A DNA stretch of 64,000 nucleotides from an uncultured Lachnospiraceae bacterium (GTDB lineage Bacteria; Bacillota; Clostridia; Lachnospirales; Lachnospiraceae), in contig CALWLT010000036.1 in the NCBI GenBank assembly GCA_944381615.1, positions 1-64,000 of the forward strand. Direction: 5' to 3'. How positions within the stretch are numbered: position 1 is the first letter of the stretch; each line of letters begins with the position of its first letter. This document shows positions 1-64,000 of the stretch, in pieces. The notes beneath the pieces are model-generated. The model saw nothing but the letters and a program-made list of their open reading frames with translations. It made no database searches and had not been told where the DNA came from. The position numbers and the translations under genes are program-made.

Positions 1-1
1 C

Positions 2-106
2 AAGATACACGAGGGCGGCTATATCAGCATTGTATTCCGCTTTGCTGACGAGCTCCGCCGTATTCAAGAATTTATCGAGGTCAATACCCATAACGAGGCG
101 GTTTGA
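2..106 (+). CDS. C-terminal fragment of an unknown protein (runs in from left edge)
   Basis: An open frame enters at the left edge and ends with TGA at 104-106, giving 34 residues of ordinary, charged protein-like sequence (for example the run [21 protein letters not shown] split around an amphipathic helix). No start is visible, so it would be the tail of a gene beginning upstream. It overlaps the 3' end of the convergent collagen-like gene by about 43 bases. I do not recognise the family. It could be a chance open frame; a longer upstream sequence would settle it. Confidence 0.35.
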
Positions 107-429
107 AAAGAAGCCGCATTTTTACAGCTAGTCGCCTTTCCTAAATAAAACGCCCCAGTGGCCCCGGTCGCGCCGGCGGGTCCCTGCGGCCCGGTCGCCC
201 CGGTGGTTCCGGGCAGGCCGGTCAGTCCCATGGGCCCGGTGGCCCCGGTCGGTCCGGTCGGTCCCGTAGGCCCGGTTGCGCCCTGCGCAAAGCAGCAGCC
301 GCAGCACCCGCAGCAGCAGCCTGTCGCATCCTCTGTTTCTTTGGACGGGAAGCCGGGCGTCGGGCAGAGAGGATCGCAGCCGGAAGGTTCGCCGGCGCGG
401 GGGCGGTTATGATAATGGTTGAAATACAT
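64..429 (-). CDS. Short collagen-like Gly-X-Y repeat protein, probably surface or spore-coat associated
   Basis: 121 residues. The N-terminal ~50 residues contain a dense cysteine cluster (CCCGCCGCC near residues 38-46). A run of about 14 Gly-X-Y triplets rich in GPT, GAT and GPQ follows at about residues 50-91. Triplets of this type form collagen-like triple helices in BclA-family exosporium or surface filaments. The 29-residue tail after the repeats is much shorter than the globular C-terminal domain of BclA, so the gene may be minimal or 3'-truncated. The start ATG follows AAAGGAGAA at a good distance. It lies 27 bases downstream of a glycosyltransferase on the same strand, so the two are probably cotranscribed. 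Threonines in the triplets are plausible O-glycosylation sites. The family assignment is firm; the location is inferred. Confidence 0.75.
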
Positions 430-456
430 GTCGAGTTCTCCTTTCGCGGCCTGTTT

Positions 457-1569
457 TCAGGCCTGATGTATGATATGAGAGCCGAACAAGTTCTGTGCGT
501 TTGCCTTCTGCCGGAAATAGCGCTCGTTATAGAGGACCGAGGGATGGTTTGGCCTGAGTTTCCGGCATTTTCTGTGACAGTAAAGTGCGGCGGGGAGGTT
601 GCCGAGGCGGTCGTAGCAGACGCAGAGCTGGATGAGGGGGACAAAATCGTAGAATTCGGCCTGCGTAAAGGCATCCGGATGAAGCCCGGGCCGGTCCGCC
701 AGCGCCTGCCGGTACCAGAAGGCCGCCTCACGGGGCTTTCCCGCTTCCAGGAAGAGAAGGCCGGCGGCGCAGCAGACCGGAGCGCGGGGCGTGCCGTAAC
801 GGAAACTGGAAAAAAGCGCGGCGAGCGCGGCGTCCCTCTGTCCGCTCTGTTTCAGGCAGAAGGAAAGCTGCAGGCAGGCGTCAATCCGGTTTTCGATCCA
901 GCCGTCCGGTTCGGTCAGGAAATGCTTGAGGACGCGGGCGGCTTCTTCAAAGCGGCCGTGGGCGGCAAGCTCCCGGCCGTAATAATATTGATGCCGCGGG
1001 TTCAGTGCCTCTCCTTCCCGGATCATCGCTTCGTAGATGCGCAGATTGCGGTTGGGATCGCCGGGCCGTTCTTTGCGGTGTTCAATGACGATGGGAAGGC
1101 GGAGAACGGAGTTTTTGGGCGTGACTGCCTCGTGGACGCGCCCGGCCCACCGGTAGCCGCGCCCGTTTCTGACCAGGCGTTCCCGGTCATAGGAGAAGGC
1201 GGGGCGGCCGTTTTCATCGCGGGCCGTGACGTATTTCATCATGACGAGATCAATTGAGGGATCGAGCGTTTCCTTCAGCCGCAGGATTTCCTGTGCCGAG
1301 GCCGGCGGCACAACGTCGTCGGCGTCCAGCCACATCCAGTAGTCCATCGAGGCTTTTGAGCAGATAAAGTTTCTGGCGGCGGCAAAGTCGTCCTGCCAGG
1401 GGAAATCAAACAGGCGTGTGGCGTACCGGGCGGCAATCCGGCGCGTCTGATCGGTGGATCCGGTGTCGGCGATGAGAATCTCATCGGCAAAGGGTGCGGC
1501 GCTCTCCAGCATGCGCGCCAGGACCGCTTCTTCGTTGCGTACAATCACGCAGAGACTGATGGTAATCAT
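457..1569 (-). CDS. Family 2 glycosyltransferase with C-terminal TPR-like repeats
   Basis: 370 residues. The N-terminus (ISLCVIVRNEE, then ADTGSTDQT at about 34-42) is the nucleotide-sugar-binding start of a GT2/GT-A fold. DADD at 82-85 is the metal-binding DXD-type motif. The C-terminal half (about 190-350) is helical with TPR-like units, the architecture of SunS-like and clostridial protein glycosyltransferases. It acts in the cytoplasm, transferring a sugar from a nucleotide donor to an acceptor. The collagen-like gene immediately downstream makes that protein the likely acceptor, comparable to the sgtA-bclA3 arrangement of Clostridioides difficile. The start ATG is preceded by GGAGAG. Donor and acceptor are inferred from context only. 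Confidence 0.85.
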   Translation of the reverse strand: MITISLCVIVRNEEAVLARMLESAAPFADEILIADTGSTDQTRRIAARYATRLFDFPWQDDFAAARNFICSKASMDYWMWLDADDVVPPASAQEILRLKETLDPSIDLVMMKYVTARDENGRPAFSYDRERLVRNGRGYRWAGRVHEAVTPKNSVLRLPIVIEHRKERPGDPNRNLRIYEAMIREGEALNPRHQYYYGRELAAHGRFEEAARVLKHFLTEPDGWIENRIDACLQLSFCLKQSGQRDAALAALFSSFRYGTPRAPVCCAAGLLFLEAGKPREAAFWYRQALADRPGLHPDAFTQAEFYDFVPLIQLCVCYDRLGNLPAALYCHRKCRKLRPNHPSVLYNERYFRQKANAQNLFGSHIIHQA

Positions 1570-1892
1570 GGACTGCTCTCCGGGATCGGTTTCCTTTTAT
1601 TATATGCCGGAAAAGGGGACGGGTTCCGCAGGGGTGGGTTTCGCAGGGGGCGGGGTTTTTACAGGGGACGGGTTCCGCAGGGGGAGGGCGGCCGCGGCGC
1701 AGGGGGTGCCGGCGGTCCGGTCATACAATCAGGACAGGGGCATGTAAGAAAAAAGACGAAAAAAGAAAAGAAAAGTGTAAAGAGAAAGCGGGGAGCGTAT
1801 GATAAAATAAAATAAACAAAGGGAAGAAAACGGGAAAAGAAACAGAAAAAGCAGGAGAAGGCAGGGGAAGGCAGAAAGAGAGGAGGCGGACG
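1570..1892. other. Intergenic region with a GC-rich repeat and a polypurine tract
   Basis: 323 bases between divergent genes with no convincing ORF. The left part (1610-1700) is G-rich and carries a duplicated segment. From about 1740 to 1890 the + strand is almost entirely A and G, with only a few pyrimidines, ending in the AGAGGAGG ribosome site of the next gene. I could not identify a clear -35/-10 pair for either flanking gene. Confidence 0.6.
1615..1683 (+). repeat. 20-bp direct repeat, two copies plus a degenerate third
   Basis: GGGGACGGGTTCCGCAGGGG occurs at 1615-1634 and again at 1664-1683, 49 bases apart. A degenerate copy (GGTTTCGCAGGGGG) lies between them. It is upstream of the glycosyltransferase start and has no obvious function; slippage-prone G-rich repeats of this kind can vary in copy number between strains. 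Confidence 0.7.
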
Positions 1893-3377
1893 ATGGGAGC
1901 GCGGGTGTCCTCGATTCCGTACAGCCTGCTGGAGCAGAAACGCCTGGAGGCGTATCTGGAAGAGAAAGCAGAGCAGGGGTATGTGCTTAAGAAAATTTCA
2001 GATGTGGAGATGCGGGCGCAGTTTGAGGAGAAAGAAGCCGGGCGGAGCGTCTGGTATTGCACCGCGTATTACCGGAAAAGGATCACGAAGAAATGCGCCG
2101 CCTCGGAGGAATTCGCCGCGTTTTGCCGGCCGTTTGAGGAGGCGGGCTGGCGGTATGTCTGCGGCGCGGCCAATCTGGCCGTCTTTTCCGGCGAGGGGGA
2201 GGAACGGCCGCTCTGGCCGGTTCACGGGCGGGAGGAAAGCGCGGCTCTGGCGTGGGAAGAAGATGCGGATCGGGAGCGGACAGAACGGCTGCGGACGGCG
2301 TCGCGCCTGGAACAAAACCGGATCGGGGAGAGTTTTTTGCTCAGCCTGGGAAGAGTCGCCGTATTTGCGTTTGTCGTGCTGTCTGCCTGGAGGGCGACGC
2401 AGCAGCCGGCGGCGGAGGCCGGGGCGCTTTTGCGGCTTCGCCCGGCGGAGGCGGTTATCCTGGCGGCATACCTTTCTTTTTATGCCGTGGCAGGCAACAG
2501 CGATCTCCTCGCCCGGCTCCTGCGCCGGCGGCGGGTCATTCACTGCCTGCGGGCCGGGACGGATGCGGGGCAGGCAGTGGAAGATGCGGTTTCGCTGCGG
2601 CTCTTTCTGCGAAGCGGCGCGATCGCCTCGCCGGTCATTCTGGCGTGCCAGCTCGTCCTGTTGGGGACGCTCTCCTTCTGGCTCAGTCTGGCGTGCGCGG
2701 TAATATATCCGCTTCTGCTCGGGGCGTTCCGGCAGGTTCTGCGCCGGGAGGACAGCCAGAGAAGGCAGAGGGGGATCCTGTATCTGCAGATCGGCGGCGC
2801 GGCCGCGCTGCTGGTTCTGACCGGCGCGCTGTACGGGACGCCGTTTGCCAGCGATACGTTCCGTTACCGTGTCCGCGGCGCGCGGACGGAGATTTCCGCC
2901 GTCGGGGGAACGGCGGTGCAGACGGAGGCCGGCAACGCGCTTTCGGGCCGGGCCGGTTATCCGGGGCCGGAGGATCTGGGAGGGAAGGAAGCGGATTTCT
3001 GTTTTGCGGTAAGCCAGCCCAATCTGGCCTGCGGCCGGGAAGAAATTTTTTACCAGGCAGAGCTTCCGGATCCGCTGTCGGATCGCGGCTGGGATGATTT
3101 GCTGTATGTGGGCACCCTGCGGGCAGAGCTTAAGAATCCGGTGTTTCTGCCGCTGTATCTGCGCCAGAAGGAGCTGGATCCGGCTTCATGCCGGCTCCTG
3201 GAAGAGGATGCGCGCGCGGCGTATTATCTGACGGAGGATAAGAAGACGATGTTTGCGCTCGGCGGGGACGGGATCTGGATCGTGTTCCTGGACTGGGACG
3301 ATGAGAGAAGCTTTTCTGCGGACGGCGGCGCCGTGCTGGAACGGCTGAAAAAATTGTGCGAGGCTTTTTCATTCTGA
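1893..3377 (+). CDS. DUF2812-type membrane protein
   Basis: 494 residues. The N-terminal ~60 residues (EAYLEEKAEQGYVLKKI, later YCTAYYRKR) match the pattern of DUF2812: an acidic segment, a loop with E-x-G-x-x-L, then a tyrosine-containing beta strand. Hydrophobic helices follow at about residues 150-170, 185-200, 245-285 and 298-315. The C-terminal ~180 residues are soluble and probably extracytoplasmic, with a run of acidic and aromatic residues. Many DUF2812 genes sit beside a PadR-type regulator; none is present here. The start is set by GAGGAGG nine bases before the ATG. The biochemical function is unknown. Confidence 0.7.
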   Translation: MGARVSSIPYSLLEQKRLEAYLEEKAEQGYVLKKISDVEMRAQFEEKEAGRSVWYCTAYYRKRITKKCAASEEFAAFCRPFEEAGWRYVCGAANLAVFSGEGEERPLWPVHGREESAALAWEEDADRERTERLRTASRLEQNRIGESFLLSLGRVAVFAFVVLSAWRATQQPAAEAGALLRLRPAEAVILAAYLSFYAVAGNSDLLARLLRRRRVIHCLRAGTDAGQAVEDAVSLRLFLRSGAIASPVILACQLVLLGTLSFWLSLACAVIYPLLLGAFRQVLRREDSQRRQRGILYLQIGGAAALLVLTGALYGTPFASDTFRYRVRGARTEISAVGGTAVQTEAGNALSGRAGYPGPEDLGGKEADFCFAVSQPNLACGREEIFYQAELPDPLSDRGWDDLLYVGTLRAELKNPVFLPLYLRQKELDPASCRLLEEDARAAYYLTEDKKTMFALGGDGIWIVFLDWDDERSFSADGGAVLERLKKLCEAFSF

Positions 3378-3388
3378 CGGCAAAAATA

Positions 3389-3417
3389 TTTACTTTCCCG
3401 CTGTAAAATGCTATAGT
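3389..3417 (+). promoter_or_regulatory. Sigma-A-type promoter for paaK
   Basis: TTTACT (3389-3394), a 17-base spacer and TATAGT (3412-3417). Transcription would begin near 3424, after the ATG at 3420, which therefore cannot be the start of the downstream gene. Confidence 0.65.
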
Positions 3418-3461
3418 ATTTGTATACATATACTTTTACGTGGAAAGGAAAGAGCTTACTT

Positions 3462-4763
3462 ATGGAACGTTATTATCAACCCGAAATTGAATGCGCCAGC
3501 CGGGATCAGATCCGTGCCTGGCAGAATGAACGGCTGGTTCCCACGGTAAAAAGAGTTTATGAGAACGTGCCGTATTACCGCCATCTGATGGAAGAGAAGG
3601 GCGTGACGCCGGACGACATCCGTTCGGTCGACGATCTGCACAAGCTTCCGTTTCTGACCAAGGAAGACCTGCGCAAGGCTTATCCGTTTGGACTTCTGGC
3701 GGTTCCTCTGAGCGACTGCGTGCGCATCCAGTCCACCAGCGGAACGACCGGCCGGCGGGTCGTGGCGTTCTATACGCAGCACGATATCGATCTGTGGGAC
3801 GAATGCTGTGCCCGCGCGATCATGGCGGCCGGCGGAACGAAGGACGACGTGGTTCATGTCTGCTATGGATACGGCCTGTTTACGGGCGGCCCGGGCTTAA
3901 ACGGCGGTTCCCACAAGGTAGGCTCGCTGACGCTTCCCATGTCCTCAGGCAATACGGATCGGCAGATCCAGTTTATGTGCGATCTGGGCTCGACCATCCT
4001 CTGCTGTACGCCCTCTTATGCCGCGTACCTGGCGGAGAGCATCATCGAGCGGGGCCTGCAGGATCAGATCAAGCTGAAGGCCGGTATTTTCGGCGCGGAG
4101 GCCTGGAGCGAGGAGATGCGCCAGGATATCCAGAACAAGCTGGGAATCAAGGCGTATGATATTTACGGCCTGACGGAGATTTCCGGCCCCGGCGTTTCCT
4201 TCGAGTGCAGCGACCAGCACGGAATGCACATCAACGAGGACCATTTTATTCCGGAGATCATCGATCCCAAGACGGGAGAGGTTCTGCCGGAGGGCAGCGT
4301 GGGAGAACTCGTCTTTACCTGCATTACCAAGGATGCGTTCCCGCTGCTGCGCTACCGCACGCGCGACATCTGCGTGCTGAACTACGAGAAATGCCCCTGC
4401 GGGCGCACGCATGTGCGGATGTCCAAGCCGATGGGACGCAGCGACGATATGCTGATCGTCAAGGGCGTCAACGTATTCCCGTCCCAGATCGAGACGGTTC
4501 TGCTGAACAAGGGCTATCCGGCCAACTACCAGATCATTGTCAGCCGTGAGAACAACAGCGACCGGCTGGAGGTTCAGGTAGAGATGACTTCGGAGATGTT
4601 CTCGGATAACCTTTCCAAGGTATCCGCCCGCGAGAAAGAGCTGGTAGACGCGCTGAAGGCGATGCTGGGCATCTATGCGGTCGTGAAGCTGGTAGCGCCC
4701 AAGAGCATCACGCGCAGCGAGGGCAAGGCCGTGCGCATCATCGACAAGCGTAATTTATATTAA
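3462..4763 (+). CDS. paaK: Phenylacetate-CoA ligase family enzyme (adenylate-forming)
   Basis: 433 residues. ATP-dependent ligase that activates an aryl acid such as phenylacetate through an acyl-adenylate to its CoA thioester. The P-loop-like motif STSGTTG is at residues 91-97, YGLTE follows in mid-protein, and YRTRD comes before the C-terminal lid. The CPCGRTH segment near residue 315 matches the cysteine-bearing loop common in the anaerobic PaaK branch. The start at 3462 is chosen because AAGGAAAG precedes it and the promoter lies over the upstream in-frame ATG. A tandem ACT protein follows 15 bases later, the usual partner in Clostridia and archaea, where these genes accompany 2-oxoacid:ferredoxin oxidoreductases. 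The physiological substrate is not determined. Confidence 0.9.
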   Translation: MERYYQPEIECASRDQIRAWQNERLVPTVKRVYENVPYYRHLMEEKGVTPDDIRSVDDLHKLPFLTKEDLRKAYPFGLLAVPLSDCVRIQSTSGTTGRRVVAFYTQHDIDLWDECCARAIMAAGGTKDDVVHVCYGYGLFTGGPGLNGGSHKVGSLTLPMSSGNTDRQIQFMCDLGSTILCCTPSYAAYLAESIIERGLQDQIKLKAGIFGAEAWSEEMRQDIQNKLGIKAYDIYGLTEISGPGVSFECSDQHGMHINEDHFIPEIIDPKTGEVLPEGSVGELVFTCITKDAFPLLRYRTRDICVLNYEKCPCGRTHVRMSKPMGRSDDMLIVKGVNVFPSQIETVLLNKGYPANYQIIVSRENNSDRLEVQVEMTSEMFSDNLSKVSAREKELVDALKAMLGIYAVVKLVAPKSITRSEGKAVRIIDKRNLY

Positions 4764-4778
4764 GAAAGGAGTTCCGGT

Positions 4779-5222
4779 ATGACAATTAATCAGATTTCGG
4801 TATTTCTGGAAAATAAACCCGGCCAGCTGGCGGAGTTTACCCGTCTTCTGGAGGAGCAGCAGATTGACATGCGAGCCCTTTCCATCGCCGAGACGCAGGA
4901 CTTCGGGATCCTGCGCCTGATTGTGGACGATCCGTATAAGACGCTTAACGTGGCGAAGGAGGCGGGGTACATCTGCGCCGTGACTCCGGTGCTGGCTGTG
5001 GAGATTTCGGATACGCCGGGCAGCCTGGTCAAGATGCTGACCGCCCTGGGACAGAACGACATTAACGTGGAATACACCTACGCATTTATCACGCGGAAAA
5101 AGGATGTGGCGTACATGGTCTTTCGCGTCAACGATCCGGAGAAGGCGACCAGGGTGCTGATCAAGAATCAGATCCGTCCCATCGCGCAGGATGATCTCAG
5201 CCTCCTGTTCGGCGGAAAGTAA
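4779..5222 (+). CDS. Tandem ACT-domain protein
   Basis: 147 residues forming two ACT domains (about 3-70 and 72-140). Each starts with a beta strand followed by N/T-x-P-G-x-L (NKPGQL and DTPGSL), the ligand-binding loop of amino-acid-sensing ACT domains. The start follows GAAAGGAG. Its position directly behind paaK suggests it senses an aromatic amino acid or aryl acid and modulates the ligase or a related pathway. The family is certain; the ligand and partner are inferred. Confidence 0.88.
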   Translation: MTINQISVFLENKPGQLAEFTRLLEEQQIDMRALSIAETQDFGILRLIVDDPYKTLNVAKEAGYICAVTPVLAVEISDTPGSLVKMLTALGQNDINVEYTYAFITRKKDVAYMVFRVNDPEKATRVLIKNQIRPIAQDDLSLLFGGK

Positions 5223-5305
5223 CGGATCGGAGTCTGCTGCCCGGCAGGGAATCTTTGGCGGGCAGCCGTTGCCCGCCGGAGAATCAGGGATTCGATTTTT
5301 CGTAA

Positions 5306-5368
5306 AAAAGCGCTTCCATTCGGTCAGAAAACAGAGAAGTCTGTTTTCGCCCGCCTGGAAGCGCTTTT
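5306..5368. terminator. Bidirectional terminator between convergent genes
   Basis: AAAAGCGCTTCCA (5306-5318) pairs perfectly with TGGAAGCGCTTTT (5356-5368). A second perfect stem, GAAAACAG (5327-5334) with CTGTTTTC (5341-5348), is nested inside. A-run and T-run flanks make it work in both directions, serving the ACT gene and the pfkB-type gene. A further small hairpin (GGCGGGCA at 5257 with TGCCCGCC at 5270) lies just upstream. Confidence 0.85.
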
Positions 5369-5375
5369 GCTGTGC

Positions 5376-6506
5376 TCAGGAAAGGGAGGTTAAAAATTCC
5401 CGGGTTATCTTCTGAATATTGAGATAGGGGTTTTCATAGTCGAAGCTGCGCATCCGGCCCTTGGCGGCGAGGACGCCCAGCTGGATGGGGCCGGCGATAT
5501 CGCCGTTCAGGCGCTCGTCCAGCATCCCGCTGATGAAGCCGCCGGCGAAGGAATCCCCGGCGCCCGTATCGTTGTTCAGCTGATACTGATACAGCTTCTT
5601 ATGGCGGACGGTGCGGATCCGGCATTTGCCGTCCACGAACCGGATCAGCTCGTGGCGATCGTCGTGCTTGACGATCAGCGTGCGCTCCGCGGACGGGAGA
5701 ATCTCAGAAAAATAGCGGCACAGATTGGCGTACAGCGGCCGCGCGGTCGGCGCGTTGAGGCCCAGGTTGCGCTTTTCTGATTTATTGAGGAAAATATAGT
5801 CCGCGTGGCAAATCAGGCGCTGCAGCCGGTCGCGCCGCCGGGAAGTATACTCGAACCCCGGATCCATGCTGACCTTCAGCTGCGGATTCAGCTGCCGGGC
5901 CCGGATCACATCCTGCATAATGGCCTCGAACTGGTCGAAATCGGACAGGGAGGACAGGTGGATCCAGCGCGCCCGGGCCAGATAGGAGGCGAAGGACTCG
6001 CCGGTCGCGTTTTCCTTCTCGCGGATGCGATCCAGGAGCGTGTTATTGGCGCAGGGCGCGATCTTGATGCAGTTGCGGGTATGGTTATAGAGGCGGACGA
6101 CCGACTTGGCGATGGCCCGCGAATAAGGGTCTTCAAAACGCTCCCGGGTGGTAAACAGCCATTCCCGGTTGTCGAGGTGGGCCAGCTCCGCGTCGAGGTC
6201 GTTGCTCTTGCCGTAGCGCAGATCGAAGCTGTTGGGCGTGCCGCAGACGCCCGTGTAGGCGACCGCAAGCTGCGGAAAAATAGACTTCACGACCTTCAGC
6301 GTGATAAAAGCCGAACCTCCGATCTGGGTGGTATATTCTTTGTTCTTCATAACCAGCTCGAGGATGTCGTCTTCCACGTCGGAGATCGGGTTGCTCAGCC
6401 TTTCGTCCCCGGCATTTTTTTCGCTGATGATCAGATCTTCCCCGGTGCAGTGGAACATATAGTCGTAGTTGATTGCGCCGATACAGATAACATCTAAATC
6501 CGCCAT
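5376..6506 (-). CDS. PfkB (ribokinase-like) family sugar or nucleoside kinase
   Basis: 376 residues. The N-terminus (DVICIGAINYDY) is the first strand of the ribokinase fold, GGSAF is the early substrate-binding motif, and DTGAGD at 313-318 is the PfkB signature with catalytic Asp and anion hole. It phosphorylates a hydroxyl of a sugar, nucleoside or related substrate using ATP. An insert around residues 60-170 is longer than in ribokinase, so the substrate cannot be assigned. The start at 6506 is preferred over an in-frame ATG at 6602, because a promoter (TTGACA, 6619-6614) lies too close to that upstream ATG and GAGGCAGGG precedes the chosen one. It stands alone, with its own promoter and terminator. 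Confidence 0.85.
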   Translation of the reverse strand: MADLDVICIGAINYDYMFHCTGEDLIISEKNAGDERLSNPISDVEDDILELVMKNKEYTTQIGGSAFITLKVVKSIFPQLAVAYTGVCGTPNSFDLRYGKSNDLDAELAHLDNREWLFTTRERFEDPYSRAIAKSVVRLYNHTRNCIKIAPCANNTLLDRIREKENATGESFASYLARARWIHLSSLSDFDQFEAIMQDVIRARQLNPQLKVSMDPGFEYTSRRRDRLQRLICHADYIFLNKSEKRNLGLNAPTARPLYANLCRYFSEILPSAERTLIVKHDDRHELIRFVDGKCRIRTVRHKKLYQYQLNNDTGAGDSFAGGFISGMLDERLNGDIAGPIQLGVLAAKGRMRSFDYENPYLNIQKITREFLTSLS

Positions 6507-6590
6507 GATTTGCCCTGCCTCATTGATAGATTGATGATCGAATCCGCACCGCTTTACCGCCGGGCAGAATCGATCGGAACATACAGAATA

Positions 6591-6619
6591 AGCATATAAC
6601 ACAGGGATTATTTTGTCAA
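6591..6619 (-). promoter_or_regulatory. Promoter of the PfkB kinase gene
   Basis: On the minus strand: TTGACA (6619-6614), a 17-base spacer, TATGCT (6596-6591). The -35 is a perfect consensus; the -10 matches four of six. Confidence 0.6.
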
Positions 6620-6691
6620 ATCATAGAGAAAAAAAGATAAAAATCCCGGCAGGGCGCGGAATCGCTGATCGCAGGGGACGGGAACCGGAAA

Positions 6692-7045
6692 TCAGCGGAT
6701 CCCGGATACGGTGTAGCCGGCGCGCTCGACGGCCTGCGTGATGACGGAATCCTCAACCGGACGGTCCATGGAAATTTCGGCGGTTCCTTTTTTCAGATGG
6801 ACGACGGCGGAGACTCCGTCGATGGAGTTGATGGCTTCCATGACGCGATTGACGCAGTGCTGGCAGCTCATGCCCTCAATCGTAATGGTTTTTCGGGCGA
6901 TCACATGGTCGAGCTTTCTGGGATGCGCCCGGTAGGAGCTGCCTTTGCCGCAGCATCCGCCTTCTCCGCGGAAATGGCCGATGCTGGCCCGGACGGCCGG
7001 GATCAGGATGACAGCTAGGACGATCACAATCAGAATATTTTCCAT
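6692..7045 (-). CDS. Membrane-anchored HMA (heavy-metal-associated) domain protein
   Basis: 117 residues. One N-terminal membrane helix (residues 4-22) is followed by a CC pair at 31-32 and then a complete HMA domain with the metal-binding loop GMSCQHC at 58-64. Free HMA domains of this type are CopZ-like metallochaperones. Here the anchor resembles the small Cys-rich proteins found beside FeoB. GAAGGAGG precedes the ATG by eleven bases. It is transcribed divergently from feoA, and both promoters carry the same palindromic operator at the same position, so it is probably controlled by the same metal-responsive regulator. Whether the ligand is Cu, Fe or another metal cannot be told from sequence. 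Confidence 0.85.
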   Translation of the reverse strand: MENILIVIVLAVILIPAVRASIGHFRGEGGCCGKGSSYRAHPRKLDHVIARKTITIEGMSCQHCVNRVMEAINSIDGVSAVVHLKKGTAEISMDRPVEDSVITQAVERAGYTVSGIR

Positions 7046-7086
7046 TGTTTGTATGCCTCCTTCGGCGTGTAACAGATGGCTTTGTA

Positions 7087-7102
7087 GTTAGATAGAACTA
7101 AC
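7087..7102. promoter_or_regulatory. Operator copy 1, GTTAG-N6-CTAAC
   Basis: GTTAGATAGAACTAAC, extended to an 18-bp dyad by A7086 and T7103. It lies about 5 to 20 bases after the predicted start of the HMA-gene transcript. The pattern resembles metal-responsive DtxR/IdeR-family boxes (TTAGGTTAG half sites); the regulator itself is not in the window. Confidence 0.7.
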
Positions 7103-7113
7103 TCACAGCCCTG

Positions 7114-7142
7114 ATTATACGCTCCTTCCGGACGGATGTCAA
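7114..7142 (-). promoter_or_regulatory. Consensus promoter for the HMA gene
   Basis: On the minus strand: TTGACA (7142-7137), 17 bases, TATAAT (7119-7114). Both boxes match the consensus perfectly. Start near 7107, directly before operator copy 1. Confidence 0.85.
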
Positions 7143-7211
7143 GAAGGGGATGCTCTGAAAAGCCGGAAAAGCCGGAAGAAGAAAAAGTGTCTGCGCGGCG
7201 CAAAAAAATGT

Positions 7212-7240
7212 TTGACAAACGAAAGCGAAGGTGCTATAGT
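7212..7240 (+). promoter_or_regulatory. Promoter for feoAB
   Basis: TTGACA (7212-7217), 17 bases, TATAGT (7235-7240). Start near 7247, directly before operator copy 2. Confidence 0.85.
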
Positions 7241-7248
7241 GAACGCGA

Positions 7249-7264
7249 GTTAGGAAAGACTAAT
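7249..7264. promoter_or_regulatory. Operator copy 2, GTTAG-N6-CTAAT
   Basis: GTTAGGAAAGACTAAT differs from a perfect dyad by its last base. It occupies the same +2 to +18 position relative to the feoA promoter as copy 1 does at the divergent promoter, so a bound repressor would block early elongation or open-complex formation at both. Confidence 0.68.
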
Positions 7265-7283
7265 CGATGGGAGAGGAGAAACC

Positions 7284-7505
7284 ATGATGACGTTAATGGA
7301 AGCGCAGGAAGGAAAAGAGTATCGGATCCGCGAGATCCAGACGGACGACGAGGATCTGGATGCGTTCCTGTTTTCACTGGGCTGTTACAGCGGAGAGCCG
7401 GTTACGGTGGTGTCCCGGCTGAAGAACAGCTGTGTCGTTGCGATTAAGGACGGACGCTACAATATCGATTACCAGCTTGCGGAAGCGATTCTGGTAGAGG
7501 ATTAG
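7284..7505 (+). CDS. feoA: FeoA, ferrous iron transport accessory protein
   Basis: 73 residues, SH3-like FeoA domain (LMEAQEGKEYRIREI at the start, then SLGCYSGEPVTVVSR and an AIKDGRYNIDY strand). FeoA proteins act in the cytoplasm with FeoB and are needed for full Fe(II) uptake. GAGAGGAG precedes the ATG; a second ATG three bases on is equally possible. It is the first gene of the feoA-feoB-Cys-rich operon. Confidence 0.93.
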   Translation: MMTLMEAQEGKEYRIREIQTDDEDLDAFLFSLGCYSGEPVTVVSRLKNSCVVAIKDGRYNIDYQLAEAILVED

Positions 7506-7550
7506 ACGGGCCCGGATCCGTCGGATCTGGAGGCGTTCGTGTCTCTGTTG

Positions 7551-7566
7551 GTTAGCAATTACTAAC
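7551..7566. promoter_or_regulatory. Operator copy 3, GTTAG-N6-CTAAC, between feoA and feoB
   Basis: GTTAGCAATTACTAAC has perfect 5-bp arms and a nearly symmetrical centre. No convincing -35/-10 pair accompanies it, so it may be an auxiliary site or mark a weak internal promoter for feoB. Confidence 0.6.
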
Positions 7567-7604
7567 TTAATGGCAGGTAAATGGAATCAGAGGAGGAGGA
7601 GAAG

Positions 7605-9605
7605 ATGAGAATTGCTTTTGCAGGCAATCCGAACAGCGGGAAAACGACCATGTATAACGCTCTGACCGGAAGAAATGAGAAGGTCGGAAACTGGGCCGGC
7701 GTGACCGTGGAAAAGAAAGAAAGCCCCATCAGAAAAAACTTTTACGAGGGGGGAGAGGAGCTGATCGCGGTCGATCTGCCCGGCGCATATTCCATGTCCC
7801 CGTTTACTTCGGAGGAGAGTATTACCAGCGGCTACGTCAGAAATGAGCATCCGGATGCGATCATCAATATCGTGGATGCGACCAATTTAAGCCGCAGCCT
7901 CTTTTTTACCACACAGCTTCTGGAGCTCGGGATTCCGGTTGTGGTGGCGTTAAATAAGAGCGATATCAACGAGAAGAAGGGCACGAAAATTGATGAGGCG
8001 GCGCTGTCGGAAAAGCTTGGCTGTCCGGTTATCAAGACGGTATCCACAACGGCCGGAGGCCTGGGCGATGTGGTAAAGGCGGCGGTCGAACGGAAAGGAC
8101 AGGGACAGGTTCCGCCCTATGTGCAGGGAAACATCGATCTGACCAGCAAGGAGGCCGTGGAGGAGGCGGATCGCCAGCGCTTTGCGTTTGTCAATAAAAT
8201 TGTGACGCAGGTTGAGACGAGAAAGATTCTGACGCGGGAAAAGAATTCGCAGGATCAGCTGGACGCGGTGCTGACGAATCCCGTATCCGGTCTGATTGTA
8301 TTTGCCTGTGTGATGTTTCTGGTATTCCAGATCTCCCAGGCGTGGGTCGGGCCGTGGATTGCGGATTATCTGGTGGCCGGGATCGAGGGCTTCCAGGGGA
8401 TGGCCGGCGAATGGATGTCCGGCGCGTCTCCGTTCTTGCAGGCGCTGATTGTGGACGGTATCATCGGCGGCGTCGGCGCGGTCGTCGGCTTCCTGCCGCT
8501 CGTGATGGTCATGTATTTCATGATCGCATTGCTGGAGGACTGCGGATATATGGCCCGGGCGACGGTCGTGCTGGATCCGATTTTCAAAAAGGTCGGCCTT
8601 TCCGGGAAATCGGTTATCCCCTTTGTCATCGGAACGGGCTGTGCGATTCCCGGCGTTATGGCCAGCCGCACCATCCGCAACGAGCGCGAGAAGAGGGCGA
8701 CGGCCATGCTGACCTCTTTCATGCCCTGCGGCGCGAAGCTGCCGGTTATCTCCCTGTTTGTGGGCGCGTTTTTTGCGGAACAGGCCTGGGTTGGAACCCT
8801 GATGTATTTCGTCGGTATTTTCCTGATTCTGGTGTGCGCCCTGTTGATCAACAAGGTGGCCGGATATAAGGTAAGAAAATCGTTCTTTATCATCGAGCTG
8901 CCGGAATATAAGACGCCCAGCCTGATGCGCGCGCTTCTCTCGATGTGCGAGCGGGGCAAGGCCTATATCATCAAGGCCGGAACGATCATTCTGGTCTGCA
9001 ACACGGTTGTTCAGATTATGCAGAGCTTCAACTGGAGTTTTCAGCTGGTGGAAGAGGGAATGGAGAATACCTCCATCCTGGCCTCGATTGCGCATCCGTT
9101 CGCCTATGTGCTGGTTCCGATTGTCGGTTATCACGCATGGCAGCTGGCCGCGGCGGCCGTGACCGGCTTTATCGCCAAGGAAAACGTAGTCGGGACGCTG
9201 GCAGTGTGCTACGGCGCGACGCAGTTTATCGATACGGATGAGCTGGCCCTGATGGAGGGAGCCGGCGCGGAGGTCGCTTCGATTTTTGCGATGACCAAGG
9301 TAGCGGCGCTGGCCTACCTGATGTTTAACCTGTTTACGCCGCCGTGCTTTGCGGCCATCGGCGCCATGAACTCCGAGATTAAAAACAAGAAATGGCTGGC
9401 CGGCGGAATCTGCATGCAGCTGGGTGTCGGCTACACGGTCGGATTTGCCGTATATCAGATCGGAACGCTGGTTACGACCGGTTCTGTGGGCGCCGGTTTT
9501 GTCCCGGGCCTGGCGGCCGTGCTTGTGATGGCGGCAATCGTCGTTTATCTGATTCAGAAAACCAACCGGGGGATTGCAGCTGAGTATGCGCTGGATGTAA
9601 AATAA
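7605..9605 (+). CDS. feoB: FeoB, ferrous iron transporter with N-terminal GTPase domain
   Basis: 666 residues, full family length. The N-terminal G domain shows G1 GNPNSGKTT at residues 7-15, G3 DLPGAY and G4 NKSD, followed by a GDI-like helical region. The membrane part has two Gate motifs: GTGCAIPGVMASRTI, then FMPCGAKLPVISLF. It moves Fe(II) across the cytoplasmic membrane. The start at 7605 is chosen because GAGGAGGAGGAG precedes it; an in-frame ATG at 7581 lies before that ribosome site. It follows feoA after 99 bases that contain operator copy 3. This is the intact Feo system; a second feoB at 54-58.5 kb is interrupted. Confidence 0.97.
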   Translation: MRIAFAGNPNSGKTTMYNALTGRNEKVGNWAGVTVEKKESPIRKNFYEGGEELIAVDLPGAYSMSPFTSEESITSGYVRNEHPDAIINIVDATNLSRSLFFTTQLLELGIPVVVALNKSDINEKKGTKIDEAALSEKLGCPVIKTVSTTAGGLGDVVKAAVERKGQGQVPPYVQGNIDLTSKEAVEEADRQRFAFVNKIVTQVETRKILTREKNSQDQLDAVLTNPVSGLIVFACVMFLVFQISQAWVGPWIADYLVAGIEGFQGMAGEWMSGASPFLQALIVDGIIGGVGAVVGFLPLVMVMYFMIALLEDCGYMARATVVLDPIFKKVGLSGKSVIPFVIGTGCAIPGVMASRTIRNEREKRATAMLTSFMPCGAKLPVISLFVGAFFAEQAWVGTLMYFVGIFLILVCALLINKVAGYKVRKSFFIIELPEYKTPSLMRALLSMCERGKAYIIKAGTIILVCNTVVQIMQSFNWSFQLVEEGMENTSILASIAHPFAYVLVPIVGYHAWQLAAAAVTGFIAKENVVGTLAVCYGATQFIDTDELALMEGAGAEVASIFAMTKVAALAYLMFNLFTPPCFAAIGAMNSEIKNKKWLAGGICMQLGVGYTVGFAVYQIGTLVTTGSVGAGFVPGLAAVLVMAAIVVYLIQKTNRGIAAEYALDVK

Positions 9606-9702
9606 AGAGAAAGCCGGTAAGGAAGGCCGGTCATGATGTTTCGGCAAGAGACCGGTTCAGAGAAACCGATTCAGAGGAACAGATTCGGAAAGGAGTGTCG
9701 GG

Positions 9703-9912
9703 ATGGCAGACTTCATAGCCGCGGCCATTGTTATTTTGACGGTGGGAGCCGCGCTGCGCTACATCATCCGTGCGAAAAAGAGAGGCGTGCGCTGCATCGG
9801 GTGTCCGGACGCGTCCGGCTGCTGCTCCTGCGGTTGCGGCGCGGCGCACGGGAAGGCGGATGAAGCCGTATGCCGGCCGGATGAAAGGAACAAATCCGTT
9901 TCCGGCGTCTGA
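9703..9912 (+). CDS. FeoB-associated Cys-rich membrane protein
   Basis: 69 residues: one membrane helix (residues 4-22), basic KKRGVR, then a cysteine cluster (CIGCPDASGCCSCGCG). This is the usual form of the small protein encoded behind feoB in Firmicutes, a possible FeoC-like accessory. GGAAAGGAG precedes the ATG. The 97 bases before it contain a 14-bp near-repeat (CGGTTCAGAGAAAC, CGATTCAGAGGAAC). Its role in iron transfer is inferred. Confidence 0.88.
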   Translation: MADFIAAAIVILTVGAALRYIIRAKKRGVRCIGCPDASGCCSCGCGAAHGKADEAVCRPDERNKSVSGV

Positions 9913-9940
9913 AAAGGAATGCGCGATTTTTTAAATCCGA

Positions 9941-9970
9941 TCGCCAAAATGTGCTCGCATATGGTATAAT
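9941..9970 (+). promoter_or_regulatory. Probable hisD promoter
   Basis: TATAAT at 9965-9970 with a weak -35 (TCGCCA, 9941-9946) 18 bases upstream. Transcription would start near 9977. Confidence 0.55.
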
Positions 9971-9987
9971 AGGAGCACTTGGCGGGG

Positions 9988-10023
9988 CGTATGCGGGCCT
10001 GGCGTGAGCCAGGCCCGCATACG
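9988..10023 (+). promoter_or_regulatory. Perfect 15-bp hairpin in the hisD leader
   Basis: CGTATGCGGGCCTGG (9988-10002) and CCAGGCCCGCATACG (10009-10023) flank the loop CGTGAG. The stem begins about 11 bases into the predicted transcript and is not followed by a T-run, so it is not a standard terminator. It could stabilise the leader, bind a regulator, or be a small inserted palindromic repeat. No T-box features are present. Confidence 0.65.
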
Positions 10024-10107
10024 TTCTCGCGAAACAGAGCCGCAGGCAAGCGCCGGCGGCTTTCGGGCGGCAAAGGTTCAGGACAGAGCAGGGCAGGAGA
10101 GAAAAGA

Positions 10108-11373
10108 ATGAAAATCTGGAAGGAATCACAGAAGCGCAGCGAGGAAGATAACCGGAGTCTCAGGGATACGGTTACGGCGATGATCGACGAGGTCAGGAGC
10201 CGGGGCGATGCGGCGCTTCAGGAATACAATCGGAAGTTTGACGGAAGTACGCGTGAAAGCCTGCGCATTTCCCGGGAGGAGACAGAAGAGGCGTACGCGG
10301 CGCTTTCTCTGTCGGAGATTCAGGATCTGCGGGACGCGCACGCCAATATCCTGGCGTTTGCCAGAGCTCAGCTGGAAACGGTGCGTCCGCTGGAGAATTT
10401 CAGCCCGCGGCCGGGGATCTTCCTGGGACATCGGATCATTTCGGTCGGTTCCTGCTGCTGCTATGTGCCGGGCGGCAATTATCCCCTGTATTCCACGGCG
10501 CTGATGCTGGCGACTCCGGCGAAGGCGGCGGGGGTAAAGCGGGTTACGGCCTGCACGCCCGTTATGAAGGGGACGGATCGGGTCAACGCGAAGACGCTGG
10601 TCGCCATGGATCTGGCCGGTGTGGACGAGATTTATGCGGTGGGCGGGGCTCAGGCGATCGCCGCCTTCTCGTACGGCACAGAGTCCATCCGTCCGGTTGA
10701 TATGATTGTCGGGCCGGGCAACCGCTTTGTGACGGAAGCAAAGCGCCAGTGCTACGGGCAGGTGGGGATTGACTTCGTGGCCGGCCCCAGCGAAGTGCTG
10801 ATCATCGCGGATGAAACCGCAAATCCGCGGATCGTGGCGGCGGATCTGCTGGCGCAGTCGGAGCATGACGTCAATGCGAAAGGGATCCTGCTGACGACGG
10901 ACGAGGAGCTTGCGCGGCGCGTGACGGAGGCGGTAGAAGAGGAGCTTGCGCGGCTCGATACGGCGCCGATAGCCCGGAAATCCTGGGAGACGTTCGGCGA
11001 GATTGTCCTGACGGACAGCCTGGAGGAGGCGGTTGCGTATGCGAACGATTATGCGCCCGAGCATCTGGAGCTTCACGTGAAAGACGCACAGCGGCTGGTT
11101 TGCTCGCTTACCAATTACGGTTCTCTCTTCATCGGGGAACATACGGCGGAGGTGTTCGGCGATTACGCGTCCGGAACGAATCACACGCTTCCGACGCTGA
11201 GAGCGGCGCGTTACACGGGCGGCGTGTGGGTGGGGACGTTTTTAAAAACCTGCACGCACCAGAGCATGACGCCGGAGGCGTCCAGGGCGCTTGCGCCGCT
11301 GGTTTCCAGGCTGGCGCACGGCGAGGGTCTGTCGGGGCATGCGGCGGCGGCCGACGCGCGAAGCGGGCGGTAG
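10108..11373 (+). CDS. hisD: Histidinol dehydrogenase
   Basis: 421 residues. It oxidises histidinol to histidine in two NAD-dependent steps. The family core is present: GPGNRFVTEAK, GPSEVLIIAD, AQSEHD with the Gln and His zinc ligands, YAPEHLE with the catalytic Glu-His pair, GDYASGTNH with the Asp ligand, and the distal zinc His in EGLSGH near the C-terminus. GCAGGAGAG precedes the ATG. No other his gene is nearby, so it is either a dispersed his gene or a HisD paralogue acting on another alcohol; retention of all zinc ligands and the PEHLE motif favours true histidinol dehydrogenase. A DNA methylase follows after 34 bases. Confidence 0.88.
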   Translation: MKIWKESQKRSEEDNRSLRDTVTAMIDEVRSRGDAALQEYNRKFDGSTRESLRISREETEEAYAALSLSEIQDLRDAHANILAFARAQLETVRPLENFSPRPGIFLGHRIISVGSCCCYVPGGNYPLYSTALMLATPAKAAGVKRVTACTPVMKGTDRVNAKTLVAMDLAGVDEIYAVGGAQAIAAFSYGTESIRPVDMIVGPGNRFVTEAKRQCYGQVGIDFVAGPSEVLIIADETANPRIVAADLLAQSEHDVNAKGILLTTDEELARRVTEAVEEELARLDTAPIARKSWETFGEIVLTDSLEEAVAYANDYAPEHLELHVKDAQRLVCSLTNYGSLFIGEHTAEVFGDYASGTNHTLPTLRAARYTGGVWVGTFLKTCTHQSMTPEASRALAPLVSRLAHGEGLSGHAAAADARSGR

Positions 11374-11407
11374 CGCAAAACGAGGAGAACACAGAGTGGG
11401 GGAAGGC

Positions 11408-12271
11408 ATGAGAGAGAAAGACGCGGCGATGGCGCCGGTGGTAAAATGGGCCGGAGGGAAACGCCAGCTTCTGGAGACGATTCTGGAGCGGATTCCGGAG
11501 TATGGAACGTATTACGAACCCTTTGTGGGCGGCGGCGCCGTCCTCTTCGGCCTGCAGCCGGAAAAAGCGGTTATCAATGATTCAAACGGCGAGCTGATCA
11601 ATCTCTACCGGGTAATCAAAGAGCAGCCGGGAGAGCTGCTTGCCTGTCTGAAGGAGCACCAGGAGAAAAACAGCCGGGATTATTTCTATGAAATCCGGGC
11701 GCTGGACCGGGATCTGGAACAGTTTGCGTCGCTTTCGCCGGCGCGGCGGGCGGCGCGGATGGTATACCTGAATAAGACGTGCTATAATGGCCTGTTCCGC
11801 GTCAACCGGGCCGGGGAGTTTAACACGCCCTGGGGCCGCTATAAAAATCCGTCGATTGTCAACGAGGAGGCGATCCGGGCCATCAGCCGGTATCTGAATG
11901 AGGCGCGGGTGCTGATCCTGTGCGGGGATTACCGGGAGTCCTTTAAAGGGATTCGTAAGGATGCCTTTGTCTATCTGGATCCGCCTTATATGCCGCTCAG
12001 CGCTTCCTCCAGCTTTACCGGCTATACGGCCGCCGGGTTTGGGCGGCAGGAGCAGATTGAGCTCAAGCGGCAGTGCGATCTGCTGAACCGGAGGGGGATC
12101 CGTTTCCTTCTATCCAATTCCTGCAGCCCGTTCATTGAAGACCTTTATAAAGAGTACCGGATTGAGCGGGTGTCGGCCCGAAGGGCCGTCAACGCCAGAG
12201 GCGACGGCCGCGGGGCGGTCCAGGAGCTCCTGATCCGAAACTACGACTGCCCGGCATCGCAGCGGCTCTGA
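11408..12271 (+). CDS. dam: DNA adenine methylase, Dam/D12 class (orphan)
   Basis: 287 residues. It transfers a methyl group from S-adenosylmethionine to adenine N6 in duplex DNA. The N-terminal motif VVKWAGGKRQLL is the D12-class SAM site, YYEPFVGGGA is motif I, and YLDPPYMP carries the catalytic DPPY. The target site is often GATC in this class but cannot be read from sequence. GGGGAAGG precedes the ATG. No restriction endonuclease or second modification subunit is nearby, so it is an orphan methylase that may influence expression, replication or mismatch repair. It ends one base before the stop of convergent luxS. Confidence 0.9.
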   Translation: MREKDAAMAPVVKWAGGKRQLLETILERIPEYGTYYEPFVGGGAVLFGLQPEKAVINDSNGELINLYRVIKEQPGELLACLKEHQEKNSRDYFYEIRALDRDLEQFASLSPARRAARMVYLNKTCYNGLFRVNRAGEFNTPWGRYKNPSIVNEEAIRAISRYLNEARVLILCGDYRESFKGIRKDAFVYLDPPYMPLSASSSFTGYTAAGFGRQEQIELKRQCDLLNRRGIRFLLSNSCSPFIEDLYKEYRIERVSARRAVNARGDGRGAVQELLIRNYDCPASQRL

Positions 12272-12272
12272 C

Positions 12273-12749
12273 TTACGACGGATAAATCAGCCGATCCGGG
12301 CCGATGTGCTCCAGAACCTCCAGAAATTTCCGGGCCTGATAGCGGGCCATGGGAAGATTCATATCGAGATAATTTCCACAGTCCCTGGCGCTTGCGCCGG
12401 GGATTTCGCCTTCGTAGGAGGCGATGAAGCGGAACATGTCCGTCAGGAGCGGGACGATTTCCCGCGAGGTCAGATTGCCGGTCAGAAGGAGGTAGAAACC
12501 GGTGCGGCAGCCCATGGGGCCGAAATAGATGACGCGGTCTTTCCATGTTTCCTGATTGCGCAGCCAGGTGGCGCCCAGGTGCTCGATGGCGTGTACCTCC
12601 GCCGTATTCATGACCGGTTCAAAATTGGGACGCGTCATGCGGATGTCAAAGGTCGTGATCACGGCCTGCCCGGCCGGATCCTTGCGGGAGACATAGACGC
12701 CCGGAAGAAGCCGCATGTGATCGATCGTAAAGCTGGTAATTTTTTCCAT
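12273..12749 (-). CDS. luxS: S-ribosylhomocysteine lyase, LuxS
   Basis: 158 residues. It cleaves S-ribosylhomocysteine to homocysteine and the AI-2 precursor DPD, in the activated methyl cycle and in AI-2 signalling. The metal site HAIEH is at 53-57, with the third ligand Cys in ARDCGNY near 123 and the catalytic Cys in GPMGCRTG. AAGAGGAGG precedes the ATG. TATACT (12792-12787, minus) is a likely -10; the -35 is poor. The gene faces dam tail to tail with a single base between the stops. Confidence 0.96.
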   Translation of the reverse strand: MEKITSFTIDHMRLLPGVYVSRKDPAGQAVITTFDIRMTRPNFEPVMNTAEVHAIEHLGATWLRNQETWKDRVIYFGPMGCRTGFYLLLTGNLTSREIVPLLTDMFRFIASYEGEIPGASARDCGNYLDMNLPMARYQARKFLEVLEHIGPDRLIYPS

Positions 12750-12837
12750 TTTTCAAAACCTCCTCTTAAGCATGCCGTTCGCCTGCAGTATACCACATAT
12801 GCGGGGGATGCGAAAGAGGAGATTTCTCGCAGCCTGC

Positions 12838-12866
12838 TTGCAAGGCCGGGCCTTCTGTATTATAAT
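12838..12866 (+). promoter_or_regulatory. Promoter for trpS
   Basis: TTGCAA (12838-12843), 17 bases, TATAAT (12861-12866). The roughly 115-base leader that follows has no T-box signature. Confidence 0.7.
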
Positions 12867-12987
12867 GAAAAACGGATTCTGAATCGTAAGGAAACAGGAA
12901 TTCTGAATGAGAGAAACCGCATTCCGGGGATGCCGGACGGGTTTCGGGCAGATCAGATAGAGAGAAAAGGCAAAAGGAGAAGAGAGT

Positions 12988-13992
12988 ATGTTAGACGGAA
13001 AGAAGACGCTGTTCAGCGGCATGCAGGCCACCGGCAACCTGACGCTGGGGAATTACCTGGGCGCGCTGAAGAACTGGGTTACCATAAGCGACGAATATCA
13101 GACCTTTTTCAGCGTGGTGGACATGCATTCCATCACGGTGCGCCAGGATCCGGCGGAGCTGCGCCGGCGCGCGCGCACGCTGCTGACGCTTTATATTGCG
13201 GCCGGCCTGGACCCGGAGAAAAACTGCATCTATTACCAGTCGCATGTGTCGGGGCACGCGGAGCTGGCCTGGATCCTCAACTGCTTCACGTACATGGGCG
13301 AATTAAACCGCATGACGCAGTTTAAGGACAAGGCGGCGAAGCACGCGGACAACATCAACGCCGGCCTGTTTACCTATCCGGTGCTGATGGCGGCCGATAT
13401 TCTCCTTTACCAGGCGGATGTGGTGCCGGTGGGGATCGATCAGATGCAGCATCTGGAGCTGACGCGCGACATCGCCATCCGGTTTAACAATCTCTACGGG
13501 GAAGTGTTTACGGTTCCCGAGGCGTACATCGGGAAGGCGGGGGCCAAGATCATGAGCCTGCAGGATCCGGCGAAAAAGATGTCCAAATCGGATGAAAACC
13601 CGAACGGCAGCATTTACCTGATGGACGACCCGGATACGATCATCCGCAAGTTCAAGAGGGCCGTGACGGATTCGGAGGCCTGCGTGCGCTACTGCGAGGA
13701 GCAGCCGGGCATCCGGAATCTGATTGACATTTACTGCGCCTGCACGGGAAAGACGCCGCAGGAGACGGAGAAGGAATTTGAGGGCAAGGGCTACGGCGAT
13801 TTCAAAATGGCGGTCGGCGAGGCGGTTCTGTCCGTGTTAAAGCCGCTGCAGGAGCGGTTTGCCGATCTGTCGAAGAACAAGGATTATCTGGATCGGGTCA
13901 TTAAGGAAAATGCGCAGAAGGCGCAGTATTTCTCGAATAAAACGCTGCGGAAGGTACAGAAGAAGGTTGGGTTTCCGGATCGCATCCGCTAG
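12988..13992 (+). CDS. trpS: Tryptophanyl-tRNA synthetase
   Basis: 334 residues, typical for bacterial class Ic enzymes. It charges tRNA-Trp with tryptophan using ATP. The HIGH-equivalent lies in TGNLTLGNYLGA near residues 16-27, and KMSKS is at 197-201. DQMQHLELTRDIA and the helical anticodon-binding tail follow as in the family. AAAAGGAGAAGAG precedes the ATG. It is monocistronic or shares its transcript with the next gene, 36 bases downstream. Confidence 0.96.
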   Translation: MLDGKKTLFSGMQATGNLTLGNYLGALKNWVTISDEYQTFFSVVDMHSITVRQDPAELRRRARTLLTLYIAAGLDPEKNCIYYQSHVSGHAELAWILNCFTYMGELNRMTQFKDKAAKHADNINAGLFTYPVLMAADILLYQADVVPVGIDQMQHLELTRDIAIRFNNLYGEVFTVPEAYIGKAGAKIMSLQDPAKKMSKSDENPNGSIYLMDDPDTIIRKFKRAVTDSEACVRYCEEQPGIRNLIDIYCACTGKTPQETEKEFEGKGYGDFKMAVGEAVLSVLKPLQERFADLSKNKDYLDRVIKENAQKAQYFSNKTLRKVQKKVGFPDRIR

Positions 13993-14028
13993 GTTTTTGG
14001 ATCGCGTCCGCGGGGAGTGAAAGACGGA

Positions 14029-14973
14029 ATGAAGATACTTACGTACAGAGTGGACGAAAAGGAGCGGCTCGGGTTTCTGAGCGCGGACGGGCAGTGGGTC
14101 TATGAGACGAAGTCGCTGGGGATGGAATACCGCGATATGAAGGAGCTGATCCGGGGGATCAGCCCCTCGGAGATTCAGCTGGCGGAGTACGTGGCGAAGA
14201 AAGCGCCGTATGAGCAGGAGGGGGTCCGGGCGGTTCCCTTTGAGGATGTGACGCTTCTGGCGCCGGTTCCGGAGCCGGGGCAGGATATCATCTGCCTGGG
14301 CGTCAATTATCTGGATCATCTGCGGGAAAGCCGGGAGTTTCTTCAGGAGAGCGAGAGCAGAAAGCCGGAATATCCGGTATACTTTGGCAAGCGCGTCAAC
14401 CGTGCGCTGGCGGATCAGGAAGAAATCCCGCCGCATTCCGGCCTGACGGACAGCCTGGATTATGAGACGGAGCTGGCGGTCATCATCGGCCGGGAGGCGA
14501 GAAACGTGCCGGAATCGGAGGCCGCGTCGTATATTTTCGGGTATACGATCTTAAACGACGTCAGCGCGAGGAACATCCAGAGCCGCCACGGGCAGTGGTA
14601 TCTGGGCAAGAGCCTGGACGGGTTTGCGCCCATGGGACCGTGGATCGTGACGGCGGACGAGATCGCGTTTCCGCCGGCTCTTTCGATCCGCACCAGAGTC
14701 AACGGCGCGCTCGTGCAGGATGCGAATACGGCGGACCTGATCTTCGGGATTGCCGCGCTGATCAGCGATCTGTCGCAGGGGATGACGCTGCGGCCGGGGA
14801 CGATTCTTTCGACGGGGACGCCGTCGGGGACGGGCGTGGGGCGAAAGCCGCCCTGTTATCTGAAGCCCGGCGACACGGTAGAGTGCGAGATTGAAGGGAT
14901 CGGCACGCTGACCAATCGGATCGGAAGCGGATACGGCGGGCCGGAAGGCCGGCAGGCGTCCGGCGGGAAATAA
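14029..14973 (+). CDS. Fumarylacetoacetate hydrolase family protein
   Basis: 314 residues. The C-terminal ~210 residues form the FAH beta-roll: CLGVNYLDHLRES, then YFGKRVNR, DYETELAVIIG with the metal-binding acidic residues, GYTILNDVSARNIQ, GKSLDGFAPMGP, and STGTPSGTGVG. The family cleaves or decarboxylates C-C bonds in 2-oxo acids (acylpyruvases, oxaloacetate decarboxylase, hydratases). The N-terminal ~70 residues match the small domain of bacterial FAHD-type enzymes. The start ATG is preceded by GGGGAG; a GTG twelve bases upstream overlaps that site. The substrate is not predictable. Confidence 0.88.
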   Translation: MKILTYRVDEKERLGFLSADGQWVYETKSLGMEYRDMKELIRGISPSEIQLAEYVAKKAPYEQEGVRAVPFEDVTLLAPVPEPGQDIICLGVNYLDHLRESREFLQESESRKPEYPVYFGKRVNRALADQEEIPPHSGLTDSLDYETELAVIIGREARNVPESEAASYIFGYTILNDVSARNIQSRHGQWYLGKSLDGFAPMGPWIVTADEIAFPPALSIRTRVNGALVQDANTADLIFGIAALISDLSQGMTLRPGTILSTGTPSGTGVGRKPPCYLKPGDTVECEIEGIGTLTNRIGSGYGGPEGRQASGGK

Positions 14974-15001
14974 GACAGGGATCCGGCAGTGAAAAAAATT
15001 C

Positions 15002-15031
15002 TTGACGTGCGGCGGTTTCGTATGCTATAAT
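15002..15031 (+). promoter_or_regulatory. Promoter of the carAB-pyrG operon
   Basis: TTGACG (15002-15007), 18 bases, TATAAT (15026-15031), with the start near 15038. It lies about 140 bases before carA. Confidence 0.8.
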
Positions 15032-15040
15032 CGGCCGGAA

Positions 15041-15084
15041 ATGAACAAAGGCGTTCATGGGTTAGTCCCATGGACGCCTTTTTT
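15041..15084 (+). terminator. Promoter-proximal attenuator with competing stem in the carA leader
   Basis: AAAGGCGTTCATGGG (15047-15061) pairs with CCCATGGACGCCTTT (15067-15081) with one mismatch, and a T-run ends at 15084: a textbook intrinsic terminator starting only about 10 bases into the transcript. ATGAAC (15041-15046) is complementary to GTTCAT (15053-15058) inside the left arm, so a competing stem is possible; ATGAAC recurs at 15086-15091. This fits transcription attenuation of pyrimidine synthesis, but the PyrR-binding consensus is not present. Confidence 0.78.
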
Positions 15085-15171
15085 GATGAACCGGCCGCTT
15101 TGTTTTTCGCCGGATAAAACAGGGAAAGAAGCGAAGACCGCAGAAAACAGGAAAGAAAGGGAGGATGGCAG

Positions 15172-16277
15172 ATGGGAAAACCGGTATATCTTCAGCTGGA
15201 AAATGGCGAGTGCTTTACGGGGACCGGCTTCGGCGCGCCGCTTGGCTCGGTAACCGGCGAGGTGGTATTTACGACGGGGATGACGGGATATCTGGAGACG
15301 CTGACGGATCCGAGCTATTACGGACAGATCGTGGTGCAGACGTTTCCGCTGATCGGCAATTACGGGGTAATTCCTCAGGATTTTGAGAGCCGGGAGGTTC
15401 ATCTGTCGGCCTATATCGTAAAAGAGTGGTGTCAGGATCCCTCCAATTTCCGGAGCGGCGGCGATCTTGACACTTTTTTTAAGAAACGCGGGATCCCGGC
15501 CGTCTGCGGGATCGACACGAGGCGGCTGGCCCGGGTCATCCGGGAAAAGGGAGCGATGAACGGGCGGCTGACGGCAGAGAAGCCCGCGGACGGGGAGGAG
15601 GAGCTGAGAAAGCTGCGCGGATTTCGGATCACGGGCGCGGTGGACGCGGTAACGCCCGGTAAGGCAGAGCGGTTTGAGCCGGCCGGCGGCGCGCGGTTTC
15701 GGGTCGTCCTCTGGGATTTCGGGGCCAAGGGAAATATCGTCCGGGAGCTTTTAAAGCGCGGCTGCGAGGTCGTCGACGTGCCGGGGCGGGCGGCGGCGGA
15801 GGAGATCCTTGCGCTCTCGCCGGATGGGATCATGCTGTCCAACGGCCCGGGCGATCCGCAGGACAATCCGGGGATCATCCGGGAACTTCAGATCCTGTGC
15901 CGGTCCGGGATCCCCATGTTCGGCATCTGCCTGGGGCATCAGCTTCTGGCCCTGGCCCGCGGGGCGCGCACCGGGAAAATGAAATACGGGCACCGCGGCA
16001 GCAATCAGCCGGTCCGGGAGCTGGCCACGGGACGGGTGTTTGTCAGCAGCCAGAATCACGGCTATGAGGTGTTAAAGGACAGCCTGCCGGCGGGCGCCCG
16101 GGAGAGCTTTGTCAATGTCAACGACGGGACCTGCGAGGGCGTCGTCTACGACGATATGCCGGCCTTTACGGTGCAGTTCCATCCCGAGGCCTGCGCGGGC
16201 CCGCACGATACGGAAGAACTGTTCGGGCGATTTGTCGCCCTAATGGAACAGCAGCGGACTGGAAAGGAGAGTGCGTT

Positions 16278-16287
<10 letters not shown>
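15172..16287 (+). CDS. carA: Carbamoyl-phosphate synthase small (glutaminase) subunit
   Basis: 371 residues. It hydrolyses glutamine and passes ammonia to CarB for carbamoyl-phosphate, feeding pyrimidines and arginine. The N-terminal CPSase_sm_chain domain (residues 4-130, with TTGMTGYLETLTDPSY) precedes a class I glutamine amidotransferase domain. The nucleophile Cys253 lies in GICLGHQ, and the triad His-Glu in QFHPEA near 340. GGGAGGATGG precedes the start. The 3' end overlaps carB by ten bases, so the two are translationally coupled. Confidence 0.96.
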
Positions 16288-21202
<4,915 letters not shown>

Positions 21203-21288
21203 TCTGCCGGCTGAATGAACCGCAGACGCGCGCCCCGGGCAGAAGAAACGGATGCGGTCCGGGCAAAAACAGGAGGAAGAAAAGCAGG

Positions 21289-22479
21289 ATGAAGATCAAC
21301 AGAAATTACCAGAATCTGGAGGAGAGCTATCTTTTTTCGACGATTGCGGGAAAAGTAGCGGCGTTTCAGAAGGAACATCCGGAGGCGGACGTGATCCGCA
21401 TGGGGATCGGGGATGTGACGCTGCCGCTGTGCGAAAAGGCGGCGGACGCGTTTGCCCGCGCGGCGAAGGAGCAGGGGCAGGAAAAGACGTTTCACGGCTA
21501 CGGGCCCGAGCAGGGCTATGAATTTCTGCGGGAGGCGATCCGGGAGTATTACGCGGGCTTTGGCGTGCGCGTAAAGGCCGGCGATATTTTTGTCAGCGAC
21601 GGGGCCAAGAGCGATCTGGGAAACATCCTGGATCTGTTCGACGCGGATAATACGGTGCTGATCCCCGATCCGGTCTATCCGGTGTATCTGGACACCAACG
21701 TGATGGCGGGCCGCCGGATTTGGTTTCTGGACGCCAACGCGTCGAACGGGTTTCTTCCCATGCCGCCCGAAGGGCAGGAGGCGGATCTGATTTATCTGTG
21801 CTCGCCCAACAATCCGACGGGGGCCGTCTACGACAGGGCGCAGCTGAAGGAATGGGTGGATTTTGCCAACCGGCAGGGGGCGGTCATTCTCTTTGACGCG
21901 GCCTACGAGTCGTTCATCGACGGCGGCGCGTTTCCGCGCAGCATCTATGAGATCGAGGGGGCAGAGACGTGCGCGATCGAATTCTGTTCGCTCTCCAAGC
22001 TCGCGAGCTTTACGGGGACGCGCTGCGGCTATACGGTGGTACCGGAGGCGCTGTGCCGGGAGGGGATGTCGCTGCGGAAAATGTGGCTGCGCCGGCAGAC
22101 GACGAAGTTTAACGGCGTCTCCTATCCGGTGCAGCGGGCGGCGCAGGCGGCGCTTTTGCCGGAGGGAATGGCGCAGTGCCGCGCGCATCTGGAGGTATAC
22201 CGGGAGAGCGCGCGCGTGATCACGGAGACGCTTTCTGCGATCGGGATCTGGCATATCGGCGGGATCCATTCGCCCTACGTCTGGATGCAGTGCCCGCACG
22301 GCATGACGTCCTGGGACTTTTTTGCGGATCTGCTGGAGAAAACCGGCGTGGTGGGAACGCCGGGCAGCGGGTTCGGGCGAAACGGCGAGGGATATTTCCG
22401 CCTGACGGCGTTCGGACGCCCGGACGCCACGAGAGAGGCGATGGAGCGCATCCGCCGGGCGTACGGGAATGCAGAGTAA
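21289..22479 (+). CDS. dapL: LL-diaminopimelate aminotransferase
   Basis: 396 residues, class I/II PLP aminotransferase. DapL converts tetrahydrodipicolinate directly to LL-diaminopimelate with glutamate as amino donor, a lysine and peptidoglycan route typical of many Clostridia. IRMGIGDVTLPL at the N-terminus, SDGAKSDLGNI, PDPVYPVYLDTNVMAG and SPNNPTG match the DapL group. The PLP-binding Lys237 sits in SLSKLASFTGTRCGY. AGGAGGAAG precedes the ATG. It may share the pyrG transcript (86-base gap). Confidence 0.92.
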   Translation: MKINRNYQNLEESYLFSTIAGKVAAFQKEHPEADVIRMGIGDVTLPLCEKAADAFARAAKEQGQEKTFHGYGPEQGYEFLREAIREYYAGFGVRVKAGDIFVSDGAKSDLGNILDLFDADNTVLIPDPVYPVYLDTNVMAGRRIWFLDANASNGFLPMPPEGQEADLIYLCSPNNPTGAVYDRAQLKEWVDFANRQGAVILFDAAYESFIDGGAFPRSIYEIEGAETCAIEFCSLSKLASFTGTRCGYTVVPEALCREGMSLRKMWLRRQTTKFNGVSYPVQRAAQAALLPEGMAQCRAHLEVYRESARVITETLSAIGIWHIGGIHSPYVWMQCPHGMTSWDFFADLLEKTGVVGTPGSGFGRNGEGYFRLTAFGRPDATREAMERIRRAYGNAE

Positions 22480-22573
22480 ATCCGGCGTTTAAGAGAGAAT
22501 GGCGCGTATGACGCGGGAGACGGGCCGCACGCGCAGAACACAGGCGGAAAAACCGGCGAAAAAACGACAGAAC

Positions 22574-23194
22574 ATGAAAGAGAAGAAAGAGACAAATCGG
22601 GTCTGCGTGCGCTTCGCACGGCCGGAGGACGCGGCGGCCGCGCTGGACGTGTACGCCGAATACATCGATACGCCGATTACCTTTGAGTACGATCTGCCGG
22701 GGGAAGAGGAATTTGCCGCGCGCATCCGGGAATTCAGTTCTTTTTACCCGTATCTCGTCTGTGAGAAGGACGGCCGCATCGCGGGCTTTGCCTATGCCCA
22801 CCGCCACGCGCAGCGGGCGGCGTATCAGTGGAATGCGGAGCTGACCATCTATCTGGGAAGCGCCATAAGCGGCCGCGGCGCGGGAAAGATCCTTTACGGG
22901 GCGCTGATGGAGATCCTGAAGCGGCAGGGGATCCATACGGTGTACGGCGTGGTAACGGCCGGCAACGAAAGGAGCGAGGCGCTGCACCGCGCGATGGGAT
23001 TTCGGGAGCTGGGCGTGTTTTATAAGACCGGCTACAAGAACGGATCATGGCTGGACGTGGTGTGGTTTGAAAAGGAGCTTCTTGCGTATGAGAAAAACCC
23101 GGCCCCGCCCCGGCCGATCGGGCAGGCCGGAGAGGAGGCCTGCCGGGAGATCCTGGAACGGGCCAACCGGGAGCTTTTGGCGGCGTTTTCCTGA
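22574..23194 (+). CDS. GNAT acetyltransferase, phosphinothricin-acetyltransferase-like
   Basis: About 206 residues from this start. The fold is GNAT: VRFARPEDAAAALDVYAEYIDTPITFEYD is the substrate region of the Pat/MnaT group, then GFAYAHRHAQRAAYQW, the acetyl-CoA loop GRGAGKILYGAL (a form of Q/R-x-x-G-x-G/A), and AGNERSEALHRAMGFRELG. Relatives acetylate amino groups of amino acids or their analogues. The C-terminal ~40 residues beyond the domain are a helical tail. The start is uncertain: in-frame ATGs at 22499 and 22508 would add a basic leader, and none has a strong ribosome site. Confidence 0.85.
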   Translation: MKEKKETNRVCVRFARPEDAAAALDVYAEYIDTPITFEYDLPGEEEFAARIREFSSFYPYLVCEKDGRIAGFAYAHRHAQRAAYQWNAELTIYLGSAISGRGAGKILYGALMEILKRQGIHTVYGVVTAGNERSEALHRAMGFRELGVFYKTGYKNGSWLDVVWFEKELLAYEKNPAPPRPIGQAGEEACREILERANRELLAAFS

Positions 23195-23302
23195 ACGGCA
23201 GGCGGACGGATTTACGCCGCCTGCCTGCGCGGATCCCGCGCCGTCCGCCTTACGCGGACCCGGCCCCGGGATTTTTGAAGGCAGACCGGAGAGGACGGAC
23301 AG

Positions 23303-23354
23303 TAAGAGGCTGCCGCGCCGGCGATTCGTATGTCGCCGGCGCGGCAGCCTCTTA
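23303..23354. terminator. Long perfect hairpin between convergent genes
   Basis: A perfect 22-bp stem (23303-23324 with 23333-23354) begins TAAGAGGCTGCC and ends GGCAGCCTCTTA, with the loop TTCGTATG. The remainder of the 229-base gap has no ORF. It separates the GNAT gene from the reverse rubrerythrin gene and probably terminates both, although the T-run is broken (CACGTTTTCTTT). Confidence 0.7.
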
Positions 23355-23423
23355 CACGTTTTCTTTACCTGAACTTCCGGAATCCTGTCTTTCTTTCAGG
23401 GGGAAACCCGGTCCGGGGAAAAA

Positions 23424-23966
23424 TTAGCCGAAGTATCTCTCCAGCAGGCCCTTGAAGGCTCTGCCGTGACGGGCCTCGTCTCTTGCCATCTCGTGTACGG
23501 TGTCGTGGATCGCGTCCAGATTGGCGGCTTTCGCGCGCTTCGCCAGGTCGAACTTGCCGGCCGTCGCGCCGTTCTCAGCCTCTACGCGCATCTCCAGATT
23601 CTTCTTGGTGGAATCGGTCAGCACCTCGCCTAACAGCTCGGCGAACTTGGCGGCGTGCTCCGCTTCTTCGTAAGCGGCCTTCTCCCAGTACAGGCCGATC
23701 TCCGGATATCCTTCTCTGTGAGCGACTCTCGCCATGGCCAGATACATGCCGACTTCCTTGCACTCGCCCTCATAGTTGGCTCTCAGATCTGCCATGATGT
23801 CCTCGCTCGCGCCCTGCGCAACGCCGACTACGTGCTCGGCAGCCCATGCCATATCGGCAGCCTGCTCCTGGAATTTGGAAGCGGGAGCGCCGCAGACCGG
23901 ACATTTCTCCGGAGCAGCCTCGCCCTCGTAAACATAACCGCATACCGTACATACAAATTTCTTCAT
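23424..23966 (-). CDS. Reverse rubrerythrin (NADH peroxidase type)
   Basis: 180 residues with the domain order reversed relative to classical rubrerythrin. An N-terminal rubredoxin-like FeS4 site (C6, C9, C22, C25) is followed by a ferritin-like di-iron four-helix bundle with E-x-x-H motifs ([31 protein letters not shown]). Such proteins reduce hydrogen peroxide (and O2 via partner reductases) in anaerobic clostridia. AAAAGGAGAG precedes the ATG. Expression is probably controlled by the neighbouring PerR-type protein, since a TAAT-N-ATTA box overlaps its predicted transcription start. Confidence 0.95.
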
Positions 23967-24061
23967 GACGTCTCTCTCCTTTTATTTGAAAATTAAATGA
24001 AACTGCGTGTCTGCAGGCCGGGCTGAAAACCGCGGCCTGCGTAATCTTCACAATCAATAAT

Positions 24062-24109
24062 AGTAATGATTACTGATATTAAGATAGCACAAAGCGCCGG
24101 TTCTGTCAA
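24062..24109 (-). promoter_or_regulatory. Reverse-rubrerythrin promoter with PerR-like box
   Basis: On the minus strand: TTGACA (24109-24104), 17 bases, TATCTT (24086-24081). The palindrome AGTAATCATTACT at 24074-24062 overlaps the predicted start. Its core matches the central TAAT-N-ATTA of the Per box (TTATAATNATTATAA). Confidence 0.72.
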
Positions 24110-24570
24110 CTGGAAATTTGAAAATTTTCCGGGTCAAATGATTCTGCGCCGCCTTTGATCCGCCCGCCCCCCGCAGACCGCTTTCCTTCCTGCTGGCAGT
24201 CCGCGCAGACGCCGTAGAAAAAGATCGTGTGATCCTCGATGGTTCCCTCGACATGGACGGCGGCCTTCTCTTCCAGACCGGACGCAGCCTCCATGGGGAT
24301 GTCCGTGATACGGCCGCAGCGGCGGCAGACAAAGTGATAGTGCGGGGATGTATCATAGTCGAAATGATCCGTGCCGTCGCCGCAGGAGAACTTGCGGATC
24401 TCCCCCAGATCGACGAGCAGGTTCAGATTCCGGTATACCGTGCCCAGGCTGATGTTGGGAAACTGTTCCCGAATGCTGGTGTAAAGAGCGTCCGCGGTCG
24501 GGTGATCCTTGCGTCTCATCAGGCAGGCTTTGATCGATTCGCGCTGGCGGCTGTACTTTAACGTTTTCAT
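24106..24570 (-). CDS. perR: Fur-family regulator, probably PerR
   Basis: 154 residues. The N-terminal winged helix (TADALYTSIREQFPNISLGTVYRNLNLL) binds DNA. The structural zinc site is C82-x2-C85 and C122-x2-C125. The regulatory metal site includes D71, H77 and H79, plus D90 at the position where PerR has Asp104 and Fur has Glu, which favours PerR. PerR senses peroxide by metal-catalysed histidine oxidation and then releases DNA. GTGAGGAGAG lies before the ATG. The C-terminal ~30 residues are an unstructured extension. Boxes before itself and before reverse rubrerythrin suggest autoregulation and a local peroxide regulon. Confidence 0.85.
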   Translation of the reverse strand: MKTLKYSRQRESIKACLMRRKDHPTADALYTSIREQFPNISLGTVYRNLNLLVDLGEIRKFSCGDGTDHFDYDTSPHYHFVCRRCGRITDIPMEAASGLEEKAAVHVEGTIEDHTIFFYGVCADCQQEGKRSAGGGRIKGGAESFDPENFQISS

Positions 24571-24595
24571 GGGCAGCCTCTCCTCACTTTAAAAT

Positions 24596-24642
24596 TAATA
24601 ACGATTATTATTTATATTATTATGTTTTGCGCGGTTTGTCAA
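24596..24642 (-). promoter_or_regulatory. perR promoter with PerR-like box
   Basis: On the minus strand: TTGACA (24642-24637), 17 bases, TAATAT (24619-24614). The near-perfect dyad TAATAATCGTTATTA (24610-24596) covers the predicted start, the same geometry as at the reverse-rubrerythrin gene. Confidence 0.75.
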
Positions 24643-24705
24643 ATCTTTTTTGGCGGGCCGCGCGGGAAAGATCCCTTTTGCCAGGCCGCGCGGGAGAACT
24701 TTTTA

Positions 24706-24733
24706 TTGATGAAATGCGTCCCGGTGGTATAAT
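24706..24733 (+). promoter_or_regulatory. Promoter of the five-gene fusion-protein/two-component operon
   Basis: TTGATG (24706-24711), 16 bases, TATAAT (24728-24733). It is the only good promoter before the tightly packed genes from 24765 to 34379. Confidence 0.65.
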
Positions 24734-24764
24734 AGAATTATGATTGTATGCAAGGAGGAGAGGG

Positions 24765-27700
24765 ATGAGCAAGAAAGAGGTACGGCAGATGGTTTCCGCT
24801 CTGACGGAGCGTCTCTGCGAGAAGGAATTTCTGGATCGGTCCGGCCTGAGCAGGAAACACATTCAGATGCTGATGAACAAGGAGCACTGGGAGGAGCAGA
24901 TTTCCAGGCTGCTGCCGATTAAGAAGCGGGTTTCCTGCCGCCTGGTTTATGAGATGTGCGCGGAGCCGCTGTCTCTTCTGGGATATCAGCCGGAAGAGGG
25001 GTGGATGAAGTTTACCTATCAGTACGCCTGCCATATCCTGTATCCCGATCCGGAATTTACGCGGGCGGGCGCGGGCTTCAGGGCGGGCGCGGAATTTTAC
25101 CTGGCCGTGCTGCGCTTCGTGTTCGAGATGGAGCGGGCGGTGCTGGCGCCTCAGCCGCTGAGCGATTTCGTATTTCTCGACGACGAGGAGGCGAAGAAGT
25201 TCGAGAGCTACCGCGAATACCGGCAGTTCAAGCGCGCCTTTGCCGGCGAGTACATCTATGAGATGATGCGGCTGAATGCGGAGGTTACGCCGTTTCGCAC
25301 GCTGGAGCACATCGCGGGCGTTCATTACGTTTCCATGGCGGTGGCGCGCGGCCTTTACGAGGCGGGCGTCCCCATCGATCTGACGCTGATCTCCGGCGCG
25401 GCGGCCGGGCACGATCTGGGAAAATTCGGCTGCAAGCCGAATGAGCGGGTGCCGTATCTTCATTATTACTACACCGATCAGTGGTTTGCCCGCCACTCCA
25501 TGAACTACATCGGCCATATTGCGGCCAACCATTCGACCTGGGATCTGGAGCCGGAAAATCTGTCGGTGGAATCGCTGGTGCTGATTTATTCCGATTTCAG
25601 GGTCAAGCAGAGCCGCGGCGAGGACGGGCGTGAGATTACCTATATTTCCACGCTGGACGAGGCGTTTAACGTGATCCTCTCCAAGCTGGACAACGTGGAT
25701 GAGAAGAAACTGAACCGCTACCGTTTTGTCTACGCCAAGCTCCACGATTTCGAGGATTACATGCGCTCGCTCGGCGTGGACGTGGGGCTGGACGGGAAGC
25801 CGGAAAAGCCGCAGGCGCTGCCGGATATCTCTCTGCGGAATGCGTCTCAGACCGTGGAATCGCTGGTGTTCATGGCGATCGAGCACAACATCCGCGTCAT
25901 GCACCGGATGGGCGCGGAGCGCCAGTTCGGAAACCTTCTGGAGGCGGCCCGCAGCGAGAAGAACTGGAAGAATGTGCGCGCCTACCTCAATGTGTTCCGC
26001 GAATATTTTACCTATACCAACGACAGCCAGAAGGAACAGACGTTAAGCTTCCTCTACGAGCTTCTGATGCACCGCGAGGGCGACATCCGCAATCAGGCGG
26101 CGCGCCTTCTGGGACAGGTCATCGCGCAGTTCAACGCGGGCTACCGCAAGGAGCGGCCGGCCGGGATGACAGACATCGCCGAGGAGCGGGTCATGAAGAT
26201 CTGGAATTCCTATCTGGAGATGATCATCTGCCCGGATCACAAGCTCACGGTACAGCAGAAGCGCCGCGTCCGCTACCACCTGAAAAATGTGCTGGCGGCG
26301 CTCTCGGAGTACGCCGGGGAAGCGGATCTGCCGCATTTTCTCTCCGCGTACCTGGCCTGGTATGACCGGGCGGGAGAGCTGGAGGCCGGGGCGGCCTTCG
26401 TCCTGCTGGACGCCGTCCATTTTCTGCCGCTGGAGAAGCTGGACGAAGCGGATCTGGGCCGGATCATTCATTTTGCGCTCGCGGAGGCGGGGCGGGGCGA
26501 CTCGGAGGTGCGCATCGCGGCCTGGCGCCTGTTCCGGCATCTGACGGGCTTCTGCCCGCAGCATCCGGCCTGCCAGGAGATTGCGGACTGCGTGCGGCAG
26601 GCGGACGTGGGCGGCGATATCACGATGACGTTCCTCAGATACCGGGTGCTGACCAATCTGGGATACGATACAGAAAAAGAGCAGGAGATCCTGTACGGCC
26701 GGGACGTGGTGTCCGATATTTTCCTGGACAACCTGAAGTCCTCGACGCCCTGGATCATCAAGGCGGTCAACATCAAGCTCCTGGTCGACCAGATCGACCA
26801 CGGCAAGCGGGAGCATATCCTGCACATCGCGGCGCATTTTTCCAATCTGATCAAGGTCAGCGAGCATGTGATGGTGCGCCATGACGCGGGGCGTGCGCTG
26901 CTGCGCATCGTCGGCCTGCTGACGCCGGATCAGCGCAATGAGATCGCGATGGAGCTTTTAAAGGGCCTGGAGGTAGGCGAGTACGAATTTTCCAAATACA
27001 TCCCCCGCTATCTGGGCGAGACGGCGCTGTGGCTGCCGCCGGAGCAGATTGGGGAGATCCTTTCGCATCTGAAGGCGCTGATGGCCAGCCCCAACGATCA
27101 GATTGCCTCCGTGGCGCTGGATACGGTGGGCATCCTTCTGGAGTGCTGCCCCTGCTATCAGACCCGCTTTGAGGAAGAGGAAGGGGTCTGGGAGAGACGC
27201 CGCGGCGAGCTTCTGGGGACGCTGCTGGGAGGCCTTGCCAACTACCGGGAGCCGGTGCGCCAGGAGGCTTTGCTGGTATTCGGCCAGATCGTGTTCGGAT
27301 CGCTGCGCCTTTCCTGCGTGCAGAAAAAAGAGATTTTTGTACTCTGCTTCAAGAAACTTCTGTTCCTTCTCAATGAGAATAAGGGAGACGAGCTGACGGT
27401 CTTTTACCGGGCGGCCGCGCTGTCCAACCTCTACCGCTTTATCACGGATTACCGCATGACGGAGGGGGACTTTGAGATCGGGGAGCGGGAGAAGGTCGCC
27501 TTCTTCCCGGGCACTTTCGATCCCTTTACGCTCTCGCACAAGGAGATTGTGCGCGAGATCCGGGACCGGGGCTATGAGGTGTATCTGGCGGTGGACGAAT
27601 TTTCCTGGTCCAAGAAGGCCCAGCCGCACCTGATCCGGCGCCAGATTGTCAACATGTCGGTGGCGGACGAGTTCCATGTCAATCTCTTCCCGGACGACAT

Positions 27701-29615
27701 CCCGGTCAACATCGCTAACCCGGCGGATTTGCGGCGCTTGAAGCAGGTGTTTGCCGGAAAGGAGATTTACATTGTGGTGGGAAGCGATGTGATTGCCAAC
27801 GCGTCCTCCTACCGCGAGGAGCCTTGTGAGGATTCGATTCACACCATGAACCATATCGCGTTCCGCCGGGTGGGGGATAAGAAGGCAGACAATAAATTTA
27901 ACCGGGAGATGATGGACCGCATCAGCGGGACCGTGTACGAGCTGGAGCTGCCGGAGCATCTGGAGGACATCAGCTCGACCAAGATCCGGGAAAACATCGA
28001 CATGAACCGCGATATTTCCAACCTGATCGATCCTTCCGTGCAGGAGTATATTTATTTTAACGGCCTGTATCTGCGCGAGCCGGAATACAAGCCGATCATC
28101 CGCGCGCGCGCGATCTCATTCGAGGAGACGGACGCGCCCGACGAGGCGCTTCTGGAGGAGATCGACCGCATCGTCCTGCAGGACGAAGAGCACGGGACGC
28201 AGGTCATGGCGGCCATCCGTTCCCGCGGCGACCGGCTGCTGCTGCTGCGCAATACGGTAGCGGACAATCGGCTGGTGGGCGTGGCAAGGCTCCGCTATCT
28301 GGCTCCGGACGAGTTGTTCGGCGTGCTGAAACGGGTGGATCTGGCGGATCAGGTGCGCCAGCAGACGCATGGGGAGGTCCTTCTGATCAGCGGCATCCAC
28401 GTTGAGCGAGATCCGATGATCCACGACGCCGAGCAGCTTCTCCTGGCGGAGGCGATTGCGCGCTCCTTTGCTTACCGCTGCGGCTATGCGCTGTTTTTTT
28501 CGGCGGAGGGCTGCTATCCGGATCGGGTTATGTCGGCGGTGCTGCGCCAGGGCTTCGTGAAGGCGGCCAATTCGCCGGAGAAGGCGCCGATCTGGCTGGT
28601 CGACATGCACGCGCCGCTCGTTTTGATGCAGAATCTGGAGACGACGCTGAAGGAGCCGTTTTCCAGCAACGCGCGGGTGCTGCGGGCGGTCTACAAGGCA
28701 CACCAGGATCTGCAGATGGCGATGACGGCTATTTATCCGGGACAGCTGGTGCTGTCGCTGTCGGCCAGCGTGATTTACCACCGTCTGGTAGACAAGATCA
28801 CGGCTTTAAACGAGGTGCCGCGGGAGCCGGTTACGCCCCGCCGCCTGGGCGAGGCCATGTGCGTGCCCTTCGGCAAGATCCTGCGCGGGAAGGTCGTTCC
28901 CAACACGGTAACCAAGACGCTGCACACCGACAAGGTATTCGATCCGGAGCTGCGCTCCGACACCATCGAAGCCTTCCCCTATTATTCGCCGCTGCGCAGC
29001 CAGATCAAGGCGATCAAGTCCTTTAACCGGCCGGTCATCCTGGTGGACGATCTGCTGCATCACGGCGGGCGCTTCGAGACGCTGGAGCCGATGTTTAAAG
29101 AGGAGGGCGTAGAGATTAAGAAGCTGGTGCTGGGGATGCTTTCAGGCTACGGCCGCGACATGATGGCGACCAAGGGCATTCCGGTGGACAGCATTTACTA
29201 TATCCCCAACCTGAAATACTGGTATGTGGAATCGACGCTGTACCCGTTTATCGGCGGCGATACGGTGCGCCGCGATACGGTCAAGGTGGCGGGCCTGACG
29301 CCGTCCATCAACATGATTCTTCCCTATGCGCTGCCGCCGTTAAAGGAGTGCAGCCGGGAGGCGCTGTTTGATTTTTCCGCCTGCTGCATCCGCAATGCGA
29401 GAGATATCCTGCTGGCGCTGGAGGCGGAGTACCGGGCGCTGTTTGCGCGCAACCTGACATTAAGCCGGCTTTCCGAGGCGGTCATTTTGCCGCTGTGCCC
29501 GGACAAGGGCGAGTGCGTCAGCTACGATCCCAACCTGGCGGCTTCCGTCTATCTGGAAAACGATCTGCAGATGCTGTATCGGACGAGGTACCACAGCAGG
29601 CATAAGAACGGATAG
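24765..29615 (+). CDS. Giant multidomain protein: HD - helical repeats - nucleotidyltransferase - GNAT-like - PRTase-like
   Basis: 1,616 residues without membrane segments. Residues ~180-330 look like an HD phosphohydrolase domain: His in RTLEHIAG near 182, GHDLGKFG with the HD pair at 216-217, and NHSTWD near 256. Residues ~380-890 are helical, HEAT-like (RNQAARLLGQV, PVRQEALLVFGQI). Residues ~908-1100 form a NadD/cytidylyltransferase fold with FFPGTFDPFTLSHKEI near 913, GSDVIAN, and SSTKIREN near 1070 in place of the usual ISSTxIR. Residues ~1114-1300 are GNAT-like. Residues ~1330-1560 contain ILVDDLLHHGG near 1424, resembling a PRPP-binding loop. AAGGAGGAG fixes the start. It heads an operon with dehydrogenase-like, flavoprotein and two-component genes. 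Coupling of HD hydrolysis, nucleotide transfer and PRTase-like chemistry suggests nucleotide or NAD-related metabolism, but no function can be named. Confidence 0.85.
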   Translation: MSKKEVRQMVSALTERLCEKEFLDRSGLSRKHIQMLMNKEHWEEQISRLLPIKKRVSCRLVYEMCAEPLSLLGYQPEEGWMKFTYQYACHILYPDPEFTRAGAGFRAGAEFYLAVLRFVFEMERAVLAPQPLSDFVFLDDEEAKKFESYREYRQFKRAFAGEYIYEMMRLNAEVTPFRTLEHIAGVHYVSMAVARGLYEAGVPIDLTLISGAAAGHDLGKFGCKPNERVPYLHYYYTDQWFARHSMNYIGHIAANHSTWDLEPENLSVESLVLIYSDFRVKQSRGEDGREITYISTLDEAFNVILSKLDNVDEKKLNRYRFVYAKLHDFEDYMRSLGVDVGLDGKPEKPQALPDISLRNASQTVESLVFMAIEHNIRVMHRMGAERQFGNLLEAARSEKNWKNVRAYLNVFREYFTYTNDSQKEQTLSFLYELLMHREGDIRNQAARLLGQVIAQFNAGYRKERPAGMTDIAEERVMKIWNSYLEMIICPDHKLTVQQKRRVRYHLKNVLAALSEYAGEADLPHFLSAYLAWYDRAGELEAGAAFVLLDAVHFLPLEKLDEADLGRIIHFALAEAGRGDSEVRIAAWRLFRHLTGFCPQHPACQEIADCVRQADVGGDITMTFLRYRVLTNLGYDTEKEQEILYGRDVVSDIFLDNLKSSTPWIIKAVNIKLLVDQIDHGKREHILHIAAHFSNLIKVSEHVMVRHDAGRALLRIVGLLTPDQRNEIAMELLKGLEVGEYEFSKYIPRYLGETALWLPPEQIGEILSHLKALMASPNDQIASVALDTVGILLECCPCYQTRFEEEEGVWERRRGELLGTLLGGLANYREPVRQEALLVFGQIVFGSLRLSCVQKKEIFVLCFKKLLFLLNENKGDELTVFYRAAALSNLYRFITDYRMTEGDFEIGEREKVAFFPGTFDPFTLSHKEIVREIRDRGYEVYLAVDEFSWSKKAQPHLIRRQIVNMSVADEFHVNLFPDDIPVNIANPADLRRLKQVFAGKEIYIVVGSDVIANASSYREEPCEDSIHTMNHIAFRRVGDKKADNKFNREMMDRISGTVYELELPEHLEDISSTKIRENIDMNRDISNLIDPSVQEYIYFNGLYLREPEYKPIIRARAISFEETDAPDEALLEEIDRIVLQDEEHGTQVMAAIRSRGDRLLLLRNTVADNRLVGVARLRYLAPDELFGVLKRVDLADQVRQQTHGEVLLISGIHVERDPMIHDAEQLLLAEAIARSFAYRCGYALFFSAEGCYPDRVMSAVLRQGFVKAANSPEKAPIWLVDMHAPLVLMQNLETTLKEPFSSNARVLRAVYKAHQDLQMAMTAIYPGQLVLSLSASVIYHRLVDKITALNEVPREPVTPRRLGEAMCVPFGKILRGKVVPNTVTKTLHTDKVFDPELRSDTIEAFPYYSPLRSQIKAIKSFNRPVILVDDLLHHGGRFETLEPMFKEEGVEIKKLVLGMLSGYGRDMMATKGIPVDSIYYIPNLKYWYVESTLYPFIGGDTVRRDTVKVAGLTPSINMILPYALPPLKECSREALFDFSACCIRNARDILLALEAEYRALFARNLTLSRLSEAVILPLCPDKGECVSYDPNLAASVYLENDLQMLYRTRYHSRHKNG

Positions 29616-29665
29616 GCGGCATCTGGCCGGAAGCGGAGAAAAAAGAAGACAGGAGGTTTGAAAGC

Positions 29666-30967
29666 ATGTTTTTCTATAGAATTGACGGGCGGCTCTGCTG
29701 CAGCCCGCGGGGCGATCTGCCGTTTGAGAGAGCGGCGCTTTCGCGGGAGGACGAGACGGTTTTCGCGCTGTTTGAGCGCGATCCCGGCGCCGGGCGGGCG
29801 TCGTTTCTGGTCCGCGATCTGCGGCTTCTGTTCCAGGAAAAGGAAGACGTTTCCTGGTTAAGCAGCCGGGAGCTGGAGAAAGGGGAGCGGGCGGCCCGGG
29901 CCGGAGCGCCGGAGAAAACGGACGGCTGGGCGTCGGAGGATCGGGAAACGCTTTTTAACACGCTGGGGCCGGCGGCAGAGGCCGGCCGTCTGACGGCCGT
30001 AAACCGGCTGCATCCGGCCTGGCGGGAGATTCTCAAGCGGAAACCGGCCACCGGGAAAAAACGCGTCCACGTGCTGGCGATCGGCGACGTGGGAAGCACG
30101 CTTCTGACCGGCCTGCATCTGCTGGGCGGCGACTGCATTTCCTCCATCGGGATCTGCGACATTTCGGATCAGGTTACGGCCCGCTGGGAGTTTGAGGAAA
30201 ATCAGATCGCGTATCCCTGGGATTATGACGCCCTGCCGGAGGTGGACGTGGTAGCGCCGGAGCGGCTGTTCGACTGCGACGTCTTCGTGTTTGTGGCGTC
30301 GAAGGGGATCCCGCCGGTCGGCTCGCAGGTCAAAGACGTGCGCATGTATCAGTTTGAAAACAATTCCAAAATCGTGGCGCAGTACGCCAGACAGGCGCGG
30401 CGGGAGCATTTTAAGGGACTGTTCGCCGTCGTCTCGGATCCGGTGGATCCGTTGGCCAAGACGGCCTGGCTGGAGAGCAACCGGGACGAGGACGGGAAGC
30501 TGGATTATCTGGGGCTTTTGCCGGAGCAGGTGCAGGGCTTCGGGCTCGGCGTGATGAATGCGCGGGCCGCCTATTATGCCAAGCGGGATCCGCGTTTGAA
30601 GCAGTTTTTGACGGAGGGCCGTTCCTTTGGCCCGCACGGCCAGGATCTGGTGGTGGCCGACTCGATTGAGCATTACGACGACGCCCTCTCGCGGGAGCTG
30701 ACGCAGCTGACCGTGACGGCCAACCTCCACATGCGGGCCATCGGGTTTAAGCCGTTTATCGCGCCGGCGTATTCGTCGGGGGCGATCTCTCTGATCCTGA
30801 CGCTCCGGGGCGAGTGGCACTGCGGTTCCGTCTTCCTGGGCGGGATTTTCATGGGGGTAAAAAACCGCTATACGCCCGCCGGCCTGGAGACGGAGATCCT
30901 GCCGCTGCCCGACGCGCTGTATGAGCGGATCGTGACGGCGCAGGAGAATCTCAGGCAGATTGTGTAG
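29666..30967 (+). CDS. Divergent lactate/malate-dehydrogenase-like protein
   Basis: 433 residues. A ~110-residue N-terminal extension of unknown fold is followed by a Rossmann domain: VHVLAIGDVGSTLLTGLHLL has the nucleotide-binding glycines at 140-143, followed by an acidic residue in ICDISD at the end of the second strand. FAVVSDPVDPL corresponds to the LDH NPVD segment, and SFGPHGQD corresponds to the GEHGDS region that holds the catalytic His. The family oxidises or reduces 2-hydroxy/2-oxo acids with NAD(H). The overall sequence is far from classical LDH or MDH, so the substrate is open. AGGAGG precedes the ATG. It sits 50 bases behind the giant gene. Confidence 0.72.
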   Translation: MFFYRIDGRLCCSPRGDLPFERAALSREDETVFALFERDPGAGRASFLVRDLRLLFQEKEDVSWLSSRELEKGERAARAGAPEKTDGWASEDRETLFNTLGPAAEAGRLTAVNRLHPAWREILKRKPATGKKRVHVLAIGDVGSTLLTGLHLLGGDCISSIGICDISDQVTARWEFEENQIAYPWDYDALPEVDVVAPERLFDCDVFVFVASKGIPPVGSQVKDVRMYQFENNSKIVAQYARQARREHFKGLFAVVSDPVDPLAKTAWLESNRDEDGKLDYLGLLPEQVQGFGLGVMNARAAYYAKRDPRLKQFLTEGRSFGPHGQDLVVADSIEHYDDALSRELTQLTVTANLHMRAIGFKPFIAPAYSSGAISLILTLRGEWHCGSVFLGGIFMGVKNRYTPAGLETEILPLPDALYERIVTAQENLRQIV

Positions 30968-31010
30968 AGCGCGGAGAAAGCGGAGAAAATCAGGAAAGCG
31001 GGGAAAAACG

Positions 31011-32261
31011 GTGGCAGAGACGGCAGGAGAGACGACAGAAGAAAAGAAAACAGTGCGGCAGAGCGCGCGGGAGCCGGTGTTTCCCGTCGTGATGCCGCGG
31101 GAGAAGGACGCCGCGATCCCGGAACGCCTCCGGGCGGTGCTCTCCGCTGCGCTGGCGGGCCGCAAGGCGCGGATCCTGGAGACGGCAGAGGAGCTGGAGG
31201 TTTTTCTTTCGCAGCGCCGGTCCCTTTCAGAGATCCGCTCCCTTTCGGAAAGCCGGCCGGCGGGGCGGATCCTGTTTGTCCTGTCCCTGGGGGCGGACGG
31301 GGTCAATCTGGAGTATGCGAGGCTGCTCCGTTTCCTGCGCCGCGCGCCGGGGGCGCTTGACGGGTACACGGGCGGCGTGATCGCCGACAGCGAGAGCGAT
31401 CTCTTTACAAAATCGGCTGCCAGGGAGCTCGTATTTGCGGCCAACTGCGCCGGCTGCGCCTTCGTGGGGCGGCCGCTGGTCGAGGGGACGGGGACGCTGT
31501 CCAACTTTGCCATCGTGGCCCGCAATCTGGGGACGGACTGGGCGGGCGCTTACCGGGAGAGCGCCGCGGAGCTGGTGCGCTCCGTGCTGGAGACGGAGTT
31601 TGTCCCGCGCAAAAAGCCGGTCCTTCTGGCGCTGCACGCTTCCAGCCATAAGACGTCCAATACCTGGGCGCTGTGGAGCGAGGTCCGCAAACGGCTGGAC
31701 GGCTTTGAGATCCAGGAGATCGGCCTCAGAAACGGGACGCTCTCGGACTGCTCGGGCTGTCCGTATAAGATGTGCCTGCATTTCGGGGAGCGGGGGAGCT
31801 GCTTTTACGGCGGGGTCATGGCAGAGGACGTCTATCCGGCCGTGCGCCGCGCGGACGGGATTATCATGCTGTGTCCCAATTACAACGACGCGCTGTCGGC
31901 CAACCTCACGGCCTTTATCAACCGCCTGACGGCGCTGTTCCGCACGGTGCGCTTTTACGACAAAGCGCTGTTTGGCATCGTGGTCTCGGGCTATTCGGGC
32001 AGCGATATCGTGGCCGGGCAGCTGATCGCGGCGCTTAACATGAACAAGACCTTTTATCTGCCCGGCGGCTTTACCATGATGGAGACGGCCAACGACGCGG
32101 GGACGGCGCTGAAGCTTCCGGGGATTGAGGGGCGCATCGACGCGTTTGCCGGCCGGATCCGGCGGACGCTGCTGGCCGGGGCGGCCGCGGAAAAAAGCGG
32201 GGCGGCCGCGGGGCGCGGATCAGACAGAGGAGATGAGCGGGAGGAGAGAGGGAATCTATGA
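31011..32261 (+). CDS. Flavodoxin-fold NAD(P)H oxidoreductase with Cys cluster
   Basis: 416 residues from a GTG start; an upstream in-frame TTG at 30960 overlaps the previous gene and lacks a ribosome site. Residues ~1-200 form an unrecognised N-terminal domain. Residues ~205-390 resemble NADPH-dependent FMN reductase or iron-sulfur flavoproteins: LLALHASSHKTSNTWAL is the FMN phosphate loop, and CPNYNDALSANLTAFINRL is the isoalloxazine-side segment. Cysteines 247, 250, 255 and 264 lie in CSGCPYKMC-x8-C, similar to but spaced differently from the CX2CX2CX4-7C of Isf proteins. It overlaps the kinase start by four bases (ATGA). Electron transfer linked to the dehydrogenase-like neighbour is inferred. 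Confidence 0.75.
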   Translation: MAETAGETTEEKKTVRQSAREPVFPVVMPREKDAAIPERLRAVLSAALAGRKARILETAEELEVFLSQRRSLSEIRSLSESRPAGRILFVLSLGADGVNLEYARLLRFLRRAPGALDGYTGGVIADSESDLFTKSAARELVFAANCAGCAFVGRPLVEGTGTLSNFAIVARNLGTDWAGAYRESAAELVRSVLETEFVPRKKPVLLALHASSHKTSNTWALWSEVRKRLDGFEIQEIGLRNGTLSDCSGCPYKMCLHFGERGSCFYGGVMAEDVYPAVRRADGIIMLCPNYNDALSANLTAFINRLTALFRTVRFYDKALFGIVVSGYSGSDIVAGQLIAALNMNKTFYLPGGFTMMETANDAGTALKLPGIEGRIDAFAGRIRRTLLAGAAAEKSGAAAGRGSDRGDEREERGNL

Positions 32262-33535
32262 AACGCTGGAAGCGGACGCTGGCAATCGGGATCGTCATCG
32301 CGCTGACGTCCCAGCTCTACTGGAATGTGTTTGTGACGAATTTCCGCATTTCGACCTCCGTGATCTTGCTGCCGCTCCTGATTATGACGGTCGGAAGCCA
32401 GATCCATACGCTGACCATCTGTCTGGTCACGTCGGCGATCGTGTTTCTGTTCCGGGGCGGTATCTGTTTTCTGCAGGGCTATTCCGTGGCGGAGGCGATG
32501 CCGGCCATTCTGCCGGGCTCGCTCTATTACATCTGCTACGGCCTGCTTTTTAAGCTGCAGATCCGCAACAAGCATGTGGCGCGGACAGAACGGGTCATCC
32601 TGGCGGTGTTCCTCTGTGATTTCGGCGCTAACATGATGGAGTTCATGATACAGGAGGCCTGGCAGCAGATGCCGCTCTTTCAGATGGAGGTGGCCAAAAA
32701 CCTGCTTCTGATCGCGGCGGTGCGGACGGTGTTCGTGGCTATGGGGCTGTTCGGCGAGCGCCAGTACCGGGCGCTGCTTAAAAAGGAAGAGCACGAAAAC
32801 CGCTACCGGCGGCTGTTTCTGATGACGACGGGGCTGAAAAATGAGATTTATCTCATGCGCAAGAATACGGAGGAGATCGAGCGCGTCATGAGCAACGCCT
32901 ACCGTCTCTATGAAAGCATCCTGGGGATGGAGCTGCCGCGCAATTTGCAGCAGATGAGCCTGGAGATCGCGCGCGACGTGCACGAGATCAAGAAGGACTA
33001 CCTGCGGATTATCCAGGGGATTGAAAAGGAGATCGATGAGGAGTACGACGAGGAGCGCATGAGCTTCTCCGACCTGCTGCACATTCTGGAAGAGTCGAGC
33101 TATCAGATGCTGGCGGAGAAGCAGGTGGACGTCCGTCTGCTGTTCGACTGCCGCGACGAATTTACCACCAAGGAGCATTATATGCTGATGGCGGTCTTAA
33201 AAAATCTGGTCAGCAACGCCATCGAGGCGATCGAATCGGAAAAGCGGCAGGGGACGATCCGCATCTCGGAGCGGCGGGAGCAGGATACGTATTTCTTTAC
33301 GGTGGAGGACGACGGGCCGGGGATCCGGGAAAAACATCTGCCGAACATTTTTGAGATGGGGTATTCGACGAAATTTGACGAAAAAACGGGGAACATCTAC
33401 CGCGGCGTAGGCCTGTGCGGCGTAAAGAACGCGGTGGAAGAACAATTTAAAGGAAGCATTTCGGTGGAATCGAAGGAGGGGAAAGGGACGAAGTTCCTGA
33501 TCGAGATCCCGGCCGGAACGCTGGAGGAGCGGTAA
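32258..33535 (+). CDS. Membrane sensor histidine kinase, GlnK/DcuS-like (GHKL)
   Basis: 425 residues. About five to six hydrophobic helices span residues 8-170, leaving no large periplasmic sensor domain. The dimerisation/phosphoacceptor helix contains ARDVHEIKKDY with the likely phosphorylated His242. The GHKL ATPase domain has an N box LKNLVSNAIEAIE, G1 DDGPGI, and GVGLCGVKN. Pairing with a YcbB-domain regulator matches the Bacillus subtilis GlnK-GlnL system, which responds to glutamine. The start overlaps the upstream stop as ATGA. The signal is inferred; location between redox-type genes and gdhA leaves nitrogen or redox status as options. Confidence 0.85.
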   Translation: MKRWKRTLAIGIVIALTSQLYWNVFVTNFRISTSVILLPLLIMTVGSQIHTLTICLVTSAIVFLFRGGICFLQGYSVAEAMPAILPGSLYYICYGLLFKLQIRNKHVARTERVILAVFLCDFGANMMEFMIQEAWQQMPLFQMEVAKNLLLIAAVRTVFVAMGLFGERQYRALLKKEEHENRYRRLFLMTTGLKNEIYLMRKNTEEIERVMSNAYRLYESILGMELPRNLQQMSLEIARDVHEIKKDYLRIIQGIEKEIDEEYDEERMSFSDLLHILEESSYQMLAEKQVDVRLLFDCRDEFTTKEHYMLMAVLKNLVSNAIEAIESEKRQGTIRISERREQDTYFFTVEDDGPGIREKHLPNIFEMGYSTKFDEKTGNIYRGVGLCGVKNAVEEQFKGSISVESKEGKGTKFLIEIPAGTLEER

Positions 33536-33536
33536 A

Positions 33537-34379
33537 ATGGAGATTTATATTGTTGAGGATGATCTGTCAGTCATTAATATCCTTCAGGATATCATCGAAG
33601 ATCACGATCTGGGCGAGGTCTGCGGGACCTCGGGCGGCCGGACGGCCGATGTGGGGGAGATCGTGGCCAGCAATCCGGACATGGTGCTGATCGATTTTCT
33701 GATGCCGGAAAAAGACGGGATTCAGGTGGTCAAGGAGTTAAAGGAGCGCGGCTGCCCGGCCAAGTGTATCATGATCTCGCAGGTGGCGGCCAAGGAGCTG
33801 GTGGGGAAGGCCTACGACGCGGGCGTGGAGTTTTTCATCAGCAAGCCCATCAACATCATCGAGGTCAAATCAGTCATCCACAACGTAGAGCAGCAGATCC
33901 GGAACGAGAAGACGCTTCTTAACATCCGGAAAATGTTTGTCGCCGAGATGGAAGAAAAACCGGCCAAACCGGCGGACGACGGCTACGGGAAAAAGGTGCT
34001 CTATATCCTCAACCGCCTCGGCATGTCCGGGGAAAAGGGCGGCGACGATATCCTGCGCATCTGCCAGTACCTGCACAGCAACAACCGGCCTATCTCCCAG
34101 GTCAGCATCGGCCAGCTCTGCGAGATTTTAAGCGATGCGCCGAAGAATATGGAGCAGCGCGTGCGGCGCGCTATCGCGGTGGGCATGTCCAACCTGGCCC
34201 ATCTGGGGATCGAGGACTTTATGAACGAGACGTTTACCTCCTATTCCAGCACGCTCTTCCCCTTCGAGGAGATCCGGGCGGAGATGGATTTTATCCGCGG
34301 GAAACGGCGTTACGGCGGCAAGGTCAGCATCAAAAAATTCATTGACAGCCTGATGCTGGCGGCGGACCGCGAGGGATAG
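33537..34379 (+). CDS. Response regulator with YcbB-type DNA-binding domain (GlnL-like)
   Basis: 280 residues. The receiver domain (1-120) has the acidic pocket (VEDD), the phosphoacceptor Asp53 in MVLIDFLMP, and a Lys in FFISKPI. The C-terminal ~130 residues (from GYGKKVLYILNRLGM) match the YcbB/GlnL DNA-binding domain rather than OmpR or NarL types; ISQVSIGQLCEIL and EQRVRRAIAVGMSNLAHLG are characteristic helices. It begins one base after the kinase stop, so the pair is translationally linked. Its probable target is the gdhA promoter 160 bases downstream, which carries a large inverted repeat. Confidence 0.87.
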   Translation: MEIYIVEDDLSVINILQDIIEDHDLGEVCGTSGGRTADVGEIVASNPDMVLIDFLMPEKDGIQVVKELKERGCPAKCIMISQVAAKELVGKAYDAGVEFFISKPINIIEVKSVIHNVEQQIRNEKTLLNIRKMFVAEMEEKPAKPADDGYGKKVLYILNRLGMSGEKGGDDILRICQYLHSNNRPISQVSIGQLCEILSDAPKNMEQRVRRAIAVGMSNLAHLGIEDFMNETFTSYSSTLFPFEEIRAEMDFIRGKRRYGGKVSIKKFIDSLMLAADREG

Positions 34380-34709
34380 CGGACCGCCGGCAAGGCGGAA
34401 CGGATTTCGGCTGACGTTTGCTGACGATTCCTGTATTTTTCTGTCGCCGCGGGCGTATGGTTGACAGAGCGGGACGGGCGTCCCGGGCGCCCGGAAAAAC
34501 GCATAAAGAAAAAGAAATAACAGCTATAATCCTATTTTTATTTGATTATAGAAGGGAAATGAGCTATAATCAAAGCATAGGTAAATAATTCACAAAAACC
34601 TGCTGAAGCGAGAGGGAAAGTTGTGCGGATTGTATTACATATCTGCAGAATTGCGGCGGCGGGCGGCGTGAATCATGAAACACATATATCAAACAGGAGG
34701 TAGTTTCCA
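34380..34709. other. Regulatory gap before gdhA
   Basis: 330 bases without an ORF. It is AT-rich compared with its surroundings (especially 34500-34610). It holds the half site AGCTATAATC at 34522-34531, the full inverted repeat at 34541-34574, and a leader of about 130 bases before gdhA. No terminator with a T-run was found after the response-regulator gene. Confidence 0.6.
34541..34574. promoter_or_regulatory. Symmetrical promoter palindrome for gdhA
   Basis: TTTGATTATAG (34541-34551) and CTATAATCAAA (34564-34574) are perfect 11-bp inverted repeats around a 12-base centre. On the + strand this places TTGATT (34542-34547) 17 bases from TATAAT (34565-34570). Because of the symmetry the identical -35/-10 pair also exists on the minus strand. 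A third half site lies 40 bases upstream in direct orientation to the right arm. Confidence 0.75.
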
Positions 34710-36062
34710 ATGAGCAAGTATGTTGACAGAGTTCTTGCCGAACTCAAAGAGAAAAACGCAAACGAGCCGGAGTTCCTTCAGACCGCAGAGGAAGTATTAT
34801 CTTCTCTGGGCCCGGTTGTAGATGCTCATCCGGAGTATGAGAAGGTTGCTCTTCTCGAGAGAATGGTTGAGCCGGAGAGAACGATCGAGTTCCGCGTTCC
34901 GTGGGTTGACGACGGGGGCCAGGTTCATGTAAACCGCGGCTACCGCGTACAGTTCAACGGCGCGATTGGACCGTACAAGGGCGGCTTACGTTTTGCTCCT
35001 TCTGTAAACCTTTCCATCATGAAGTTCCTGGGCTTCGAGCAGACCTTTAAGAACAGCCTTACGACCCTGCCGATGGGCGGCGCCAAGGGTGGTTCTGACT
35101 TCGATCCGAACGGCAAGAGCGACGCCGAGGTTATGAGATTCTGCCAGTCCTTCATGACGGAGTTATACCGCCACATCGGTCCCGACATCGATATCCCGGC
35201 CGGCGACCTTGGCGTAGGCGCACGTGAGATTGGCTATATGTACGGCCAGTACAGAAAGATCAGAGGCGCGTTCGAGAACGGCACCATCACGGGCAAGGGA
35301 ATGAGCTTCGGCGGATCGCTGGTTCGTCCGGAAGCAACCGGTTACGGCGCTGTTTACTATGTAGAAGCTGTTATGAAGCATGAGAACGACACGCTGGCCG
35401 GCAAGACGGTTGCCCTGGCAGGCTTCGGCAACGTAGCCTGGGGCGCTGCGAAGAAGCTGGCTGAGCTGGGCGCGAAGGCTGTTACGCTTTCCGGTCCTGA
35501 CGGATACATCTACGATCCGGACGGCGTTGTAACGGAAGAGAAGATCAACTACATGCTGGAGATGAGAGCTTCCGGCCGCAACAAAGTTCAGGATTACGCG
35601 GACAAGTTCGGCGTACAGTTCTTCCCGGGCGAGAAGCCGTGGGGCTGCAAGGTTGACATCATCATGCCGTGCGCAACCCAGAACGATGTGGATCTGGAGC
35701 AGGCGAAGAAGATCGTTGCCAACAACATCAAGTACTACATCGAGGTTGCCAACATGCCGACGACCAACGAGGCTCTGAAGTACTTAATGTCTCAGCCGAA
35801 CATGGTAGTTGCTCCTTCCAAGGCTGTTAACGCCGGCGGTGTTCTGGTATCCGGCCTTGAGATGAGCCAGAACAGCGAGAGATACTCCTGGACGGCAGAG
35901 GAAGTTGATACGAAGCTGCATCAGATCATGACCGGTATCCATGACGGATCCGCTGCTGCTGCTGAGAAGTATGGCCTGGGCTACAACCTGGTAGCCGGCG
36001 CCAACATCGTAGGCTTCCAGAAGGTTGCCGACGCGATGATGGCTCAGGGAATCTGCTGGTAA
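34710..36062 (+). CDS. gdhA: NADP-type glutamate dehydrogenase
   Basis: 450 residues, hexameric GDH I length. It interconverts 2-oxoglutarate plus ammonia and glutamate. KGGLRF and PMGGAKGGSDFDP contain the substrate and catalytic lysines, GPDIDIPAGDLGVG follows, and the Rossmann motif GFGNVAW begins the coenzyme domain. AGGAGG precedes the ATG. Codon choice is visibly different from its neighbours (many GTT, GCT, CTT and AAG codons), as expected of a highly expressed gene. Regulation by the GlnKL-like pair immediately upstream is likely but inferred. Confidence 0.97.
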   Translation: MSKYVDRVLAELKEKNANEPEFLQTAEEVLSSLGPVVDAHPEYEKVALLERMVEPERTIEFRVPWVDDGGQVHVNRGYRVQFNGAIGPYKGGLRFAPSVNLSIMKFLGFEQTFKNSLTTLPMGGAKGGSDFDPNGKSDAEVMRFCQSFMTELYRHIGPDIDIPAGDLGVGAREIGYMYGQYRKIRGAFENGTITGKGMSFGGSLVRPEATGYGAVYYVEAVMKHENDTLAGKTVALAGFGNVAWGAAKKLAELGAKAVTLSGPDGYIYDPDGVVTEEKINYMLEMRASGRNKVQDYADKFGVQFFPGEKPWGCKVDIIMPCATQNDVDLEQAKKIVANNIKYYIEVANMPTTNEALKYLMSQPNMVVAPSKAVNAGGVLVSGLEMSQNSERYSWTAEEVDTKLHQIMTGIHDGSAAAAEKYGLGYNLVAGANIVGFQKVADAMMAQGICW

Positions 36063-36144
36063 TCAGCGGGACTCCATTCCGGTCCGGGAACGGATCGGGG
36101 ATCTGTGAATGTGTCAGTAAATCTACATAAAGTATTTACGGGAG

Positions 36145-36179
36145 ACCGCCCTGAAGGGAAGACCTTCGGGGCGGTTTTT
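36145..36179 (+). terminator. Intrinsic terminator of gdhA
   Basis: ACCGCCCTGAAGG (36145-36157), loop GAAGA, CCTTCGGGGCGGT (36163-36175) and five Ts. It is a strong stem suited to a highly expressed gene. Confidence 0.9.
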
Positions 36180-36204
36180 CGTGTTGATTATTTTTTTTCG
36201 CTGA

Positions 36205-36308
36205 CTTATACTAAAACGGACAAAGAAGGGTTTATACTAAAACCGACAAAGAGAGGCTTATACTAAAACGGACAAAAAGGGGCTCATGCCAAAACGGACA
36301 AAGGGGGA
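36205..36308 (+). repeat. Four tandem 26-bp repeats upstream of dinB
   Basis: Copies start at 36205, 36231, 36257 and 36283. The conserved core is TATACTAAAACGGACAAA; the fourth copy is degenerate (CATGCCAAAACGGACAAA). The period is exactly 26 bases and there are no spacers. The last copy ends in the GGGGGAGG ribosome site of dinB. Each copy contains a TATACT -10-like hexamer but no matching -35, so the array looks like binding-site iterons or the repeat-bearing end of a lost mobile element. Confidence 0.85.
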
Positions 36309-36317
36309 GGAAAAACG

Positions 36318-37589
36318 ATGGAGGCGGTCATTTTTCATGTGGATGTAAACAGCGCCTTTCTCTCCTGGGAATCGGTGTACCGCCTGCGCGTTCTGGGAGA
36401 GACGGAGGATCTGCGGGAGCAGGTGTGCGCCGTGGGCGGGGATCGCAGCAGGCGGCGCGGGGTCATTCTGGCCAAATCGCTGAAGGCGAAGGCGTACGGC
36501 GTGCGCACCGGCGAGTCGATCCTGGAGGCGCAGAAGAAATGCCCGCAGCTGCGGCTGGTTGCGCCCCGCCACGACTGGTACCGGCAGTGCTCGGACGCCC
36601 TGATGGAGATCCTGAGGGAATATTCGCCGCAGGTGGAGCAGTACAGCATCGACGAGGCGTTTATGGACATGACGGGGATGGAGCGCCTGTTCGGCCCGCC
36701 GCGCGGGGCGGCCGACCGGATCCGGAACCGGATTCGGGACGAGCTGGGCTTTACGGTCAACATCGGGATTTCCTCCAACAAGCTGCTGGCGAAGATGGCG
36801 TCGGATTTTGAAAAGCCGGATCGGGTGCACACGCTGTTTCCGGATGAGATTCCGCTTAAAATGTGGCCGCTCTCCGTGCGCGAGCTGTTTTTTGTGGGCC
36901 GCGCTACCGAGGAACGGCTGAGAAAAATGGGGATTCGCACCATCGGCGATCTGGCGGCCATGGATCGCGGCATCATTTTCAGCCATCTGGGAAAGCACGG
37001 GGAGGTCATCTGGAATTTTGCCAACGGGCGGGCGTCCGCGCTGGTGGAGTCGGAGCAGCCGGACAATAAAGGGTACGGCAACAGCACGACGACGGCGTTT
37101 GATGTGACGGACGCGGATACGGCGCGCCTGATCCTGCTGTCGCTGGCGGATAAAGTCGGGGCGCGCCTGCGCGGGCATGGGGCCTGCGCGGAGGCGGTGT
37201 CGGTTACGTTAAAGGACGCCTCGCTTCACAGCCGCAGCCATCAGATGATTCTCGATTCGGCGACGGACATCACGCAGGAGATTTACCGGGCGGCCTGCCG
37301 CCTGTTCGAGGAATTATGGGAGGGCGAGCCGCTCCGCCTTCTGGGGATCAGCGCCGGACGCATCCGGGATAACAAGGAGCGGCAGATGAATATTTTTGAC
37401 GGGACGGATTACGAGAAGCTGGAGCGTCTCGACCGGGCGATGGATCAGATCCGCGGCCGTTTCGGCTCCGCCTCGATCTGCCGCGCTTCTTTTTTGGAAA
37501 AGAAAGAAGAAAGCGGGAGGAAAACCCCGCGCGGGGAAGGAAGAGAGGGGAAAGGAAGAGAGGAACATGGCGAGAGACGTGGTGTTTAA
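36318..37589 (+). CDS. dinB: DNA polymerase IV-type Y-family polymerase
   Basis: 423 residues. Low-fidelity translesion polymerase. FHVDVNSAFLSWE is the first metal-binding strand, YSIDEAFMDMT holds the catalytic DE pair, NIGISSNKLLAKMASD and the helix-hairpin-helix FFVGRATEERLRKMGIRTIGDLA follow, then the little-finger domain. The C-terminal ~30 residues are a charged Arg/Glu/Lys-rich tail. GGGGGAGG precedes the ATG. No LexA-type palindrome is visible; the 26-bp repeat array occupies the promoter region instead. Confidence 0.95.
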   Translation: MEAVIFHVDVNSAFLSWESVYRLRVLGETEDLREQVCAVGGDRSRRRGVILAKSLKAKAYGVRTGESILEAQKKCPQLRLVAPRHDWYRQCSDALMEILREYSPQVEQYSIDEAFMDMTGMERLFGPPRGAADRIRNRIRDELGFTVNIGISSNKLLAKMASDFEKPDRVHTLFPDEIPLKMWPLSVRELFFVGRATEERLRKMGIRTIGDLAAMDRGIIFSHLGKHGEVIWNFANGRASALVESEQPDNKGYGNSTTTAFDVTDADTARLILLSLADKVGARLRGHGACAEAVSVTLKDASLHSRSHQMILDSATDITQEIYRAACRLFEELWEGEPLRLLGISAGRIRDNKERQMNIFDGTDYEKLERLDRAMDQIRGRFGSASICRASFLEKKEESGRKTPRGEGREGKGREEHGERRGV

Positions 37590-37803
37590 GATGGAGCGCC
37601 CGGGCCTGGTCGAGGTAGGGCAGCGCGTGGAGATTACAGAATCGGTAACGCCGTTTAACGTGAATTATATGATTGAGCCGGCGGTGGCCATGTCGGGGCT
37701 GTTTCGTTTAAACGACCGGCTGAAATCGGATCACGGCACGGTAAAGGCTATTGAGGAAAACGACCGGGGCTATTATGTGACGGTCACGATGGAAGAGGAC
37801 TGA
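37567..37803 (+). CDS. Small conserved-looking protein of unknown function
   Basis: 78 residues starting inside the last 23 bases of dinB, preceded by AAAGGAAGAGAGG. It is mostly beta strand by eye (VEVGQRVEITESV, GLFRLNDRLKSDHGTVKAIEENDRGYYVTVTMEE), with a shape suggestive of a small barrel. No cysteines, no membrane helix. Its overlap with dinB and spacing to the next gene indicate one transcript. I do not recognise the family. Confidence 0.75.
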   Translation: MARDVVFKMERPGLVEVGQRVEITESVTPFNVNYMIEPAVAMSGLFRLNDRLKSDHGTVKAIEENDRGYYVTVTMEED

Positions 37804-37831
37804 AAACAGAAAACGGAAACGGAGGAATACG

Positions 37832-38017
37832 ATGGGAGAGGGAAAGCTGCCGGAGGATCCGGTTATCTGCATGAGTTTTGTCAACACGAAGCTGCGGGAC
37901 TGCTACGGGAGCCTGGAGGAGCTCTGCGGCGATTTCGGGATCGGGCCGCGGGAGCTCTGCGGGAAGCTGGAGCGGGCCGGCTTTGTCTATGACGAAGCGC
38001 AGAAGCGCTTCCGCTAG
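37832..38017 (+). CDS. DUF4250 domain protein
   Basis: 61 residues. LPEDPVICMSFVNTKLRDCYGSLEELCGDFGI and the ending FVYDEAQKRF follow the DUF4250 pattern (LPkDPvmLlSfvNtkLRD). It is a small helical protein of unknown function found in Firmicutes and Bacteroidetes. ACGGAGG precedes the ATG. Confidence 0.87.
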   Translation: MGEGKLPEDPVICMSFVNTKLRDCYGSLEELCGDFGIGPRELCGKLERAGFVYDEAQKRFR

Positions 38018-38094
38018 GACGGCGTCCGCCTGCGGGGCGGTAAATTTGCATCGGGGCCGGCGCGCCGCAGGACGTGCCGGCCGGAGGAGACAGG

Positions 38095-39585
38095 ATGGGT
38101 TTTGCAGAATATGCGGCGGAGATTGCGGTGCGGGTCTGGGACTGGCTGATGACCAATCTCTTGCCGGTTAATCTGGTACTTTCGATCGTGATTGTCTTTT
38201 TCAGGCGCCGGGATCCGCGGGCGGTCTGGACGTGGCTTTTGGCGCTCTATTTTATCCCGGTGTTCGGCTTCCTGCTCTATCTGTTTCTGGAGCAGGACTA
38301 CCGCAAAAGCAAGATGTTCCGCATCAAGGAGGCGGAGGATCGCGTGCGTTTCCCGGCAAAGAACCAGGAGGAATGGATCCGGGAGCGCGAGCGGGGGCTG
38401 TCAGGGACGCTGGCCGGAGAATATTCGGGAGTCATTCTCTATAATCTGGAGACGTCGGGCTCCGTTCTGACCATGAAAAACCGGGTGGAGATCTTTACCG
38501 ACGGGGAAGAGAAGTTTGCGGATCTGCGCCGCGAACTCTCGCAGGCCCGCCACTATATCCACATCCAGTATTATATTATTAAAAACGACGAGGTGTTTGC
38601 CTCGCTGGTTCCGATCTTGAAGGAGAAGGCCGCCGAGGGGGTGGAGGTCCGCATTCTCTGCGACGGGATGGGCGGCCGTTTTATCCCGTCCTCTCTCTGG
38701 CGGCGGCTGGAGGAGGCCGGGATCCGGGTCGCGATCTTTTTCCCGCCGGTGCTGGGCCGGCTCAATCTCCGCATCAATTACCGCAACCACCGCAAGATTG
38801 TCGTGATCGACGGGCGGGTCGGCTATGTGGGCGGCTTTAACATCGGACGGGAGTATCTCTCAAAGGATCCGCGGTTCGGGTACTGGCGCGACACGCACCT
38901 GAAGATATCCGGCGAGGCCGTGATGGGGCTGCAGATCCGGTTCGCGCAGGACTGGAATTACGCCGCCGGGGAGAACTTGTTCCAGTACGGGCGCTATTTC
39001 CGGGAGAAAACCGAAGATAGCGGGCCGGAGGCGGACTGGGTGGGCGTGCAGATCATCTCCAGCGGCCCAGATACGCAGACGCGCCAGATCCGGGATACGT
39101 ACCTGGCGCTGATCTGCCGGGCCCGCCGCCATATCTATATCCAGACACCGTATTTTGTGCCGGACGACGCGGTGCTCTCCGCGCTGCAGATCGCAGCCCG
39201 CTCGGGCGTGGAGGTGCGCCTGATGGTTCCCTGCAAGCCGGATCATCCGTTTGTGTACTGGGCCACGTATTCCTATGTGGGAGATCTGCTGCGGGCCGGC
39301 GCGCGCTGCTACGCGTACGAGGCCGGGTTCCTGCACGCCAAGGGGATTACGGTGGACGGCTGCGTCAGCTGCTACGGGACGGCCAACATGGACATCCGCA
39401 GCTTTCAGCTGAATTTTGAGGTCAACGCGATCCTCTACGACGAGGAGACGACGGCGCGGCTCGAGGAGAGCTTCCTGCGCGATCTGGCCCATTGCCGTGA
39501 AATTACGGAGCAGGAGTACGCCGGCCGCAACGTGATCGTCCGCTTCCGCGAGCAGTGCTGCCGCCTGCTGTCGCCGCTTCTGTAG
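38095..39585 (+). CDS. cls: Cardiolipin synthase (phospholipase D family)
   Basis: 496 residues. It condenses two phosphatidylglycerols to cardiolipin and glycerol at the membrane. Two N-terminal membrane helices (about 20-36 and 42-62) precede two PLD domains. The HKD motifs are HRKIVVID with H232/K234, and HAKGITVDG with H414/K416, followed by GTANMDIRS. The start is chosen for CGGAGGAGA just before it. It lies 77 bases after the DUF4250 gene. Confidence 0.94.
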   Translation: MGFAEYAAEIAVRVWDWLMTNLLPVNLVLSIVIVFFRRRDPRAVWTWLLALYFIPVFGFLLYLFLEQDYRKSKMFRIKEAEDRVRFPAKNQEEWIRERERGLSGTLAGEYSGVILYNLETSGSVLTMKNRVEIFTDGEEKFADLRRELSQARHYIHIQYYIIKNDEVFASLVPILKEKAAEGVEVRILCDGMGGRFIPSSLWRRLEEAGIRVAIFFPPVLGRLNLRINYRNHRKIVVIDGRVGYVGGFNIGREYLSKDPRFGYWRDTHLKISGEAVMGLQIRFAQDWNYAAGENLFQYGRYFREKTEDSGPEADWVGVQIISSGPDTQTRQIRDTYLALICRARRHIYIQTPYFVPDDAVLSALQIAARSGVEVRLMVPCKPDHPFVYWATYSYVGDLLRAGARCYAYEAGFLHAKGITVDGCVSCYGTANMDIRSFQLNFEVNAILYDEETTARLEESFLRDLAHCREITEQEYAGRNVIVRFREQCCRLLSPLL

Positions 39586-39596
39586 CGCGGGATCGC

Positions 39597-39691
39597 GAGC
39601 CGTGTTTTACAGGATATTTCCCGATTTTTTAAAATGATTTTACCCGCCGCATACGGGAAGAAGGGAGGAAATGCTTGTAAAAACACGGCTC
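39597..39691. terminator. Long-armed inverted repeat after cls, overlapping the plsC promoter
   Basis: GAGCCGTGTTTTACA (39597-39611) pairs with TGTAAAAACACGGCTC (39676-39691) with one bulged A. The 64-base interior contains a smaller CCCG/CGGG stem. The right arm is followed by TTTTTATATAAT. The arm contains the -35 of the next gene (TTGTAA at 39675-39680), so terminator and promoter share sequence. Confidence 0.6.
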
Positions 39692-39703
39692 TTTTTATAT
39701 AAT
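39675..39703 (+). promoter_or_regulatory. Promoter of the plsC-pheA-ppk operon
   Basis: TTGTAA (39675-39680), 17 bases, TATAAT (39698-39703). It drives a run of five tightly spaced genes ending at 46603. Confidence 0.72.
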
Positions 39704-39726
39704 AAAGCAGACAGTGAGGTGAGAAA

Positions 39727-40458
39727 ATGATTCGTTTTATCGTAGTGGCGTCCACGCTTATCGGCTTTCTGGTCTCGTCGGCAGGGACGCTTTGGCGGCT
39801 CAAAAAGCTGGAGAAGACGGATCCGGATGCGATGGCGCAGCAGAGCCTTAGGACGGTCCGCTGGATCCTGGGCGTATTTCTGCGCCAGGCGGGTGTGACG
39901 GTTACGGTAAAGGGGCTGGAGAATATCCCGCAGGATCGGCCGGTTTTATATGTGGGAAATCACAGGAGCTATTTCGATATCCTGGTGGGCTATACGACGG
40001 TGCCCGGGCGTCTGGGCTTTGTGGCCAAGAAGGAGATGGAGCGCTACCCGTTCCTGGCACAGTGGATGCACAACGTGGACTGCCTGTTCCTGGACCGGAA
40101 GGACGTGAAGGAGGGGCTCAAGACCATTCTCCAGGGCGTTGAGAAGGTGCGTCACGGCGTTTCCATCTGGATTTTCCCGGAGGGGACGCGCAACCGCAAC
40201 GAGGATCTGAAGGATCTTCTTCCCTTTAAGGAGGGAAGCTTGAAGATCGCGGAGAAGGCGGGCTGCCCGGTCGTTCCCGTGGCGATCCGGGGCACGGCGG
40301 AGATCTTCGAGAAGCATATCCCGCGCATCTGCCCGGGACACGTGACGATCGAGTTCGGAGAGCCCTTTATTGTAAAGGATCTGCCGCCCGAGGAGCGGAA
40401 GTTTGCCGGCGCTTACGCGCAGAAAAAAATTCTGGAAATGCTGGAAAAGGAAGGCTGA
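39727..40458 (+). CDS. plsC: 1-acyl-sn-glycerol-3-phosphate acyltransferase
   Basis: 243 residues. It acylates lysophosphatidic acid to phosphatidic acid. One N-terminal membrane helix (about 4-22) is followed by the catalytic NHRSYFD at 78-84 (NHX4D) and FPEGTRNR, the glycerol-phosphate-binding motif. GTGAGGTGAG precedes the ATG. With cls just upstream it forms a small phospholipid neighbourhood. Confidence 0.93.
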   Translation: MIRFIVVASTLIGFLVSSAGTLWRLKKLEKTDPDAMAQQSLRTVRWILGVFLRQAGVTVTVKGLENIPQDRPVLYVGNHRSYFDILVGYTTVPGRLGFVAKKEMERYPFLAQWMHNVDCLFLDRKDVKEGLKTILQGVEKVRHGVSIWIFPEGTRNRNEDLKDLLPFKEGSLKIAEKAGCPVVPVAIRGTAEIFEKHIPRICPGHVTIEFGEPFIVKDLPPEERKFAGAYAQKKILEMLEKEG

Positions 40459-40465
40459 GACACAC

Positions 40466-41593
40466 ATGGAATTACAGGAGATACGGGGGAAGCTGGACGA
40501 GCTGGATCCGCAGATCGTGCGGCTTTTCGAGGAGCGGATGCGCTTGTGCCACGAGGTGGCGGAATATAAGATCGCGGCGGGAAAGGCCGTTTATGATCCG
40601 GAGCGGGAGAAGCAGAAGCTGGAGACGCTCCAGAATCTGACGGACGGAGCGTTTAACCGGCAGGCGGTAAAGGAACTGTTTTTGCAGATTATGACGCTCA
40701 GCCGCCGTTATCAGTATCAGAGGATGGCCGGCCGCATGGCGCAGCCGGATCTGGGATTTCAGAAGATAGAGCGGCTCAGGACAAAGGGCTGCCGGGTCGC
40801 GTTCCAGGGCCTGGAGGGCGCGTACAGCCATGCGGCCGCCCTCTCTTTTTTCGGGCCGGATGCGGATCTTTACCACGTGCGGCTGTTTGAGGATCTGATG
40901 ATCGAGGTGCAGGAGGGGCGGGCGGATTACGCCGTGCTGCCGATCGAAAATTCCTCGGCGGGGGCCGTCACGGACAGCTATGATCTGCTGATGAAGTACG
41001 ATAATTATATTGTGGCGGAGCTGTTTCTCCCGATCCGCCATTTCCTGCTGGGCCGGGAGGAGGCGGATCTGGCCGGGATCCGGCGGGTGTTCGCGCATCC
41101 GCAGGCTCTGATGCAGAGCTCGGAATACCTGAACGGACACCGGGACTGGCAGCAGATCAGTCTGGAAAATAACGCGGTGGCGGCGAAGAAGGTAAGGGAC
41201 GACGGCGACCCGGCGCAGGCGGCGGTGGCCGGAGAGGAAGCGGCGCAGGTGTACGGCTTAAAGAAGCTGGCCGGCCCGATCAACAACTGCAGCGGCAATA
41301 CGACGCGCTTCCTGATTCTTAGCCGGCAGCCGGTCTACCGGGCGGACGCGGGCAAGATAAGCCTCTGCTTCGAACTTCCGCATCAGAGCGGCACGCTATA
41401 CAATATGCTGGGGAATTTCATTTTTAACAATGTCAATATGACGATGATCGAGTCGCGGCCGATCCCGGAGCGCTCCTGGGAGTACCGCTTTTTCGTGGAC
41501 ATCGAGGGGAATCTGGAGCAGGCCGGGGTGCAGAACGCGCTCTGCGGCATCTGCCAGGAGGCGCGCAACGTAAAGATTTTCGGAAATTATTAG
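40466..41593 (+). CDS. pheA: Bifunctional chorismate mutase/prephenate dehydratase (P-protein)
   Basis: 375 residues. An AroQ-type chorismate mutase (1-85; ELQEIRGKLDELDPQIVRLFEERM) is followed by a prephenate dehydratase domain (about 110-290; VAFQGLEGAYSHAAA, VLPIENSSAGAV, and the NTTRFLIL signature with catalytic Thr). A C-terminal ACT domain (about 300-375; ELPHQSGTLYNMLGNF, ESRPIPERSWEYRFFVD) binds phenylalanine for feedback inhibition. It converts chorismate to phenylpyruvate. Its ribosome site lies within the end of plsC. Confidence 0.95.
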   Translation: MELQEIRGKLDELDPQIVRLFEERMRLCHEVAEYKIAAGKAVYDPEREKQKLETLQNLTDGAFNRQAVKELFLQIMTLSRRYQYQRMAGRMAQPDLGFQKIERLRTKGCRVAFQGLEGAYSHAAALSFFGPDADLYHVRLFEDLMIEVQEGRADYAVLPIENSSAGAVTDSYDLLMKYDNYIVAELFLPIRHFLLGREEADLAGIRRVFAHPQALMQSSEYLNGHRDWQQISLENNAVAAKKVRDDGDPAQAAVAGEEAAQVYGLKKLAGPINNCSGNTTRFLILSRQPVYRADAGKISLCFELPHQSGTLYNMLGNFIFNNVNMTMIESRPIPERSWEYRFFVDIEGNLEQAGVQNALCGICQEARNVKIFGNY

Positions 41594-41628
41594 AGGGAAG
41601 AGCCCTGCGGGGGCGGGTGGAGAGTGCT

Positions 41629-42900
41629 ATGGTTTTATACAGGAATATGGAGCATCAGGAACTGTTCGACGCGATGTGCCGGCTGCTGGAATCCGGGGAA
41701 AGCCCGTTCACACAGTCTGCGGAGGACTGCGCGGGACGGCTGGCGGAGCTGGCGGTCAGCTGCGGGTTCCGCGGGAATCTCTGGCACTGCTTTCTCGCTT
41801 ACTGCATGGCGAATCATGAGAACGCCTACAGTACCTCGTGCGAGATTACGGGGCCGGTAAAGGGGACGCTCGGCGCCCTGGCGCGCCATGATTTTGCCAG
41901 GATGCGCCGCCTTTTTGCGGCGGATATCACGGCGCTGGACGGGGGAGAGGACGGAATCTGGCACCAGCTTGCGGCGTACGAGAATCCGTCGGAAAACAGC
42001 CGGGTGTTCAACCGCCGGATCCGCGACCGGATCGTGGAGCTGGCCGGGACGCTGGAGCAGGCGGAGAGCGACGAGGCCTTTCAGGCGGCGGTCACGGAAT
42101 TTTACCGCGAATTTGGCGTCGGCAAATTTGGCTTAAACAAGGCGTTTCACATCCGCATGGACGAGGAGGGGCATTCGGTGTCCATCGAGCCCATCACGCG
42201 GGTGGAGCACGTAAGTCTCGAGGATCTGGTGGGCTATGAGCTGCAGAAGGCCAAGCTGATCGAGAATACGGAGGCCTTTATCGAAGGGCGGGCGGCGAAC
42301 AATGTGCTGCTGTTCGGCGACAGCGGGACGGGCAAGTCGTCCAGCATCAAGGCGATTTTAAACCGCTACTACGACAGGGGCCTGCGGATGATCGAAGTCT
42401 ACAAGCACCAGTTCCGGGGCCTCTCGGACGTGCTGGAGCAGATCAAGGACCGGAATTACCGTTTTATTATTTACATGGACGATCTCTCCTTTGAGGAGTA
42501 TGAGATTGAGTATAAATATCTGAAGGCGATTATCGAGGGCGGCCTGGGGATCAAGCCGCAGAACGTCCTGATCTATGCGACTTCCAACCGCCGCCACCTG
42601 ATCCGCGAGAAGTTCAGCGACAAGCGCGAGCTGGATGACGAGCTGCACAGCAGCGATACCGTGCAGGAGAAGCTGTCGCTGGTAGCCCGGTTCGGAGTGA
42701 CGATCTACTACGGATCTCCCGACAAGCGCGAGTTTGAGAATATCGTGCGGGTGCTGGCAAAAAAACATCATATCTTCATGCCGGAGAAGGAGCTTTACCT
42801 GGAGGCGAACAAATGGGAGCTGAGCCACGGCGGCCTGTCGGGGCGGACGGCGGCCCAGTTTATTACCCATCTGCTTGGAAAGATGAAAGGGGAGGAGTAG
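41629..42900 (+). CDS. DUF815-type AAA ATPase
   Basis: 423 residues. The N-terminal ~185 residues are helical and specific to the family. The ATPase core has Walker A GDSGTGKSS at 230-238, Walker B FIIYMDDLSF near 280, and a sensor-like IYATSNRRHLIREKFSD. DUF815 ATPases are widespread but poorly characterised. The start is set at ATG 41629 behind GGTGGAGAG; an upstream in-frame GTG at 41617 overlaps that site. It is followed five bases later by ppx, implying cotranscription with polyphosphate genes. Confidence 0.85.
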   Translation: MVLYRNMEHQELFDAMCRLLESGESPFTQSAEDCAGRLAELAVSCGFRGNLWHCFLAYCMANHENAYSTSCEITGPVKGTLGALARHDFARMRRLFAADITALDGGEDGIWHQLAAYENPSENSRVFNRRIRDRIVELAGTLEQAESDEAFQAAVTEFYREFGVGKFGLNKAFHIRMDEEGHSVSIEPITRVEHVSLEDLVGYELQKAKLIENTEAFIEGRAANNVLLFGDSGTGKSSSIKAILNRYYDRGLRMIEVYKHQFRGLSDVLEQIKDRNYRFIIYMDDLSFEEYEIEYKYLKAIIEGGLGIKPQNVLIYATSNRRHLIREKFSDKRELDDELHSSDTVQEKLSLVARFGVTIYYGSPDKREFENIVRVLAKKHHIFMPEKELYLEANKWELSHGGLSGRTAAQFITHLLGKMKGEE

Positions 42901-42904
42901 ACGT

Positions 42905-44467
42905 ATGGCCATCAAAACCTTTGCCGCCATCGACGTGGGATCCTTTGAGCTGGAGCTGGGGATCTACGAGCTCTCGGGCAAATACGGCATCCGGGAGATC
43001 GATCATGTGCGGCACCCGCTGGCGCTGGGAAAGGATACCTACAACGACGGGAAGATCAGCCATGAGCTGGTCGAGGAAATGTGCGATCTCCTGAACCGTT
43101 TCGGGGAGGTCATGAAGACCTACCGGGTACAGGATTACCGGGCGTTCGCCAGCAGCGCGCTGCGGGAGGCGAAAAACAGCCGGATCGTGCTGGACCGCAT
43201 TCGGGTGCGCACGGGCCTTAAGGTGCGCACCGTCAACAACTCGGAGCTGCGCTTTAAGAGCTACAAGGCGGTCGCCGCCCGGGAAACGGAATTCCTGGAG
43301 GCGCAGAAAAGCGGGATGGCGCTCATCGACGTGGGATTTGGCAGCTCGCAGATTTCCCTTTTTGACGAGGGCGTGCTGATCTCGACGCAGAACCTGCTCC
43401 TGGGCGTGCTGCGCCTAAGCGAGATGTCGTCGCACTGGCGCGTCAACAACAGCCTGATTCCGGAGATCATCGAGGAGATCATCGACAACGAGCTCTATAC
43501 GTTTAAGAAAATTTTCCTGAAGGAGCGGCAGATCCGCACGCTGATCGCCACCGGCGAAAGCATCAATTATATGGTAAAGCGCGGGATGCGCGAAAAGGAG
43601 CGGGATCGGTTTACGGCCGAGGAATTCCGCGCCTTCTGCGGGCGTCTGGAAAAGATGAGCCTGGAGGAGATCGAGGAGCGCTTCGACCTCTCGCGCGATT
43701 ACGCGGAGATCCTGGTTCCCAGCGCGATCCTCTACCGGAACGTCCTGGAGATCACGGGGGCCGAATGGCTCTGGACGCCGGGTATCACGCTCTGCGACGG
43801 GATCGCCGCCGAGTATGCGCAGGAAAACCGCATCGTGAAATTCCATCACGATTTTGACGAGGATATCCTGTCCACGGCCCGCAGCATGGCCAAGCGCTAT
43901 AAATGTCACGGGGCTCACGTCCGCGAGGTGGAGCGGGCCTGCGAGATGATTTTTACGGCCATGAAAAAGTATCATGGCCTCGGCAGCCGCGAGAGGCTGC
44001 TTCTGCGCATCGCGGCCATCCTGCATGACTGCGGCAAGTTTGTCAGCATCACGCGGGGGACGGAGAGCTCCTACGGGATCATCATGGCGACGGAGATCAT
44101 CGGTCTCTCGCATCTGGAGCGGGAGATTGTGGCCAATGTGGTGCGCTATAATATTCAGGAATACGCGTATGACGAGGTCATGGTCGAGACGGATCCGTCC
44201 CAGTATGCGGCCGGGGTAAGCAAGCAGGATCTGAATATCCTGATCGCCAAGCTGACGGCGATCCTGCGTCTGGCCAATTCGATGGACCGCAGCCACAGTC
44301 AGAAGCTGAAGGACTGCCGGATGGCGGTCCGGGACAATACGCTGGTTGTCACGACGGCGTATCCGGGCAGCATCGCCCTGGAAGAGTATTCGTTCGGGCA
44401 GAAGGCGGATTTCTTTGAAGAGGTATTTGACATACGGCCTGTGCTCAGGCAGAAAAGGGGGATGTAG
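42905..44467 (+). CDS. ppx: Ppx/GppA exopolyphosphatase-family protein with HD domain
   Basis: 520 residues. An ASKHA phosphatase domain (1-300; AAIDVGSFELELGIYEL phosphate-1 loop, FASSALREAKN, LIDVGFGSSQISLF phosphate-2, IATGESINYM) is followed by an HD-type C-terminal domain with H374-D375 in LHDCGKF. The family degrades polyphosphate or hydrolyses pppGpp. The phosphate-1 loop reads DVGSFELEL rather than the usual DIGSNS, so activity may differ from classical Ppx. ppk follows after three bases. Confidence 0.9.
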   Translation: MAIKTFAAIDVGSFELELGIYELSGKYGIREIDHVRHPLALGKDTYNDGKISHELVEEMCDLLNRFGEVMKTYRVQDYRAFASSALREAKNSRIVLDRIRVRTGLKVRTVNNSELRFKSYKAVAARETEFLEAQKSGMALIDVGFGSSQISLFDEGVLISTQNLLLGVLRLSEMSSHWRVNNSLIPEIIEEIIDNELYTFKKIFLKERQIRTLIATGESINYMVKRGMREKERDRFTAEEFRAFCGRLEKMSLEEIEERFDLSRDYAEILVPSAILYRNVLEITGAEWLWTPGITLCDGIAAEYAQENRIVKFHHDFDEDILSTARSMAKRYKCHGAHVREVERACEMIFTAMKKYHGLGSRERLLLRIAAILHDCGKFVSITRGTESSYGIIMATEIIGLSHLEREIVANVVRYNIQEYAYDEVMVETDPSQYAAGVSKQDLNILIAKLTAILRLANSMDRSHSQKLKDCRMAVRDNTLVVTTAYPGSIALEEYSFGQKADFFEEVFDIRPVLRQKRGM

Positions 44468-44470
44468 ACG

Positions 44471-46603
44471 ATGGCGGATGTGTTGGAAAAATATGGCGCA
44501 CCTGAAAATTATGTAAACCGGGAGCTGAGCTGGCTGGAGTTTAATTACCGGATCCTGGGAGAAGCGCGCGATAAGACGACGCCCCTTTTTGAGCGCCTGA
44601 AATTCCTGAGTATTACGGCGTCCAACCTGGACGAATTTTTCATGGTCCGGGTGGCGTCGCTCAAGGATATGATCCACGCCGGCTATAAGAAGCCGGATAT
44701 CGCCGGCATGACGGCCGAGCAGCAGCTGGAGGCCATCGGCGCGAAAACGCATGAGCTGGTAGCGGATCAGTATAAGACCTACAACCGCATGCTGCTGCCG
44801 CTCTTAAAGCAGCACGGCCTGCGGATCATCCAGAGCCACGAGCAGCTGACGCCGGAGGAGGCCGCCTACGTGGACCGCTATTTTGAGGAGTCGGTGTATC
44901 CGGTCCTCACGCCGATGGCGGTCGACTCCTCGCGCCCCTTCCCGCTGATTCGCAACAAATCGCTTAACCTGGCGGCGCTGGTAAGAAAGAAAAAGGGCGA
45001 CGGGGAGCTGGAATTTGCCACCGTCCGCGTGCCGGGCGTGCTGCCGCGCGTGGTGGAGCTGCCGCAGACAGACGGAGAAAAGGCGATCATTTATCTGGAA
45101 GAGATCATCGAGCGCAATATCGAGAAGCTGTTTTTGAATTATGAGATCATCAGCTGTCATCCGTTCCGCATCATGCGAAACGCCGATCTGAGCATCGACG
45201 AGGACGAGGCGGAGGATCTGCTCAAGGAGATTGAGAAGAGACTCAAGGAGCGTCAGTGGGGCGAGGTCATCCGCCTGGAGATCGAGGAGAAGGCGGACCG
45301 GCGGTTGGTCAAGATGCTGAAAAAAGAATTAAGCGTCGGAAGCGGCGACATTTACGAGATCAACGGGCCGCTGGATCTGACGGTTCTCATGAAGGTGTTC
45401 GGCCTGCCCGGGTTTGAGGCGTACAAGGCGGCGCCCTACACGCCGCAGCCGGTCCCGGCGCTGATGAACGACGACGATATTTTTACCAATATCCGCAAAA
45501 ATGACATCCTGCTGACGCATCCGTTCGAGACGTTCGAGCCGGTCGTGCAGTTTATTCAGAAAGCGGCGGTTGATCCGGACGTGCTGGCGATCAAGCAGAC
45601 GCTTTACCGCGTCAGCGGCAATTCGCCGATCATCCGGGCGCTGGCGGAGGCGGCCGACAACGGGAAGCAGGTTTCCGTGCTGGTTGAGCTGAAGGCGCGT
45701 TTTGACGAGGAAAATAACATTATCTGGGCGAAGATGCTGGAGAAGGCGGGCTGCCACGTCATCTACGGGCTGCTGGGGCTTAAGACGCACAGCAAGATCA
45801 CGCTGGTGGTGCGCAAGGAGGAGGAGGGAATCCGCCGCTATGTGCACCTGGGAACCGGCAACTACAACGATTCCACCGCCAAACTCTACACGGACTGCGG
45901 CCTTCTGACCTGCGATCCGCAGATCGGCGAGGATGCCACGGCCGTCTTCAACATGCTGTCGGGATATTCGGAGCCGCTTGCCTGGAACAAGCTTTCGCTG
46001 GCGCCCCTGTGGCTGCGCGGCCGCTTCGTGCGCCTGATTCAGCGCGAGGCCAGGAACGCCAGAAACGGCCGGCCGGCCCGCATCGTGGCCAAGATGAATT
46101 CGCTCTGCGACCGGGAAATTATCGCCAACCTTTACGACGCGTCGTGCGCGGGGGTAACGATCGAGCTGATCGTGCGCGGAATCTGCTGTCTGAAGGCGGG
46201 CATCCCGAATCTCAGCGAAAATATTACCGTGCGCTCGATCGTGGGAAATTTCCTGGAGCACAGCCGGATCTTCTTCTTTGAAAACGACGGGGATCCGCTG
46301 ATTTTCATGGGGAGCGCCGACTGGATGCCGCGCAATCTGGACCGCCGCGTGGAGATTCTCTTCCCGGTGGAAGACGGGCGCCTGAAGGAGCGGCTGATTC
46401 ACATGCTGGAGGTGCAGCTGGCCGACAATGTGAAGGCGCAGTATCTGCAGCCCGACGGCAGCTACGAGAAGCCGGACCGGCGCGGGAAACCGCCGGTCTG
46501 CGCGCAGGAGACCTTCTGCCAGGAGGCCGTGGCGGCGGCCGAGGAGGCGGGAAAAGAGACGGATCCGGCCTCGGCCCGGGTGTTTGTCCCCCTGCGGCAG
46601 TAG
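44471..46603 (+). CDS. ppk: Polyphosphate kinase 1
   Basis: 710 residues. It reversibly polymerises the ATP gamma-phosphate into polyphosphate. The N domain begins YVNRELSWLEFNYRIL. The two PLD-like catalytic domains carry the autophosphorylated His440 in KTHSKITLV and a second active-site His597 in EHSRIFFF; GTGNYND and SADWMPRNLDRRVE are also conserved. The last ~40 residues are Ala/Glu-rich and not part of the core. Pairing with ppx gives opposing activities from one transcript. Confidence 0.96.
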   Translation: MADVLEKYGAPENYVNRELSWLEFNYRILGEARDKTTPLFERLKFLSITASNLDEFFMVRVASLKDMIHAGYKKPDIAGMTAEQQLEAIGAKTHELVADQYKTYNRMLLPLLKQHGLRIIQSHEQLTPEEAAYVDRYFEESVYPVLTPMAVDSSRPFPLIRNKSLNLAALVRKKKGDGELEFATVRVPGVLPRVVELPQTDGEKAIIYLEEIIERNIEKLFLNYEIISCHPFRIMRNADLSIDEDEAEDLLKEIEKRLKERQWGEVIRLEIEEKADRRLVKMLKKELSVGSGDIYEINGPLDLTVLMKVFGLPGFEAYKAAPYTPQPVPALMNDDDIFTNIRKNDILLTHPFETFEPVVQFIQKAAVDPDVLAIKQTLYRVSGNSPIIRALAEAADNGKQVSVLVELKARFDEENNIIWAKMLEKAGCHVIYGLLGLKTHSKITLVVRKEEEGIRRYVHLGTGNYNDSTAKLYTDCGLLTCDPQIGEDATAVFNMLSGYSEPLAWNKLSLAPLWLRGRFVRLIQREARNARNGRPARIVAKMNSLCDREIIANLYDASCAGVTIELIVRGICCLKAGIPNLSENITVRSIVGNFLEHSRIFFFENDGDPLIFMGSADWMPRNLDRRVEILFPVEDGRLKERLIHMLEVQLADNVKAQYLQPDGSYEKPDRRGKPPVCAQETFCQEAVAAAEEAGKETDPASARVFVPLRQ

Positions 46604-46753
46604 GGGAAGGCGGCCGGACCAGATTTCTCTAAAAATGTAAGATAATTTTAAAGCAAAAATCCTCTCCGTATGGTAAACTGATTCTGTATGGCAGCCTGCC
46701 GGAAAGAAGGCGGCTGCCGCAGGCGAGAGTTTACAGACGAGGGAGGATTTTTT

Positions 46754-47458
46754 ATGTCGGAGATCAGCATCCTGGTGGTAGATGACGAGAAGGAGATCGC
46801 GGATCTGGTGGAGATCTACCTGGTCAGCGACGGCTATAAAGTATTCAAGGCGGAGAATGCGAAACAGGGGCTGGAAATCCTGGAGAAAGAGCCGATCCAT
46901 CTGGTGCTTCTGGATATCATGATGCCGGGGATGGACGGGCTGGAGATGTGCCGCAAGATCCGGGAGACGAATAACATCCCGATTATCATGCTGAGTGCCC
47001 GCTCCGCGGATCTGGACAAGATTCTGGGGCTAGGGACGGGGGCCGACGATTACGTGGTCAAGCCGTTTAATCCGCTGGAGCTGACGGCGCGGGTCAAATC
47101 GCAGCTGCGCCGCTATACGCAGCTGAACCCTCAGAGTAACGCCGGCGTTTCGGCCAGGAACGAGATTTCCATCCGCGGCCTGGTCATCAACAAGGACAAT
47201 CACAAGGTTACGGTCTACGGCGAAGAGATCAAGCTGACGCCCATCGAATTTGATATCCTGTATCTTCTGGCTTCCAATCCGGGGCGCGTCTTCAGCACGG
47301 ACGAGATTTTTGAGCGGGTCTGGAACGAGAAGGTTTACGAGGCGAACAACACGGTTATGGTACATATCCGCCGCCTGCGCGGCAAGATGAAAGAAGATAC
47401 CAGACAGAACAAGATTATTACCACCGTCTGGGGGGTAGGATACAAAATTGAAAAATAA
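46754..47458 (+). CDS. OmpR-family response regulator, VanR-like
   Basis: 234 residues. Receiver with VVDDEKEI, phosphoacceptor Asp54 in LLDIMMPGMDG and Lys in DDYVVKPF; winged-helix effector domain (LTPIEFDILYLLASNPGRVFS, then VMVHIRRLRGKM). GGGAGG precedes the ATG. The kinase gene overlaps its 3' end. Likely targets are its own operon, including the ABC transporter downstream. Confidence 0.92.
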   Translation: MSEISILVVDDEKEIADLVEIYLVSDGYKVFKAENAKQGLEILEKEPIHLVLLDIMMPGMDGLEMCRKIRETNNIPIIMLSARSADLDKILGLGTGADDYVVKPFNPLELTARVKSQLRRYTQLNPQSNAGVSARNEISIRGLVINKDNHKVTVYGEEIKLTPIEFDILYLLASNPGRVFSTDEIFERVWNEKVYEANNTVMVHIRRLRGKMKEDTRQNKIITTVWGVGYKIEK

Positions 47459-48590
47459 AAAGGACATGAGCAAGCGCTTCCGCACGCGGATGGCCATGAA
47501 CATTGTTTACAGCGCGGTCATCGCCTGCCTGGTCGAAGTGTTTCTGATCGCCAATGTCTCGATGATCGCCGGTTATCTGCAGACGACGCGCTATGAGGAT
47601 TCCCTGTTTGTGCAGCTGGCGCAGATGGATACGCTGATGACGCTGATTTATGTGATCACGGGGATTGCGGTTTTCGCGGCGGCGTTCTTTGCCTTTCAGG
47701 AGAAGTCGCTGCGCTACATCGGCCGGATTTCTGCCGCGATCCAGAATATCTCGGAGGGCGATCTCAACACGACGGTGGAGGTCGAGGGGGACGACGAATT
47801 TTCCGCCATGGCGGTTAATCTCAACAAGATGGTGGAAGACATCCGCAACCTGATGGACAAGGAGCGGGAGGCGGAGCGGACGAAGAACGAGCTGATTACC
47901 AATGTGGCGCACGATCTGCGCACGCCGCTGACTTCGATCATCGGCTATCTGGAGCTCTTATCCGGGCAGGTGGCGATCCCGGAGGGGATGCAGAAGAAAT
48001 ACATCGATATCGCCTACGCCAAGTCGCGGCGGCTGGAGAAGCTGATCGAGGATCTGTTCGGCTTTACGAAGCTGAATTACGGGAAGGTAACCTTGCATGT
48101 GACCCGCGTGGACGTGGTCAAGCTGCTGAGCCAGCTTCTGGAAGAGTTTTATCCGAGCTTTGCCGATAAGAATCTGTCGTACGAGCTGCAGAGCAACGTG
48201 CCGGCCAAGGTCATCAGCGCCGACGGCAACCTCCTGGCCCGCCTGTTTGACAATCTGATCAACAACGCCATCAAGTACGGGGCGGACGGGAAACGGGTGC
48301 TGGTAAAGATCCAGGCGTCGGAGGAGACGGTTGTGATCTCGGTAACCAATTACGGCTATGTGATTCCTCCGGAGGAGCTGCCGCTGATTTTCAACAAGTT
48401 CTACCGGGTCGAGCAGTCGCGTTCGTCCAACACCGGCGGAACCGGCCTGGGCCTGGCGATCGCCAAGAATATCGTGGACATGCACGGAGGGATCATTGAG
48501 GTAACGAGCGATCTGGACGGGACGGTTTTTACCGTCCGGCTGCGGGCGAATTTTGACGTAAACAAAGAAAATTTTAACACCCCGTTCTGA
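47448..48590 (+). CDS. Sensor histidine kinase, VanS-like
   Basis: 380 residues from a TTG start that overlaps the regulator's stop; GGGGGGTAGGA lies eight bases before it (ATG 47466 is the alternative). Two membrane helices (about 18-42 and 64-85) enclose a very short loop. A HAMP linker, the H box NVAHDLRTPLTSIIGY with His155, the N box LFDNLINNAIKY and the G2 box GGTGLGLAIAKN follow. The short extracellular loop suggests membrane or transporter-coupled sensing, as in antibiotic- or envelope-stress kinases linked to ABC transporters. Confidence 0.9.
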   Translation: MKNKKDMSKRFRTRMAMNIVYSAVIACLVEVFLIANVSMIAGYLQTTRYEDSLFVQLAQMDTLMTLIYVITGIAVFAAAFFAFQEKSLRYIGRISAAIQNISEGDLNTTVEVEGDDEFSAMAVNLNKMVEDIRNLMDKEREAERTKNELITNVAHDLRTPLTSIIGYLELLSGQVAIPEGMQKKYIDIAYAKSRRLEKLIEDLFGFTKLNYGKVTLHVTRVDVVKLLSQLLEEFYPSFADKNLSYELQSNVPAKVISADGNLLARLFDNLINNAIKYGADGKRVLVKIQASEETVVISVTNYGYVIPPEELPLIFNKFYRVEQSRSSNTGGTGLGLAIAKNIVDMHGGIIEVTSDLDGTVFTVRLRANFDVNKENFNTPF

Positions 48591-48611
48591 TGCGGGGCAG
48601 AGGAGGGACGC

Positions 48612-51083
48612 ATGGGCCTGAAACGAATAAATCCGCGCCGGGCGGCGGGCCGGCTCCTGGCGCTTGTTCTGTGCGCGGCGGCTGTCTGCCTTCTGCGGCC
48701 GGCGGTTTCCCTTGCGGCGGCCGGCGGGGCGGAGCGCACGGTTTCCATGGACGTTTCCTACGGCTTTGGCGATACGGCAAAAAGCGACCGTTACCTCAGG
48801 GTAACGGTTGTTCTGGATAATCCGTCGGATACCGCCTTTGCGGGGGAGCTGGAGTTTTTCACGACGCAGTCCAGCCTGGAGACGTACCGCTATGTCTGGC
48901 CGGTCAGCGTGCTGGGCGGGCAGCGGCTGGAGGAGGAGTATTATGTCCCGCTGGGCGTCAAGGCGGATCAGATGTTTGTCACACTGCGGGATGAGCAGGG
49001 AGATGAGGCGGCGCGCAAGCGGTTAAAGCTCGGCTTTTCCGGCGGGGCGGCGCAGAGCTTTGTCGGCGTGTTCAGCGATCATCCGCAGGCGATGGAGTAT
49101 CTGGACGACGTAGGGCTTTCCTATGGCCTTCTGCGCACCAGTCTGGTGTACCTGGACGAGACGACGGCGCCGGACCGGCGGCTGGGCTATGATCAGCTGG
49201 ATCTGATTATCGTGTCGGATTACGATTTAAACCGACTTTCCGCAAAACAGCTGGAGGCAATCGGCAGCTGGGTGGATGACGGCGGGACGCTTCTGTTCGG
49301 AGGCGGCGGCCGCTACCGGGAGACGATGGGGCCGTTTGCGCAGGAGATCCTGGAGCCGCCCTATACAGACCCGGTTACCGGTCCCGTCGATCTGGTCGTG
49401 GGAAACGAACCGGCTTCCGGTTCGGCGTCCCGCATCGAGCTGGAATGCGTGGATCTGAATCTGAAAAACGGAAGCAGCCTGGTCCAGGGGGACGGTTTTG
49501 CGCTTCTTACCTCCGTCAGCCGGGGGGAGGGGAAGATGGTGGCGGCCGCGTTCGAGCTGGGCGATCTTGGCATGTACTGCGCGTCCAATGCGGCGTTCCT
49601 AGAGCAGCTTTATACGGCCGTTCTCGGCGAACGTCAGGTGCAGGAGCTTTCACAGGAGGAGTATTACGGCTATTCCGGGGAGTATTTCGGCCTTCAGAGC
49701 CTGATCAATACGGGAAATACGGATCGCCTCCCCAATGTGTTTCTGTATACGGTTGTGATCGCGGTTTACCTGGCTCTGATCGGCCCGATCATCTACCTGA
49801 CGCTGCGAAAGAGGGGGATTCACCGCTACTACCTGGCCGCTGTGGCGGCCTGCGCGCTGCTGTTTACGGGGATCATGTACGTGATGGGGTTAAAGACGCG
49901 GTTTCGCGGACCGTTTTTTACCTATGCCACGATCGCCGACGTCTCCCGCGGCCAGGTCCGGGAGGAGACGTATCTGAATATCCGCAGCCCGTACAACAAC
50001 CCCTATTCCGTTTCGCTGACGCCGGAATATGAGGTAAGGCCGCTGACCAGGAGCTATTATTACGATCTGACGGCGTCGTCCCGGTTTACGGGAAACGAGG
50101 ACTACAAGACAAGCCTCTCCTTCCTGCCGGATCGGACGGAGATCCGCGTGCGCGACACGGTGGCGTTTTCGCCGAAAATGTTTATTCTGCGGCGTCAGGG
50201 AAAAGCAGAAGAAGCGCAGGGGCTGGAGGCGTCGGTAACCTTTTTTGACGGCGGGATCAGCGGGACGGCAAAGAACGGCACGGAGAATCTGCTGGAGGAC
50301 GCCGTGCTGCTCCTTCACGGGAAGGCGGTCGTCCTGGGCGATCTGGAGCCGGGGCAGGAAATCGATCTGGCGGGATGCGAGGTCATCAATTATCCGCTCA
50401 ATTATTCGTACGCCCTGGCGCAGGCCGTTACGGGGGCCGACCAGTATGATCAGGCCGACATTTCGGATGCGGCATATCTGGAGGCGCAGGAAAAGAGCCG
50501 TCTTCTGAGTTTTTATATGGACTCGGGGGCCGGCGTGCAGCCCGGCGGGGCGAGGCTGGCGGCGTTTGATACGAATCGGGATCAGCAGCATTTTCTGGCG
50601 GGGGAGAGCGGGACGGCCAGCGGCCTGACGCTGGTAACGAGCCAGGCGGAGGTAACGCGGGAGCAGGACGGCCTGGTGTACCGGAGCGCGCTGGAGCGGA
50701 CTCCGACCGTGCTTTCCGGCAACTGCGATCCGAATTACAATACCATGTATGTGACGGAACCGGCGGAGCCGGTGCAGCTCGAGTATCTGCTCGGCAGCGA
50801 TCTGGAGATCGAATCGCTCCGCTTCGAGCGGCTGTCGGACCGTTTTTCCGGGAATCCGCGCTATCCGTATCTGAGCGCGTTTTCCGGCGCCGTATATTTT
50901 TACAATTATGATACGGGGCGCAACGATCCGGCGGATCTGGAGCACGTCTACAGCCGGGAGGAGCTGCTGCCGTACCTGTCCCCGTCCAATACGCTGACGG
51001 TGCAGTATGTGAGCGAAGGAAATCAGGAGTTTGGCTGGGAGAATCAGCTGCCGGTCATTTATGTGACGGGAAGGGAGAAATGA
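48612..51083 (+). CDS. Large membrane-anchored extracytoplasmic protein, partner of an ABC-2 transporter
   Basis: 823 residues. A signal peptide (basic start, hydrophobic LLALVLCAAAVCLL, cleavage near AAA-GG) leads into an extracytoplasmic region of ~340 residues with an alpha/beta segment (LDLIIVSDYDLNRLSAKQLEAIGSWVDDGGTLLFGG), reminiscent of GATase-like or DUF4350-type domains. Two membrane helices lie at about 376-403 and 405-427, and a second extracytoplasmic region of ~395 mostly beta residues follows. GAGGAGGG precedes the ATG. The ATPase gene overlaps the stop as ATGA, so the product probably forms a complex with the transporter. The function is unknown; it may be envelope maintenance, or gliding-type or export machinery. 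Confidence 0.75.
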   Translation: MGLKRINPRRAAGRLLALVLCAAAVCLLRPAVSLAAAGGAERTVSMDVSYGFGDTAKSDRYLRVTVVLDNPSDTAFAGELEFFTTQSSLETYRYVWPVSVLGGQRLEEEYYVPLGVKADQMFVTLRDEQGDEAARKRLKLGFSGGAAQSFVGVFSDHPQAMEYLDDVGLSYGLLRTSLVYLDETTAPDRRLGYDQLDLIIVSDYDLNRLSAKQLEAIGSWVDDGGTLLFGGGGRYRETMGPFAQEILEPPYTDPVTGPVDLVVGNEPASGSASRIELECVDLNLKNGSSLVQGDGFALLTSVSRGEGKMVAAAFELGDLGMYCASNAAFLEQLYTAVLGERQVQELSQEEYYGYSGEYFGLQSLINTGNTDRLPNVFLYTVVIAVYLALIGPIIYLTLRKRGIHRYYLAAVAACALLFTGIMYVMGLKTRFRGPFFTYATIADVSRGQVREETYLNIRSPYNNPYSVSLTPEYEVRPLTRSYYYDLTASSRFTGNEDYKTSLSFLPDRTEIRVRDTVAFSPKMFILRRQGKAEEAQGLEASVTFFDGGISGTAKNGTENLLEDAVLLLHGKAVVLGDLEPGQEIDLAGCEVINYPLNYSYALAQAVTGADQYDQADISDAAYLEAQEKSRLLSFYMDSGAGVQPGGARLAAFDTNRDQQHFLAGESGTASGLTLVTSQAEVTREQDGLVYRSALERTPTVLSGNCDPNYNTMYVTEPAEPVQLEYLLGSDLEIESLRFERLSDRFSGNPRYPYLSAFSGAVYFYNYDTGRNDPADLEHVYSREELLPYLSPSNTLTVQYVSEGNQEFGWENQLPVIYVTGREK

Positions 51084-52045
51084 TGCTGGAAATCCGGGAA
51101 CTGAAGAAACGGTACGGCAATTTTCAGGCGCTGGACGGCCTGAACCTGGAGATCGGGGAGCGGGAGCTCTTCGGTTTCGTGGGGCCGAACGGGGCGGGCA
51201 AGACGACGACGCTGAAAATCCTGTCCGGCCTCCTGGCTCCCGACGGGGGGACGGTGCGAATCGACGGGCTGGACGTTTTGGACGACAGCCGCAGGCTGAA
51301 GCAGCGGATCGGGTATGTGCCGGATTTTTTCGGGGTTTATGATAACCTGAAGGTGTCGGAGTACATGGAGTTTTTTGCTTCCTGCTACGGGATTGTGGGG
51401 CTTTCGGCGCGGCGCCGGTCGCAGGCGCTCCTGGAGCAGGTCCGGCTGGAGGATAAGGCGGATTTTTTCGTGGACGGTCTGTCCCGCGGCATGAAGCAGC
51501 GCCTCTGCCTGGCCCGCGCCCTGATCCACGATCCGGATCTGCTGATCCTGGACGAGCCGGCGTCGGGGCTGGATCCCAGGACGAGAGCGGAGTTTACGGC
51601 GCTTCTCAGGGAGCTGCGGGAGCAGGGGAAGACGCTGATCGTCAGCTCGCATATTTTATCGGAACTGACGGAGCTGTGTACCTCCATCGGGATCATCGAG
51701 CAGGGCCGTCTGGTGCTGCAGGGGAGCATGGAACAGATTTTTGAGCGCGTCAACGCCTCCAACCCACTCCTGATCTCCGTATTCAGCAATCCGGAAAAAG
51801 CGCTGACGATCTTAAAGAGCCATCCCTGCGTGCAGACGATCGCCGTGCGGGGGGATGAGATTAAGCTGGGGTTTAACGGGGACCGGCAGGATGAGGCGCA
51901 GCTTCTGCAGCAGCTGATTGACGCCGGCGTGATGGTCAGCGGATTTATGAGGGAAAAGGGCAGCCTGGAGACGCTGTTTATGCAGATCACGGGCCAGGAA
52001 GAGGAAAAGGCGGTAATCCGACATGAAATGGAATCCGGTATTTAG
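51080..52045 (+). CDS. ABC transporter ATP-binding protein
   Basis: 321 residues. Walker A GPNGAGKTT at 35-43, signature LSRGMKQRLCLARAL, Walker B LLILDEPASGLDP and the switch His in IVSSHILSEL. It is of the ABC-2 exporter class (about 230 residues of ATPase plus a C-terminal ~80-residue extension). An ATG at 51083 is an equally good start. It overlaps the permease gene by 23 bases. Confidence 0.93.
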   Translation: MMLEIRELKKRYGNFQALDGLNLEIGERELFGFVGPNGAGKTTTLKILSGLLAPDGGTVRIDGLDVLDDSRRLKQRIGYVPDFFGVYDNLKVSEYMEFFASCYGIVGLSARRRSQALLEQVRLEDKADFFVDGLSRGMKQRLCLARALIHDPDLLILDEPASGLDPRTRAEFTALLRELREQGKTLIVSSHILSELTELCTSIGIIEQGRLVLQGSMEQIFERVNASNPLLISVFSNPEKALTILKSHPCVQTIAVRGDEIKLGFNGDRQDEAQLLQQLIDAGVMVSGFMREKGSLETLFMQITGQEEEKAVIRHEMESGI

Positions 52046-52976
52046 AAGAGAACTTACAGTCAGCAGCCGCAGCATCCGGATGGCGGCGGTTATTTTCGTA
52101 TTTAACAGCGTGCTGGCGGTGGTCGCCCTGTTTAATATGTATTCCATGATGGAGCAGGTCAGGGCGACGGCGGAGATCCAGTATTCCCGTTTTCTGGATC
52201 TCTATACCTTTGTCTCCGCCGTCGAGTTCATCATGCTGATGTTTATCATGCCCGCGCTGACGGCCAGCTGTATCAGCGGCGAGCGGGAGCGGCAGACGCT
52301 GGAGCTGATGCTGACGACGACGATGGAGCCGCGCCAGATGGTGCTCGGCAAGCTGGCTTCCTCGCTGACGATGATGCTGGTGCTGGCCGTCTCGGCGCTG
52401 CCGGTGCTTTCCCTGGTATTCGTATACGGCGGGATTACCGTGATGGACGTGGCGCTTCTGTTTGTCTGTTACGGGGTGGTGGCGGTTTTTACCGGCGGCA
52501 TCGGGATGTTCTGTTCCTCCTTTATCCGCCGCTCGACGATCGCCACGGTTTCTACGTATGCGTTTCTGGTGCTTCTGGTGGCCGGAACGTATGCGGTCAG
52601 CCTGTTCGCCTACCGGATGGACCTGAATGAATTAAATTCTTACGCGCTGGCCCTGAACGCTTCCGTGCGCGAGGCCGGTTCCGGCGGCTTTCTGTATCTG
52701 CTTCTGCTTAACCCGGCGGTAACGTTTTACGGGATCATCAACGGCCAGGCGGGGAGCGGCAGTATCCGGAGCGGGTTAAGCCAGATATTCGGCGCGGTTC
52801 CGGAAAACTGGATCACGGATCACTGGGTGTTCGTGAGCCTGGCGCTGCAGCTTCTGTGCGCCGCCGTTTTTATCGCGGCGTCCATATGGCTGGTCACGCC
52901 GATCCACCGCGGACGCATGCGGCGGTTTCAGGAAGCGGTAAGAGAGCCGGCCTGCCGGCCGGCGAAGGCGCAGTAA
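52023..52976 (+). CDS. ABC-2 type permease
   Basis: 317 residues with six likely membrane helices (about 18-40, 58-80, 108-130, 138-160, 172-195 and 270-292). ISGERERQTLELMLTTTMEPRQMVLGKL is the hallmark ABC-2 cytoplasmic loop (E-R-x-x-G/Q-T-L-E). It forms the channel for the preceding ATPase; the 823-residue protein is the probable third component. Confidence 0.9.
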   Translation: MKWNPVFRRELTVSSRSIRMAAVIFVFNSVLAVVALFNMYSMMEQVRATAEIQYSRFLDLYTFVSAVEFIMLMFIMPALTASCISGERERQTLELMLTTTMEPRQMVLGKLASSLTMMLVLAVSALPVLSLVFVYGGITVMDVALLFVCYGVVAVFTGGIGMFCSSFIRRSTIATVSTYAFLVLLVAGTYAVSLFAYRMDLNELNSYALALNASVREAGSGGFLYLLLLNPAVTFYGIINGQAGSGSIRSGLSQIFGAVPENWITDHWVFVSLALQLLCAAVFIAASIWLVTPIHRGRMRRFQEAVREPACRPAKAQ

Positions 52977-52992
52977 AGGGAGGAAGAACGGG

Positions 52993-53853
52993 TTGAGGAA
53001 GACAGAAGAGACGCTGCGGATCGGCTGCCATCTTTCTTCGGCCAGGGGGTACCTGGCGATGGGAAAGGAGGCGGAGCGGATCGGCGCGACGACGTTTCAG
53101 TTTTTTACGAGGAATCCGCGGGGCGGCAGCGCAAAGAAAATCGATCCGGAGGATGTGCGGGAGTTTCTGGCGTTTTCGGCAGAGCGGGGGATCGGCCGCA
53201 TGCTGGCGCACGCTCCGTATACGCTGAACGCCTGCTCCGGCACCGAGCGCGTCCGGGAATTTGCCAGGGAGACGATGGCGGATGATCTGGAACGGATGGA
53301 ATATACGCCGGGACTCTGTTATAATTTTCATCCGGGCAGCCATGTGGGGCAGGGGGTCGAAGCAGGGGTGGAAGCCATCGCCGCCGTGCTCAATGCTGTG
53401 ATGCGAGAGGATCAGAGCACGACGGTGCTTCTGGAGACGATGGCGGGAAAGGGAAGCGAGATTGGCGGGCGCTTTGAGGAGCTGCGGGCGATCCTGGACC
53501 GGGTTATCCTGACGGATCGGATGGGCGTCTGCCTGGACACCTGCCACGTCTGGGACGCCGGCTATGACATTGCCGGAAATCTGGACGGCGTTTTGGAGGA
53601 GTTTGACCGCGTGATCGGGCTTAAACGGCTGCGTGCCGTTCATCTGAACGACAGCCAGAATCCGCTGGGGGCGGCGAAGGACCGCCACGCGCGGATCGGC
53701 GAGGGCAAAATCGGGGCCGGGGCCTTGGCCCGCGTGGTCTGCCACCCGCTTCTGCGCGACCTTCCGTTTTATCTGGAGACGCCGAACGATCTGGACGGCT
53801 ATGCGCGGGAGATCGCCATGATGCGGGAGGCCTGGGAGAAAACGAAGCCATAA
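52993..53853 (+). CDS. nfo: Endonuclease IV (AP endonuclease)
   Basis: 286 residues from a TTG start with AAGGGAGG ten bases before it. It cleaves DNA 5' of abasic sites in base-excision repair. The TIM-barrel zinc ligands are in family motifs: GCHLSS, FHPGSHVG, ETMAGKG, CLDTCHVWDAGYD, HLNDSQNPLGAAKDRHARIGEG and the final YLETP. It lies 16 bases behind the permease gene and may ride on the same transcript. Confidence 0.95.
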   Translation: MRKTEETLRIGCHLSSARGYLAMGKEAERIGATTFQFFTRNPRGGSAKKIDPEDVREFLAFSAERGIGRMLAHAPYTLNACSGTERVREFARETMADDLERMEYTPGLCYNFHPGSHVGQGVEAGVEAIAAVLNAVMREDQSTTVLLETMAGKGSEIGGRFEELRAILDRVILTDRMGVCLDTCHVWDAGYDIAGNLDGVLEEFDRVIGLKRLRAVHLNDSQNPLGAAKDRHARIGEGKIGAGALARVVCHPLLRDLPFYLETPNDLDGYAREIAMMREAWEKTKP

Positions 53854-53867
53854 GGAGGCGGCCTGCC

Positions 53868-54701
53868 TTACAGGATCAGGCGGATCAGGAGGCAGAGAGC
53901 GCAGCCGATGCCAAGCGGCAGCAGGACGGAGGCCAGCGTCCACAGAAGGCTACCGGTTTCCCGGCGGATGGTCAGGCAGGTGGCAAAGCAGGGCCAGTGA
54001 AAGAGGCAGAACACCGCGGTGCACAGGACTGTCTGAACGCTCCATCCGTGGGCGAGAAAAAGCTCTGCCAGCGGGGCCGCGCCGGCGATTTCCGCGAGCG
54101 CCCCGTCCTGCAGATAGCCCATGACGATGATGGGCAGGACGATCTCCCCTGCGGGAAAGCCGAGGAGAAAGCCGGTCAGGATCATGCCGTCCATTCCCAG
54201 AAACCGTCCGGCCGGGTTAAGGAACGCGGCCAGGCGGCTTAAGAGAGGCAGTCCGTCCGGCGCGCAGTTTCCCAGAAACCAGATGAGAAGGCCGGCCGGA
54301 GCGGCGGCCGCCGCTGCGCGGGTTAGGACGAACAGCGTGCGGTCCGCGAGGGAGCGCAGGATGATTTTCCCTGCCTGAGGCCTGCGCCAGGGCGGCAGCT
54401 CCAGCGTGAAGGACGAGGGGACGCCCCGCAGGACGGTGCGCGATAAGAGCAGGGAGGAAAAAAGCGTGGCCAGGATGCCGAGCAGGATCAGCCCGGTCAG
54501 GGCGGCCGCCGCCAGGAAGGATCCCGGCGCCGATCCCCCGGCCGTGAGGGAGGCAAGGGAGATCAGCAGAATCAGCGTGGGGAAGCGGCCGTTGCAGGGA
54601 ACCAGCGAGTTGGTCAGGATGGCAATCAGGCGTTCTCTCGGCGAGTCGATGATCCGGCAGCCCATGACGCCGGCCGCGTTGCAGCCAAACCCCATGGCCA
54701 T
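53868..54701 (-). pseudogene. feoB: 3' half of interrupted feoB2
   Basis: 277 residues of the C-terminal membrane half of a FeoB, beginning MAMGFGCNAAGVMGCRIIDSPRERLIAI, with CNGRFPTLI as the second Gate motif and several further helices. It lacks its own ribosome site: the first ATG lies on the insertion junction. The matching 5' half lies at 57268-58545. Joining codon ATG 57345-57343 to codon GCC 54698-54696 restores an uninterrupted frame. In its present form it is probably untranslated, or makes only a membrane fragment. Confidence 0.9.
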
Positions 54702-54705
54702 GCGG

Positions 54706-54718
54706 CGTCAACACTTCG
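54706..54718 (+). repeat. Element end: 13-bp inverted repeat, left copy
   Basis: CGTCAACACTTCG, exact reverse complement of 57325-57337. It overlaps the stop codon of the recombinase. A 12/13 direct copy (CGTCAACGCTTCG) lies 26 bases further in at 54732-54744 within the recombinase 3' end. Confidence 0.85.
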
Positions 54719-55694
54719 GCGCTTCGGGAGGCGTCAACGCTTCGGATGGTGTCTGGCGTTTCTGGCAGCGGCGCGAGGCGAGCTGCTTTTGACAGAGCGA
54801 AAACAGCTTCTCTGAGACGATGGCCGGGTGCGTATCCGGGACGGCAATCCGCTGTTCGGGCGGGACGGCCAGCGTGACGCGGCTCTTAAATGAGAGCTTG
54901 CGCGTTTTTCCCTGGATAAGCGTTCCGGTGTAGACCGGATTGTGGAGCAGCTTGATGATGGTGTTGGCGCTCCAGCGCCGGGTGCAGCGCGGATTCTGGC
55001 CGGTCGTATGAAAGAGCTCCAGACGGCGCTCGGACGGGCAGGGAATTCGGTGTTCATTTAAGAGGGCGGCCAGCTGCGACGGGCGCGCGCCGGCGGCCGC
55101 CTCGCGAAAGAGAAAGGCCACGACGGGAGCTGCCTGCGGATCCGGGATCAGCGTGCGGCGGGAGCCGGCGCACGGCATGTAGCCGTAGGGGGCGAAATTG
55201 CCGATGTAGGATCCCTCCTCCATACGCACCCGCAGGGCGGCGCGGATTTTGCGGGAAATGTCGCGGGCGTACATTTCGTTGATCACGTTGCGGAAGGGGA
55301 CGAGATCGGGGCTAGAGAGGGCGGAGTCGTAGCCGTCCCCGACCGCGATGAAGCGCACGCCGCGCGAGGGAAAAAAGGATTCGGTGTATTCGCCGGTGCG
55401 GATGTAGTCGCGGCCCAGCCGGGAGAGGTCTTTGGTCAGGATGAGATCAATTTTTCCCTGCTCCACGTCGCGGATCATGCGGCGAAAGGCGGGGCGGTCG
55501 AAGGTGGTTCCCGAGTAGCCGTCGTCGGCGTATTCGCCGATCACGGGGAAATGGTGTTCCCGGGCGTAGGAAAGCAGAAGTTTTCGCTGGTTGGAAATGC
55601 TCAGGCTTTCGGTTTCCCGCTCGTCGTCCCGTGAGAGGCGCAGATAGAGGGCCCCGGCGGACGGCGCCGCGGGCAGACCGGTGGTGTGATTCAT
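54708..55694 (-). CDS. Serine recombinase, short form
   Basis: 328 residues. The resolvase catalytic domain has the nucleophile Ser21 in YLRLSRDD, then DDGYSGTTFDRPAFRRMI and LTKDLSRLGRDY. The Recombinase domain (about 165-265) includes APYGYMP, LNEHRIPCPS and the WSANTIIKLLHNPVYTG helix-turn. Full-size large serine recombinases continue with a zinc ribbon and coiled-coil (450-550 residues in total); here the protein ends soon after HPAIVSEKLFSLCQKQL, so those parts are missing or minimal. The start follows GGGAGGAT. The stop lies inside the element's terminal repeat. It is the obvious candidate for integration and excision of the element. Confidence 0.92.
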   Translation of the reverse strand: MNHTTGLPAAPSAGALYLRLSRDDERETESLSISNQRKLLLSYAREHHFPVIGEYADDGYSGTTFDRPAFRRMIRDVEQGKIDLILTKDLSRLGRDYIRTGEYTESFFPSRGVRFIAVGDGYDSALSSPDLVPFRNVINEMYARDISRKIRAALRVRMEEGSYIGNFAPYGYMPCAGSRRTLIPDPQAAPVVAFLFREAAAGARPSQLAALLNEHRIPCPSERRLELFHTTGQNPRCTRRWSANTIIKLLHNPVYTGTLIQGKTRKLSFKSRVTLAVPPEQRIAVPDTHPAIVSEKLFSLCQKQLASRRCQKRQTPSEALTPPEAPKC

Positions 55695-55751
55695 GGAATA
55701 TCCTCCCGGAAATGAAATCAATTATGTTTATGCGGTAGAATGGAGATTTAT

Positions 55752-57278
55752 ATGTCAGTACAGATGACGGGGCTTTGCGGGAAAGGAACGGCGCTGATCT
55801 GGAAGCAGTGCAATGACGAGCTGTTTGCGGAAGGGCTGCATCTTCTGGAAGAGGCGGCCTTTGCGGGAGACGCGCAGGCCTGGTTTTTCCTGGGACGGTG
55901 CTACAGCTGGGGCGACGGAGCGGTGGGCTTCAGCGAGAAGAAGGCCCGCGAGTGTTATGAGAAGGGAACGGAGGCGGGAAGCGCCCGCGCCGTGCTGGGG
56001 GCGATCCGCGCCGGGCAGTTTGATGAAGAAATGCGGGCGCGCTCGCTTCTGACGCCGGAGGAGAGCTTCCGGGAGCTGAAGGAGGCCGCGATGGAGGGGG
56101 ACGCCTTTGCCGCCTGGCAGCTGGCGGAGGCGTTTGAGTGGGAAAATCTGTCAGAGGTTCTGCCGGAGGACGAACGGCGGCGGGAGCTCTGTTTTTCCTG
56201 GTACCGGAAGGCGGCGGAGGGCGGAATCGTTCCGGCCATGGTAAAAATGGGGAAATGTTTTCAGCGCGGGCAGTATGTCTCGCCGGATCGGGGCCGTTTT
56301 CTCGAGTGGGCGGACCGCGCGGCGGCGCAGGGAGACGTCTGGGGCCTGTATCAGATGGGGCTTTATCATCAGGAGCAGGGGCATGCGGACGCCGCATTTC
56401 AGTATTTTGCCGCCGCCTCCTATCAGGGGGATGCGAAGGCGCCGCTTTTGCTGGGACGGATGTATCTGAGCGGGGAGGAGGGCGTGCCGCGCGATGTGAA
56501 GCGGGCGGTGGAGTCCTTTGAGCTGGCGGCTTCCCGGGACGAGCCGGAGAGCCTGGCCGAGCTCGGCCATATTTTCTACCGCGACGAGGTAGTGGAGCGG
56601 GATGACGAAAAGGCGCTTTACTGGTATAAGAGGGCGTATGCGGCCGGTCAGAAAAGCGCGGCGCTTCCTCTGGCGCACTTGGTCATGCGCGGGGCGGATC
56701 TGGCCGCGTACCAGCAGGCGCACAAGCTTCTTCTGGAGGCGGCAGAGGAGGAGACGGACGGCCAGGCGGCGCTGGCGCTGGGAAATCTGTACCGGGACGG
56801 TCTTCTGGGCGTGCCGGATATGGAGCAGGCGCTGGAGTGGTATGAGAAGGGCGCGAAGCAGGAAAACCCCGAGTGCATGGAGCTGTTGGGCTGCCTGTAT
56901 TTTCAGGGGGAAGAGGGCGTTGAGACGGATTACCAGAAGGCGTTCTACTGGCTGAGCCGCTGCCTGGAAGCGGGGACGCTGCAGTCCTGCTCCAAGCTGG
57001 CATACCTCTATATGAAGGGCGAGGGCTGCGAGGAGAATGAGGAGATGGCGATCCGCCTGTTCGAGCGGGCCGCGCAGTCGGAATACGACGGATACGCCCT
57101 TTATGAGCTGGGCTTTCTCTACGAGCGGCGCGGCAGCGCGCAGGGCGGTTCGCCCGAGGATCTGGATCAGGCGGCTGATTATTACCAGCGCGCGATCGAG
57201 ATGGGAAACGAGAGTGCGGTCCGCCGGTTTTCTCATTTTAAGAAAAGCCTGTTCGGGCGCTGGAAGATCACGTACTGA
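55752..57278 (+). CDS. Sel1-like repeat protein carried by the element
   Basis: 508 residues made almost wholly of Sel1-type helical repeats of ~36 residues (units such as AWFFLGRCYSWGDGAVGFSEKKA, LLLGRMYLSGEEGVPRDVKRA and ALGNLYRDGLLGVPDMEQA), roughly ten to twelve copies. There is no signal peptide or membrane segment. Sel1 arrays are protein-interaction scaffolds. GGAG six bases before ATG 55752 decides the start over an ATG twelve bases upstream. It is the only cargo of the element. A role in controlling the recombinase, in host interaction or in defence is possible, but none is shown by sequence. Confidence 0.87.
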   Translation: MSVQMTGLCGKGTALIWKQCNDELFAEGLHLLEEAAFAGDAQAWFFLGRCYSWGDGAVGFSEKKARECYEKGTEAGSARAVLGAIRAGQFDEEMRARSLLTPEESFRELKEAAMEGDAFAAWQLAEAFEWENLSEVLPEDERRRELCFSWYRKAAEGGIVPAMVKMGKCFQRGQYVSPDRGRFLEWADRAAAQGDVWGLYQMGLYHQEQGHADAAFQYFAAASYQGDAKAPLLLGRMYLSGEEGVPRDVKRAVESFELAASRDEPESLAELGHIFYRDEVVERDDEKALYWYKRAYAAGQKSAALPLAHLVMRGADLAAYQQAHKLLLEAAEEETDGQAALALGNLYRDGLLGVPDMEQALEWYEKGAKQENPECMELLGCLYFQGEEGVETDYQKAFYWLSRCLEAGTLQSCSKLAYLYMKGEGCEENEEMAIRLFERAAQSEYDGYALYELGFLYERRGSAQGGSPEDLDQAADYYQRAIEMGNESAVRRFSHFKKSLFGRWKITY

Positions 57279-57324
57279 TCTGCAGCAGGATCTGTCTGCC
57301 AAAAAACGGAAAGAGCGCTTCCGG

Positions 57325-57337
57325 CGAAGTGTTGACG
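57325..57337 (-). repeat. Element end: 13-bp inverted repeat, right copy
   Basis: CGAAGTGTTGACG on the + strand, pairing with 54706-54718. It lies five bases inside the CATG core, versus three at the other end. Confidence 0.85.
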
Positions 57338-58389
57338 AAGCACATGGTAAGGCACTGCTTTCCGCAGGAATGGCAGCGCCGGAAGGCGCAGTCCATGTTG
57401 TAGGCGGCCCGGGGCAGGTAGCCCAGATCCTCCAGCAGGGTAAAAAGCGGAAAGAAGATGGCCATGGGAGGCAGCATGACGGCGATGACCCAGGCGGTCA
57501 CGCGGTACACGCCCCGGACCGCGCAGTCCGTCACGGCCTCCGGCAGGCCGGCCCCGGTAAGCAGGCTAAAAAGGCGCGGTTCCAGAGCGGTAAAAAAGCG
57601 GCTTAACCAGGCGGAGGGGACGGAAGCGCCGGCGATGGTCAGCCAGAAAACGGCCAGCAGGAGGGCCAGCATCAGGACGGCGCCCCAGATGGGGCCGGTT
57701 ACCAGCCGGTCGACCGCTTCCTGGCGTCGGCGAAAGTCCGGCCGGGTAAAGGTTACGGCGCGTTTCACCGTTTCTTCAGGGGAAAAATCCGGAAGCAGTT
57801 CCGGATTTTTTTGATGCTCCGGGTTCCGGCATCCGGCAGGAAGCGGACATTCATCAGGAAGCGGGCATCCAGGCGAAAGAAAAAGCTGCGCCAGCGTTTC
57901 CTTCAGCTGTCTTACGGAATGCCGGTCCCTGGCGGCGCAGGGGATCACGGGGAGGTTCAGCGTCTGCGCAAGAAGCGGAAAATCAATCCGGATCCCGTTT
58001 CGCTCTGCCTCGTCGCAGAGGTTGACGCAGAGCGCGGTGCGGCCGGGTTTTCGCGGGCCCAGATCCCGGATCTGTTTTAAAAAGCGCAGGCCCCGTTCCA
58101 GGCAGGAGGCGTCGCAGACGACGACGAGGAGATCGCGCGTTCCGGCCGCGATGCGGTCGCGGGCGATGATTTCCTCGGCGGAGCGGGCCTGCAGGGAGTA
58201 GGTGCCCGGCAGATCCAGGACCGGAATGGTTTTTTCCCGGAAGCGGAAACTTCCACGGGCGCAGGCGACGGTTTTTCCGGCCCAGTTTCCCGTTTTCTGG
58301 TGCAGGCCGGTCAGGGCGTTAAATAGCGTGCTTTTTCCTACGTTGGGGTTGCCGGCCAGGATGATGCAGGGCGGCTCCTGAGACAGCGC

Positions 58390-58515
58390 TTTTGGCATGA
58401 CGGCCGCGCGGGCCTGATCTGACAGAGGCTTTTTTTGCATGATCGCCGCGCGGGTCCGGTCTGACAGAAGCTTTTTTGGCGCGGCCGCCGCGCGGGCCCG
58501 GCCCGGCAGAAGCTT
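58390..58515 (-). repeat. Three tandem 42-bp repeats encoding 14-residue units in FeoB2
   Basis: Units KLLPGRARAAAAPK, KLLSDRTRAAIMQK and KPLSDQARAAVMPK occupy residues 11-52 of feoB2. The basic, Ala/Arg-rich units form an N-terminal extension before the G domain. DNA identity between copies is high enough to suggest recent tandem duplication. Confidence 0.85.
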
Positions 58516-58541
58516 TGCCGGCATTTTGACGCGGCGCGGGC

Positions 58542-58808
58542 TCACGGGGTTCCTCCCGCCGGATCCGGCCCCGGCGTTTCCTCTACGAAGACCAGATCGG
58601 CATCGTCCCGGCGCAGGGCAATGACAGCGCCCCGGATCAGGAAGGCGGCCAGGCGGCCGTTTTTCTTGCGCAGGATACATGAAACCGGAGCTCCCGGCTC
58701 AAATCCGAGATCCAGAAGGCGGCCGGCAATCGGTTTCTGATCGGACAGCCAGACGATTTTCGCCTGCCGTCCGGCAGGAAGGCTGCTTAACGGATAAATC
58801 ACAGGCAT
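58542..58808 (-). CDS. feoA: FeoA-like protein of the second Feo locus
   Basis: 88 residues with the FeoA SH3-like fold: PLSSLPAGRQAKIVWL, then RLLDLGFEPGAPVSCILRKKNG, IRGAVIALRRDDADLVFVE. It is closer to classical FeoA (LxxLGFxPG) than the feoA at 7.3 kb. GGATG lies close before the ATG; the start is moderately certain. Its stop overlaps the GTG of feoB2, so the two are translationally coupled. No GTTAG-N6-CTAAC operator is visible upstream. Confidence 0.87.
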   Translation of the reverse strand: MPVIYPLSSLPAGRQAKIVWLSDQKPIAGRLLDLGFEPGAPVSCILRKKNGRLAAFLIRGAVIALRRDDADLVFVEETPGPDPAGGTP

Positions 58809-58876
58809 CACATCCCTGAGAGAATGCGTTACTGAAAAGATATGCCGGCGGCCGGGAAGCGGTGCCTGGCCGCGGC

Positions 58877-58923
58877 AAAAAGCCACGGCGGGGCCTGTGA
58901 AAAAGCCGCGGCGGGGCCTGTGA
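58877..58923 (+). repeat. Tandem 23/24-bp duplication upstream of thrC
   Basis: AAAGCCACGGCGGGGCCTG (within 58877-58900) is repeated with one change, AAAGCCGCGGCGGGGCCTG (within 58901-58923). No function is evident. Confidence 0.65.
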
Positions 58924-58928
58924 AAATC

Positions 58929-58957
58929 TTGCGCCGTGCCGGAAAGTGTGATAGAAT
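58929..58957 (+). promoter_or_regulatory. Possible thrC promoter
   Basis: TTGCGC (58929-58934), 17 bases, TAGAAT (58952-58957). Confidence 0.5.
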
Positions 58958-58999
58958 TTTTACGTTAAAACTCTGACAGCAGAAGAGAGGATGGAAATC

Positions 59000-60484
59000 A
59001 TGACAGTCAATTACAGCAGTACCCGCGGGGGAGAGAACCATGTTCCGGCTTCCCTGGCGATCCTGAAGGGGCTTGCCGCGGACGGCGGCCTGTTTATCCC
59101 CGATCAGATCCCGGCGCTTGATCATTCGCTGGCGGAATTTGCCCGCATGAATTATCAGGAGACGGCATATGAGATTATGAAGCTTTTTCTGACGGATTTT
59201 ACGGAGGAGGAGCTTAAGAGCTGTATCGCGCAGGCGTACGACAGCAAGTTTGACACGGAAGAGATTGCGCCTCTGGCCAAGGCGGACGGCGCGTATTATC
59301 TGGAGCTGTTTCACGGAAGTACCATTGCGTTCAAGGATATGGCGCTTTCCATCCTCCCGCATCTGATGACGGTCTCTGCGAAGAAAAACCGCGTCGACCA
59401 CACGATGGTCGTTCTGACGGCCACCTCCGGGGATACGGGCAAGGCGGCCATGGCCGGGTTTGCCGGTGTGCCGGGAACCAGGATTATCGTCTTTTATCCG
59501 AAGGGCGGCGTCAGCCGCGTGCAGGAGCTGCAGATGCTGACGCAGAAGGGAGACAACACCTGCGTGGTCGGAATCAGCGGGAATTTTGACGACGCCCAGA
59601 ACGGAGTAAAGAAGATTTTCTCCGACCGCGAGTTTGCCGCGGAGCTGGCCGGGCGCGGTTATCAGCTGACCTCCGCCAATTCCATCAACATCGGCCGTCT
59701 GGTGCCCCAGATTGTCTATTACGTCTATGCGTACGCGAAGCTTCTGGAGAACGGCGAGATCGAGGATGGCGAGAAGATCAATATCACGGTGCCGACGGGA
59801 AATTTCGGCAATATCCTGGCGGCGTATTTCGCGAAGCGGATGGGCCTTCCGGTCAACCGACTGATCTGCGCCTCCAATGACAACCGGGTGCTCTATGATT
59901 TCTTCTGCACGGGCATTTACGACCGGCGGCGTGAATTTATCCTGACGAGCTCTCCGTCCATGGACATCCTGATCTCCAGCAACCTGGAGCGGCTTCTGTA
60001 CTTCTGCGCGGGCAGCGACGCCCGGAAGACGGCGGGGCTGATGGCGGAGCTGGCGGAAAAAGGAAGCTATACCGTGACGCCCGAGATGAAGGAGCGGATG
60101 AAGGATTTTGCCGGCGGTTTTGCGACGGAGGAGGAAAATGCGGCGGAGATCCGCCGCCTGTACGAGGAGACGGGCTACCTGATTGACCCGCACACCGGCG
60201 TAGCCTCCTGTGTGTACCGCAAGTATGTGAAGGAGACGGGCGATCGGACGAAGACCGTCATCGCATCGACGGCCAGTCCCTACAAGTTTTCGCGCAGCGT
60301 AATGGAGGCCATCCGGGGAAGCCAGGAAGGAAAAGACGAATTTGAGCTGATCGACGAGCTGGAGAAAGCGTCCGGCGTGCCGATTCCGGCGGCGGTAGAG
60401 GAGATCCGCACGGCGCCGATCCGCCACGACCGGCAGTGCAGCCCGGACCAGATGAAGGCCGAGGTATCGGAGATTCTGCGGTAA
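59000..60484 (+). CDS. thrC: Threonine synthase
   Basis: 494 residues. PLP enzyme converting O-phosphohomoserine to threonine. YSSTRGG at the N-terminus and ELFHGSTIAFKDMAL with the PLP Lys112 define the family; TATSGDTGKAAMAGF and PTGNFGNILAAYFAKRMG bind the cofactor phosphate. The start at 59000 gives AGAGAGG room as ribosome site; an ATG nine bases upstream abuts it. It is probably monocistronic. Confidence 0.96.
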   Translation: MTVNYSSTRGGENHVPASLAILKGLAADGGLFIPDQIPALDHSLAEFARMNYQETAYEIMKLFLTDFTEEELKSCIAQAYDSKFDTEEIAPLAKADGAYYLELFHGSTIAFKDMALSILPHLMTVSAKKNRVDHTMVVLTATSGDTGKAAMAGFAGVPGTRIIVFYPKGGVSRVQELQMLTQKGDNTCVVGISGNFDDAQNGVKKIFSDREFAAELAGRGYQLTSANSINIGRLVPQIVYYVYAYAKLLENGEIEDGEKINITVPTGNFGNILAAYFAKRMGLPVNRLICASNDNRVLYDFFCTGIYDRRREFILTSSPSMDILISSNLERLLYFCAGSDARKTAGLMAELAEKGSYTVTPEMKERMKDFAGGFATEEENAAEIRRLYEETGYLIDPHTGVASCVYRKYVKETGDRTKTVIASTASPYKFSRSVMEAIRGSQEGKDEFELIDELEKASGVPIPAAVEEIRTAPIRHDRQCSPDQMKAEVSEILR

Positions 60485-60490
60485 ATATTC

Positions 60491-60519
60491 TTTCCAAAAC
60501 AGGAAATATAGTATATAAT
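60491..60519 (+). promoter_or_regulatory. Promoter of fba
   Basis: TTTCCA (60491-60496), 17 bases, TATAAT (60514-60519), with an AT-rich surround typical of a strongly expressed glycolytic gene. Confidence 0.65.
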
Positions 60520-60560
60520 AGGCGTAACGGAGTTGACGAAAACGACAAGGAGGTTTGGAT

Positions 60561-61424
60561 ATGTTAGTGAATGCGAAGGACATGCTTGACAAGGCGAGAG
60601 ACGGCAGATATGCGGTCGGCCAGTTTAACATCAATAACCTGGAGTGGACCAAGGCGATCCTGCTGACGGCCCAGGAGCAGCAGTCTCCGGTCATTCTCGG
60701 CGTTTCGGAAGGCGCGGGGAAGTATATGGCGGGCTTTAAGACGGTTGCGCAGATGGTTAAGGCCATGATCGAGGAGCTGAATATCACGGTTCCGGTCGCC
60801 CTTCACCTGGATCACGGAACGTACGAAGGCTGCTACAAGTGCATCGAGGCAGGCTTTTCCTCCATTATGTTCGACGGTTCCCACTATCCGATCGAGGAGA
60901 ACGTGGCAAAGACGAAGGAACTGGTCGAGGTCTGCGCGCAGAAGGGGCTGTCCCTGGAAGCGGAGGTCGGCTCCATCGGCGGCGAAGAGGACGGCGTGAT
61001 CGGCATGGGCGAGTGCGCGGATCCCAACGAGTGCAAGGCGATCGCGGATCTGGGCGTCGATATGCTGGCGGCCGGCATCGGCAACATTCACGGGAAGTAT
61101 CCGGCGAACTGGCCGGGATTAAGCTTTGAGACGCTGGCGGCCGTAAAGGAGAAGACCGGCGACATGCCGCTGGTGCTTCACGGAGGCACGGGGATTCCGG
61201 AAGACATGATTAAGAAAGCGATTTCCCTGGGCGTGGCCAAGATCAACGTCAACACGGAGTGCCAGCTTGCCTTTGCGGACGCGACCCGCAAGTACATCGA
61301 GGCAGGCAAGGATCTGGCCGGCAAGGGCTTTGACCCGCGCAAGCTTCTGGCTCCGGGTACGGAAGCGATCAAAGAAACCGTCAGGGCCAAGATGGAGCTT
61401 TTCGGCTCTGTCGGCAAGGCGTAA
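60561..61424 (+). CDS. fba: Class II fructose-bisphosphate aldolase
   Basis: 287 residues. Zinc-dependent cleavage of fructose-1,6-bisphosphate to two triose phosphates in glycolysis. FNINNLEWTKAI at the start, HLDHGTYEGC with the metal His and catalytic Asp, EAEVGSIGGEEDG, GIGNIHGKY and LHGGTGI follow the class II pattern; NVNTE and the final KMELFGSVGKA are conserved. AAGGAGG precedes the ATG. Close GatY/KbaY relatives use tagatose bisphosphate, but the length and motifs favour Fba. Confidence 0.94.
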   Translation: MLVNAKDMLDKARDGRYAVGQFNINNLEWTKAILLTAQEQQSPVILGVSEGAGKYMAGFKTVAQMVKAMIEELNITVPVALHLDHGTYEGCYKCIEAGFSSIMFDGSHYPIEENVAKTKELVEVCAQKGLSLEAEVGSIGGEEDGVIGMGECADPNECKAIADLGVDMLAAGIGNIHGKYPANWPGLSFETLAAVKEKTGDMPLVLHGGTGIPEDMIKKAISLGVAKINVNTECQLAFADATRKYIEAGKDLAGKGFDPRKLLAPGTEAIKETVRAKMELFGSVGKA

Positions 61425-61447
61425 GGGACAGGAAAGCGGAATCTGAA

Positions 61448-61500
61448 GGCCGGCCTGCCGGGCGTTTTTCGCATGACGAAATGCGGCTGGCGGGCCGGCC
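61448..61500. terminator. GC-rich hairpin between fba and glnN
   Basis: GGCCGGCCTGCC (61448-61459) pairs with GGCGGGCCGGCC (61489-61500) through one G-T pair; an inner CGCAT/ATGCG stem caps it. There is no T-run after it, so read-through to the glutamine synthetase gene is possible. Confidence 0.55.
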
Positions 61501-61524
61501 GATATATTTTGAGGGAGAAATTGG

Positions 61525-63642
61525 ATGAGCAGTGAGATCAATGTGCCCGAGATTTTCGGGAAAAATGTGTTTAACGACGCGGTTATGAGAGAGCGTCTTC
61601 CCAAGAATGTATACAGGAAGCTGAAGAAGACCATCGAGGACGGGGCAGAACTGGATCCGTCGATCGCCGACGTGGTGGCGCACGCGATGAAGGACTGGGC
61701 GGTCGAGCGGGGAGCGACGCATTACTCCCACTGGTTCCAGCCGCTGACCGGAATCACGGCGGAAAAGCACGACGCTTTTATCTCCGTTCCGGATGCCAAC
61801 GGGCGCGTGATCATGGAATTTTCCGGCAAGGAACTGATCAAGGGCGAACCGGATGCGTCTTCGTTTCCTTCCGGCGGCCTGCGTTCGACGTTCGAGGCGA
61901 GGGGATATACGACCTGGGACTGCACTTCGCCGGCATTTCTGCGGGAGGACACGCTGGGCGTGACGCTTTATATTCCCACGGCGTTCTGCTCCTACCGGGG
62001 CGAGGCGCTGGACAAGAAAACGCCGCTGCTGCGCTCGATGCAGGCGATCAATGAGCAGGCGCTGCGCATTCTGCGGCTGTTTGGCAATACGACTTCCCGC
62101 CGCGTGATTCCCTTTGTGGGGCCGGAGCAGGAGTATTTTCTGGTAGACCGGAACAAATACCTGCAGCGAAAGGATCTGATTTATGCCGGCCGCACGCTCT
62201 TTGGCGCGATGCCGCCCAAGGGGCAGGAGATGGACGATCATTATTTTGGCAGCATCCGCCCGCGCGTCGGCGCGTTTATGAAGGAGCTGAACGAGACGCT
62301 GTGGCGGCTCGGCGTGACCGCCAAGACGCAGCACAACGAGGTGGCGCCCGCGCAGCATGAGCTGGCGCCGACGTACGGCCAGGTCAACGTGGCGGTGGAT
62401 CACAATCAGATGGTCATGGAGACCATGAAGCGGGTGGCGGGACACCACGGGCTGACCTGCCTGCTGCACGAGAAGCCGTTTGCCGGGATCAACGGATCCG
62501 GCAAACACAACAACTGGTCTCTGACGACGGACGACGGCATCAACCTCATGAATCCGGGCGAGACGCCGCATGAGAACATTCAGTTTCTGCTGGTGCTGGC
62601 CTGTGTGATGAAGGCGGTGGACGTCCATGCGGATCTGCTGCGCCAGTCCACGGCGATCCCGGGCAACGATCAGCGCCTGGGCGCGGCGGAGGCCCCGCCT
62701 GCGATCATTTCCATTTTCCTGGGAGAGCAGCTGGAGGACGTGATCGATCAGCTCTGCAGCACCGGCGAGGCGGCCCGTTCCAAGCAGGGCGGAATTTTAA
62801 AGACCGGCGTCGCCACGCTGGCGGATTTTACCAAGGATGCCACTGACCGCAACCGTACGTCGCCGTTTGCCTTTACCGGCAACAAATTTGAGTTCCGCAT
62901 GGTGGGCTCTTCGGATTCGGTATCGTCTCCCAATGTGGTGCTCAACACGATTGTGGCGGAGGCGTTTAAGGAAGCCGCCGACGAGCTGGAGCAGAGCGAC
63001 GATTTCGACTGCGCGGTACATGATCTGATCAAGCGTCTGATGGCGGAGCACCGCCGCATTATTTTCAGCGGCAACGGGTATTCGGAGGAATGGGTAGAGG
63101 AGGCGAAGCGCCGCGGACTTCCCAACCTGAAGGCGGGAATCGACTCGGTGGAGGCGCTGCGAAGTGAAAAAGCCATGCGCCTGTTCGAGAGCTTCGGCGT
63201 TTATACGAGGACAGAGCTGGAGTCTCTGGCCGAGATCGAGTACGAGGCCTATGCAAAGACGGTAAACATCGAGGCGCGCACGATGCTGGATATGGCGTCC
63301 AAGCAGATTGTCCCGGCCGTTATCAAATATACGACGCGGCTGGCTTCCTCCGTGAAAACGGTCAGGGAGGCGTGCCCGGAGGCGGATGTGAGCGTACAGA
63401 CGGAGCTTCTTCTGGAGACGTCGGATCTGCTCTCGGAGATGAAGGTAGCGCTTGCCGCGCTGGAGGAAAAAACGGCGTCCGCCGCCGCAACGCCGGGAAA
63501 CAAAGAGAGGGCCTACGCGTACCTGCAGGAGGTCATGCCGGCCATGCAGGCGCTGCGCGCGCCGGCCGATCGGCTTGAGATGCTGGTAGACAAAGAGCTG
63601 TGGCCTTTCCCGAGCTACGGCGATCTGGTGTTTGAAGTGTAA
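61525..63642 (+). CDS. glnN: Glutamine synthetase, type III
   Basis: 705 residues, the GSIII size. It ligates ammonia to glutamate with [28 protein letters not shown] is a GSIII N-terminal signature. The catalytic core shows [59 protein letters not shown] and the [13 protein letters not shown] segment. GAGGGAGAA precedes the ATG. GSIII enzymes are dodecamers common in gut Clostridia and Bacteroidetes. With gdhA in the same window, both ammonia-assimilation routes are present. Confidence 0.96.
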
Positions 63643-63687
63643 GCCTGAAGAAGGCGGAAACCTGAAGAATAGAAAGTCAGAAGAATC

Positions 63688-63732
63688 AAAAGAGCGTCTC
63701 CGGAACTTGAGAAAGACCGGGGACGCTTTTTT
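63688..63732. terminator. Bidirectional terminator after glnN
   Basis: AAAAGAGCGTCTCCGG (63688-63703) pairs with CCGGGGACGCTTTTTT (63717-63732), flanked by A- and T-runs. It serves glnN and the convergent gene at the right edge. Confidence 0.85.
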
Positions 63733-63776
63733 ACAGAAAAATTCGCTTCCTGCAGGAAAGAGCTCCTGCGAAATGC

Positions 63777-64000
63777 CTAACGGGGCGGGCCGTCCGTTTG
63801 CCCGGCCGGGATATTGTCCCGCCCTGCAGAACCGGAGCTTCCGGAGTTTCCGGAAGCAGATTCCGGATACCCGGAAGAGCCCGGCGCATCGGATGCGGAT
63901 GTGCCTGACTGGCCGGAAGAAAGGGAGCCGGAGCTCTGGCTTCCTGTGGACGCGGCAGGCACGGAGCCGGACGATGAACCACTGATGGGGGGAACCAGAA
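63777..64000 (-). CDS. 3' end of a Ser/Gly/Pro-rich protein (runs off right edge)
   Basis: The frame stays open from the right edge to TAG at 63779-63777, giving 73 residues. The composition is Ser/Gly/Pro/Ala-rich (GSSSGS, TGSQSSGSLSSGQSG, ASGNSGSSGSAG), the kind of disordered tail seen on class A penicillin-binding proteins and other surface proteins of Clostridia. The start and functional domains lie outside the window, so the family cannot be named. The facing terminator at 63688-63732 supports it as a real gene end. Confidence 0.6.
   Translation of the reverse strand, partial: LVPPISGSSSGSVPAASTGSQSSGSLSSGQSGTSASDAPGSSGYPESASGNSGSSGSAGRDNIPAGQTDGPPR

Follow-up and report, generated by a model that had tools for sequence, protein, structure and literature searches.

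The divergent HMA-feoAB locus

The window, which is the whole 64-kb stretch of DNA analysed, carries a small HMA-domain protein gene and a feoAB operon that diverge from a shared intergenic region, with three palindromes and two promoters among them. These features are as follows.

6692..7045, minus strand: small HMA protein with an N-terminal hydrophobic stretch, a GGCC motif and an HMA domain with CxxC (PF00403, E 1.9e-13)
7086..7103: putative operator 1; 16-bp core 7087-7102 GTTAGATAGAACTAAC; 18-mer AGTTAGATAGAACTAACT; exact RGTTAG-N6-CTAACY
7114..7142, minus strand: sigma-70-type promoter of the HMA gene, TTGACA-17-TATAAT, 12/12 consensus
7212..7240, plus strand: sigma-70-type promoter of feoA, TTGACA-17-TATAGT, 11/12 consensus
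7248..7265: putative operator 2; core 7249-7264 GTTAGGAAAGACTAAT; 18-mer AGTTAGGAAAGACTAATC; one half-site base off
7284..7505, plus strand: feoA (PF04023, E 3.3e-15)
7550..7567: putative operator 3; core 7551-7566 GTTAGCAATTACTAAC; 18-mer GGTTAGCAATTACTAACT; in the feoA-feoB gap
7605..9605, plus strand: feoB (PF02421, PF07670 twice, PF07664); start read from the sequence
9703..9912, plus strand: probable FeoB-associated Cys-rich membrane protein (PF12669, E 1.1e-4, below the curated cut-off)

The pattern GTTAG-N6-CTAAC/T, which a sequence-only reading of this DNA had placed at 7087, 7249 and 7551, was found at all three positions, with no further match elsewhere in the window; 100 dinucleotide shuffles produced no match. 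The same reading had put the first two sites just downstream of consensus divergent promoters, and this is confirmed: operator 1 lies just 3' of the HMA-gene promoter on the minus strand (12/12) and operator 2 just 3' of the feoA promoter on the plus strand (11/12). The distance from the -10 hexamer to the start of the palindrome is 11 nt on the HMA side and 8 nt on the feoA side, so that both palindromes would overlap or follow the transcription start. For these two putative operators, such a placement is the classical position of a repressor. Operator 3 starts 55 bp 5' of the ATG at 7605, the likely start of feoB. The longest feoB ORF opens at 7581, and the ATG at 7605 is favoured by a ribosome-binding site, the GGAGGAGGAG stretch before it.

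Genome-wide distribution of the sites and predicted regulon content

Exact matches to RGTTAG-N6-CTAACY occur 8 times in the 2.58-Mb assembly, compared with 0.10 expected under a first-order Markov model built on 107 kb of the genome; the reversed-pattern control gave 0 matches in this genome. The copy at 7248 is a ninth site with one mismatch, and every other match in the genome has two. All nine sites flank genes of metal-uptake, metal-handling or metal-starvation type, if an ABC-transporter pair is counted as metal-type by its conserved company only. The genome-wide search proposed earlier thus shows enrichment beside metal genes. The six sites outside the window sit in three places.

Contig C3 (L010): two sites 5' of a DUF2325 gene, then a DtxR-family gene
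Contig C14 (L012): two sites 5' of DUF3793 and flavodoxin genes
Contig C6 (L011): one site 5' of the ABC-transporter pair and one 5' of a ZIP transporter gene; the run also has AraC, DUF6110, P-type metal ATPase and TetR genes

A search for DtxR/MntR-family genes, another check suggested by the sequence-only reading, returned a single one. This only PF01325 gene found in the genome lies 0.6 kb behind the two sites of contig C3, with DUF2325 in between. The assembly is 93.9% complete, which makes gene absences provisional, and another regulator may be missing from it. With nine metal-flanking sites and the single dtxR gene behind two of them, the earlier proposal of one repressor for both feoAB and the HMA gene is well supported by comparison of sequences; examined at this level for enrichment near metal genes and for an unrelated owner of the site, it survived. 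The three palindromes of the window are very probably docking sites of the cell's only DtxR-type metal repressor.

Membership in the predicted regulon would link the small HMA protein and the orphan families DUF2325, DUF3793 and DUF6110 to starvation for divalent metals, and one operator for one DtxR-family regulon amounts to a map that can be tested. Our literature search on how these gut Clostridia control iron returned little and no such regulon, and among the papers listed for DUF2325 and DUF3793 nothing connected either family to iron. The DUF2325 gene (L010:5540-5830), 3' of two sites, is apparently cotranscribed with dtxR; in the relatives G002 and G025, DUF2325 has a site with no dtxR gene adjoining (L135, L179).

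In two relatives, G001 and G005, a site lies just behind a promoter-like sequence 5' of DUF6110 and metal ATPase genes (L131, L140). The predicted geometry is one of repression, which is odd for an exporter-like pump. According to the available text of one study, genes for DUF6110 proteins are usually found with those for P1B6 ATPases, and the proteins are relatives of PacL1, a partner of a zinc exporter (PMC9374683).

Conservation and co-occurrence in relatives

In 31 genomes (this one and 30 relatives) the site was found 101 times, compared with 7 times for the reversed pattern, and it was present in 22 of the 31. A homologue of a target from our genome lies within 3.5 kb in 29 of the 53 site regions among the sites listed (manual count), the targets counted being feoA/feoB, HMA, DUF2325-dtxR, DUF3793-flavodoxin, DUF6110-ATPase, ZIP and the ABC pair. 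The other 24 of these 53 regions, by the same manual count, have no such homologue, and their sites may be further targets or chance matches. By eye, some of the 24 sites are 5' of single ABC ATPases, small membrane proteins resembling ECF S-components, or a NifH-like protein. Two sites in relatives fall inside open reading frames, one of 650 aa and one of 274 aa.

Loci gathered independently of the motif, fetched by the DtxR or the HMA protein, gave a consistent picture. A spacer of 6 is found in 64 distinct GTTAG-Nk-CTAAC sequences and any other spacer from 0 to 13 in at most 2 (own loci included). With the own loci excluded, 19 of 21 FeoB starts are preceded, within 900 bp, by a site that is exact or has one mismatch, and in seven of the 21 such a site starts 38-60 bp 5' of FeoB, like operator 3. 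Among 80 named dtxR loci, feoB starts within 1 kb upstream on the opposite strand in 16 (manual count), while in 66, some of which end at a contig edge, the 1.5 kb upstream contain no exact match. In relatives dtxR and feoAB are frequently divergent, with the site between them.

In a set of 196 genomes from the order, those with a DtxR match (n=144) have 2.74 sites per genome and those lacking one (n=52) have 0.87 (Mann-Whitney p 7e-7, for genomes that share ancestry and are not independent); the reversed control gave 0.67 and 0.63, respectively. Exact sites are entirely missing from 36 of the 144 DtxR-positive genomes, and at least three sites occur in 5 of the 52 DtxR-negative ones. These dtxR loci and genomes without a site imply that in many relatives the site has drifted or dtxR lies in another place. 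Two related genomes, G347 and G383, contain the reversed control pattern 9 and 10 times, respectively, perhaps as another repeat family or operator.

The HMA protein and the question of iron or copper

The sequence-only reading had assigned the HMA protein to iron rather than copper physiology, and the outcome is divided: the assignment holds for regulation, whereas the chemistry of the protein may be that of either metal. Among NCBIfam models, the CopZ models score below cut-off and TIGR00003 scores 62.2 vs a cut-off of 62; the N-terminal hydrophobic stretch is an addition relative to CopZ. The predicted control of the HMA gene mirrors that of feoA across the shared intergenic region. We compared its 30 best relatives, drawn from 200 genomes of the family (57 with a match). 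These 30 loci contain 16 sites that are exact or have one mismatch, three of them at our own locus, vs one for each of four scrambled palindromes. Taken together, the sequence comparisons support placing the HMA gene under an iron-type repressor.

The protein may nevertheless work as a copper chaperone and have no more than a metal-starvation promoter signal in common with feoAB, its job being, for example, to guard against misplaced copper at low iron; we regard this as a substantial alternative, though less likely than not. Its CopZ-like HMA domain with CxxC agrees with such a role, as do the CPC-type (copper-type) ATPases that adjoin 6 of the 30 best loci. Against it, feo genes adjoin 12 of the 30 (own included), one relative (G011) has a feoA-feoB-HMA-ZIP run behind a single site (L158), and in an HMA tree of weak support our copy clusters with the Feo-linked proteins and not with the CPC-linked ones. 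In two further cases among the 30 best loci the neighbouring ATPase shares about 59% identity with that of contig C6.

The candidate DtxR-family regulator and the sensed metal

The candidate regulator is a protein of 143 aa with matches above cut-off to PF01325 (E 3e-9) and PF02742 (E 2e-14); only these two N-terminal domains were matched, and no third, SH3-like C-terminal domain was found. In sequence it is nearest, among solved structures, to the MntR proteins of E. coli and B. subtilis and then to IdeR, and it scores below the NCBIfam MntR equivalog cut-offs (85.5 of 153 bits and 63 of 138 bits). Named relatives include proteins of Clostridium transplantifaecale (76% identity), Enterocloster bolteae and Extibacter muris, which suggests a host among the Lachnospiraceae-like gut Clostridia. 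The aligned metal ligands are Asp9, Glu12, His78, Cys100, Glu103 and His104, and across 21 sequences all of them are invariant except Asp9, which is Asn in many.

A PF01475 search of the genome found a single Fur-family gene, which lies in the window next to a rubrerythrin-like gene:

24106..24570, minus strand: Fur-family gene; best NCBIfam match PerR, below cut-off
23424-23966: rubrerythrin-like gene, named by eye

No Fur iron regulator was found in the 93.9% complete genome, the sole Fur-family gene being PerR-like. In Fur-regulated systems, feoAB is repressed in a metal-dependent manner. Such repression is predicted here as well, in a genome where, unlike in those systems, only a PerR-like protein was found, and the DtxR-type regulon would explain the metal control of feoAB.

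Fe(II) is favoured as the sensed metal because of the target genes. The same regulator might instead sense mainly Mn(II), as an MntR-type protein with feoAB as one target among divalent-metal transporters. We consider this unlikely, even though the nearest solved relatives are the E. coli and B. subtilis MntR proteins, the two-domain length agrees, Asp9 is as in MntR and a ZIP transporter is among the targets. Against it, in the portions of the structural work available, Glu99 of BsMntR and Cys102 of CdDtxR occupy the position to which Cys100 aligns (PMC4805248). The targets include feoAB and flavodoxin, with more feo genes in relatives, and they stand beside the lack of a Fur-type iron regulator among the genes found. 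The same source names Asp19, Cys108, Glu111 and His112 as the primary-site residues of PgMntR, a protein that binds Mn(II) as well as Fe(II) (PMC4805248); Asp9, Cys100, Glu103 and His104 align with these residues, so that the shared Asp/Cys pair also weakens the case for Mn(II). Since PgMntR-like ligands bind both metals and Asp9 is variable, the metal cannot be read from the sequence.

That the site belongs to another regulator (PerR, or one of the TetR and AraC proteins encoded on contig C6) is very improbable. TetR and AraC genes do lie near two sites and PerR is in the window, but among the sites listed TetR matches occur near only 3 of 53 site regions and AraC matches near 5 of 53 (22-36% identity), and it is dtxR that accompanies feo and the site. 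PerR was rejected as the owner, since dtxR travels with the site and since GTTAG-N6-CTAAC presumably differs from the Fur/PerR-type box. That the palindromes are chance matches or RNA hairpins with no binding protein can practically be dismissed: they are short and a few are intragenic in relatives, but 8 were found vs 0.10 expected, the spacer is fixed at 6 and the same genes are involved across families.

Proposed mechanism and operator class

In the DtxR-type reading, which we favour, the palindrome is quite likely the operator of a single, autoregulated DtxR-family metalloregulator that controls a small, conserved metal regulon. From the sites, promoters, targets, single dtxR gene, conservation and co-occurrence observed in the sequences we infer binding and repression, with Fe(II), possibly also Mn(II), as the metal. 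A metal-bound dimer of the regulator would sit on GTTAG-N6-CTAAC at or just past the transcription start and block initiation. When the metal falls, the regulator would leave and feoAB, the HMA protein, ZIP, the ABC pair and DUF3793-flavodoxin would be expressed; the regulator's own DUF2325-dtxR unit, with its two sites, would be derepressed likewise. Operator 3 might silence an internal promoter or serve as a roadblock to transcription into feoB.

Comparison with known systems suggests that the palindrome works like a one-dimer DtxR-family operator. A study of IdeR, as far as its text was available, proposed a one-dimer consensus TTAGGNNNNCCTAA beside a two-dimer 19-mer TTAGGTTAGSCTAACCTAA (PMC8464063). 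The present site shares the TTAG-N6-CTAA spacing of TTAGGNNNNCCTAA, on which the class assignment is based, and has a different outer base, while the inner G...C is not conserved. The full two-dimer IdeR 19-mer consensus was considered as well and is not what the sites show. The system resembles IdeR/DtxR of Actinobacteria in protein family, TTAG...CTAA half-sites and one-dimer spacing (PMC8464063, available portions). It differs in that the C-terminal SH3-like domain is lacking, the inner GG/CC is not required, the outer G/C is conserved and the sites are not overlapping two-dimer 19-mers of the TTAGGTTAGSCTAACCTAA type.

SloR of Streptococcus mutans has operators of 6-6-6 inverted repeats, in tandem and overlapping promoter elements, according to the available text (PMC12096823). 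The present sites are likewise 6-bp inverted repeats with a 6-bp spacer, but their half-site is AGTTAG/GGTTAG instead of the AATTAA of SloR; the protein is also shorter here, and feoAB and flavodoxin are among its predicted targets. PgMntR of Porphyromonas gingivalis is similar in its Asp, Cys, Glu and His primary site, an MntR/DtxR hybrid in the portion of the source available (PMC4805248), whereas our regulator has no C-terminal FeoA domains. The MntR proteins of B. subtilis and E. coli are two-domain regulators as well and, by sequence, the nearest solved structures, but in the present protein Cys replaces the bridging Glu and the score is below the NCBIfam MntR cut-offs.

The second Feo locus and its split feoB2

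A second Feo locus lies at the other end of the window; its feoB halves were located by tblastn with FeoB of eight relatives and our own FeoB1.

53868..54701, minus strand: C-terminal half of feoB2 with its own ATG (MAMGFGC...) (PF07664, PF07670)
54702..57339: insertion in feoB2, from Pfam matches and junctions
54708-55700, minus strand: serine recombinase in the insertion, 330 aa (Pfam)
55752-57278, plus strand: Sel1-repeat gene in the insertion (Pfam)
57340..58545, minus strand: N-terminal half of feoB2, GTPase and first membrane part (PF02421, without Gate or FeoB_C)
58542..58808, minus strand: feoA2 (PF04023), with no operator nearby

The sequence-only reading had noted that this locus lacks the site and would escape the control. 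The first part stands, as no operator was found at the locus even with up to two mismatches; the escape has to be qualified, because its feoB is split by an insertion. The N-terminal half ends in ...CLTMC and the C-terminal half starts with MAMGFGC... 2.6 kb further on, and this second half rules out that feoB2 is merely truncated. The same insertion occurs at the same codon in G001, G004, G006, G007 and our genome, so that feoB2 is split in five of eight genomes of the genus; G002 and G003 have it uninterrupted (CLTMAMGFGC), and no match came from G005. In all five split copies, the recombinase stop codon lies 6 nt before the ATG of the C-terminal half.

Between G004 and G007, dS is 1.2-1.8 and dN/dS 0.04-0.13 for the N-terminal half, Sel1, recombinase and C-terminal half, in the only informative pair, as dS was saturated or nearly so in two others. 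These values in all four frames disfavour plain decay of the split feoB2, for the G004-G007 pair. The insertion seems to have been inherited with feoB2 and all four frames kept. The junctions are compatible with in-frame rejoining. Inverted repeats of 13 bp are found at the element ends in the window copy only (0/4 other copies). The short recombinases measure 320-343 aa, compared with about 545-590 aa in G073, G500 and G290, and they appear to be without the usual C-terminal region, an argument against easy excision.

The two Feo systems of this genus may differ in their control, a suggestion that we put forward tentatively and think less likely than not. In it, feoAB1 would be governed by DtxR-type operators and feoB2 by a domesticated recombinase element, either through in-frame excision (a skin-like switch in some cells or conditions) or as a two-piece FeoB whose C-terminal half is translationally coupled to the recombinase. 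If switched, the split feoB2 would be an unusual way to regulate iron uptake; a literature search for recombinase-split feoB found no description.

Other serine recombinases adjoin feoB halves in G114, G073, G500 and G290 (L289-L292) and in G023 (L284), loci that belong to other genera and one other family. These cases make feoB look like an attachment site that is used repeatedly. In G006 the feoB2 element also has a 729-aa gene (L282:7458-9647), which by eye is of the ribosomal-protection (TetM-like) type.

Follow-up and report, generated by a model that had tools for sequence, protein, structure and literature searches.

A co-inherited three-gene unit around an HD-HEAT-NadD-GNAT-PRTase fusion protein in Bacillota and its possible link to dinucleotide metabolism

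Among the closest described systems, mycoplasmas have a NadD-YqeK fusion (JCVISYN3A_0380; NF005519). Its YqeK domain in JCVI-Syn3A hydrolyses incorrect NaAD analogues as well as 8-oxo-GTP, and this HD domain plausibly polices the product of NadD, which makes the protein a precedent for proofreading by a NadD-HD pair (PMC9426524). A nucleotidyltransferase with an HD domain is also present in the DVU_1551 family of NTP transferases (NF045665). Among two-component systems, the GlnK-GlnL (YcbA-YcbB) pair of Bacillus subtilis adjoins glsA-glnT.

Here we analyze five genes, A to E, in a window of 64,000 nucleotides (the whole stretch of DNA that was analyzed) from an uncultured Lachnospiraceae bacterium. 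No paper describing the A fusion or the A-B-C trio was found in a search of the open-access literature, and the trio seems to be undescribed so far.

Gene order and co-inheritance

The five ORFs lie head to tail on one strand and are preceded by a predicted promoter (Table 1). The short gaps and overlaps between them, reported in the earlier note, were borne out by the ORFs: the spacing is +50 nt between A and B, -8 nt between B and C, -4 nt between C and D, and +1 nt between D and E. The longest mechanical ORF of A begins with a TTG seven codons upstream of the ATG given in Table 1, and a strong ribosome site, AAGGAGGAGAGGG, is found upstream of this ATG. No structured RNA was found in the window.

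Table 1. Coordinates of genes, domains and predicted promoters in the window
Feature	Position	Strand	Remarks
A	24765..29615	+	1,616-aa HD-HEAT-NadD-GNAT-PRTase fusion; ATG at 24765
HD domain of A, residues about 140-370	25182..25874	+	Profile; invariant metal ligands
HEAT-like solenoid of A, residues 371-904	25875..27476	+	Profile and predicted fold
NadD-like nucleotidyltransferase domain of A, residues 905-1105	27477..28079	+	Profile and predicted fold
GNAT-fold domain of A, residues about 1108-1290	28086..28634	+	Predicted fold; without conserved acetyl-CoA loop
PRTase-like domain of A, residues 1291-1616	28635..29612	+	Motif VILVDDLLHHGGR; nearest solved folds are xanthine PRTases
B	29666..30967	+	LDH/MDH-fold oxidoreductase
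C	30960..32261	+	Flavodoxin-fold FMN reductase
D	32258..33535	+	Membrane histidine kinase; clade-specific neighbor, outside the core unit
E	33537..34379	+	YcbB/GlnL-type response regulator; clade-specific neighbor, outside the core unit
Predicted sigma-70-type promoter of A	24706..24733	+	TTGATG-16-TATAAT, TG before -10, 10/12 consensus
Separate predicted gdhA promoter	34542..34570	+	Conserved

Homologs of A were found in 62 loci, most of them at full length and with 41-81% identity; the full-length homologs belong to Lachnospiraceae, Oscillospiraceae and several other Bacillota, and the carriers of A-B-C are gut and sludge anaerobes. In nearly every one of the 62 loci long enough to show them, A is followed by B and C, and the three genes also occur together in Acetoanaerobium noterae. 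Separate searches for A, B and C across 398 evenly sampled Bacillota genomes each gave eight positive genomes, the same eight for all three genes; across 150 Lachnospiraceae genomes, which formed a second sample, all three genes were present in an identical set of four (the source genome is counted in both samples). Under independence, the identical set of 8/398 would be expected about once in 1e16, a figure that is too strong owing to relatedness. Genome G326 has A on contig C1 but B-C elsewhere, on contig C29; since the trio is complete there although A is unlinked, the association of the three genes is functional and not only positional. The pairwise distances between loci correlate, at 0.97 for A and B and at 0.87 for A and C.

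Phylogenetic profiling, proposed in the earlier note for all five genes, thus held for A-B-C, while D-E was not co-inherited. The co-inherited unit is A-B-C only, and D-E is a clade-specific neighbor. The absence of a conserved neighborhood, named beforehand as an observation against the proposed system, was not seen, as A-B-C is kept across genomes. The co-occurrence means a shared job of the three genes, but does not tell which job.

Several loci have features of their own. L128 (NZ_CP154629.1), a 2.63 Mb "plasmid" of Acetoanaerobium noterae, carries A-B-C together with ordinary-looking chromosomal genes and almost no gene annotation; it looks like a mislabelled chromosome. The A homolog of L075 (G460:C204) contains one in-frame TAA, due to a sequencing error or a broken copy. 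In genome G380 (locus L080, 15360-16821), A-B-C is preceded on the same strand by two genes whose sequences, judged by eye, resemble those of a CcpN-like regulator and of a PPDK regulatory kinase/phosphorylase. In G326 (locus L078, 3385-14872), A adjoins a Ter cluster made up of three TerD genes, TelA, a YceG-like gene and a PF15617 lyase, and is convergent with the lyase gene.

A link to the Ter stress module (TerD, TelA, YceG, PF15617 lyase) was rejected, as Ter genes adjoin A in G326 only and a strong PF15617 match was found in only one of 15 A-positive genomes. The same holds for the nickel-pincer cofactor: larB/larC are near A in genome G416, but LarC is not commoner in A-positive (seven of 11) than in A-negative genomes (20 of 31). 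In Oscillospiraceae, a spore protease, S20 and a YihY-like gene recur next to A-B-C, apparently as a matter of ordinary chromosomal synteny; some neighbor clusters are antisense shadow ORFs in GC-rich DNA. No stable further neighbor as a possible target was found around the A-B-C loci. Anti-phage defense and phage cargo were rejected as well: none of A-E matched a PADLOC model, and no relative was found among viral contigs.

Domains and conserved residues of A, B and C

The description of A as a fusion of HD, HEAT, NadD, GNAT and PRTase parts was confirmed by profiles and by two confident AlphaFold models, one of residues 1-904 (mean pLDDT 90) and one of residues 905-1616 (mean pLDDT 83). CTP_transf_like scored above the Pfam cut-off, NadD equivalogs of NCBIfam align to residues 907-1105, and the predicted fold of this part matches NadD of M. 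tuberculosis with Z 17.1. In the predicted fold the HEAT solenoid comprises residues 370-904. The GNAT domain is weak by sequence and clear by predicted fold (Z 13.9 to PH1933), and the PRTase domain has a Foldseek match to xanthine PRTases (E 2e-4). Among 37 homologs of A, the HD profile was found in 26, the HEAT profile in 13 and the Pribosyltran profile in three. No DNA-binding or other output domain was found in A.

Residue conservation was judged on these 37 homologs, which come mostly from two families, so that some invariant residues may owe their invariance to descent. The HD ligands H182, H216, D217, H233, H256 and D277 are invariant in 37/37 homologs and align with the metal-binding positions of 12 YqeKs (H..HD..H..H..D, a six-ligand site). 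Membership of this domain in YqeK appears doubtful: the similarity to the YqeK whole-domain profile is weak (hhalign probability 33%), and TIGR00488 is absent from the NCBIfam hits.

In the NadD-like domain, GTFDPFTLSH and ISSTKIR, the motifs of adenylyl transfer (general forms (H/T)xxH and ISSTxIR), are invariant or nearly so, and the NadD profile matches at 99% over the domain; A scores 48.4 bits on the NadD model against a curated cut-off of 150. The Trp of ordinary NadD stacks on the pyridine ring. In an alignment with 13 ordinary NadDs, the pocket motifs PPHK and YTxDTL and this Trp are replaced in A by conserved FSWSKKAQP, PVNIANP and Tyr. Such replacement by other conserved residues is what a changed substrate would lead one to expect, and the kept adenylyl motifs together with the replaced pocket fit adenylyl transfer to a different acceptor.

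The PRTase-like domain has the loop DDLxHxGxR. Its hhhhDD motif and the glycine of the loop do not vary among the homologs; position 9 is an invariant His, and Arg stands where the PRPP loop usually has Thr. Given this non-canonical loop, the domain may only bind a nucleotide. The acetyl-CoA loop Q/RxxGxG/A has no conserved position in the GNAT domain, with scattered, chance-like matches in 15 of the 37 homologs. The folds proposed in the earlier note for these two parts were recovered, but with no conserved acetyl-CoA loop and an altered PRPP motif, GNAT and PRTase chemistry in A appears doubtful.

B aligns with LDH/MDH over the whole Rossmann and catalytic domains (LDH profile match 99%). 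R226, R300 and H324 of B correspond to Arg109, Arg171 and His195 of LDH and are invariant, as is D165, the Asp that binds the adenosine ribose. In 35/35 sequences, Asn140 of LDH is replaced by D258 and Asp168 by M297, while the first glycine of GxGxxG is replaced by A138 (AxGxxG), which is nearly or fully invariant; B also has a longer substrate loop than LDH and an N-terminal extension of 130 residues. As Asp168 of the LDH His-Asp pair is lost, dehydrogenase activity of B is not assured. C contains an FMN_red domain (Pfam, E 1e-18) and an invariant CxxCx4Cx8C (residues 264, 267, 272 and 281) that probably binds a metal cluster; C had no match among NCBIfam or PDB profiles. Pfam and this cysteine pattern agree with the initial assignment of B as LDH-like, of C as a flavoprotein with cysteines and of D-E as a kinase-regulator pair.

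Loss of catalytic residues, the second observation named as speaking against the proposed system, was not seen: the HD ligands and adenylyl motifs are retained, but other invariant residues occupy the NadD pocket, the PRPP loop and the positions of Asp168 and Asn140 of LDH. Judged from the alignments, the altered sites in A and B are best described as conserved departures, not decay.

Possible functions of the unit and its relation to D-E

Our preferred reading, to which we give a probability of roughly one in three, is that A, B and C work as a single functional unit, which produces an adenylylated, NAD-like dinucleotide and uses it. It is based on the observed co-inheritance, domain folds and kept or replaced residues, from which we infer substrates, activities and the order of steps. 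The C-terminal PRTase-like domain of A would make or bind a base-ribose-5-phosphate, and the NadD-like domain would move AMP from ATP onto it, giving base-ribose-P-P-adenosine. The two-metal-type HD domain would hydrolyse wrong or surplus product, like YqeK next to NadD in mycoplasmas, with the HEAT solenoid and the GNAT-fold domain as a possible scaffold. B would bind the dinucleotide (or NAD itself) and, with its altered catalytic site, oxidise or reduce a 2-hydroxy/2-oxo acid, while C, through flavin and its probable cysteine-bound metal cluster, would pass electrons to or from the couple of B. On its contig C39 the source genome carries an ordinary NadD next to an ordinary YqeK, which excludes A as the housekeeping NadD and makes it an additional enzyme. 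The proposal of an uncharacterised nucleotide- or NAD-linked system is supported by the conserved catalytic residues and the conserved neighborhood.

If A-B-C makes and uses its own dinucleotide, a redox cofactor or a pathway of NAD repair has gone unrecognised in gut anaerobes, among them Flavonifractor, Pseudoflavonifractor and the Clostridium symbiosum group. Even without a dinucleotide, the three genes of A-B-C are strictly co-inherited, their conserved sites are enzyme-like, and the unit is small enough for laboratory tests, and the altered NadD and LDH active sites lead to specific predictions of which substrates fail.

Several other explanations were considered. According to the first, which we regard as unlikely, though the least so of these, the unit serves damage control in anaerobes, repairing or clearing away faulty nucleotides of the NAD type: HD would hydrolyse faulty dinucleotides, the NadD-like domain would remake correct ones, and B and C would reduce or oxidise the damaged forms. 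The activities of the JCVI-Syn3A fusion speak for this explanation, and in Lachnospiraceae A is divergent from a rubrerythrin gene and a gene for a Fur/PerR-type regulator (23424-24570, minus strand, in the window; also in L003, L004, L084, L124 and L125). This pair, kept beside A in that clade, hints at a redox-stress setting, but the rubrerythrin neighborhood is restricted to Lachnospiraceae. Furthermore, the NaMN-pocket motifs are not kept in A, and A-B-C is absent from about 98% of the sampled Bacillota, though damage of NAD is general.

A bolder form of the preferred reading, rather improbable in our estimate, is that A makes from PRPP and ATP a previously unknown adenine dinucleotide cofactor other than NAD, and that the dehydrogenase B and the flavoprotein C work only with it. 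If true, this would be a private redox currency in certain anaerobes.

Slightly less probable again is a regulatory unit, in which A would sense PRPP, a purine or an alarmone through the inactive PRTase and GNAT parts, NadD and HD would make or destroy a dinucleotide signal, and the HEAT solenoid would bind and control B and C. The altered PRPP loop and the missing acetyl-CoA loop suggest binding roles, the HEAT scaffold is large, and the two-metal ligand set of HD is like that of the Ap4A hydrolase YqeK; on the other hand, B and C retain invariant enzyme-like catalytic residues, A has no output domain, and a candidate target among stable neighbors is missing.

The last explanation concerns D-E. 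E consists of a receiver and a YcbB domain (PF08664, E 5.6e-32), and the order A-B-C-D-E-(gltS)-gdhA is conserved in Lachnospiraceae. Among the 62 loci, D-E follows A-B-C only in Lachnospiraceae and in one Oscillospiraceae locus; the other Oscillospiraceae trios are without adjoining D-E, and the trios of this family are without adjoining gdhA. A YcbB-type regulator is present in five of 11 A-positive and three of 31 A-negative genomes. A GltS-type glutamate transporter gene is located between E and gdhA in L001, L004, L005, L028 and L046, and not at the corresponding place in the window; its position after the regulator in these relatives suggests that the pair may control glutamate uptake. 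The gdhA promoter region (34490-34710) contains a repeated CTATAAT/ATTATAG block, variably kept in several of seven related loci. The repeated CTATAATC motif before gdhA was rejected as a regulator site, as it coincides with the -10/-35 elements of the gdhA promoter; it is absent before A, is not found consistently before gltS and is not commoner in the window than in shuffles.

A five-gene, nitrogen-linked system that signals through D-E to gdhA, as envisaged in the earlier note, is therefore very improbable: the Lachnospiraceae gene order and the GlnL type of E speak for it, but six of the 11 A-positive genomes are without a YcbB-type regulator, D-E is confined as described, and gdhA has its own conserved promoter.

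Comparison with known systems

Like the mycoplasma NadD-YqeK fusion, A combines a nucleotidyltransferase of the NadD type with an HD hydrolase in a single chain. It differs in the reversed domain order, in the 530-residue HEAT solenoid between the two domains, in the added GNAT and PRTase folds, and in the replaced NaMN-pocket motifs, with scores far below the NadD cut-offs. Its HD domain is nearest to DVU_1551 and not to YqeK: the DVU_1551 family is the closest curated model (36/37 homologs, best E 1.7e-7), but the match is confined to the HD part, and the other domains are unrelated.

C shares the FMN_red domain and a tight cysteine group with NADPH-dependent FMN reductases and iron-sulfur flavoproteins; its cysteine spacing, CxxCx4Cx8C, sets it apart from them, and the cluster in C is putative. 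The pair D-E corresponds to GlnK-GlnL, as E has the same receiver and YcbB domain and D is a matching kinase, but its neighbors are A-B-C, gltS and gdhA instead of glsA-glnT; control of glutamine/glutamate genes, viewed here through gene order and promoter sequence, would be a putative role of the pair. B has the fold of the L-lactate/malate dehydrogenase superfamily with the three catalytic residues and the ribose Asp, and differs at Asn140, Asp168 and GxGxxG. By the tests run, A and B would not be classified as NadD, a GNAT enzyme or LDH, nor probably as YqeK, but they resemble parts of each.
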